Positions 1 through 30,589 of a DNA stretch of 30,589 nucleotides are shown here, piece after piece. The notes below the pieces were generated by a model. The model did not search any database and was not told the origin of the DNA. It was given only the letters and a program-made list of their open reading frames with translations. The position numbers and the translations under genes were made by a program. Numbering within the stretch: position 1 is the stretch's first letter; each line of letters opens with the position of its first letter. Where the stretch lies: positions 1 to 30,589 of IMG/VR virus record IMGVR_UViG_3300033552_000043; one strand, 5' to 3'. Origin of the DNA: a virus.

Positions 1-1
1 C

Positions 2-31
2 CCCTCAAACATCCCTCAAACAGCCCTCAAA
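2..31. repeat. Three direct repeats of CCCTCAAA at an 11-bp period
   Basis: CCCTCAAA starts at 2, 13 and 24, so the copies repeat every 11 bp, about one helical turn. The array meets the window edge, so more copies may lie upstream. It sits ahead of the MazG-like gene and could be a protein-binding array or an origin-type iteron set. Nothing else in the first 100 bases looks like a gene. Confidence 0.7.
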
Positions 32-245
32 GCACACCAATAAGCCCACCCTGTGGCCCCCTCCCATATATTTTCCTACCAGCAAAAACTAACTAGCACA
101 AGTGGTGGCACAGCAAATTTTATTTTTTAAAATTATTTCTGCCGCCGCTCTCATTACTGAGAACTCCTGTGCTACATTTCCCTCCAGCCTCAGACGACTG
201 CAAAAGAAATCTGAGCAATTTCATGCAACAACCTACAGAGGCTTT

Positions 246-578
246 ATGGCAATTGAATTAGCACAGCAAGAAGCAGAGCAACGCATAGCTTCCCCTTGGC
301 AACCCACTAAAAACACCCTGGATTTGAAGCATTTAGGCAAGCTTTCAGAGGAATTGGCAGAACTGAGCCAAGTGGTCGCCCGGTGCATCATCCAGGGCGT
401 TGATGAAGTGCATCCAGTGACAGGCAAGAGCAACAAGCTGTGGCTTGCAGAAGAGGTTGCTGATGTGTATGCCAACCTCTATTTACTGGAGGAGCATTTC
501 AGTCTTGACACAGAGTTTGTTTATAGGCGTTCAGGAGAGAAGCTGGAATTCCTTGAGTCTTGGCACGGGATGAAATGA
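246..578 (+). CDS. MazG-like nucleoside triphosphate pyrophosphohydrolase
   Basis: This 110-residue protein looks like an all-alpha NTP pyrophosphohydrolase (MazG/dUTPase-like superfamily), which cleaves NTPs to NMP and pyrophosphate. The supporting motif is KLSEELAEL (an ExxE-type helix) followed, after a short loop, by EEVADV (an ExxD-type helix), the usual Mg2+-binding acidic set. The frame is open back to a GTG at 102, but that start has no ribosome site and would add an unrelated leader. The ATG at 246 has AGAGG just upstream and begins the helical domain, so I chose it. Its stop overlaps the next start as ATGA, which implies coupled translation. Phage MazG proteins are thought to adjust nucleotide or alarmone pools. 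Substrate cannot be read from sequence. Confidence 0.7.
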   Translation: MAIELAQQEAEQRIASPWQPTKNTLDLKHLGKLSEELAELSQVVARCIIQGVDEVHPVTGKSNKLWLAEEVADVYANLYLLEEHFSLDTEFVYRRSGEKLEFLESWHGMK

Positions 579-754
579 TAGGCTGTACAACATTCCTATA
601 CGAAGAACTCTTGCGAGTCAATAAGTTTTGCACATGGTGGAATGTGATGCATGAGCAAGACGGTGACAGCTATCCTTCATGGATGCCGAAAGATACATGG
701 GAGAAAGAGTATAGGGCTTGGAAGAGTTCAGATGTTTGTAAGGACATTGAATGA
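575..754 (+). CDS. Small tryptophan-rich hypothetical protein
   Basis: This 59-residue protein is not recognised. It starts at an ATG that overlaps the MazG-like gene's stop (ATGA), so it is probably translated by coupling. It has five Trp residues (WW at 21-22, then 37, 43 and 50) and four Cys. A clear terminator follows eight bases after the stop, so the two genes form the end of a transcription unit. The overlap and composition support a real gene, but no function can be given. Confidence 0.6.
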   Translation: MIGCTTFLYEELLRVNKFCTWWNVMHEQDGDSYPSWMPKDTWEKEYRAWKSSDVCKDIE

Positions 755-760
755 AATGAT

Positions 761-783
761 AGGCTCCTTCGGGAGCTTTTCTT
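761..783 (+). terminator. Rho-independent terminator after the MazG-like unit
   Basis: GCTCC (763-767) pairs with GGAGC (772-776) around a TTCG tetraloop; flanking AG/CT can extend the stem. TTTTCTTTT follows from 777. This is a textbook intrinsic terminator on the plus strand. Confidence 0.85.
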
Positions 784-820
784 TTGTCTATTGCTGGATG
801 AAATAATTCCCATAAATAAT

Positions 821-850
821 TTGCACGATTGTGGGATTGTGGTCTACACT
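821..850 (+). promoter_or_regulatory. Weak candidate promoter before the serine recombinase
   Basis: TTGCAC (821-826) and TACACT (845-850) are 18 bp apart and lie about 32 bases before the recombinase start. The spacer contains a tandem GATTGTGG GATTGTGG (827-842), which could be an operator. The match to consensus is modest. Confidence 0.35.
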
Positions 851-881
851 ACAGCCATCGCAAAAACAACCGGGGAATTAG

Positions 882-1523
882 ATGACTGTTCATGCCTACA
901 TGCGCGTTTCTACAGAGAAAAATCAGACCACTGACAACCAGCGCAAGGCTATTCTTGACGCAGGGTTTTCTGTAGACAAGTTTTACTCTGAAGACGGTGT
1001 GTCCGGTAGCATCAAGGCTACAGAGCGCCCTGTGTTTGCCCAGATGATTTCCTTGATGACTGCTGGTGATCAACTCATCATTACAATGATTGACAGGCTT
1101 GGACGGTCTGCCTCTGACATCCTGAATGTCATAGAGATGTTCAAAGTGATGGGTGTACGTGTACGTGTCCTCCAGTTTGACGGCATGGACATTACCTCTA
1201 GCATGGGTAAAATGGTACTTACTTGCATGGCTGCTATGAGTGAGCTTGAGCGTAACATCCTCGTAGAGCGTGTCCATGCGGGCCTGGAGCGCACTAAAGC
1301 ACAAGGCACTATCCTTGGCACACCTCTCACAATCGAGCCTGCTGTGCTGTGCGAGATGGTTGCTCAGAAAGCTGCCAAGGTTTCTCTTGAGGCTCTTGTG
1401 ATTCAATTCAATATTCCTAGAAGCACTATTGCCCGGAACATAACTAAATGGAAGGACTCACTTGATCAGTACAAAGTAGAATGGAATGCCCGTCAATCAC
1501 AATATGCAGCAAAACTTGTTTAA
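882..1523 (+). CDS. Small serine recombinase (resolvase/invertase family)
   Basis: This 213-residue protein has the resolvase/invertase N-terminal catalytic domain and a C-terminal helix-turn-helix. The nucleophile is Ser10 in YMRVSTEKNQ, with Arg8 beside it. The conserved DRLGRS segment supplies Arg72 and Arg75, and the long helix contains ELERNILVER (121-130). Residues about 166-190 look like the DNA-binding HTH of Hin/Gin and Tn3-type resolvases. The length fits small resolvases or invertases rather than large serine integrases. The start has a GGGGAA ribosome site about five bases upstream. It could invert a phage segment or resolve multimers; no paired crossover sites were recognised here. 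Confidence 0.9.
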   Translation: MTVHAYMRVSTEKNQTTDNQRKAILDAGFSVDKFYSEDGVSGSIKATERPVFAQMISLMTAGDQLIITMIDRLGRSASDILNVIEMFKVMGVRVRVLQFDGMDITSSMGKMVLTCMAAMSELERNILVERVHAGLERTKAQGTILGTPLTIEPAVLCEMVAQKAAKVSLEALVIQFNIPRSTIARNITKWKDSLDQYKVEWNARQSQYAAKLV

Positions 1524-1532
1524 GGAACAGCA

Positions 1533-1784
1533 ATGAAATACCCTACTATCCACCTAAACGGCACAAGCCCTGATAGTCTTCTTGACGGCCTCGTGGGAGC
1601 TATGACAGGCATCAACGCAGCAATTGAAGCATTGGCTGTATGTTGCCCTAACGGTAGAGACTATCCGCAGGGTGGCTACTCTGATGCTGTTGATGATCAT
1701 GCTAGTCGCTTCAGTCGCCTGGAGAGTGTTCTAAAGGAGCTTGATCTTCTTGCACTTAACATCTCAGATCAAAGCAAGCGTTAA
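1533..1784 (+). CDS. Small hypothetical phage protein
   Basis: This 83-residue soluble protein starts nine bases after the recombinase stop with a good AAGGA ribosome site. It is mostly helical in appearance, with a central CCPNGRDYPQ segment and a C-terminal heptad-like helix. The PNGRDY type of segment seems familiar from unnamed phage proteins, but I cannot attach a function. It is followed by a plus-strand terminator, so it ends the recombinase unit. Confidence 0.7.
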   Translation: MKYPTIHLNGTSPDSLLDGLVGAMTGINAAIEALAVCCPNGRDYPQGGYSDAVDDHASRFSRLESVLKELDLLALNISDQSKR

Positions 1785-1797
1785 AGCCAGACGTAGA

Positions 1798-1840
1798 AAA
1801 GCCTCCTGTACAGAAATGTAGAGGAGGCTTTATTGTTTGT
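1798..1840 (+). terminator. Plus-strand terminator after the recombinase unit
   Basis: AAAGCCTCC (1798-1806) pairs with GGAGGCTTT (1823-1831), and the plus strand continues TTTATTGTTTG. It ends rightward transcription and faces the leftward terminator at 1845-1887. Confidence 0.8.
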
Positions 1841-1844
1841 GCTT

Positions 1845-1887
1845 AAATGATAAAAGCCTCTAAACCTTTGTAGGGCTTAGAGGCTTT
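1845..1887 (-). terminator. Minus-strand terminator facing the leftward transcripts
   Basis: AAAGCCTCTAA (1853-1863) is complementary to TTAGAGGCTTT (1877-1887), an 11-bp stem. Read leftward, the hairpin runs into TTTTATCATTT. The plus side lacks a T-tract, so it is oriented for minus-strand transcripts arriving from 2105 and above. Confidence 0.75.
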
Positions 1888-1967
1888 AGATTACTTATGT
1901 TTATATATAAATAATATTGATTGTGTTGGTTGCTCTTCAAGGTAGCCGTAGCTTACTAGAGGAAACA

Positions 1968-2027
1968 TAAGGACACTAAGGAATCACTGTAAGGGCATTC
2001 TAAGGGTACTCTAAAGTACCTTAAAGG
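1968..2027. repeat. Helically phased TAAGG / TAAAG array
   Basis: TAAGG or TAAAG(G) begins at 1968, 1977, 1990, 2001, 2012 and 2022, giving steps of 9, 13, 11, 11 and 10 bp. The last copies flank a small palindrome centred near 2012. The near-helical spacing suggests a protein-binding array or repeated motifs in the leftward RNA, where they read CCUUA. Confidence 0.5.
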
Positions 2028-2034
2028 CTTACAG

Positions 2035-2050
2035 TAGATAGATAGATAGA
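2035..2050. repeat. Tetranucleotide repeat (TAGA)4
   Basis: Four TAGA units run from 2035 to 2050 and continue into a tandem GATCA pair (from about 2054). This simple repeat sits in the non-coding block and is prone to slippage. Confidence 0.8.
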
Positions 2051-2111
2051 TTAGATCAGATCAGACCGAGCCAAGACCTGAGCCTGAACCCTCACCCTAC
2101 ACCCTAGAGTA

Positions 2112-2139
2112 ATTATACATAAATTATGATTCTTGTCAA
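2112..2139 (-). promoter_or_regulatory. Consensus leftward sigma70 promoter
   Basis: On the minus strand TTGACA (2139-2134) and TATAAT (2117-2112) are separated by 16 bp, and TG directly precedes the -10 box. Both hexamers are perfect. Transcription would start near 2105 and run into the gene-free region. Confidence 0.75.
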
Positions 2140-2155
2140 GTCTTTTATTTTCAGG

Positions 2156-2254
2156 TTAGCCCTTGCCTGTAATCACTGCGCCTGCTACATAGATGATTAC
2201 AGCGCAGACACGAACAATTACTACGAATGCAATAAGGTAGATCCAAAATTCCAT
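2156..2254 (-). CDS. 32-residue predicted membrane peptide
   Basis: A minus-strand ATG at 2254 is preceded by AGGAG six bases upstream and opens a 32-codon frame beginning MEFWIYLIAFVVIVR and ending in a Gly/Lys tail. Residues about 4-28 are hydrophobic with one Arg at 15, giving one transmembrane segment or a short hairpin. It lies 50 bases downstream of the SLOG gene and closes the leftward gene group. The strong ribosome site is the main reason to accept it. Phages often carry such tiny membrane proteins, for example in lysis control or superinfection exclusion, but no family is recognised. Confidence 0.55.
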   Translation of the reverse strand: MEFWIYLIAFVVIVRVCAVIIYVAGAVITGKG

Positions 2255-2304
2255 GATTAGCTCCTGTTGGGATATGAGAAATAACTGTAGCACAATTCTG
2301 TGAA

Positions 2305-2676
2305 TTACTTTGTCCTGTACACGAAGTGTTCAAGGGAATTCTTTTCTGCCCACGCCAACATGTTCTTAGTGCCAGGGCTAATGCCGTCCCAGAGGGCCAC
2401 CAGAGCGCCATTGTGGGCCTTGGCATACTCACCCATCTCTGCGTTGCGAATGTAGCCTGCAGCCTTTCCTAGTCGTTCCCAGTCGGCAGGAAATTCATGT
2501 ACGACAAGGCCGTTGCGCTTTGCAAATTCCATGCCCAGCATATCGGCACCTTTAGCCATCCCGCAAATAACCTCAATGTTTTGCTTGTGTAGTTTCCAAT
2601 AGCCGCTTTTGACAATTGCATCGAGGACGATGTGATAGTCAGTGATGTTGCGGCCACCCGCGATGATGATTTTCAT
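2305..2676 (-). CDS. DUF2493 / YspA-like SLOG-family protein
   Basis: This 123-residue protein resembles the DUF2493 (YspA, cpYpsA-related SLOG) family of nucleotide- or ligand-binding Rossmann-like proteins. Supporting segments are KIIIAGGRNITDY at the N-terminus, CGMAKGADMLGMEFA (38-52), FPADWERLGKAAGYIRN (62-78) and ALWDGISPGTKNML (94-107). An upstream in-frame start at 2730 would add 18 residues without a ribosome site. The chosen ATG at 2676 has AAGGAG five bases upstream. A minus-strand terminator lies between this gene and the ClpP-like gene. SLOG proteins are thought to sense or process nucleotide-derived ligands; the phage role is unknown. Confidence 0.8.
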   Translation of the reverse strand: MKIIIAGGRNITDYHIVLDAIVKSGYWKLHKQNIEVICGMAKGADMLGMEFAKRNGLVVHEFPADWERLGKAAGYIRNAEMGEYAKAHNGALVALWDGISPGTKNMLAWAEKNSLEHFVYRTK

Positions 2677-2703
2677 TTTGCTCCTTCTGATACAGTGGTC
2701 GTT

Positions 2704-2734
2704 AAAAAGCCCACACACCAAAAGATGCATGGGC
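2704..2734 (-). terminator. Minus-strand terminator between the ClpP-like and SLOG genes
   Basis: Read leftward, GCCCATGCA (2734-2726) pairs with TGTGTGGGC (2717-2709), nine pairs including two G-U, followed by TTTTT (2708-2704). It lies seven bases past the ClpP-like stop. It may reduce expression of the SLOG gene, for which no strong separate promoter was seen. Confidence 0.65.
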
Positions 2735-2740
2735 CTTAGT

Positions 2741-3445
2741 TTAAGCGTCTACAACCAAATTAGGTTTTTTAGATTTCTTTGTTGGTGCTGGGAGTTCCTC
2801 GATAGTCTTATTGAAAGCCAACTCAGCAGCCTCGTACTCAGCCCGCAATAGCTCATTCCTTGCTTCAAATCTGGCACCAAATTCTTCAGCAAAAAACCAG
2901 TAGTCTTTTCCTTCCAGTAAAGCAGTGATTTCCTCTTCCGTAAGGAAGCCCTTGTACGTAGAGTGCATGACACGCTCCATGTAATCCTGGGTAAACTTAG
3001 CCTGACTCTTAAAATCACTGTACTTGCCACCCGATCCGCATGACCCATTGTGGACAAGGCAATTAAAATTCTCAGAGAGCGTGAACTCATCAGCCTCTAG
3101 TAGGATTACAGTGCCTGCAGAATGCACACCTCCTGAAGCCTTAACGATGATTTTGCCTTCACACTCACGCATAGCCTGGATGAACATGTCAGTGGCATCC
3201 AAAGACCCGCCAGGGGTTTGCAAGTGAACAATCACAGTGTCTTTTTCTGTTGCCGCTTGCATCACCTCAATTGCATTCAGGAATTGCCTTGGTGTTTCAA
3301 TTACGTCAACGAGATAAATGTTGAATGTGCCAGAGCGAATGGGGGTGTAAGTCACTGCAAATTCTTCTGGCTCTGCTGTGTAGTAGCTGGCACGTTTGGC
3401 TGCAGGAGGTTTTCCTTGACGAATGTCGGTTTGAAATTTGTTCAT
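2741..3445 (-). CDS. ClpP-like serine protease (S14 family)
   Basis: This 234-residue protein has a ClpP fold signature. The likely triad is Ser109 in GGVHSAG, His132 in CLVHNG and Asp181 in GKDYWFFAEEFG; QTPGGS (76-81) is the usual strand before the oxyanion region. The serine context is HSAG rather than the ASMG of cellular ClpP. Residues after about 195 form a charged helical tail ending in a Lys-rich segment. The ATG at 3445 has AAAGGAA upstream; an earlier in-frame start at 3490 overlaps the endonuclease gene. A separate S49 protease sits in the head module, so this copy, grouped with PhoH and SLOG, probably does not process capsids. It may degrade host or phage proteins, perhaps with a host unfoldase. 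Confidence 0.8.
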   Translation of the reverse strand: MNKFQTDIRQGKPPAAKRASYYTAEPEEFAVTYTPIRSGTFNIYLVDVIETPRQFLNAIEVMQAATEKDTVIVHLQTPGGSLDATDMFIQAMRECEGKIIVKASGGVHSAGTVILLEADEFTLSENFNCLVHNGSCGSGGKYSDFKSQAKFTQDYMERVMHSTYKGFLTEEEITALLEGKDYWFFAEEFGARFEARNELLRAEYEAAELAFNKTIEELPAPTKKSKKPNLVVDA

Positions 3446-3455
3446 TGGTGTTCCT

Positions 3456-4190
3456 TTATTGAGTATGACCGGCAGTGTAGCCTGCACCATCTAAGTTCAT
3501 TTGTGCAATCATTTTATCGCGGTAATTTACAGCCATTGCAAAGGCCGGTAGCATACCAAAGGTCTTTACAGAAAATACTTTCGAGCAGCATTTACCTTCC
3601 AAACTGCGCCATTGCGACTTAGCGTACAGTGAACTTGCAAGACCGCTAGGGTGCATCTTATCATCCCAGACAACACCCTTCTTTCCAGAAGAGTTATTGC
3701 AAGGCATACCCTTGTTACGGGCCTGCTGGTGGTCTGTCGCCCAGCGGACATTGCCGACTACGTAGCTCCCCTCGTTATCAATCCGATCAACAGAGTACCG
3801 CTGCCCATCATTGGGCTTAGGCCCGATATGTCCATAGAAAGCATCAAACGATGTCTTCCAGGCTTCTTCAATAAGAACTCCAACTGCACCATAATTCGGG
3901 TATTCCTTGTCAGTAACAACAAGGCAACGCTCACGCATCTTTAACCAAGACTTATATTCCCTGCCCTTTGACATACCATGCGTACTCTTAGCCTTAGACT
4001 GCTTCTCAAATGTCTTGCAGCCACAAGAGGTTGCCTTACCAAATCCAAGTCGCCCAACAGTGGTCTTAAAAAGATTTCCGCAAGAACATGAGCAATTCCA
4101 GAAGTAATCGCCGTTGTCGCTTTTATCCGCAATACTCATGGCTGTAAGGTCGCCATATACGTTGCCTTGGATGTTTTTAATTCTAGGCAT
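3456..4190 (-). CDS. HNH-type homing endonuclease with zinc-ribbon and AP2-like parts
   Basis: This 244-residue protein matches the layout of phage free-standing HNH endonucleases. Residues 33-58 hold a Cys cluster (CSCSC then SCGC) that probably binds zinc. Residues 79-112 contain the KSWLKMRERC...YGAVGV segment that precedes the nuclease core, and 135-152 the DRID...NVRWAT core typical of this HNH group. Residues about 168-226 resemble a degenerate AP2-like DNA-binding domain. The start overlaps the PhoH stop (TAATG) with GAGGGAA upstream, so it is embedded in the leftward operon. Its position between unrelated genes fits a mobile homing gene. DNA cleavage is inferred from family. Confidence 0.8.
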   Translation of the reverse strand: MPRIKNIQGNVYGDLTAMSIADKSDNGDYFWNCSCSCGNLFKTTVGRLGFGKATSCGCKTFEKQSKAKSTHGMSKGREYKSWLKMRERCLVVTDKEYPNYGAVGVLIEEAWKTSFDAFYGHIGPKPNDGQRYSVDRIDNEGSYVVGNVRWATDHQQARNKGMPCNNSSGKKGVVWDDKMHPSGLASSLYAKSQWRSLEGKCCSKVFSVKTFGMLPAFAMAVNYRDKMIAQMNLDGAGYTAGHTQ

Positions 4191-4993
4191 TAAATTCCCT
4201 CGTTATAGTAGTACATCTTGACAAAAGAGCGGGTAAGCCCACTTCGCAATACGTCTGCCGGCATAAACTGCACTATGCCGATTCCACTCTCAAGTTCGTC
4301 CAAGTCTGCGTCCTCCAAATAGTCGGGTGCTTTTTCCAGAGCATCAGCGAACATTTTCAATGTAGTAGTAATTCCACTGACACCCCGCAAGTCATGCTGC
4401 TTCTGGTCGGCAGTAAAGATGTAGCTACAGTTCTCACCAAGCCTTGTTAACACCATCTGCATCTCATCTGCTGTGAAATTCTGGCTTTCTTCAAGTAGGC
4501 ACACGGCGTTTTCAAAAGATCGTCCACGCAGGTATTCACAAGGAACCATCTCAATAACCTTCTTCTCAAGCATATATTGCATAGCTCCTTCACCCAGAAA
4601 TTTAGTCATATGGGCAATACTCTGAGCGAAGAAAGGCGCTAACTTGGAATCAGCATCTCCGGGCAAAAACCCCAGAGTCTGCCCAACGACTACAGCAGGC
4701 CGAATCAGATAAACCTTATCTATTTTTTTTGACTTGAGCATACGCGCTGCATGGTATGCGGCGATGAGGGATTTCCCAGAACCTGCGGAGCCACAGAGGA
4801 AGACCACTGGGCGTCCCTCATTCAAAAACCTCAGTGCAAGTCGCTGATTGTCGTTCTTGGCTTCAAAACGAGGCATAGATGCCACATACCGTTCACCGTC
4901 TTCTCCCTCATTCATCTCAGGGATAAACTTAGCTTTGACACTACGGTTTGCACTGGCTGTGCCCCGCTTGGCTGGTGGTTTTGCACGTTTCAT
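4190..4993 (-). CDS. phoH: PhoH-like P-loop ATPase
   Basis: This 267-residue protein is a PhoH-family ATPase, common in phages. Visible motifs are Walker A GSAGSGKS (68-75), IRPAVVVGQTLGFLPGD (97-113), YLRGRSF (154-160), the Walker B region VCLLEESQN (164-172) and FTADQKQHDL (193-202). The Walker B carries Glu168 where Asp is usual (LLEESQN rather than LLDEAQN). A GTG at 5002 is in frame, but the ATG at 4993 has GAGG eight bases upstream and is preferred. It is the first gene of the leftward group behind a TTGACA promoter (5115-5143). Proposed roles are RNA-linked ATPase or helicase activity; the phage function is unsettled. Confidence 0.88.
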   Translation of the reverse strand: MKRAKPPAKRGTASANRSVKAKFIPEMNEGEDGERYVASMPRFEAKNDNQRLALRFLNEGRPVVFLCGSAGSGKSLIAAYHAARMLKSKKIDKVYLIRPAVVVGQTLGFLPGDADSKLAPFFAQSIAHMTKFLGEGAMQYMLEKKVIEMVPCEYLRGRSFENAVCLLEESQNFTADEMQMVLTRLGENCSYIFTADQKQHDLRGVSGITTTLKMFADALEKAPDYLEDADLDELESGIGIVQFMPADVLRSGLTRSFVKMYYYNEGI

Positions 4994-5114
4994 AGAATGC
5001 ACCTCGTTATTCGTGTTGTCGTAAATCTAAAGCTTTTTAGCTGAAGTGTGTACCCCTAAAGTTGGTCAAGACCCTCTCAAATTAACGAGAAAATCTATCT
5101 CAAGGATTGAGGCG

Positions 5115-5143
5115 ATGTTACACCGACAACCCTGTTCTGTCAA
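5115..5143 (-). promoter_or_regulatory. Leftward promoter of the phoH group
   Basis: On the minus strand TTGACA (5143-5138) and TAACAT (5120-5115) are 17 bp apart. It shares the TTGACAGAA-N12-TGTA pattern with other promoters here. Palindromes CTCAA-GGA-TTGAG (5099-5111) and TCTCA-TTAG-TGAGA (5151-5164) flank it and may be operators. The leader to the phoH start is about 115 bases. Confidence 0.7.
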
Positions 5144-5169
5144 ATCAAAGTCTCATTAGTGAGATTCTT

Positions 5170-5209
5170 TTGACCATAAGATTGCAAATGTAAGAATCGG
5201 TGATAACAT
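5170..5209 (+). promoter_or_regulatory. Candidate rightward promoters of the small-gene run
   Basis: TTGACC (5170-5175) with AAGAAT (5192-5197) at 16 bp, or TTGCAA (5182-5187) with TAACAT (5204-5209) at 16 bp, could each drive the genes from 5237. They are divergent from the phoH promoter. Neither is close to consensus. Confidence 0.4.
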
Positions 5210-5236
5210 TCAATCATCGAAACATTAGGAGCATTC

Positions 5237-5356
5237 ATGGAGCGCATCAGGCACATCATCATCGTAGCCATCAGCTTTGCGACAGGTAAATTCATCGTCA
5301 GGCTTTTCGGCAAAACCTACATTGTCACTGGCAATCTTGTGCGGAGGATTCTCTAA
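5237..5356 (+). CDS. 39-residue basic amphipathic peptide
   Basis: An ATG at 5237 follows TTAGGAG at a six-base spacing and opens 39 codons. The product begins MERIRHIIIVAISFA and ends LVRRIL. It has a hydrophobic core flanked by Arg/Lys and only one acidic residue, so it could lie on or in the membrane. It is the first gene of the rightward run; the next gene begins one base after its stop. No family is recognised. The ribosome site and tight packing are the evidence for it. Confidence 0.5.
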   Translation: MERIRHIIIVAISFATGKFIVRLFGKTYIVTGNLVRRIL

Positions 5357-5357
5357 A

Positions 5358-5528
5358 ATGGAATTTCAAGTTTACTACCGGGCATGGCCCAACAAAGCTC
5401 TTCGACAAATAACTGCTGAAGCTGTCGATGCAGCCACTGCTGTTAAGGATGTCGCAGATATGCTGAAGGAAGAGAAAGAGATGCACTTTAAGCCTTTGAT
5501 TGCAATGATCGTAGGAGGAAAGCAGTGA
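5358..5528 (+). CDS. Small hypothetical protein
   Basis: This 56-residue protein begins MEFQVYYRAWPNKALRQI. The frame is open upstream to 5277, but the ATG at 5358 is preferred because GGAGG lies ten bases upstream and the previous gene stops at 5356. The pattern of a beta strand, an alanine-rich helix (about 19-38) and a strand at the end (HFKPLIAMIVGG) suggests a small alpha/beta fold. Its stop overlaps the next start as GTGA. Function unknown. Confidence 0.55.
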   Translation: MEFQVYYRAWPNKALRQITAEAVDAATAVKDVADMLKEEKEMHFKPLIAMIVGGKQ

Positions 5529-5620
5529 ACTTTGATATTGACCACTGGGTGGATGATTACACTGACGACGAAGAGCAAGAGCCAGAACAACAGGAAGAAG
5601 AAGAGGAGGATCAAGAATGA
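5525..5620 (+). CDS. 31-residue extremely acidic peptide
   Basis: A GTG at 5525 overlaps the preceding stop (GTGA) and has a perfect AGGAGG five to six bases upstream. The 31-residue product begins MNFDIDHWVDDYTDD and has 17 Asp/Glu, no Lys or Arg, and a run of five Glu at 24-28. Its stop overlaps the next start as ATGA. The Glu codons GAAGAGGAGGAT also form the ribosome site of the next gene, so part of the acidity may reflect that constraint. Strong negative charge without basic residues recalls DNA-mimic inhibitors, but this is only a compositional likeness. Confidence 0.5.
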   Translation: MNFDIDHWVDDYTDDEEQEPEQQEEEEEDQE

Positions 5621-5865
5621 AATTTTATAAGCAGGAGCTATTTAGCTCTTTCATGGGCGCTGCTCTGTTCATTGCGGACAGCGTAAATGATGGCTGGATT
5701 ATCAACAAGAATGATCTACCGAATTACGTTGGGTTTTCGTATTACGTCAGCTTAGTGCGTGATGATGAGCCAGTTGTAAAGCTAACCCGTGCAGAAACCT
5801 TGGTAAAGGCCCGTGCTGTAAGGGCTGCTAAAAATGTTAAGAATACAGGAGAGCAAGAAGTATGA
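5617..5865 (+). CDS. Hypothetical early phage protein
   Basis: This 82-residue protein is not recognised. It starts with ATGA overlap on the acidic peptide gene and has GGAGG seven bases upstream. The N-terminal half holds MGAALFIADSVNDGW and a Tyr-rich strand (GFSYYVSLVRDD, 39-50); the C-terminal third is Lys/Arg/Ala-rich and probably helical. The overlap with both neighbours supports one polycistronic mRNA. Confidence 0.65.
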   Translation: MKFYKQELFSSFMGAALFIADSVNDGWIINKNDLPNYVGFSYYVSLVRDDEPVVKLTRAETLVKARAVRAAKNVKNTGEQEV

Positions 5866-6071
5866 GCAATGTCAATTATGAGGTTTTCCTTGAGGGTGTT
5901 GTCGCTAAATTGCAAGACGATTTAAGATTTGAGAGGAGCATTGTTGAAGCGTTCTGGACTGGTGATGTCCCTGAAGATGCCACACTGGATCACATGGTGA
6001 TTGCCAAGGCTGGCCGCTTGCGCCTGGAGGAGAAGGCTAAGGTTTGTGCCTTGCTTTCCAGGAAAACTTGA
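5862..6071 (+). CDS. Small hypothetical helical protein
   Basis: This 69-residue protein starts with an ATGA overlap. It appears mainly helical, with MSNVNYEVFLEGVVAKL at the start and RLRLEEKAKVCALL near the end, and has no transmembrane stretch. It is the last gene of the short overlapping run. Its stop codon lies inside the -35 box of the next promoter (6068-6096). Function unknown. Confidence 0.65.
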   Translation: MSNVNYEVFLEGVVAKLQDDLRFERSIVEAFWTGDVPEDATLDHMVIAKAGRLRLEEKAKVCALLSRKT

Positions 6072-6096
6072 CAGAACTGGCTTTGTAATGTACTAT
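6068..6096 (+). promoter_or_regulatory. Promoter of the small terminase / tRNA unit
   Basis: TTGACA (6068-6073) and TACTAT (6091-6096) are 17 bp apart, with TG just before the -10. It fits TTGACAGAA-N12-TGTAnnAT. The -35 overlaps the upstream gene's TGA stop. Confidence 0.65.
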
Positions 6097-6124
6097 ACAA
6101 ATATTGAATACACAAGGAGCCGTT

Positions 6125-6481
6125 ATGGAACCAGAAAATAGCGGCTCTGTAGTGGTAGCCCTGCAAGTCAAACGTAATACATTTTTGGCTAATGAGATTG
6201 ACTTGAAGAAAGTTGACAGGGAGTTGTCGAAGATTTCTAAAGAGGCCGTTGATGTACTTACAGATATGCTGAAGCACACTGATGTTCGCATTAGAATGCA
6301 GGCAGCAATTAAGCTGCTTGAGCTAGGGATTGATGTTAAGAAGACAATTTCTAGTGATCAAATGCAGCGGATTATTGCTGAGATTAAGTTGAATGGCCCA
6401 GGCAATAAAACTCTTGAGCTTGAAGATAGTGCTAAGAGTAGGCCGATTGTGAACTTTAGCGAAATTAGAAGTATCGACTGA
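6125..6481 (+). CDS. Putative terminase small subunit
   Basis: This 118-residue, mostly helical protein lies upstream of the large terminase gene, where the DNA-recognition subunit usually sits. A paired helix (KEAVDVLTDMLKHTDVRIR followed by AAIKLLELGIDVKK) resembles the helical core of some small terminases. The ATG at 6125 has AAGGAG six bases upstream; a TTG at 6104 is also in frame but lacks a ribosome site. A tRNA, a structured non-coding stretch and an endonuclease gene separate it from terL. The assignment rests mainly on position and is moderate at best. Confidence 0.5.
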   Translation: MEPENSGSVVVALQVKRNTFLANEIDLKKVDRELSKISKEAVDVLTDMLKHTDVRIRMQAAIKLLELGIDVKKTISSDQMQRIIAEIKLNGPGNKTLELEDSAKSRPIVNFSEIRSID

Positions 6482-6488
6482 TTAGTTT

Positions 6489-6565
6489 GCCCTCTTAGCT
6501 CAGTTGGTAGAGCAACGCACTTGTAATGCGTAGGTCGCCCGTTCAATTCGCGGCAGAGGGCACCA
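6489..6565 (+). tRNA. tRNA-Thr (anticodon UGU)
   Basis: A full cloverleaf can be drawn. Acceptor GCCCTCT (6489-6495) pairs with AGAGGGC (6555-6561). D-arm GCTC/GAGC encloses AGTTGGTA. Anticodon stem ACGCA/TGCGT holds CTTGTAA, anticodon TGT (6522-6524). The variable loop is AGGTC, and CCA is encoded at 6563-6565. The T-arm GCCCG-TTCAATT pairs with CGCGGC only if C6551 is bulged, so the molecule is one base longer than usual. It would read ACA threonine codons, which look frequent in these genes. Confidence 0.9.
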
Positions 6566-6599
6566 AAGACTGTTGATTTCATTATGTATTTTACGTAGT

Positions 6600-6771
6600 G
6601 GCAAGCAATAGGTGATTATGACCAGTGAATATTGCCCAGAGATAATAAGAGTTATCTTAGGGCACAGGTTAACGCCCTAGCGTATAGGGCCGTGGTGGAG
6701 AGGGTTGCCGGTATGGGCAGCTAAGTTATCGGCATAGGAAGCGTGGCGCGATGACAACTATTTTGAAGGCG
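6600..6771 (+). ncRNA. Structured non-coding region after the tRNA
   Basis: No ORF is credible between the tRNA and the endonuclease gene at 6900. The stretch has several consecutive inverted repeats: GGCAA (about 6600) with TTGCC (6632-6636) around GGT/ACC; AGATAA with TTATCT (about 6639-6656); TAGGGC with GCCCTA (about 6658-6679); and GCCG (about 6707) with CGGC (about 6730). A strong terminator follows. It would be co-transcribed with the tRNA from the 6068 promoter. It could be a stable phage RNA, a processing element or a remnant of an inserted sequence. No known RNA family was recognised. Confidence 0.4.
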
Positions 6772-6800
6772 CTCCGCAGCGAAAGCTGCGGGGTGTTTTT
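6772..6800 (+). terminator. Strong terminator ending the tRNA unit
   Basis: CTCCGCAGC (6772-6780) pairs with GCTGCGGGG (6785-6793, one G-U) around a GAAA tetraloop, followed by TGTTTTT. It separates the tRNA transcript from the endonuclease leader. Confidence 0.85.
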
Positions 6801-6812
6801 GTGTTTGAGATT

Positions 6813-6891
6813 TTAAAGCGGCATACCTTGTCAATTCCCTCCAAGGTTCTTGGTGTGTCGCTTTAAGATTTTAATAACTATCCTTGGAGGG
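6813..6891 (+). promoter_or_regulatory. Pseudoknot-like leader masking a ribosome site
   Basis: Positions 6813-6827 can pair with 6852-6866 (15 bp, two G-U). The loop between contains CCCTCCAAGG (6837-6846), a perfect complement of CCTTGGAGGG (6882-6891), the Shine-Dalgarno of the gene at 6900. Together they make an H-type pseudoknot or, alternatively, a simple SD/anti-SD hairpin. A local ACCTTG (6826-6831)/CAAGGT (6842-6847) pairing competes. This looks like translational control of the endonuclease. Confidence 0.6.
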
Positions 6892-6899
6892 ATTAGGCA

Positions 6900-7844
6900 A
6901 TGCGAAAATTAACCAGAGAACAGGTAGTCTCACGACTTACGGGAGTCCACATGGGGAAGTGGGACTACTCAAAAGTAGAATATACAGGTCGCCACGAAAA
7001 GATAACTATAGGTTGTAGCATACACGGGGATTTCAGGCAGACCCCTGCAAACCACGAAAAAGGCCAGGGTTGCCCTATCTGCGGGGATATTATGCAAGGC
7101 AAGTCTCGGCGCTACTCACTAGAGACTTTCATTGAAAAGTCAATTGCCATCCACGGCAATGCGTACACTTACGAGAGAGTCACCTGTGCGGAGTTAAGAA
7201 ACAAGGAGTTCATCACTTGCCCAAAGCACGGCGACTTCTTGATGCACCGTGATATGCACTTATGTGGTCAAGGTTGCAAGTACTGTGGACGCGAGTTACA
7301 GTCTGAATCTCAACGATACTCCACAGATGAGTACGTAGAGCGTGCTAGTGTAGTTCACGGAGGTCTGTTTGATTACTCTGAAGTGGTCTACACCCGCTCC
7401 ACCGACAAAATATCTATACTTTGCAAAGAGCATGGTAGGTTTGTACAGGAGGCTGCAAGCCATTTGACAGGAATTGGTTGCCCGAAATGTAGTTCACGCG
7501 GCTTCAATAATTCTACTCCTGGTTACTTATATGTCCTTCAGTGCGACAACCTCGTTAAAGTTGGTATAACAGGTCGAGAAGTTAGTAGGCGGCTTGCGGA
7601 GGTTGTTAAAAGTTCGCGTAAGCCATTTGAGATAGCTTACGCAAGATACTTTGAAGATGGAACAGAGTGCCGTAACAAAGAAGGCGACACTCTGGCCTAC
7701 TTGAGAAATCGCTACGTAAGTCCATTGCAAAAGTATGACGGGTATTCTGAGACATTTATGAATGCCCTAGTTACGGATGTAGTTACTGCTTGTACTGATG
7801 ACTCAATTACAGACAGGTTAAAGAGGGATTTGTTCGCTGACTAG
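6900..7844 (+). CDS. GIY-YIG endonuclease with three zinc-ribbon-like repeats
   Basis: This 314-residue protein has three tandem repeats (about 20-63, 85-130 and 155-200) of the form Y-[DT]-Y...IxCxxHGxF...HxxGxGCPxC, similar to DUF723-type repeats and likely to bind zinc and DNA. A C-terminal GIY-YIG-like nuclease domain begins near 208: GYLYVLQ, then VKVGITGREVSRRL. The gene lies between the terminase subunit genes, a common homing site. Its SD, GGAGGG, is 8-9 bases from the ATG and can be masked by the leader at 6813-6891. A second gene of the same architecture is at 20986. Cleavage specificity is unknown. Confidence 0.8.
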   Translation: MRKLTREQVVSRLTGVHMGKWDYSKVEYTGRHEKITIGCSIHGDFRQTPANHEKGQGCPICGDIMQGKSRRYSLETFIEKSIAIHGNAYTYERVTCAELRNKEFITCPKHGDFLMHRDMHLCGQGCKYCGRELQSESQRYSTDEYVERASVVHGGLFDYSEVVYTRSTDKISILCKEHGRFVQEAASHLTGIGCPKCSSRGFNNSTPGYLYVLQCDNLVKVGITGREVSRRLAEVVKSSRKPFEIAYARYFEDGTECRNKEGDTLAYLRNRYVSPLQKYDGYSETFMNALVTDVVTACTDDSITDRLKRDLFAD

Positions 7845-7867
7845 AACAATATGATAAGGGGTAAAAA

Positions 7868-9313
7868 TTGAACAATAATGAAATGGATAATCCGCCAGAG
7901 TTTGCGCCTGCATCAGAAACCCATAGAAAGTTCCTGAACTGCACAAGCGATTACATTATTTTTGGGGGTGGCGCTGGCTGCGGGAAGTCCCATCAGGCTC
8001 TAATGCTCGTCCTCAAGTATAAAGATGACCCAAATTTCAGGGGTGTGTTCCTGCGTGAAACTTCCACCCAACTGTCTCAGGCCGGAGGATTATTTCAAGA
8101 GGCACAAGCCATGTGGGGTAAGTGGTTTGGTGCTAAGTTCAAATCGCACCCACAGATGACAGCAACTTTCCCATCAGGCGCTCAGGTGCAGTTTAAGGTT
8201 TGTGGAGCTGACCGGGACATCAGCAACTTCGACGGATTACAAGCCAGCCTAATCGTGTTCGACGAAGCTCAGAACCACACTGATACTCAAATTCGTTACC
8301 TTGAGTCTCGTATCCGCTCTAAAGCTAAAGGCCCGCACCAACTTATTGCTACGTGCAATCCACGGCGTGATTCACACTTAATGCCATTTGTTAACGCTTA
8401 CTTAGACCAAGTAACGGGCATCCCAATCCCGGAGTTGTCTGGGGTAGAACGGTACTACGGCACGTATACAGGTACGTTGGTACTGGGCGAAACGAAAGAT
8501 GAACTGCTAGAGAAGTACCCAGGCATTAAGCCGCAGACCTACACATTTATCAGTGCTTCCATCAAGGATAATCCTATCATGAAGAAGCTCAATCCCGGCT
8601 ACGTTGCTCGGCTTGAGAATTTGAAGCGTGTAGAGCGTGAACGTCTGCTGCTTGGCTCTTGGTTTGCTAAAGAGGAGACTTCAGGTTACTTCAAGCGCGA
8701 GTGGGTGACGATGGTGGATAACCCACCAGTAAGGGTAACTTCTCGTCTGCGTGGCATGGATTTGGCGAGTAGCCTCTGCAGCGAATCCTCGCCAAATCCT
8801 GACTGGACAGCTTCAGTTCTCATGTCCAGATCCGTTGAAGGTCGTTACACCGTTGAGCATGTTGAGAGATATAGAAGCCTTCCAGATGGTGTGCTAAGGA
8901 ATATCACGAAGACTGCTAAGTCTGACTACGAGTTTTATGGCGACCACATTCCAGTGATCTTGCCAAAGGACTCTGGAGCAGGCGGTGCTACAGCACACAT
9001 GTTCTTCGTCAGGTATCTTTCAGAGCGTGGTGTGATTGTGAAAACTGAAGTCCAATCTGGACATTCAGGTAAGCTGCAAAGATTCTTACCGTTTGCAGCT
9101 TTAGCTGAAGCCGGGCTTGTTGATGTAGTTAGAAATCCTGAGTGGAATGAGATGTACTTCAACGAACTTGAAGATTTCAACAATACAAGGAATATAAAAG
9201 ACGACATGTTCGACTCGACCTCAAGCGCAGCGAAAAAGTTGATGCAGGAGGTAGTTTTACCCACATTCGCCCTACCCAACATGGACATGGCCTCGCCAAT
9301 TCCCCGTCTGTAA
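7868..9313 (+). CDS. terL: Terminase large subunit
   Basis: This 481-residue packaging motor has the full ATPase and nuclease set. Walker A GGGAGCGKS is at 33-41, Walker B LIVFDEAQN at 128-136 (Asp132, Glu133), and the coupling motif LIATCNP at 159-165. The RNase H-like nuclease begins with GMDLASS (Asp298) and ends with the acidic KDDMFDSTSSA segment near 455-465. It starts at a TTG at 7868, six bases after AAGGGG; the next in-frame ATG (7883) has no ribosome site. It translocates and cuts DNA at the portal. A promoter follows at once, before the portal gene. Confidence 0.95.
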   Translation: MNNNEMDNPPEFAPASETHRKFLNCTSDYIIFGGGAGCGKSHQALMLVLKYKDDPNFRGVFLRETSTQLSQAGGLFQEAQAMWGKWFGAKFKSHPQMTATFPSGAQVQFKVCGADRDISNFDGLQASLIVFDEAQNHTDTQIRYLESRIRSKAKGPHQLIATCNPRRDSHLMPFVNAYLDQVTGIPIPELSGVERYYGTYTGTLVLGETKDELLEKYPGIKPQTYTFISASIKDNPIMKKLNPGYVARLENLKRVERERLLLGSWFAKEETSGYFKREWVTMVDNPPVRVTSRLRGMDLASSLCSESSPNPDWTASVLMSRSVEGRYTVEHVERYRSLPDGVLRNITKTAKSDYEFYGDHIPVILPKDSGAGGATAHMFFVRYLSERGVIVKTEVQSGHSGKLQRFLPFAALAEAGLVDVVRNPEWNEMYFNELEDFNNTRNIKDDMFDSTSSAAKKLMQEVVLPTFALPNMDMASPIPRL

Positions 9314-9321
9314 CATAAAAC

Positions 9322-9350
9322 TTGACAGAATACAACAATCGTTGTAAAAT
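9322..9350 (+). promoter_or_regulatory. Promoter of the portal/head gene run
   Basis: TTGACA (9322-9327) and TAAAAT (9345-9350) are 17 bp apart, fitting TTGACAGAA-N12-TGTAnnAT. The spacer holds a palindrome ACAAC-AATC-GTTGT (9332-9345), a possible operator. It lies nine bases after the terL stop. Confidence 0.75.
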
Positions 9351-9380
9351 CTCAAATTAATTAAGGGAGAAATAATCTCT

Positions 9381-10886
9381 ATGCCTTCAACAGCAATTGA
9401 TGGGGGCACTGAAGCTTCCCTAAGTCCCGATAGCGGACAAGTAATTCCACGTATTAAGCTAGGTGAGCAAGGGTTCGTCGGGCTGCGTACGCAAAATAAG
9501 CGCATCCTTGAGGAAACTCAAGCCGCCTTCCGCTACCCAGCTTTTATCAGCACTGTAGCTGAGATGCGAAACAACCCAACAGTCGGCGCAGCGATGAATG
9601 TCTATCGCATGATGATGAGCCGCGTCCAGTGGACTGTAGAGGATGCTGTGGGTGCTACAGACGTTGAGAAAGCCAGGGCTGCTATTGTGCGGACAATGAT
9701 GGACGACATGGAAGGCCAAAGCTGGTCTTCTTTTATTGAGTCTGTCATTCCATACCTAGAGTATGGCTTTGGTGTGCATGAAAAAGTTCTGCGCCGTCGC
9801 CTTAAGCGCAATGGCAGCAAGTATAACGATGGCCTAGTGGGCATCCGTAAAATTGCACCTCGCTCCCAGGATACTATTACAGGGTGGCTGTTCACTGATG
9901 ATGGTGCAAACCTTCTGGGTATTGAGCAAGACATTAATACGCTGCAGTATGCTTATAAGTTTGCCAACAAGAAAAACATTGCGGGCAAAATTGAGATTGA
10001 GCGCGATAAGTTTTTGTTGTTCTCTGCGTCTGCCACGAAAGGCAACCCAGAAGGTAATTCAATTTACAAGAACATATATCTCGCATTTCGTCAATTGACG
10101 CTTCTGCAAGATCAGGAACTGTTGGGTGTTGCAAAAGATATCCAGGGCATTCTGAAGATTGGTGTCCCTCCACGCTACCTCGACCCAAATGCTTCGTTAG
10201 AAGACAAAGCAGCAGTGGCAGGCTTTCAGAAAATTATTGATGGGTATAACTCCGGTACGCAGCGGGGTTTGCTTATACCCGTGATGTATGACCCTGAGTC
10301 GAAACTTCCACTGTTTACTTATGATCTGATGGAGTCACGCGGAACCGCTAAATACGATACTGAGTCGATTATTAAACGGCTTCAAGGTGATATTCTTTCT
10401 GCACTGAGCGTCGATGTACTTAAGCTTGGTTCTGAGGGTACAGGAAGCTTTTCTCTTGCATCTGCTAAGACTTCAATCTTAGCTATTGCAATCGACTACC
10501 GATTGCGTGAGATTGCTGAAGTCTTGAACACTGACCTCATTTTAAGTTTGTACATGGCTAATGGTTGGAGTACAGAAAGCCTGCCTAAGTTCGTGTACGA
10601 AGATATTGAGGAAGTTGACCTAGCTGCATACTCTTCTGCTGTACAGCGGATTTTCTCAGTTGGTGCTGTAGAATGTGATCGTGAATTATTTAATAAGGTG
10701 AGAACTGTCCTCGGAGTTTCCCCGTTAGCAGCAGATTTACCTGTAGATAAGAAAACATTGCCTGCGGCTATGTCTGATATTACAAGTAGTGCCGGAGAGG
10801 GTATGAAGACTGCTGGTGATGGCACTAGAAAAAATGTTCTTTCTGGCAGCGGCGATAGCTCTGTTAGTAATAAAGAAAATAAATAA
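9381..10886 (+). CDS. Portal protein
   Basis: This 501-residue protein is a head portal of the DUF935 / Mu gp29-like type. Supporting segments are NNPTVGAAMNVYRMMMSRVQWTV near 65-85, YLEYGFGVHEKVLRR near 125-140, and the KFLLFSASATKGNPEGNSIYK segment (about 210-235) before the long wing and stem helices. It follows terL and precedes the capsid protease, the standard order. The ribosome site AAGGGAG is 11 bases from the ATG, but GAGA/TCTC pairing between them could shorten the gap. The 3' end overlaps the most upstream possible starts of the next endonuclease gene. Confidence 0.9.
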   Translation: MPSTAIDGGTEASLSPDSGQVIPRIKLGEQGFVGLRTQNKRILEETQAAFRYPAFISTVAEMRNNPTVGAAMNVYRMMMSRVQWTVEDAVGATDVEKARAAIVRTMMDDMEGQSWSSFIESVIPYLEYGFGVHEKVLRRRLKRNGSKYNDGLVGIRKIAPRSQDTITGWLFTDDGANLLGIEQDINTLQYAYKFANKKNIAGKIEIERDKFLLFSASATKGNPEGNSIYKNIYLAFRQLTLLQDQELLGVAKDIQGILKIGVPPRYLDPNASLEDKAAVAGFQKIIDGYNSGTQRGLLIPVMYDPESKLPLFTYDLMESRGTAKYDTESIIKRLQGDILSALSVDVLKLGSEGTGSFSLASAKTSILAIAIDYRLREIAEVLNTDLILSLYMANGWSTESLPKFVYEDIEEVDLAAYSSAVQRIFSVGAVECDRELFNKVRTVLGVSPLAADLPVDKKTLPAAMSDITSSAGEGMKTAGDGTRKNVLSGSGDSSVSNKENK

Positions 10887-11553
10887 GGGGAACGCTATCG
10901 TCAATGCAATAGTCTATTGGGCGCATTTGCCAGAGCACACAGATATCAAGACACAAGGTTACGTTGGTGTGTCACGGCAAACCCTCGCTCTCCGATGGGC
11001 GCAGCATAAGAGCGATGCCCGCAAGGGTTCGAAACTCTACTTCCATAATGCGCTGAGGAGGTACGGTGACAGGATCGTAGTCGAAACAGTCCTAGAAGAC
11101 GATGAAGAGTTTTGCTACTTGGTCGAGTGGGGACTTCGGAGTAAGAGGGAGATAGGCTATAACATTGCTGTTGGTGGCGAGTGTCCGACAATCGGCCAGA
11201 CGTTCTCGCAAGAGTATCGAGACAATGTTAGTAAGCGCGTTAGAGGCACTTACCACTCTGATGAGTCTAAAAAGGAGCGGTCTGAGTTTATGAAGGGTGC
11301 ATTTGCGTGGCAAAACCGTGCAGCACATAAGTCTAGGTGGGCTGAGTGCGGTTGCTTCTGGAACTTCCTTGAAGAAAACCCATCTGCCGGTTATTCAGTA
11401 TTAGCCGCTAGTTTCGGCTACGGAAAGACTGACCTCCAGACTATTCATAAGAAACTAAAGACAGGTTGGAATCCTCATATAGACGAAGCCTATCAACTCT
11501 GGCTTAAACAATACAAACAGAAGGAGTGCAATGAAAGCACACAAACTGCATAG
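10834..11553 (+). CDS. GIY-YIG (SegA-like) homing endonuclease
   Basis: The conserved part begins with VYWAHLPEHTD and QGYVGVSRQTLALRWAQH, the GIY-YIG strand pair and Arg helix, followed by FHNALRRYG, the catalytic-Glu region YLVEWGLR and GYNIAVGG. This is the layout of phage SegA-type homing enzymes. C-terminal basic segments are probably DNA-binding. The coordinates use the ATG at 10834, which overlaps the portal gene and adds a hydrophobic leader not expected for the family. No ATG, GTG or TTG lies between the portal stop and the domain. ATC at 10897 is six bases after AAGGGG, so a non-AUG start is possible. The 3' end overlaps the protease gene by 23 bases. Confidence 0.8.
   Translation: MFFLAAAIALLVIKKINKGNAIVNAIVYWAHLPEHTDIKTQGYVGVSRQTLALRWAQHKSDARKGSKLYFHNALRRYGDRIVVETVLEDDEEFCYLVEWGLRSKREIGYNIAVGGECPTIGQTFSQEYRDNVSKRVRGTYHSDESKKERSEFMKGAFAWQNRAAHKSRWAECGCFWNFLEENPSAGYSVLAASFGYGKTDLQTIHKKLKTGWNPHIDEAYQLWLKQYKQKECNESTQTA
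10851..10902 (+). promoter_or_regulatory. Hairpin around the start region of the third GIY-YIG gene
   Basis: GGCGATAGC (10851-10859) pairs with GCTATCGTC (10894-10902), nine pairs with one G-U. The 34-base loop holds ATAAGGGG, a good ribosome site, and the right arm contains ATC at 10897, the codon at normal spacing from it. The portal stop is also in the loop. This could modulate start selection. Confidence 0.4.
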
Positions 11554-12391
11554 ACTTTTATCTTCTATTACAAATACCCCTCACCTAGTAACACAAGGTG
11601 CCTTCGATAATGCCACTGCTTATCTTACAAAGCGTAATCAAGCAGGCTTTATGGCTTTCCCGGATGGCTATGACGAAGCTGAAGAGGAAGAGGAGCCAGC
11701 ATTTGACGCACTTGCGGGCATTGGCGTTCTGTCTATCCAGGGCAGTCTTACATACCGCTCCATGAATGGACTTTGCGGTGCAGTGGGTTGCTCTTACACA
11801 GACATCCTGCAGGACGCTGAAGAAATGCTTGCTGCTGGTGTCACAACCATCATTATGGATATTGACTCAGGCGGTGGACAGGGCTACGGAGCCTTTGAAT
11901 GCGCCCATGAGCTTCGTTCGATGTGCGATGCATACGGTGTATCACTGGTTGCTTATAATGATGGCTGCATGGCTTCTGCTGCTTATGCGTTGGGTTGTGT
12001 AGCTGATATTGTTGTGAGCAACCCCTACGCAGAGACAGGCTCGATTGGCGTCCTAGTGGCACTAATTAATGATAGCAAGCACTTGGAGCAAGAAGGCTAC
12101 GCCAGAACTTTCGTCACAGCGGGATCTTCCAAAGTTCCTTTTGCTGCTGATGGTTCTTGGCGAGAGGGCTTTGTAGAGGACTTGCAAACAAAGGTTGATG
12201 ACTTGTACGTTGACTTTGTAGACCATGTCTCGCTGTATACAGGACTCTCCGCAGAAATTATTAAAGGCACAGAAGCAAAAATGTTCTCTGCCGACGAAGC
12301 TCTTACTCTTGGCCTGATTAATAAAATCATGACTCGTTCAGAGTTTACATCCTACATCGTAGATAAACATAAAGGAGCATTGAATGCTTGA
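11531..12391 (+). CDS. S49 (SppA-like) capsid maturation protease
   Basis: This 286-residue protein is a ClpP/SppA-fold signal-peptide-peptidase-like protease of the kind used for head maturation (lambda gpC class). Likely catalytic residues are Ser149 in GCMASAAYALG and Lys201 in AGSSKVPF; the 52-residue gap equals the Ser/Lys gap of bacterial SppA. DIDSGGGQG (110-118) is the oxyanion-side glycine motif, and ETGSIGVLVAL (168-178) is the conserved strand. Residues 50-56 are acidic. GAAGGAG is seven bases upstream of the ATG, inside the preceding gene. The next, scaffold-like gene overlaps its end by eight bases. Confidence 0.9.
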   Translation: MKAHKLHRLLSSITNTPHLVTQGAFDNATAYLTKRNQAGFMAFPDGYDEAEEEEEPAFDALAGIGVLSIQGSLTYRSMNGLCGAVGCSYTDILQDAEEMLAAGVTTIIMDIDSGGGQGYGAFECAHELRSMCDAYGVSLVAYNDGCMASAAYALGCVADIVVSNPYAETGSIGVLVALINDSKHLEQEGYARTFVTAGSSKVPFAADGSWREGFVEDLQTKVDDLYVDFVDHVSLYTGLSAEIIKGTEAKMFSADEALTLGLINKIMTRSEFTSYIVDKHKGALNA

Positions 12392-12929
12392 TGCAATTAA
12401 AAAGAAACTTGGTTTCACCAGTCCAACTGTAGAAGCCGCAGTGGAAACGATTGAAGAACTGGCTTTGGTCGTTGACGAAACTACCATTGCCACAGAACTC
12501 TCAGTAATGGGAAGCCCTCTTGATACTGCCCTTACTGCACTCACTGGCGACCTTGCCACTGCTGTTGCTTCGCTGGCGGCAATGACGATTAACTTTGAGG
12601 TGGCACAAGCTGCACTCAATGCACTGACTGCTGAAAAAGCTGAACTGGCCGTTAAAGCCCAGGCCGCTAAATTCACAGCCCGGAAAGAAAAAGTGGTGAT
12701 GGCTATTGGCACTTCGGAAAAATCTGAAGCGCTGATGCTTGCTACCCAAGGCCTCGATGATGTTGCTTTTGCAGCAGTCGTTGATGCTCTGGCAGGCTCT
12801 GTTGATGCGGAAGCAAAGACAGGCTTGTTCACGGAGGTTGGGGTAGCAGGATCGCCTGACGCAACTAAAATTGTTGTCGAGTCAAAAGAAATGACTCTCA
12901 TCAAGAAAAAGTACAACAAAGCTAAGTAA
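12384..12929 (+). CDS. Putative capsid scaffold-like protein
   Basis: This 181-residue, Ala/Glu-rich protein lies between the protease and the decoration gene, where a separate scaffold is expected if it is not fused to the protease. It looks helical, with long coiled-coil-like stretches (about 18-105) and no cysteine, and ends in a basic tail (TLIKKKYNKAK), a common capsid-binding feature of scaffolds. AAAGGAG lies seven bases before the ATG. The function is inferred from position and composition. Confidence 0.55.
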   Translation: MLDAIKKKLGFTSPTVEAAVETIEELALVVDETTIATELSVMGSPLDTALTALTGDLATAVASLAAMTINFEVAQAALNALTAEKAELAVKAQAAKFTARKEKVVMAIGTSEKSEALMLATQGLDDVAFAAVVDALAGSVDAEAKTGLFTEVGVAGSPDATKIVVESKEMTLIKKKYNKAK

Positions 12930-12960
12930 TTAGCGATATATCTTAATTTAAGGAAATAAT

Positions 12961-13365
12961 ATGCCTACATTTGCAACAGATTCAACCCGTTTTAGTGCCT
13001 TGGTTAAGCACGAATATGAGCCGCAGACTAAGGTTTGCCGCGAAGCAGTTGTCGTCAATGACGCTGCTGGCACCCTGCGCGTAGGTGCTGTTCTCGGTAA
13101 AGTTACTGCCACTGGCAAGTACAAGCTGGCTACATCCGCTGCAGTTGACGGTTCGCAAAACCCTGCTGCTGTCCTGATTGCCGACACCCTTGGCTTCTCT
13201 CGTGATGTTACTCTGGTGGGCGCTACAGATACTAAAGTTCTGGTGCTGGTGCGCGGCCCGGTTATCCTGGCTGATGCTGCTCTGCAGTTTGGCGCAGGCA
13301 TTACGCTGGCAACCACTGCCGCTGCCTTCAAAGCTCTCGGCATGATTGTCGAAACAGCAGTTTAA
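12961..13365 (+). CDS. Head decoration protein (lambda gpD-like)
   Basis: This 134-residue beta-rich protein resembles the lambda gpD family that trimerises on the expanded capsid. Typical features are LVKHEYEPQTKVCREAVVV at the N-terminus, GAVLGKVTATGKYK (45-58), and ADTLGFSRDVTL...VLVLVRGPVILADAAL in the second half. It comes just before the major capsid gene, as in lambda. A TTAAGGAAATAAT ribosome region precedes the ATG. The length is slightly above the 110 residues of lambda gpD. Confidence 0.88.
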   Translation: MPTFATDSTRFSALVKHEYEPQTKVCREAVVVNDAAGTLRVGAVLGKVTATGKYKLATSAAVDGSQNPAAVLIADTLGFSRDVTLVGATDTKVLVLVRGPVILADAALQFGAGITLATTAAAFKALGMIVETAV

Positions 13366-13392
13366 TTTAACAGAATAACAGGAATATATATT

Positions 13393-14406
13393 ATGGCTCA
13401 AACGCGCTCTTACACAAATAATTTTGAGATTGTCGATTACACGGCTGAGTTGGTCTCAATCCCCAATACTTTTGGATTGATTCAAAACCTGAATCTGTTT
13501 CAAGCAGAACCAGTGACACAAAATGTCGTGGTGTTTGAAGAAACTACTAAAGATGGTGCCCTGCTGATTGATCGCGTCCAGGGTGAGCGTTCTTTGGTTG
13601 GTAAAGACGCTACGCGCAAACTGCACACATTCTCGTTGCAGCACTTCCCTTACGACGATTATATTTCGCCGCAAGACCTGCAAGGTAAACGCGCCTATGG
13701 CTCGGACAATGCTGAAACCATTGATGCAGTGCGTGTTCGTAAGCTGGAGCGTATTCGTCGCAGTCACGCCATGACTTTGGAATTCGCCCGTGCCCAAGCT
13801 ATTACCCTTGGTACAGTTTACAGCCCATCGGGTCTGTCCAATCAAGATTGGAATTCTGAATTTGGCGTGACTCGCACTGTTGTTGATTTTGCCCTCGGTA
13901 CTACTGGTACAGAAGTGATTGCTAAAATCGAAGCAGGTTTGGCTCAGATTATGGATAACACTGGTGGTGAGATTTTGACGGGTACAGTTACTCTGTGTTC
14001 GCCTGAGTTTTTCGCTAAACTTATTAGCCATAGCAGCGTCAAATCCGCGTACCAATACTACGCATCGACGCAAGAGCCTTCGCGCCAGCGCCTGGGTGGT
14101 GATAATGCACTGCGCCGCGAGTTTGCCTTTGGTGGAACACGCTTCATTGAGAGCCGCGACAATTTCGGCGGTGTTCGCCTGATCCCCGCTGGTAAGGCAT
14201 TCATGGTTCCGACAGGCACCGACATCTTCAAGACTTTCCAAGGCCCACCGGCTATCTTCTCCTTGTTGGGTACACTGGGCGAAGAGGCTTATGTCTTTGA
14301 GAGCGCAGACCAGCACGGCACCCGCATTGACTTGCGCTCGGAAGCCAATTTCTGTAACGCTATCATGCGCCCAGCAATGGTCGTTACGCTGACTTCCAGC
14401 AATTGA
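13393..14406 (+). CDS. Major capsid protein (lambda gpE-like)
   Basis: This 337-residue protein matches the lambda gpE group of HK97-fold capsid proteins. Supporting segments are ELVSIPNTFGLIQNLNLFQ near the N-terminus, TRKLHTFSLQHFPYDD in the middle, and the C-terminal DLRSEANFCNAIMRPAMVV. Length is close to lambda gpE (341). Codon choice is richer in C-ending codons than in the early genes, as expected for high expression. Three stacked hairpins follow, probably limiting read-through into the fibre cassette. It forms the icosahedral shell after protease action. Confidence 0.92.
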   Translation: MAQTRSYTNNFEIVDYTAELVSIPNTFGLIQNLNLFQAEPVTQNVVVFEETTKDGALLIDRVQGERSLVGKDATRKLHTFSLQHFPYDDYISPQDLQGKRAYGSDNAETIDAVRVRKLERIRRSHAMTLEFARAQAITLGTVYSPSGLSNQDWNSEFGVTRTVVDFALGTTGTEVIAKIEAGLAQIMDNTGGEILTGTVTLCSPEFFAKLISHSSVKSAYQYYASTQEPSRQRLGGDNALRREFAFGGTRFIESRDNFGGVRLIPAGKAFMVPTGTDIFKTFQGPPAIFSLLGTLGEEAYVFESADQHGTRIDLRSEANFCNAIMRPAMVVTLTSSN

Positions 14407-14412
14407 GTTAGC

Positions 14413-14495
14413 GCCCTCTAACGAGGGCTTAATTACAAATGGCCCTCATTGCGAGGGCTGTTTTCTATTGCGTCCTTTTCGGGTGCAATAGAAAA
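14413..14495 (+). terminator. Three-hairpin terminator/antiterminator after the capsid gene
   Basis: Hairpin 1 is GCCCTC (14413-14418)/GAGGGC (14423-14428). Hairpin 2 is GCCCTC (14442-14447)/GAGGGC (14453-14458), followed by TGTTTTCT, a terminator. Hairpin 3 pairs 14461-14475 with 14481-14495, a 15-bp stem with two G-U pairs. The T-tract of hairpin 2 is the left arm of hairpin 3, so the two elements may regulate each other. Confidence 0.7.
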
Positions 14496-14511
14496 CGAAT
14501 AAAGGAGCCTT

Positions 14512-15198
14512 ATGTCTGTACCTAGTGTCACTGTATCAGGCGTATTGAATCTGCCATCTGGACTACCCCTTGCATTGGCATCAATCAGGTTTACCTTATC
14601 CAATCCAGGCTTGCGAGGTGTGACAGTTGTTGTACCTATTGCCACTCGCGCTACAACAGATGCTAGTGGGTTCTTTTCGATAAAACTCTCCCCTAACACC
14701 AAAAACACTTACTACACTGTAACTATTTACAGATCAACAGGCGTGGTTATTTTAGAGACAGTGGCAGTTATACCAAACACTGACTGTCAATTCTCGCAGG
14801 TAATTCAAACAGGTCAGCCTACAACACTAACCGCAGCGGTAATTGCCCTGGAAGACTTAAAGGTCGCCCAAGCCAATATAGAAGTAGTTAGGCTTGGCGT
14901 TATTGCCACTGCTGCCGCTACAAACTCAAGTTCTCAAGCATCGTTAGCCAAGTTTAAAACTACAGTTGACGGACAACTAGAAGCAGCAGAAGCGCGAATT
15001 GAACGGGCAAGAATCCAAGTGCTAGACACTGCAGAAGCCGCAAACTTAGACTCAAAAGTTTCTCTTATTAAACTTAAAACTTCAGTCGATACTTACGAGA
15101 GATTGATTGCGAGTACAGAAAGCACAGTAGCTGGTGTCGTAGATTCAGCAATCGGCACATCCTTCGATCTCGTTACAGCATATCAACTTAGTTTATAA
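14512..15198 (+). CDS. Fibre-like protein: beta-sandwich head and helical repeat stalk
   Basis: This 228-residue protein begins with a likely beta-sandwich (about 5-100), with VTVSGVLNLPSG and TTDASGFFSIKL segments that recall prealbumin/CnaB-like modules. Residues 105-228 are helical. A repeat of about 40 residues starts at 130 (VIATAAATN...KTTVD) and 170 (VLDTAEAAN...KTSVD). This is a phage fibre or adaptor architecture. It follows the capsid gene, with AAAGGAG before the ATG, and opens a cassette of similar proteins. A capsid-attached fibre or a tail-side structural role are both possible. Confidence 0.6.
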   Translation: MSVPSVTVSGVLNLPSGLPLALASIRFTLSNPGLRGVTVVVPIATRATTDASGFFSIKLSPNTKNTYYTVTIYRSTGVVILETVAVIPNTDCQFSQVIQTGQPTTLTAAVIALEDLKVAQANIEVVRLGVIATAAATNSSSQASLAKFKTTVDGQLEAAEARIERARIQVLDTAEAANLDSKVSLIKLKTSVDTYERLIASTESTVAGVVDSAIGTSFDLVTAYQLSL

Positions 15199-15210
15199 AA
15201 AGGAAATTAA

Positions 15211-15876
15211 ATGACTCTCGAACAACGCATCGTCCTACTTGCACAAGCAATTGGTACAGACGTTAAAACACTGCGCGGCACTGTAGGCGTACTTGCTAAT
15301 CTGACAACGACCTCTAAGTCGGATATTGTCACTGCACTTAACGAAGTGTTGGCAAAAACTAATGTCAACAGTAATGCGATTGGTACGCTGTCAACATTGA
15401 CGACTACTGCTAAGAGTAATTTGGTTGCCGCGCTGAATGAAGTTCAGGCGTCGGTATCGTTGATCGACCTGACCAGCTTGATTAACGATGCTGCTGTAGC
15501 AGGCGTTACTACCAAGACATTTTCTGCTGACCGCATCTTGTCGCTGGTTGCTGGCTCGATTAACCAGCTTGTTGACTCTAGCCCTGCCACGATGGATACG
15601 CTGCGTGAACTGGCTGTTGCATTGGGCAACAACCCCAATTTTGCCACCACGATTGCTACATCGCTTGGTAACCGCGTCCGTGTTGATGCAGTGCAAACGT
15701 TTACGGCTGTTGAGCAAGAGCAAGCCCGTAGCAACATTAGCGCTGCATCCATTGCTGCCGTAACTGCTGCCCATGCCGCTGCTGATGCGGCACAAGCCAA
15801 AGCAGATTCTCTGGACTTGTCGATTGGCAATCCTGACTTTGATCTAGCTTTGGTTTACACCACGGCCAAGGCTTAA
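15211..15876 (+). CDS. Fibre-like structural protein
   Basis: This 221-residue protein has two near-identical segments, NLTTTSKSDIVTALNEV (30-46) and TLTTTAKSNLVAALNEV (61-77). Such TTAKxxLVxAxNEV units are common in phage fibre stalks. The middle has MDTLRELAVALGNNPNFATT, another frequent tail-fibre segment, and the end is Ala-rich and helical. It has no catalytic motifs. It lies 12 bases after the previous gene with an AAAGGAAA ribosome site. The role is probably virion fibre or fibre adaptor. Confidence 0.65.
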   Translation: MTLEQRIVLLAQAIGTDVKTLRGTVGVLANLTTTSKSDIVTALNEVLAKTNVNSNAIGTLSTLTTTAKSNLVAALNEVQASVSLIDLTSLINDAAVAGVTTKTFSADRILSLVAGSINQLVDSSPATMDTLRELAVALGNNPNFATTIATSLGNRVRVDAVQTFTAVEQEQARSNISAASIAAVTAAHAAADAAQAKADSLDLSIGNPDFDLALVYTTAKA

Positions 15877-15879
15877 ACC

Positions 15880-16056
15880 ATGAGCGGGTTGTCTCTCTAT
15901 TTGCAAGAGCTTTTTCTTCCTGTCATTCGTTTGATTGGCAGGGATGTGCATAACTTGCAAAATAAATCGGCTGCACTAGCAGTTAATGGGGCAACTCGCT
16001 TAATTCAAACGCAGCGGATTATTGCTGAACAAGTAGCTAAGGAGCGTGGAAGATGA
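15880..16056 (+). CDS. 58-residue helical hypothetical protein
   Basis: An ATG at 15880 opens 58 codons (MSGLSLYLQELFLPVIRL at the start, IIAEQVAKERGR at the end), and its TGA overlaps the next ATG as ATGA. The gap between the neighbouring genes is otherwise unexplained. The N-terminal 20 residues are amphipathic and hydrophobic and the rest a charged helix. The ribosome site is weak, so it may be coupled to the upstream gene, which ends three bases earlier. Function unknown. Confidence 0.6.
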   Translation: MSGLSLYLQELFLPVIRLIGRDVHNLQNKSAALAVNGATRLIQTQRIIAEQVAKERGR

Positions 16057-16259
16057 GCATTGAAGTATCTATTGACGCATTGACTGCTCAGACTTCTGGT
16101 TTGCTTGAAGTGTGTGTCAGTTTAAAAGATAGTACGGCGCAGTTAATTGCCAATGCCGTAGTTGTTTCAGAAAATGCGGCCATTGTTCCGCTCATGTCGA
16201 TGGCGACCAATTTAATCGACACGCAGACGATGCTTGTCAAATTTATAACGACAAGGTAA
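16053..16259 (+). CDS. Small virion-cassette protein
   Basis: This 68-residue helical protein begins MSIEVSIDALTAQTSGL. The next gene begins MSIESSVADLTASTTAL, so the two probably share a duplicated N-terminal module of about 30 residues. It starts with an ATGA overlap and has AAGGAG upstream. The function may be oligomerisation or attachment in the fibre assembly; this is an inference from context. Confidence 0.6.
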   Translation: MSIEVSIDALTAQTSGLLEVCVSLKDSTAQLIANAVVVSENAAIVPLMSMATNLIDTQTMLVKFITTR

Positions 16260-16263
16260 TGCC

Positions 16264-16854
16264 ATGAGTATTGAATCTTCTGTAGCGGATTTAACAGCGT
16301 CCACAACTGCTCTTATCGCAGCGGTTGCTGTACAGCAGTCTACTGTGACAACTGCAACGGCTGCTTTTACCAGCGTTACGGAGCGTGTCACTAAAGGCTT
16401 GCATCTCGTAAATAATACTAAAGATGTGGATAAGCCGATTAGCTCTGCAGCTATGGAAGCTCTTAGCTTAAAGCAGGAAACTTTAGTCAGTGGTGTCAAT
16501 ATCAGTACGGTTAATGGGTTTTCACTACTGAGCGGCGACCCATTGGTTATTGTGCGTAGTGCTACATCAATCAATCTCGTAGCGTATGACAACCGGGCAA
16601 CCCTGCGCGAAACAGTCTCGCAAGTTGATGACGCCAGCATGGTTGAGGGCTTGGGTTTGTTTATGTGGACAAACACGCAAGCTGAACCAGATGACGATGA
16701 AACGTGTTTTACTACTACCACTGGTCAATGGCTGCTGCAGGCTCCTGCATGGGAATTGATTAACGCTTGGGGTATTCATGACGCATCTTTTGCAGACGAC
16801 TGGCGCGAAGATGAGCCTACTCGATTTGCAGTTTACCTGCTTGCCAACAAATAA
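16264..16854 (+). CDS. Fibre-like protein with DKP-type stalk motif
   Basis: This 196-residue protein has an N-terminal helical module similar to the previous gene product. Residues about 45-85 hold HLVNNTKDVDKPISSAAMEAL and LVSGVNISTVNGFSLLSGD, segments typical of tail-fibre stalks. The C-terminal 100 residues have many aromatic residues (LGLFMWTNTQAEPDDDETCF, GQWLLQAPAWELINAW) and may be a surface-binding domain. The ATG follows the previous stop by four bases. It is likely a virion fibre or tip component. Confidence 0.65.
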   Translation: MSIESSVADLTASTTALIAAVAVQQSTVTTATAAFTSVTERVTKGLHLVNNTKDVDKPISSAAMEALSLKQETLVSGVNISTVNGFSLLSGDPLVIVRSATSINLVAYDNRATLRETVSQVDDASMVEGLGLFMWTNTQAEPDDDETCFTTTTGQWLLQAPAWELINAWGIHDASFADDWREDEPTRFAVYLLANK

Positions 16855-16863
16855 GGAAAAATA

Positions 16864-18309
16864 ATGGGAACACTTCGTTCGTTGCGTCTTCTAGGCGCTG
16901 TTGAAGCAGGCACAGTTAGTGGGCCGCAGTTGCAAACTTTTTTAACTGACGCTGGCAGGGCTTCTGAATTTTCGGTGCTGCTGGCAAGCCGTGGGCAGAG
17001 CCGACGAATGGCCGGTAGTACACTTACGATGGCTGCTATTGTTGCTAGCCAGGCTGCTACTGACATTGTATTTAAAGCAGCCACTCCAGCTACTTCTGCT
17101 GCTTGTCAAGCTGTCGTAGTTAGCCCTATTGCAATGAATTCTGTTGCTAATAGCAAACCAAGTTTGGTGACGCTGGGTGCTAATCCTGTTGCTTGGAATT
17201 TGTTTACGGGTTCTATCCATTACGAGCCGAATGTTCGCACAATCATTGCAAACTATGCAAGCGTGAATCCAGCAAGTTATCCGACAGTTGATTCTTTGAT
17301 TCTTGATGCTATGTCGATGGCTGACATCTCTGCTGCTCCGTTTGCTATGAGTGCTGTAGTAGCCAGTCCACCGACTACGGCGATTATGGCTGGTAATGCT
17401 GCTGCAATGGCACAGGTTGCAGCTAATCCTGTAGCCATTGACATCGTTGCAAAGCAGACCTCAATTATGAGCGTGATTGCTAATAGTCCTGCAGCGATGA
17501 TCGAGATTGTTTCGCGCAGCAATGCCACTAACCGAATGGCTTCGTACCCTGGCGCTATTAATGCAATTAGTAAAGTTGCTGCTGCTTGGACTAGCTATCA
17601 AGCCGGGCCATTCTTTGCTGCTAATCTTGCCTTGGCATTAGCTAACCTGATTGGTGTTAATCCAGCTAATTTTCCAACACTGGCTTCGATCATTGCAGAT
17701 TCGCCAACTTTGAATCTTGTTGCCCGTAACACCCAAGCTGTACAAGCTCTGGCTTCAAATAGTGCAGCCATGAATACTTTGGCTACCAGTCCAAACATTG
17801 GTGTTATTTTAGGTAGCTCGACTGCTATGTCGGTCATTGGAACGAATGTATCAGCGATGACCAGTTTCCTGAGTGCATCAGGTGCGTGGGACGGCTTGTT
17901 CGCAAGCAGCGTAGCTAAAGGCTACATCATTGCTTCTAATGCCCTGGTTGACGCAATTGCGGGTAATTCTGCACTCATTGCTTATCTCAGAGGTAAATCA
18001 GTAACGGCATCGGCTACCGGAGTGCCTGACGGCAATGCGTCTTCAATGCAGCCTTTCACGGGTCTGCCCGCCAAAGTTCTTGTGTTGGCTGCAAAAGAAG
18101 TGGGTATCGCGGCCACTTACAGTAACTACAACTTTGGTGGCTCAGCAATGTCCGGTTCGCAGGCGGGTGCAACGCTGTCACTGAGTGGCACAGGTCCTGG
18201 TGGACAGCCAGCACACGTTGCAGGTTATACCGGGATGACCTGGAATTTCCAGGGCGTGGGCGTTACGGCAGCCACTTTGCCGATTATCACGTACTACGAC
18301 ATGGGCTAA
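16864..18309 (+). CDS. Alanine-rich repeat protein of the fibre cassette
   Basis: This 481-residue protein is built largely from short degenerate units of about 9-11 residues of the form (A/S)xAMxxVAxN, for example NAAAMAQVAANPVAIDIV and NSPAAMIEIVS. They run from about residue 50 to 375. Two segments, NYASVNPASYPTVDSLI and LIGVNPANFPTLASII, mark a longer duplication. The last 100 residues are Gly/Ser/Thr-rich and end in strand-like sequence (AATLPIITYYDMG). No enzyme motif is seen. It is probably an extended virion fibre. AAGGAAA precedes the ATG. Confidence 0.6.
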   Translation: MGTLRSLRLLGAVEAGTVSGPQLQTFLTDAGRASEFSVLLASRGQSRRMAGSTLTMAAIVASQAATDIVFKAATPATSAACQAVVVSPIAMNSVANSKPSLVTLGANPVAWNLFTGSIHYEPNVRTIIANYASVNPASYPTVDSLILDAMSMADISAAPFAMSAVVASPPTTAIMAGNAAAMAQVAANPVAIDIVAKQTSIMSVIANSPAAMIEIVSRSNATNRMASYPGAINAISKVAAAWTSYQAGPFFAANLALALANLIGVNPANFPTLASIIADSPTLNLVARNTQAVQALASNSAAMNTLATSPNIGVILGSSTAMSVIGTNVSAMTSFLSASGAWDGLFASSVAKGYIIASNALVDAIAGNSALIAYLRGKSVTASATGVPDGNASSMQPFTGLPAKVLVLAAKEVGIAATYSNYNFGGSAMSGSQAGATLSLSGTGPGGQPAHVAGYTGMTWNFQGVGVTAATLPIITYYDMG

Positions 18310-18315
18310 ATTGAA

Positions 18316-18350
18316 TGTGGCGCTTTCTTGTTAACTCGGTTAGCGCCACA
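18316..18350 (+). terminator. Hairpin after the repeat-protein gene
   Basis: TGTGGCGCT (18316-18324) pairs perfectly with AGCGCCACA (18342-18350), with an inner TAAC/GTTA. The tail GATTAATTTATC is only mildly T-rich, so this may be a weak terminator or an mRNA-stabilising hairpin. Confidence 0.5.
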
Positions 18351-18379
18351 GATTAATTTATCAATTAGGAATAAATGCA

Positions 18380-18760
18380 ATGATTATTGACCCATCAACT
18401 CCTGTCGGAAAGATTCGTTTACGCATTGGCGATTGGGCAGACTTGCCGATTCTCCCTGACTACGTCATCGAATCTGCTTTGACAGATTGCAATGAAAATG
18501 TTCCAAGGGCAGCATCTCTTTGCGCTCAGTATGTTCTGGGTACACTGACAGCAAAAACCCACCGGAAACTTGCTAGTATTGAAGTGTGGAGTAATGAGCA
18601 ATTTAACAACTATATTGCGTTCATTAAAATCACTATTTTTAACCCTCACAATATGTCTCTTGCGCCAATCCCTTACGGTGGCTCAACGGACAGCAACCCA
18701 CTGATAGCCTTCACTGCTGACTGGAACGCAGCGTATGCCGGTAGGCCACATAATCTATAA
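18380..18760 (+). CDS. Putative head-tail connector protein
   Basis: This 126-residue protein begins MIIDPSTPVGKIRLRIGDW, a segment I associate with unnamed phage neck proteins. It is helical in its first two thirds (YVIESALTDCNENVPRAA, ASLCAQYVLGTL), like small adaptor proteins that dock under the portal. It is first in a block of four neck-type genes before the tail tube gene. An AGGAATAAATGCA region precedes the ATG. The function is assigned from gene order and fold impression only. Confidence 0.55.
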   Translation: MIIDPSTPVGKIRLRIGDWADLPILPDYVIESALTDCNENVPRAASLCAQYVLGTLTAKTHRKLASIEVWSNEQFNNYIAFIKITIFNPHNMSLAPIPYGGSTDSNPLIAFTADWNAAYAGRPHNL

Positions 18761-18765
18761 ACATC

Positions 18766-19182
18766 ATGCAAGACTTTAAAGACTTCATTGGTGTAGTGGC
18801 TTCAATGATCCATGATTTTGGCACTACAGGTACACTCATAACTCAACCCAACGATGGCGAGTATGACCCAGTGACAAGTAGTGTCTCTGCGGTTTCAGGA
18901 GAGGTTGTAGTGCAGTGTATCCTCATGGACTTGACTCTGCAGTCAAACGGGTCTGGAACGCTCCCTAAGACTCTTATTCAAGCCGGTGACAAGGTTGCCT
19001 ATGTCAGCCCTACGGCTTTACTAATTCCTGCTTTGATGCCCAATGGCGTACTTAGGATTACCGCTTCTTCTGACAGATTTAGTGCAGGAGGGCATATGTA
19101 CGGGATTATCACTACAAAAGTTGTTGATCTTTCAGCAGACGGCACACAGCCGATTCTGTTTGAACTCTACCTGCGGCGGTGA
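18766..19182 (+). CDS. Putative head completion / stopper protein
   Basis: This 138-residue beta-rich protein starts five bases after the adaptor-like gene. It has GTLITQPNDGEYDPVTS and VQCILMDL segments and a strand-rich C-terminal half (GVLRITASSDRF, LFELYLRR), which resembles small stopper or head-closure proteins. There is no strong ribosome site, so coupling to the previous gene is likely. The consensus promoter at 19190 begins eight bases after its stop. Assigned by position. Confidence 0.5.
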   Translation: MQDFKDFIGVVASMIHDFGTTGTLITQPNDGEYDPVTSSVSAVSGEVVVQCILMDLTLQSNGSGTLPKTLIQAGDKVAYVSPTALLIPALMPNGVLRITASSDRFSAGGHMYGIITTKVVDLSADGTQPILFELYLRR

Positions 19183-19189
19183 TGGATGT

Positions 19190-19218
19190 TTGACAAAAAT
19201 CAAAATCACCCGTATAAT
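19190..19218 (+). promoter_or_regulatory. Perfect-consensus sigma70 promoter inside the neck genes
   Basis: TTGACA (19190-19195) and TATAAT (19213-19218) are 17 bp apart, a full match. The start would be near 19225, only about ten bases before the ATG at 19235, so the first mRNA would be almost leaderless. Confidence 0.85.
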
Positions 19219-19234
19219 GTGAAATTAGAACATC

Positions 19235-19657
19235 ATGTCCCTGTTTGAGAAATCACTCAAGGCAGCTTCAAACAAAGTTCTAGTTGACGTTAACCTAAAA
19301 TGCTACCAAATAACTTGGGAGCTATTTTCCTCGGTTGTCAACAAAACCCCCTCCCCTGTTAACCCTGGCCCCACTGCAGAAGGCTTGCTGGTTAACCAAT
19401 GGTATCCAATGGAGAGAGGCACATCCTCTTCGCGTGGTGCTAATAAAAGTCCAAGTGGTGCTGACAGTTTGTCTAGGATTAAGTCCATCATGAATGGTAT
19501 TGAATTCTATGACAGGGACGGGAAGGTAACGCTTTCAAATAATTTAGACTATGCCGTTAAAGCAGAATCTGAAGGCTGGGTAAGAACTTCAGCCTACCGT
19601 ATGGTTGCTCTGAGTCTGCAGGCGACTCTAGCTAAAAACAAGGTAGTAAAAATCTAA
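19235..19657 (+). CDS. Putative HK97 gp10-like neck / tail completion protein
   Basis: This 140-residue protein begins with a helix (MSLFEKSLKAASNKVLVDV) followed by a loop (TPSPVNPGPTAEGLLVNQW) and ends with YAVKAESEGWVRTSAYRMVAL. That arrangement, including the Y-A-x-x-x-E-x-G-W segment, is typical of HK97 gp10-like proteins. There is no clear ribosome site before the ATG. The consensus promoter just upstream would give a very short leader. Its stop overlaps the next start as TAATG. Confidence 0.65.
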   Translation: MSLFEKSLKAASNKVLVDVNLKCYQITWELFSSVVNKTPSPVNPGPTAEGLLVNQWYPMERGTSSSRGANKSPSGADSLSRIKSIMNGIEFYDRDGKVTLSNNLDYAVKAESEGWVRTSAYRMVALSLQATLAKNKVVKI

Positions 19658-20061
19658 TGAGCAATTCAATTATACGCGCTGCTCTAGAGACACGGCTAAA
19701 AGTTTGGGCTGACGCTCAATTGCCGAAAATACCTGTTGCATTTGAGAGTGTCACTTTTAACAAGCCACTTTCAAATGTTTACCTACAGCCGCTGCTAATA
19801 CCTAACATCACTTTAAATAACGAACTCTCTGGAATTCGTAAAACACAATTAGGTATTTTTGAAGTGAGGTGCTGGTGCAGAAGCGGTATTGGCATGGGAG
19901 TGGTAGAGGGTATCGCTAGTAGCGTTATCAACTTATTTCCACTTGTGCCCAAGCAAGGTGCGGTTTCTATTGAGAATACACCTTACGCAGAAAAACCAAT
20001 GTTTGATGAAGCCGGTTGGATTATTGTTCCAGTAATGATTTTCTACAGGTATGAAACTTAA
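19657..20061 (+). CDS. Putative tail terminator protein
   Basis: This 134-residue protein has the pattern of small tail terminators (lambda gpU-like, DUF4128-like). It starts with a helix (IIRAALETRLKVWADAQ), then strand-rich segments and a C-terminal GWIIVPVMIFYRYET. Such proteins cap the tail tube and bind the neck. Position just before the tail tube genes supports this. Its start overlaps the previous stop by one base. Confidence 0.65.
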   Translation: MSNSIIRAALETRLKVWADAQLPKIPVAFESVTFNKPLSNVYLQPLLIPNITLNNELSGIRKTQLGIFEVRCWCRSGIGMGVVEGIASSVINLFPLVPKQGAVSIENTPYAEKPMFDEAGWIIVPVMIFYRYET

Positions 20062-20076
20062 ATTAATAGGAATTAA

Positions 20077-20424
20077 ATGGCAGTAATTGCACAAACAAAT
20101 GCGACCGATGGCGGCTTGGCGGCTACCCTTACTCGCACCATCCTGTCGGCTTCCGACACTCTCACTTACACCGCTGGCTCTAAGCAAGTGGTTGTTTTCT
20201 TCAACACAACAGCAGCTTCTGTCACAGCAACTATCGTCGGCTCTGCCGCTACGACTATTGCTCCAGCAGGCTACGGTGGCACTATCTCGGTGGCTGGCGG
20301 TAAGGCTATTGTTGTGCCAGCATCTTCTACTGTGATGGTAGAACTCGACGATATTTCTGTCTACCTTGTGGGCAATATCACAATCACTGGTGGCGTCGGT
20401 TTGACTGCTCACCTCTACGTCTAA
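20077..20424 (+). CDS. Small beta-rich virion protein
   Basis: This 115-residue protein is almost all short strands rich in Thr, Ala, Val and Gly, without Cys or catalytic motifs. Segments such as VVFFNTTAASVTATIVG and YGGTISVAGGKAIVV suggest a beta-sandwich. It sits between the tail terminator and tail tube genes and is likely a structural or decoration protein. AGGAATTAA precedes the ATG. The exact role is unknown. Confidence 0.6.
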   Translation: MAVIAQTNATDGGLAATLTRTILSASDTLTYTAGSKQVVVFFNTTAASVTATIVGSAATTIAPAGYGGTISVAGGKAIVVPASSTVMVELDDISVYLVGNITITGGVGLTAHLYV

Positions 20425-20447
20425 TCAGACAACTAAAGGAAAATAAT

Positions 20448-20888
20448 ATGGCCGTAATGACATCCGCTGGCTCTACGCTGGCAATCGCAACAGGTACTCC
20501 TGCAACTTATGACGCCACCGGGTTCGCCGCGTTGTCTTTTGTGACTATCGGTGAGGTGACTGATATTGGAGAGATTTCTAATCGGGAATACGCCGTTGTG
20601 AACCACTCCGCAGTCGGTACGCGTACTGTAAAGAAGTTTAAAGGATCGTACCAGACAGGCTCTATGCAGATTCAGATGGCTAGGGATGTTGCAAATGCAG
20701 GTCAAACAGCCCTTCGTGCGGCCTTGCTGTCCGACGCTGACTACTCTCTCAAGGTCACTTTGCAAGACCTCTCTAAGATTTTTTTCGTTGGCAAAGTCAC
20801 AAAAGTGTCCACCAGTATTGGTTCAGTCGATCAAATCACTGGCCTGATGTGCACCATCGAGTTGAGCGGTGACGTAGTTGAAGTTTGA
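20448..20888 (+). CDS. Major tail tube protein
   Basis: This 146-residue protein fits phage tail tube proteins: an N-terminal region with FAALSFVTIGEVTDIGEIS, then VVNHSAVGTRTVKKFKGSYQ and a C-terminal GLMCTIELSGDVVEV strand. Similar proteins polymerise as hexameric rings around the tape measure. It lies after the tail terminator and before the chaperone pair, interrupted by the endonuclease gene. AAGGAAAATAAT precedes the ATG. Its TGA stop overlaps a promoter -35 box. Confidence 0.8.
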   Translation: MAVMTSAGSTLAIATGTPATYDATGFAALSFVTIGEVTDIGEISNREYAVVNHSAVGTRTVKKFKGSYQTGSMQIQMARDVANAGQTALRAALLSDADYSLKVTLQDLSKIFFVGKVTKVSTSIGSVDQITGLMCTIELSGDVVEV

Positions 20889-20913
20889 AAAGATTGAGAA
20901 TCTGGTGTATAAT
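20885..20913 (+). promoter_or_regulatory. Promoter upstream of the second zinc-repeat endonuclease
   Basis: TTGAAA (20885-20890) and TATAAT (20908-20913) are 17 bp apart, with TG directly before the -10. An inverted repeat (20894-20904 with 20915-20925, one G-U in RNA) encloses the -10 box, which may be an operator or a hairpin in read-through mRNA. Confidence 0.65.
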
Positions 20914-20917
20914 TCAG

Positions 20918-20927
20918 GTTCTCAATA
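20918..20927 (+). repeat. Left copy of GTTCTCAATA flanking the endonuclease insert
   Basis: GTTCTCAATA at 20918-20927 recurs as a direct repeat at 21892-21901, right after the endonuclease stop. It may mark the boundary of the inserted gene, but at 10 bp chance is not excluded. Confidence 0.4.
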
Positions 20928-20937
20928 ATGAGAATGA

Positions 20938-20960
20938 AAGACCCTTTAATGGGTCTTTTT
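20938..20960 (+). terminator. Terminator ahead of the endonuclease gene
   Basis: AAGACCC pairs with GGGTCTT around TTTAAT, followed by TTTTC. Its right arm and T-tract overlap the left arm of the 21-bp stem at 20955-21025, so the two structures compete. It may end tail-tube transcripts or attenuate the short transcript from 20885. Confidence 0.7.
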
Positions 20961-21025
20961 CTACAAACCCTTCAAAGGAGTCTACATGGTTAGAAGATCG
21001 ACAATTGAAGGGTTTGTAGAAAAAG
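20955..21025 (+). promoter_or_regulatory. Perfect 21-bp hairpin enclosing a ribosome site and start codon
   Basis: Positions 20955-20975 are exactly complementary to 21005-21025. The 29-base loop contains AAGGAG (20976-20980) and the ATG at 20986. The right arm is coding sequence. The stem should hinder initiation or be an RNase III substrate, and it excludes full formation of the terminator at 20938-20960. Confidence 0.75.
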
Positions 21026-21891
21026 TGAATCTCGTTCACGAAGGCAAGTACGACTACTCACTCGCTGAATACACAGACTCTCGCACTAGAGTGGAAATTA
21101 TTTGCCCCAAGCATGGTAGTTTTTGGCAAGTACCTAAGTTTCATATGAGTGGTGGAGGTTGCCCTAGCTGTAGCCCTGCTGCACTGCTTACGGCAGTTGA
21201 GTTTATAAGGAAGGCAGTGGTGACCCACAAAGACAAGTACGACTACTCTTTCGTAGTATACACAGGTTATATAGAGAAGGTAGAGATTGGTTGCCGCAAT
21301 GGACATAAAAACTTCTGGCAACTTCCTGCTGTGCATATTCGCGGCTCAGGCTGCCCATCTTGCAGTGGCCTGCCGCGTTACACAACAGAAGAGTTTAAAG
21401 TGGCGTGTAGCGCAGCCCACCCAGGTAAGTACACATACGATAAAGCCGTCTACGTGAATTCAAGCACGAAGGTGATAGTCACTTGCCCCTCACATGGCGA
21501 CTTCAAGACAACCGCAATCGACCATAGGCGAGGTTCAGGTTGCCCTACCTGTAGTTCAACCGGATATAACCAGAACACCTCTGGGTACTTCTATATCCTA
21601 TCAGACGATATCGTCACAAAAGTAGGCATCACAAACCGTAGTGCAGAAGTCAGGACAAAAGAAATCACCAGAAGTTCAGGGTTGAATTTCACAAAGCGTT
21701 TCAGCCTGTATTTTGAAAACGGAGCTACGGCCAAGGCACTTGAAACAACCATTCTTGCCTCGTTTAGAGGTACACACAAACAACCGGAAAGCATCTATGA
21801 CGGCTCTACAGAGAGCTTCTTAGGTGTAGACCTTGACCAATTACTAACTCTGATTTCAGATCAAGTAACCATCCTAACGGATAAACCCTAA
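20986..21891 (+). CDS. GIY-YIG endonuclease with three zinc-ribbon-like repeats (second copy)
   Basis: This 301-residue protein is a diverged paralogue of the product at 6900. It has three repeats (about 20-60, 83-125 and 149-193) of the type KYDYS...VEIxCxxHGxFWQ...HxxGxGCPxC. A C-terminal GIY-YIG-like domain follows: GYFYILSDDIVTKVGIT from about 204, then SLYFENGATAKALETTILASF. It separates the tail tube and chaperone genes, which are normally adjacent, so it is very likely a mobile insertion. AAGGAG is five bases from the ATG, inside the loop of a 21-bp hairpin. GTTCTCAATA occurs on both sides of the gene. Confidence 0.8.
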   Translation: MVRRSTIEGFVEKVNLVHEGKYDYSLAEYTDSRTRVEIICPKHGSFWQVPKFHMSGGGCPSCSPAALLTAVEFIRKAVVTHKDKYDYSFVVYTGYIEKVEIGCRNGHKNFWQLPAVHIRGSGCPSCSGLPRYTTEEFKVACSAAHPGKYTYDKAVYVNSSTKVIVTCPSHGDFKTTAIDHRRGSGCPTCSSTGYNQNTSGYFYILSDDIVTKVGITNRSAEVRTKEITRSSGLNFTKRFSLYFENGATAKALETTILASFRGTHKQPESIYDGSTESFLGVDLDQLLTLISDQVTILTDKP

Positions 21892-21942
21892 GTTCTCAAT
21901 ATAGAGAGCAACAACAACCCTACCAAAGAAAGTGAACCAATA

Positions 21943-22341
21943 ATGTTTAACCTAGAATCCCTTGCCCTGACAAGCACAGTAACCCTTCAGATTCGTCACC
22001 CAGTTTCTGACGACTTCTTGTTTGCAGATGAAGCCAAGAAGCAGCCCATTAGCATTGAACTGCACGGCACCAGTTCAAAAGAATACCGTAATGCTATTAC
22101 TGCCATGCAAAACCGCGCTCTGAAGCGTGGCAAGAAGCAAGCTAGTGCAGAAATCATGAAAGAAGAGGGCGTAGAACTCTTGGTTTTGTGCAGCGTAAAA
22201 ATTAGCCACCTTAGCTACGATGGTAAGCCCGTCAATGATGATGCATCCTTCCGTGCAATTTACAGTGATGCTAAGTACAGTTGGCTGAAAGACCAAGTGG
22301 ATGCATTGCTTGGTGATAATTCAAATTTTCTGCAAGCGTAA
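21943..22341 (+). CDS. Tail assembly chaperone (lambda G-like)
   Basis: This 132-residue protein sits between the tail tube and tape measure genes and has the composition of G-type chaperones: a strand-rich N-terminus (STVTLQIRHPVSDDFLF) and a helical, charged C-terminus. Near the end the sequence reads A-AAT-TTT in frame, a slippery heptamer. Most ribosomes stop at 22341, but a -1 slip makes a longer GT protein. It is thought to bind tape measure protein during tail assembly. Confidence 0.75.
   Translation: MFNLESLALTSTVTLQIRHPVSDDFLFADEAKKQPISIELHGTSSKEYRNAITAMQNRALKRGKKQASAEIMKEEGVELLVLCSVKISHLSYDGKPVNDDASFRAIYSDAKYSWLKDQVDALLGDNSNFLQA
22323..22329 (+). other. Programmed -1 frameshift site AAATTTT
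   Basis: The reading frame of the G-like gene shows TC-A AAT TTT-C, the canonical X-XXY-YYZ pattern. The -1 frame is open from 22320 to 22793, with the only upstream stop at 22317-22319. The overlap of the two frames is 22320-22341 and contains exactly this one heptamer. Confidence 0.85.
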
Positions 22342-22793
22342 ACGAAGCCCTTACCCTTTATATCCGACATCTAGCATGGCTTCACGCTGTGCCTGATGGC
22401 TCCAAGAAGTCCCGTCTAAATTCATTTACTGAGCTAGACGGGACTTCTTCGTTTCTGCTCCTACCAGAATTAGACGGTGCTGAGTACTTAGTCTCTCTGC
22501 TGTTTGAAGCAGGGCTGGTTATGTCAAACGGCATGGGTGTTATATCCTTGTCTTGGTCGGAGATTAAAAGCTGGCTTCAGGTTACGCAACTCAATCTATC
22601 TGTCTGGGAAAGAATGACTATAAAGAGCATGAGCGAAGCTTATGCCTCAGAGCTAAGTGTAGCAAGCAAAAAAGACAGCGTTGCTCCTTATACACACGTA
22701 GATGATACCCTGATTGCAAACAGAGAAATAATTGCAACTAAGCTGAAGAGCGTATTCGCATCATTCAGCAAGACTAAAACAGAGAACGAATAA
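22329..22793 (+). CDS. Tail chaperone T domain, made as a GT frameshift fusion
   Basis: After the slip, translation continues SASVNEALTLYIRHLAWLHAV and runs for 154 residues, giving a GT protein of about 283 residues. The best independent start, a GTG at 22389, lacks a ribosome site and would remove conserved-looking sequence, so the frameshift is the likely route. T domains recruit tail tube subunits to the chaperone-coated tape measure. A perfect 15-bp hairpin lies inside the coding region at 22404-22449. Confidence 0.8.
   Translation, partial: SASVNEALTLYIRHLAWLHAVPDGSKKSRLNSFTELDGTSSFLLLPELDGAEYLVSLLFEAGLVMSNGMGVISLSWSEIKSWLQVTQLNLSVWERMTIKSMSEAYASELSVASKKDSVAPYTHVDDTLIANREIIATKLKSVFASFSKTKTENE
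22404..22449 (+). repeat. Perfect 15-bp inverted repeat inside the T coding region
   Basis: Positions 22404-22418 are exactly complementary to 22435-22449, with a 16-base loop. It lies about 75 bases past the slippery site, farther than classic frameshift stimulators. It may act at longer range or affect mRNA stability. Confidence 0.7.
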
Positions 22794-22804
22794 AAGGGTT
22801 TCAA

Positions 22805-25800
22805 ATGGCAGCAAGTAGTTCACTCCAAATCGAGGTAGTCTCAACAGGTATTGCGGAAACTGTTCGTAAACTGGACTCCCTTGGAAATGCTGCCGCGAGG
22901 AATGAAGCTAAGGTAAAGCTTTTAACAGACTCTCTTGGTAAGCTGATGACGGCACAAGCAACTGCTGTATCTTTTGCTGCACAGCAATCTGCCGCAATGA
23001 ATGCTGTAGCGTCTGCTATGGGTATGATGGCTAACAGTGCTACAACCACAGCTAACCAAATCACGTTTCTAAATTCGCAACTTGGCACACTTAACAATAC
23101 CTCTAATTCAACTACAGCGGCGTTTCAAAGGAAATCTGGTGCAGCAACAATTGTCAATGCCACTCTTCGTGCAATGGCGACAGCAGCAGCAGCCTACCTC
23201 GGCCTAAATTTTGCCAAGGGTATTATCGAAGCGGCTGACGGCTGGAAGATGATGCAGGCGCGTTTAAAGCTTGCTACGGGAAGCATGGAAGAGGCCCGCC
23301 AAGTTCAGGGAAACCTATACGATATGGCACAGCGCCTCCGTATCCCCCTGGAAGACGCTGCCAAGCTGTACACTCGTATGGCTATTCCTATGCAACGCAT
23401 GGGAAAAGACGCACAGCAGACAGCAGAGCAGGTTGAGTTTGTCTCTCTTGCGTTGAAACTAAACGGAGCTACTGCTGCTGAGGCATCTTCAGTGATGCTG
23501 CAATACTCTCAGTCGGTGAATGCAGGCCGTTTGAACGGTGCTGAATTTAACGCTGTAGCTGAAGGCGCACCAGGGATTCTTCGTGCTATCGAAGCCGAAT
23601 TGAAAGCCACTGGCAAGTGGAGCGAGTTTAGCGGCAAGACTCTTAAGAAAATGGGTTCTGATGGTGAGATTACTTTTGAGTTAATGAATCGCGCAGCGCA
23701 ACGGGCTTTGCCAGAAATGCGTAAAGCTTTTGAGGAACTCCCACTTACAGTGGATGGTGCAATCCAGCGCCTGAAGAATGCTTGGTTTAAAGCAATGGGG
23801 GAGATGGGTGAGACAACAGACATAGGCACTAAGCTTGCTAAAGCTATTGCTACACTGGAAGCAGACATTCCAAAGATTCGTGATGCATTGGCTAGTACGT
23901 TCTTGTTCTTGTATGACAACTTCAGTCGTATTGCGCTTGTTGTTGAAGCCATTGTTGTGGGTAAGTTTATTCAATGGGTAGCAGGCGCTGCCCTTGCCAT
24001 ACCTGCGCTGGTTACGGGGTTGATTGCAGCTACAACGGCTGTCGGTGCTGCCAGTGGCGCACTAGGTGTAATGAAAATTGCCCTCACTGCCCTCACCGGC
24101 CCTTGGGGTATTCTTATTTCATTGGTGGGCACCGCTGCTGTTGCTGCATGGCAGTATTTCGGCAAGGAAGTCCCAAAAGCTGACGCACTAGTCACTGAAT
24201 CGACACGTATTCAAACAGTGGATCGCCTAAAACTAATCCAGAAAGAAATCGACAAGATTAACGAGCGCAATAGTGTTGCTACAGGTAAAGTTCCCGAAGC
24301 TTATAAAGTCACTGATAATGACAAAGAGCAAGTAGCACTCATCACTAAAATTAACGGCCTTAAGAGCGCACAACAAAGTGTCAGCGACGAAGCCATAAAA
24401 GGTGCGTATCAAGTCAGTATTAATATGCTTGATACAAAACTCAAGACAATACAAGGCCAGCAAACTGTACTCAACGGTCTCAAGAAGATTACTGAAGATA
24501 ACTTGAATGCCGATAAAGTTAGTGGCTTGCGTAAAGAGCTTAAACTCAAAACTGAGACAAAGCCTGAACAAGCTGATCGCGAAGTTAAAGAGATGGAAGA
24601 GAAGTTCAAGGCTCTTGGTGCAGTGATGTCAGACAAAGAGAAGCTGGCGCTACGTATGGATATCCTCGGTGACAAGCTGGGTGCAAAATCTGAAAAGCGT
24701 GACCCCTACAAAGAACTTCGTTCGTCTATCGCAGCCACAACGTCTGAGTTGGAAATCAACATTGCGGCTGGCGAGAAAGCCACTGCTGCAGAGCGTCTTC
24801 GTGCAACCCTGGATGTTGGCAAGAACGTAGACTACAAAAATATGTCTTCTGTTCAAAAAGCAACCATCGACGCTATGGTTGCTCAGAATATAGCCCTTGA
24901 ACAGCAGATATCCCTGCGCGACAGAGTGAATAAGGCTAATACTGATGCCTCTCAAGAAGAAGACAAGCATACGAAAAAGCTGTCTGCCGGTGTCTCCACT
25001 ATCAACGAGGAAATCCTCAAGACACGCGAACAAACTCTCGCCTTGACAGAGTCTAAAACTGCCGCTAAAGATTTGGCTGGAGTGGAGCTAGAGCGCAAGG
25101 CTGTGATAGCAGAGGCAATGGCTATCAAGCAACTTGACCGTAATGGTGACATGGTGCAATATGATTTGTACATGGCCCAGGCCAAGGCGCTGAGGGAACT
25201 CACTGGTGCCCAGCATAAGTTGGGTGTTGCCAAAGATGTGAATGCCGCCAAGGCTGAACTGGATAAACTCCTTGACCCTAAAAGGGCTATGAACTTTGGT
25301 GAGGCACTCAAGGAAGCTTTTGGTGACGTTGGCGGCGCTATTGGCGACATGAGCAAAGCTCTCGGCATCTACAGTAAAGACCAAGAAAAGATAGACGAAA
25401 AGCGCAAGATGTTCATGAGTCTGGATGACAGTAAAGATCGCACCAAAGGTCTTGCCGCCCTGGACAAGAAGGAAGAGCAATCCAAGCTGCGTATGTACGG
25501 AGCAATGGCCGGTGGTGCTAAAGAGTTCTTCAGTGAACATACGACAGCCCACAAGCTGCTGGCTGGTGCTGAGAAAGCTATCCGTATTGCAGAGTTGGCT
25601 GGAACAATGGCTAATTTCGCTATGAAGAGCGGACTTCTGACAGCATTCACAGGTTTGTTTGTCACGGCCAAGACTACTGAGGTAGTTGTGGACAGTACAG
25701 CGACTGCCACTATGCTCGGGGCGCACGTAGCCGCAGGCGCTGCAGATGTCGCTATCACAGGTACAACAGAGTCAGCTAAGAATGCTCTCAAAGTTCCTGG

Positions 25801-28765
25801 CGTCTTTATGTCGTTTATGAATTGGCTTGGCCCTTGGGGTATGGCTGCTGCTGGCGTTGCTATTGCTGCGGTGTTGGGTGGCGCATTCGGTGGCAGTGGC
25901 CCTACTTTTGATTTGAAAGATCGTCAAGCAAAGCAAGGCACCGGCACTGTGCTGGGTGATGACGAAGCTAAATCTGAATCTCTCACTAATGCGATGTCTG
26001 CTCTGGAGGATAACTCTAACATCGGCCTAGTGTTGACAAGCAATATGCTGACAGCCCTGCGTGGCATTCAAGCATCAATGCAAGGTTTGGCATCAGCCGT
26101 CTTTAGAGCATCCGGTATGACCACTGGTAAAAACTTTGGTATCACCGAAGGCACTACCGGCGGCGGGATAATTTCCAGTATTTTTGGCGGCAAGACAACT
26201 ACAACTATTCTCGACACAGGCTTGGCCCTAAACGGTACAGCCTCAGACTTTAAGCGTGGTGATGGTGTCCAGCAGTATGTTGATGTGAATAAGCAGACAA
26301 GTGGTGGATTGTTCAGCAAAGGTAAAAGCTCAAACGAGCGTACCTTTATGGAAGCTACAGACGAAATTACTACAACCATTGGCCGTGTGTTCCAAGAAAT
26401 AAATAACACTATTTCTAGTGCATCACTGAGCCTTGAACCTTACGCTGCAAATATCAAATCAGTGATGGATGCTTATGTAATTCAGACTGAAGTGAGTTTT
26501 AAAGGCTTAAAAGGCGCTGAACTGTCTGAAGCATTGAACAACGTATTCTCTGCTTCCGCAGATGGAATTGCGCGTACAGTGTTTCCCGGTCTTCAGGCAT
26601 TCCAGAAGGCAGGCGAAGGTTACTATGAGACATTGATTCGTGTATCTACAGGCTCTGAGCAAGCTCGGAATGCTCTGCAGGGTTTCGGTATTATGATGGT
26701 TGGTAGGGATTCTCTAGTCAACAAGACAGGTGACATCGCAGCAGAGATTGTGCGTCAGAGCATCATGGCGTCAAATGCTGGAACAACAATGTCCGAGATT
26801 ATGAAAGTAATGAGTGGCAGTATGTCTGATCTGGTTGAAGGCTATAAATCTCTGCTCAATATTCAAGACACGATGCGCGGCGCGAACCTTGGGCAGCAAG
26901 TTTCAAGAAATACTATTCGTGGTGCGGGGGGTATCCCTGAACTACAAAGTGCCTTGGGAGATTTTGTTGATGGATTTTATAGCGATGCTGAGAGGCAAGT
27001 TATCGGTTTGTCTAAGCTTCGTGCAGAGTTTGACCGATTGAATGTTGTCATGCCGGAATCTAAAGAAGGGTTCAAATCCTTGGTTACCTCCATGATGGCT
27101 GGAAACGCCGAAAGCCAAGAGTTGGCTGGCAGGTTGCTACTGCTATCAGGCGGCACAGCAGACTTCTTCAGTGTCGTAGAAGACAGCCTCAAGAGTCTTA
27201 AAGAAAGTACACAAGACTTGGGAGTCTCTTTGTTACGCGCACAGGGCAATACTTCCGGTGCTGATGCAGCACAACGCTTAATCGACATCAAGACCTACGG
27301 CAAAGCAGAGATTGCCGCTTATGACTATAACGCAGCACTGACCAAGCAAATTGAGGTGGCAACTTCTCTTAAATCTTTAAGTGAAGAGTCTACTGACTTG
27401 CAAATTTCTTTGATGCGTGTACAAGGCGATGCTGTTGGCGCTGACGCAGCACAGCGTCTGATAAGCATCAAGACCTACGGCAAAGCAGAGATTGCCGCTT
27501 ATGACTATAACGCAGCACTTAAAAAGCAAACCGAAATTCTCGTACAGAGGGCTTCGCTGGAGTCTGAACTCCTAAAATTGCAAAACGACACAGTGGCGCT
27601 ACGCAACTTGGAGCGCAAGTCAATTGAAGCATCGAATTTGGGGTTGTTTGACAAAATCACAGCGATTAACTTGGCGAAAACTGCTACCACAGAAGCTTTT
27701 GATACATTGAAGCTCTCCGTCGCGGCTGAGAAGACGCGCATCGGCCTGATCAAGGATATTGCTTCAGAGTCAGTTACCAACATCAAGTCTGTATTTGAAT
27801 TGCTCAAGTCGAACATATCTGACCTATACGGCACAGTGAGTGGGACAAGAGTGATGCAAGCAGGGCAAGGCTCCGACTTCATTACCAATGCATTAAAAAC
27901 CTTACTGTCAACAGGGTACTTGCCTGATGCTAAGGAACTCACAGAAGCTATTACTGCAGCCCGTGGTGGCCTAAATGCGGAGCAATTTGCAACTCAATTT
28001 GAAGCCGACCAAGCAGCCCTTGTCATGGCTGGCGAATTGTCTCAATTGCAAATTGTAAGCGGTGAGCAACTGACGACAGCAGAGCAAGCCCTGCTAGTTG
28101 CAAATGATCAGCTTAAAGCACTTGACGATTCTCTAGCATTTTATCAGCGGCAGATTGACGCCTTGAATGGTGTTAATACAAGTGTTCTGAGTATTGGCGC
28201 AGCTATAACAAACCTTGCTTCTGCAATTGCAATGCAGAAAATGGCAATGACTCCTGTAGTTGCTCCAGTCGCTCCGGCTAGGCAAACCTATAGCGCAAGC
28301 GAAATCCAGACCGCCGCATCTGATATTGTCGGAAAATACCAGACCAGTAATGGCATCGACTGGAACGGCGCGGATGCTGCTGTGGGCCGTGCCGCTATTG
28401 CTGCGGGCGTATCTTCGTCTCAACTAGCCGCATCGCTGGGCGTAAGTCAGTCTTACATCCTGCAACGTGCTTCAGACCTTGGTTTACCAAGTTTTGCTAT
28501 CGGCACGAACTACGTCCCGTCTGACATGGTTGCTCAAATCCATGAGGGCGAGGCAATTGTCCCCAAGGCGTACAACCCTGCAGCCGGAAACGGTAGAAAC
28601 AACAGCAACAACAACGAGCAGCTTGAGAAACTTGTTGAATGCTTGACAACTGAGGTGAAACGACTCCAAAGCCTTGTTGCGGAGGGAAACATTAACACAG
28701 GACGTACAGCAGTTGCTGTGAATGGTAATCCTGATAGGCCAGTACTTGTGGAGATTGCAACTTAA
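22805..28765 (+). CDS. Tape measure protein
   Basis: This 1986-residue protein sets tail length and is ejected with the DNA. Residues about 130-330 hold a tape-measure domain (ADGWKMMQARLKLATGS, AEASSVMLQYSQS, LNGAEFNAVAEGAPGI, PLTVDGAIQRLKNAW). Hydrophobic stretches at about 387-453 and 1005-1030 are probably membrane-interacting. The middle is charged coiled coil. Near 1464-1575 two tandem repeats share IKTYGKAEIAAYDYNAAL. The C-terminus has the frequent SFAIGTNYVPSDMVAQIHEG segment (about 1896-1925). At roughly 1.5 angstrom per residue the tail would be near 300 nm. Its stop overlaps the next start as TAATG. Confidence 0.95.
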   Translation: MAASSSLQIEVVSTGIAETVRKLDSLGNAAARNEAKVKLLTDSLGKLMTAQATAVSFAAQQSAAMNAVASAMGMMANSATTTANQITFLNSQLGTLNNTSNSTTAAFQRKSGAATIVNATLRAMATAAAAYLGLNFAKGIIEAADGWKMMQARLKLATGSMEEARQVQGNLYDMAQRLRIPLEDAAKLYTRMAIPMQRMGKDAQQTAEQVEFVSLALKLNGATAAEASSVMLQYSQSVNAGRLNGAEFNAVAEGAPGILRAIEAELKATGKWSEFSGKTLKKMGSDGEITFELMNRAAQRALPEMRKAFEELPLTVDGAIQRLKNAWFKAMGEMGETTDIGTKLAKAIATLEADIPKIRDALASTFLFLYDNFSRIALVVEAIVVGKFIQWVAGAALAIPALVTGLIAATTAVGAASGALGVMKIALTALTGPWGILISLVGTAAVAAWQYFGKEVPKADALVTESTRIQTVDRLKLIQKEIDKINERNSVATGKVPEAYKVTDNDKEQVALITKINGLKSAQQSVSDEAIKGAYQVSINMLDTKLKTIQGQQTVLNGLKKITEDNLNADKVSGLRKELKLKTETKPEQADREVKEMEEKFKALGAVMSDKEKLALRMDILGDKLGAKSEKRDPYKELRSSIAATTSELEINIAAGEKATAAERLRATLDVGKNVDYKNMSSVQKATIDAMVAQNIALEQQISLRDRVNKANTDASQEEDKHTKKLSAGVSTINEEILKTREQTLALTESKTAAKDLAGVELERKAVIAEAMAIKQLDRNGDMVQYDLYMAQAKALRELTGAQHKLGVAKDVNAAKAELDKLLDPKRAMNFGEALKEAFGDVGGAIGDMSKALGIYSKDQEKIDEKRKMFMSLDDSKDRTKGLAALDKKEEQSKLRMYGAMAGGAKEFFSEHTTAHKLLAGAEKAIRIAELAGTMANFAMKSGLLTAFTGLFVTAKTTEVVVDSTATATMLGAHVAAGAADVAITGTTESAKNALKVPGVFMSFMNWLGPWGMAAAGVAIAAVLGGAFGGSGPTFDLKDRQAKQGTGTVLGDDEAKSESLTNAMSALEDNSNIGLVLTSNMLTALRGIQASMQGLASAVFRASGMTTGKNFGITEGTTGGGIISSIFGGKTTTTILDTGLALNGTASDFKRGDGVQQYVDVNKQTSGGLFSKGKSSNERTFMEATDEITTTIGRVFQEINNTISSASLSLEPYAANIKSVMDAYVIQTEVSFKGLKGAELSEALNNVFSASADGIARTVFPGLQAFQKAGEGYYETLIRVSTGSEQARNALQGFGIMMVGRDSLVNKTGDIAAEIVRQSIMASNAGTTMSEIMKVMSGSMSDLVEGYKSLLNIQDTMRGANLGQQVSRNTIRGAGGIPELQSALGDFVDGFYSDAERQVIGLSKLRAEFDRLNVVMPESKEGFKSLVTSMMAGNAESQELAGRLLLLSGGTADFFSVVEDSLKSLKESTQDLGVSLLRAQGNTSGADAAQRLIDIKTYGKAEIAAYDYNAALTKQIEVATSLKSLSEESTDLQISLMRVQGDAVGADAAQRLISIKTYGKAEIAAYDYNAALKKQTEILVQRASLESELLKLQNDTVALRNLERKSIEASNLGLFDKITAINLAKTATTEAFDTLKLSVAAEKTRIGLIKDIASESVTNIKSVFELLKSNISDLYGTVSGTRVMQAGQGSDFITNALKTLLSTGYLPDAKELTEAITAARGGLNAEQFATQFEADQAALVMAGELSQLQIVSGEQLTTAEQALLVANDQLKALDDSLAFYQRQIDALNGVNTSVLSIGAAITNLASAIAMQKMAMTPVVAPVAPARQTYSASEIQTAASDIVGKYQTSNGIDWNGADAAVGRAAIAAGVSSSQLAASLGVSQSYILQRASDLGLPSFAIGTNYVPSDMVAQIHEGEAIVPKAYNPAAGNGRNNSNNNEQLEKLVECLTTEVKRLQSLVAEGNINTGRTAVAVNGNPDRPVLVEIAT
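27286..27519 (+). repeat. 54-bp perfect direct repeat in the tape measure gene
   Basis: Positions 27286-27339 are identical to 27466-27519, a period of 180 bp (60 codons). The surrounding protein repeats are similar but diverged, so the identical core looks recently duplicated or gene-converted. Confidence 0.85.
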
Positions 28766-29688
28766 TGAATATCATCGTACCAATCACTATAGTGGATTCT
28801 GCTATTAAGGCAGGAACCTCTATAGCTGAACCAGCTACAGGAGAAACCGCTTGGGTGTCCTCTGGGACATACGTTGTGGGTGACCTACGTATTCGTGCAA
28901 CGACCCACAGGGTTTATGCGTGTGTGCAGGGTCATACAGGCCGTGCTGCCTTGCCAGAAGTTGACTCAGCTTTCTGGTTAGATAAAAGCCCAACACAGCG
29001 TTATGCCCCATTTGACATCTATACGACAACTGCTGTAAACACTACAGGCTCAATCACCTATGTTCTTCAAGTAGGATTTTTCAATGCCTTGAGTTTTTAC
29101 GGCTTGGTTGGTGGATCTTTGGTTGCGACTATAAGGGCCGCGCCAGGGGGCGCGGTTCTTTACACCTCGACTACGGAGCTATTCTCGCAAGCACCGGGCA
29201 TCTATGAGTTGCTGTTTACTAACACGGCTCAGATTGCCCGTGTAGTTTTACGTGACCTACCTATTAGCCCAACTGCAGAATTAACTGTAGTAGTTAACGG
29301 CGGGACAGGTATTCCTGTTGGTCTGGGTATGCTCAATATCGGGGACTATCGTCAACTCGTCGGGCAAAGTGCCTTAGGTGGAACGCAGTATGGCGCTTCA
29401 GCAGACCCCAAGAGTTATAGCTATATAAAGTTCAATGAAGACGGTACATCTGTTATCAAGCGCAGAGGCTCTTCTACTGATATGAGGGGCACTGTTCTTC
29501 TTGATGTAGTAGAGGCTTCAAGTGCTGTTGATCTTGTACAAAGGGTGTTGGACATTCCTGTCTCATGCATTGCAACTGATGAAAGAGGCTACGACTACCT
29601 TAACGTATTCGGCCTGATCAGTGGGTCAATGGTTGCAACAGGACCGGCCCACGCTGAATTTTCATTTCAAGTTAAAGGATTTATTTAA
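28765..29688 (+). CDS. Minor/distal tail protein with carbohydrate-binding-like module
   Basis: This 307-residue beta-rich protein follows the tape measure gene, where distal tail or baseplate proteins sit. Residues about 29-75 (WVSSGTYVVGDLRIR, YACVQGHTG, FWLDKSP) match the W...Y..GD.....Y.C...H.G...W pattern of small chitin/carbohydrate-binding modules. The C-terminal part repeats short strands and ends AEFSFQVKGFI. It overlaps both neighbours by one base (TAATG). It may help adsorption or join the tube to the tail tip. Confidence 0.65.
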   Translation: MNIIVPITIVDSAIKAGTSIAEPATGETAWVSSGTYVVGDLRIRATTHRVYACVQGHTGRAALPEVDSAFWLDKSPTQRYAPFDIYTTTAVNTTGSITYVLQVGFFNALSFYGLVGGSLVATIRAAPGGAVLYTSTTELFSQAPGIYELLFTNTAQIARVVLRDLPISPTAELTVVVNGGTGIPVGLGMLNIGDYRQLVGQSALGGTQYGASADPKSYSYIKFNEDGTSVIKRRGSSTDMRGTVLLDVVEASSAVDLVQRVLDIPVSCIATDERGYDYLNVFGLISGSMVATGPAHAEFSFQVKGFI

Positions 29689-30589
29689 TGCCTACCCCAG
29701 CACCGGCAATTACAGCCATACCGGATTTCCCGTCACTTGCTGATCGGACTACTTATAATGCCAAGGCTTTTGCCTGGGCCACATCGCTTAAAACAGCCAC
29801 GGCACCAGAGCTTGTCGCCCTGGGCACGAACATCTACAACAACGCTGTAGAGGTTGCCGCATCTGCTGCCACTCTAAACACAAAAGCCAGTGAAGCCTCT
29901 ACCAGCGCCAGCACAGCTACGACTCAAGCCAGTGCGTCCAGCGTATCCGCTGCAGCCTCTGAAGCCAGTCGCATTGCAGGCAGTAAATTAAACCTTGGCA
30001 GCAAGACCTCTGACCCTGCGCTGGACAATCAAGGTAGCGCACTCCTCACTGGCGCACTTTATTTCAATACCACCTCAAATGGTACGAGGATTTATAACGG
30101 TGTCAGTTGGCAATCTGCCGCAGGGGTTGTTTCTCCCAACTTTACTATTCTGAGAGAAACCCAAACTGCTACCGCAGGCCAGACAGTATTTAATCTGGTC
30201 AATTCCTACATCGTTGGCACTAACGCAGTAATGGTTTACATCAACGGTGTGCGTCAGTTTTCTGATGCTTACGTTGAAACCAACAGTACAACAATCACCT
30301 TCACTGGCCCCCTGTCTGTTGGTGATAGTGTACTTTTTGAAGCTGGCGTAACCGCAGTGGGGACAAACGTAGCGGCGGGTAATGTCACGTTCAGTCCTGC
30401 TGGTGGTGTCGCTGCTACCAATGCTCAGGCGGCTATAGCTGAGTTGGGTGCGCGGGTGGTTGCTGGTAAAGGTGCGAACATCTTCACAGGTGCCCAAGAC
30501 TACGCCACTGGTGCAGCCCTCGCCAGCGCCGCCACAGTCAATCTCGACACTGCTACAGGTAATCGCGTACACATCACAGGCACAACGGC
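29688..30589 (+). CDS. Tail fibre protein (partial, runs off the window)
   Basis: The frame opens at an ATG overlapping the previous stop (TAATG) and stays open for 300 codons to the window end. The N-terminus (ITAIPDFPSLADRTTYNAKA) resembles tail-anchoring segments of phage fibres. Residues about 55-100 form an Ala/Ser/Thr-rich helix of the SEASTSASTATTQAS type. GALYFNTTSNGTRIYNGVSW and VMVYINGVRQ are common fibre beta-structure segments, so this is a receptor-binding fibre or its shaft. The C-terminal tip lies outside. Confidence 0.85.
   Translation, partial: MPTPAPAITAIPDFPSLADRTTYNAKAFAWATSLKTATAPELVALGTNIYNNAVEVAASAATLNTKASEASTSASTATTQASASSVSAAASEASRIAGSKLNLGSKTSDPALDNQGSALLTGALYFNTTSNGTRIYNGVSWQSAAGVVSPNFTILRETQTATAGQTVFNLVNSYIVGTNAVMVYINGVRQFSDAYVETNSTTITFTGPLSVGDSVLFEAGVTAVGTNVAAGNVTFSPAGGVAATNAQAAIAELGARVVAGKGANIFTGAQDYATGAALASAATVNLDTATGNRVHITGTT

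Follow-up and report, generated by a model that had tools for sequence, protein, structure and literature searches.

A perfect 21-bp hairpin around the start codon of a putative phage homing endonuclease, overlapping a tail-tube terminator: a candidate brake on translation

The window analyzed here is a viral contig of 30,589 bases from a phage known from one metagenomic contig, and a DNA search of phage records with it returned no match. Its genes follow a siphophage-type order (tRNA-Thr, endonuclease, terminase, head genes, tail tube, endonuclease, chaperones and tape measure), and the second endonuclease in this order is inserted after the tail-tube terminator and before the tail-chaperone gene. 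The features at this locus, all on the plus strand, are as follows:

20448-20888, plus strand: major tail (tube) protein gene (PHROG 158 major tail protein, E 1.9e-12; relatives L007-L017 and L183-L262)
20885-20913, plus strand: predicted sigma-70 promoter TTGAAA-17-TATAAT (11/12), overlapping the tail-tube stop codon
20919-20934, plus strand: palindrome TTCTCAATAATGAGAA, found behind the tail-tube gene in several relatives too
20937-20960, plus strand: intrinsic terminator of the tail-tube gene (AAAGACCC/GGGTCTTT plus U-tract), ancestral to the site
20955-20975, plus strand: left arm of the start hairpin, its first bases being those of the terminator right stem and U-tract
20976-20980, plus strand: Shine-Dalgarno sequence (SD) AGGAG, in the loop and directly adjoining the stem
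20986-20988, plus strand: ATG start codon of the endonuclease, in the loop
21005-21025, plus strand: right arm of the start hairpin, inside endonuclease codons 7-14 (I-E-G-F-V-E-K-V)
20986-21891, plus strand: free-standing putative homing endonuclease, 301 aa, with three DUF723/DUF4379-type zinc modules and a C-terminal GIY-YIG (T5orf172-like) domain
21943-22341, plus strand: 132-aa gene after the slot, lying directly 3' of the tail-tube terminator in endonuclease-free relatives

An earlier note on this DNA had read the gene as a second endonuclease, and this was borne out: the 301-aa protein matches PHROG 681 endonuclease (8.8e-66), and a member of the same family also lies in the window at 6900-7844. 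Homologues of this family occur in 837 of 50,697 phage records. The tandem zinc modules were recovered by DUF4379 (5.7e-10) and DUF723 (5.5e-6), both past the cutoff. Pfam T5orf172 gave no match for the 301-aa protein alone; it matched the window's other copy at 22.4 bits (cutoff 20) and the homologue in the relative L016 marginally, at 19.4 bits, just under that cutoff. Conserved residues of the nuclease domain are found at Y203, G214, R223 and E253. The AlphaFold model (mean pLDDT 87) yielded no Foldseek match as a whole, a GIY-YIG match emerging only when the C-terminal domain was compared: the predicted fold of residues 196-301 is best matched by the GIY-YIG nuclease Slx1 (Z 6.9), followed by UPF0213. 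On this modeled fold, the C-terminal domain is a predicted nuclease of the GIY-YIG type. T5orf172 proteins with DUF723-like domains have been recognized as homing endonucleases, and the ICP1-type members with CapR/DUF723/DUF4379 share with the window protein the repeated zinc modules and the C-terminal GIY-YIG-type nuclease; hairpins, terminators and ribosome binding sites do not come up in the text of that study (PMC10448857).

Behind the tail-tube gene, relatives have a terminator-like hairpin and, after it, the 132-aa gene. This slot is empty in L184, L188, L190, L193, L195, L200 and L017 and occupied in L016, L199 and L203, the endonuclease thus being present or absent at an otherwise conserved site. 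It lies between the terminator and the 132-aa gene in the window, L016 and L199, and directly at the tail-tube stop in L203. The terminator-like hairpin is found at the same place in L184, L188, L190, L193, L195, L017 and L194, all endonuclease-free. Several smaller features accompany the slot. A truncated endonuclease copy in L197 (near 3045-3655) follows the apparent first codons of the 132-aa gene, which restarts downstream. In the window, the inserted endonuclease is flanked by a direct repeat, GTTCTCAATA, at 20918-20927 and 21892-21901. Before the 132-aa gene of L184, L193, L195, L197, L200, L199, L203 and L017, placed after either the tail-tube terminator or the endonuclease, lies a small hairpin with a near-invariant CAAAGA loop, whose stem is wholly different among phages yet paired; its counterpart in the window, at 21893-21908, has a different loop.

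An inverted-repeat search of the window found the arms of the start hairpin exactly as they had first been described, 21 nt each, 100% complementary and separated by a 29-nt spacer, and the loop that was said to hold the ribosome site and ATG does contain AGGAG at 20976-20980 and the start codon at 20986-20988. The claim that such a stem is unlikely by chance also held. The RNA of 20920-21040 folds at -47.4 kcal/mol, compared with -23.0 ± 3.3 kcal/mol in shuffles (z = -7.4; 0/200 shuffles as good). Among 32 start regions in the window, the endonuclease start (20986) has the most negative z when positions -110 to +70 are folded, and with -60 to +70 only 22389, which has its own hairpin, has a lower value; it is also the most negative among 134 family starts and 400 control starts. 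Within 1.09 Mb of de-duplicated related phage loci, the start hairpin is the only non-repetitive perfect repeat of at least 20 bp, the others of that length being low-complexity and all in one locus.

Opening positions -20 to +19 at the endonuclease start costs 23.7 kcal/mol, the highest of the 32 window starts (median 9.1), and this cost drops to 4.2 kcal/mol when the left arm is removed. Opening -12 to +6 alone costs 6.7 kcal/mol, which is ordinary (window median 5.55), and the AUG is mostly unpaired in the predicted ensemble (P unpaired about 0.9 or more). Fold, ensemble and opening cost all place a stable RNA hairpin at this translation start, and in the ensemble neither SD nor AUG is base-paired in a helix, both sitting in the loop. 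Because SD and AUG are unpaired and the -12 to +6 cost is ordinary, any block would depend on the 30S subunit needing the flanks open. The same open loop could be taken as a sign that the stem aids translation, for instance through exposure of SD and AUG or protection of the 5' end of the mRNA, and initiation-improving structures do exist in T4 genes 25 and 38; we regard this as very improbable, given that the 30S footprint is so costly to open and that the hairpins of T4 homing endonucleases repress.

The left arm had been said to share bases with the intrinsic terminator, and it does, although the overlap is small: 4-5 bases, with right-stem bases 20955-20958 and then the U-tract (to 20960) common to both. 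It had further been proposed that terminator and start hairpin exclude each other, and this part of the claim fell. The predicted ensemble gives P = 1.0 to terminator pairs 20940-20944/20951-20955 and, at the same time, about 0.88-1.0 to the innermost 16 pairs of the start hairpin (20960/21020 inwards), so the two helices are present together and are not mutually exclusive. The right arm is transcribed after RNA polymerase has passed the terminator, and in folds of the nascent chain the terminator is finished well before that arm has been made, which argues that terminator and start hairpin most likely act in series, not as alternatives, as far as these predicted folds indicate. An attenuator with mutually exclusive terminator and antiterminator was rejected as a candidate, as the terminator stem does not enter an alternative pairing and the helices coexist. 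Alternative folds in which the hairpin prevents termination, or the reverse, could appeal to the shared bases 20955-20960, but are hardly credible: both structures coexist, a terminated transcript would lack the gene, and the right arm lies about 45-65 nt past the termination point and cannot form in time to affect termination.

Ribosomes finishing the tail-tube gene should not melt the stem, since the tail-tube stop (20888) is 66 nt upstream of the left arm. A search between left arm and SD found no promoter inside the start hairpin, the only promoter-like site being the upstream one at 20885-20913; full-length transcripts would for that reason always carry the lock. A transcript from the upstream site would start near 20920 (about -65) and include the whole hairpin. 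Promoter-like sites scoring at least 11/12 number 4 in the window compared with 0.55 in shuffles, and the site at 20885-20913 is not conserved in the relatives compared.

We then compared the stem with homologues of the gene at the same site. In L016, the leader (21 nt, TCTTTTCAATACGTTTTTAAG) and codon positions +20 to +40 pair at 18 of 21 positions, ungapped and in register with the window stem, a score reached by 80 of 50,000 dinucleotide shuffles, while registers slid by 1-4 nt give at most 13. Relative to the window stem, 6 pairs are changed on both sides, 3 on one side and 3 are broken; the window loop is longer than the L016 loop by just the 10-nt SD segment. The six two-sided changes argue that the stem has been maintained and is not a fresh accident. 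Judged from these sequences, the stem is common to the window and its closest same-site homologue and appears to have been kept by compensatory changes. The earlier note had proposed looking for relatives with the same gene and arms that are not complementary, and the outcome was divided: L199 and L203 lack the stem (11 and 13 of 21 pairs, respectively), whereas the nearest homologue, L016, keeps it. The pair without the stem is the more distant one, with nuclease-domain identities to the window of 42% (L199) and 41% (L203) compared with 62% for L016. With L199 and L203 lacking complementary arms at the same site, the stem is not a general property of the gene. We also rejected a start hairpin conserved throughout the family, as most of about 160 homologues are without such a stem; start-flanking stems are rare in the wider family, with a few look-alikes (e.g., L171 and L086).

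Two other explanations of the stem bear on these comparisons. It might belong to the abundant tail-tube mRNA as a transcript-end or processing element, either a barrier to 3' exonucleases or a target of RNase III, with the endonuclease start incidental. RNase III typically acts on perfect stems of about 16-21 bp. Strong hairpins also stand behind a structural gene without an endonuclease, as after the major head gene (14407-14511), and a 16-bp perfect inverted repeat in L015 (3463-3510; = L194) has a left arm that starts inside the tail-tube terminator, again without an endonuclease. We nevertheless consider a processing element unlikely: at this place, the terminator and a small hairpin are all that most endonuclease-free relatives have, the right arm is coding sequence whose pairing is kept by compensatory changes, and other endonucleases at the slot hide their starts by unrelated structures.

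The stem might alternatively be a functionless by-product of replication template switching near the terminator hairpin, one arm having been copied as the reverse complement of the other. Template switching is documented to create and repair hairpins (PMC8794818), the window arms are perfect, and the stem begins within the terminator right stem both in the window and in L015. The coding arm also holds family-rare residues, its Gly being unique among 124 members. Its overall amino-acid departure is mild, however (rank 11 of 126), and the L016 stem, with partial decay and six two-sided changes, speaks of long persistence. Structured starts are, moreover, enriched among slot endonucleases, and switching could equally keep a selected stem perfect. 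A by-product of this kind is in our judgment fairly improbable, although the L015/L194 repeat and the hairpins after the head gene keep both this and the processing explanation alive.

Many of the closest homologues found by a nuclease-domain search also sit behind tail-tube genes. We compared 15 endonuclease starts at this slot with next-gene starts in 21 endonuclease-free relatives. The endonuclease starts are more structured (z -2.74 vs -0.75, P=5e-5) and have a higher shuffle-normalized opening-energy z (0.76 vs -0.74, P=7e-4); these P-values are indicative because the slot list was built after some leaders had been seen, and the loci are phylogenetically related with near-duplicates partly removed. 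Start codons of homologues were set by a simple rule that was wrong for some, L264 and L281 being corrected by hand; the slot test omits L282, whose start the rule misplaced (its leader was read and left unscored), and the defective copy in L197. Across the wider family, z is below -3 in 11 of 134 starts compared with 7 of 400 controls (P=0.001), an enrichment in overall start structure only, with pairs spanning the ATG not enriched (P=0.50).

The slot leaders fall into distinct types. A conserved leader RNA, type A, lies behind tail-tube genes in six loci:

L098, 1252-1321: type A leader RNA
L264, 3072-3148: type A leader RNA
L266, 3313-3377: type A leader RNA
L270, 1574-1643: type A leader RNA
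L281, 3307-3374: type A leader RNA
L284, 2886-2955: type A leader RNA

In these leaders, a strand AGTGTATC can pair either with an upstream CACT, which closes a P1-P2 element, or with a GGTACAC that holds the SD, and five pairs show two-sided changes. No Rfam family covers the slot leaders, and a strict DNA pattern for the type A leader matched only three loci known before. Weaker matches in L112 (1848-1916) and L280 (5146-5198 and 6198-6268) comprise the first part of the type A leader with no endonuclease directly after. Type B leaders (L265, L267, L126 and L149) form a long hairpin over SD and AUG. In L285, at the slot, and L279, outside it, a TTGACT-17-TATAAT promoter-like site lies inside the start hairpin, and transcripts started there would lack the left arm, as for I-TevI. 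Promoter-like sites inside the start hairpin were seen near 3389 in L279, 2306 in L285, 3001 in L006 and 2004 in L086, the predicted transcription start in L086 being the ATG itself; as promoters inside hairpins are not significantly enriched over controls (6/147 vs 9/389, P=0.20), these four stand as single observations.

From one related phage to another, the start of this gene is concealed in different hairpins, which suggests that its output has repeatedly been kept low at this slot. More tentatively, and with some doubt on our part, T5orf172 endonucleases may land recurrently behind the tail-tube gene in diverse siphophages, and a resident 3' RNA structure there may have been co-opted repeatedly as a lock on the start of a T5orf172 newcomer, through several unrelated pairings and possibly as a switch in which one strand pairs with either the resident element or the endonuclease SD. 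The resident structure would be the terminator U-tract in the window and the conserved P1-P2 element in other phages.

Our preferred reading of the window hairpin, to which we assign a probability of roughly 0.58, is that of a cis-acting, start-occluding brake on endonuclease translation. A free-standing endonuclease would have invaded the slot between tail-tube terminator and tail-chaperone gene, so that any transcript reading through the terminator would contain the left arm. Once the first 40 coding bases are made, the left arm would zip onto them and close SD and AUG in the 29-nt loop, which a 30S subunit could not thread without melting much of the stem. The terminator would lower read-through and the hairpin initiation, leaving translation mainly to ribosomes that load ahead of right-arm synthesis. 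It is from the structure, its position, its conservation in L016 and the enrichment at the slot that we infer repression, its size and co-transcriptional escape. We count in favor of the brake that the window's other endonuclease of this family likewise has a long stem, with a loop complementary to the SD, and against it that L199, L203 and most of the wider family lack the stem and that no promoter inside the hairpin would relieve it.

Phage homing endonucleases repressed by hairpins form a documented class, and among the free-standing ones a translation-blocking hairpin is established in Aeh1 mobE and has been implicated in T4 segB (PMC2988022, PMC3014915). The likeness in purpose to the T4 I-TevI RNA block, with another layout, that had been suggested for this hairpin is reasonable in view of that class. 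Like the window gene, I-TevI, I-TevII and I-TevIII (the first two GIY-YIG enzymes) have a stable hairpin at the start that should reduce translation of long read-through transcripts (PMC2988022, PMC3014915). In T4, however, the helix itself contains SD and AUG, and the start is freed by a late promoter located in the hairpin, whereas in the window both are in the loop, one arm is made of codons 7-14 and the sole predicted promoter is upstream of the hairpin. Aeromonas phage Aeh1 mobE and T4 segB are likewise free-standing endonucleases in phage operons whose initiation RNA structure lowers, or is thought to lower (PMC2988022, PMC3014915), but they belong to other nuclease families (mobE is HNH), sequester the SD and share no terminator U-tract. 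In Aeromonas phage 25 seg43, a very stable hairpin at the endonuclease start also leaves the SD outside the stem (PMC2988022); that stem is wholly upstream of the SD, unlike the window stem, which encloses SD and AUG. What sets the window layout apart from those of I-TevI, mobE and segB is SD and AUG in the loop, a coding right arm, a left arm growing from the terminator and no relieving promoter.

In the literature covered, hairpin control of phage homing endonucleases is known for T4-like phages, and the window locus, together with its relatives, would carry it over to the T5orf172/DUF723 family, with several different RNA solutions at one genomic slot. Two ideas become testable: that translational muting lets selfish genes persist in essential structural operons, and that existing terminators and 3' elements are raw material for such control; if co-option is true, the host phage's own 3' regulatory RNA would silence a selfish gene.

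Other features of the window touch on the same themes. The first endonuclease (ORF 6900-7844) has a long stem upstream of its start (6806-6900), behind a terminator-like hairpin and the tRNA-Thr gene; 11 contiguous bases in its loop are complementary to the SD region (TCCCTCCAAGG, 6836-6846, and CCTTGGAGGGA, 6882-6892), a possible loop-SD pseudoknot. ORF 3456-4190 on the minus strand, between ClpP-like and PhoH-like genes, has a sub-threshold AP2-domain match and may be a third homing endonuclease. The stretch 14407-14511, which follows the major head gene, holds three consecutive hairpins, the last with a 16-bp stem. Finally, a 15-bp perfect hairpin (22404-22418/22435-22449) lies inside the tail-assembly-chaperone ORF and may relate to a frameshift there; hairpins similarly spaced from the preceding stop occur in L184, L197, L199 and L017.
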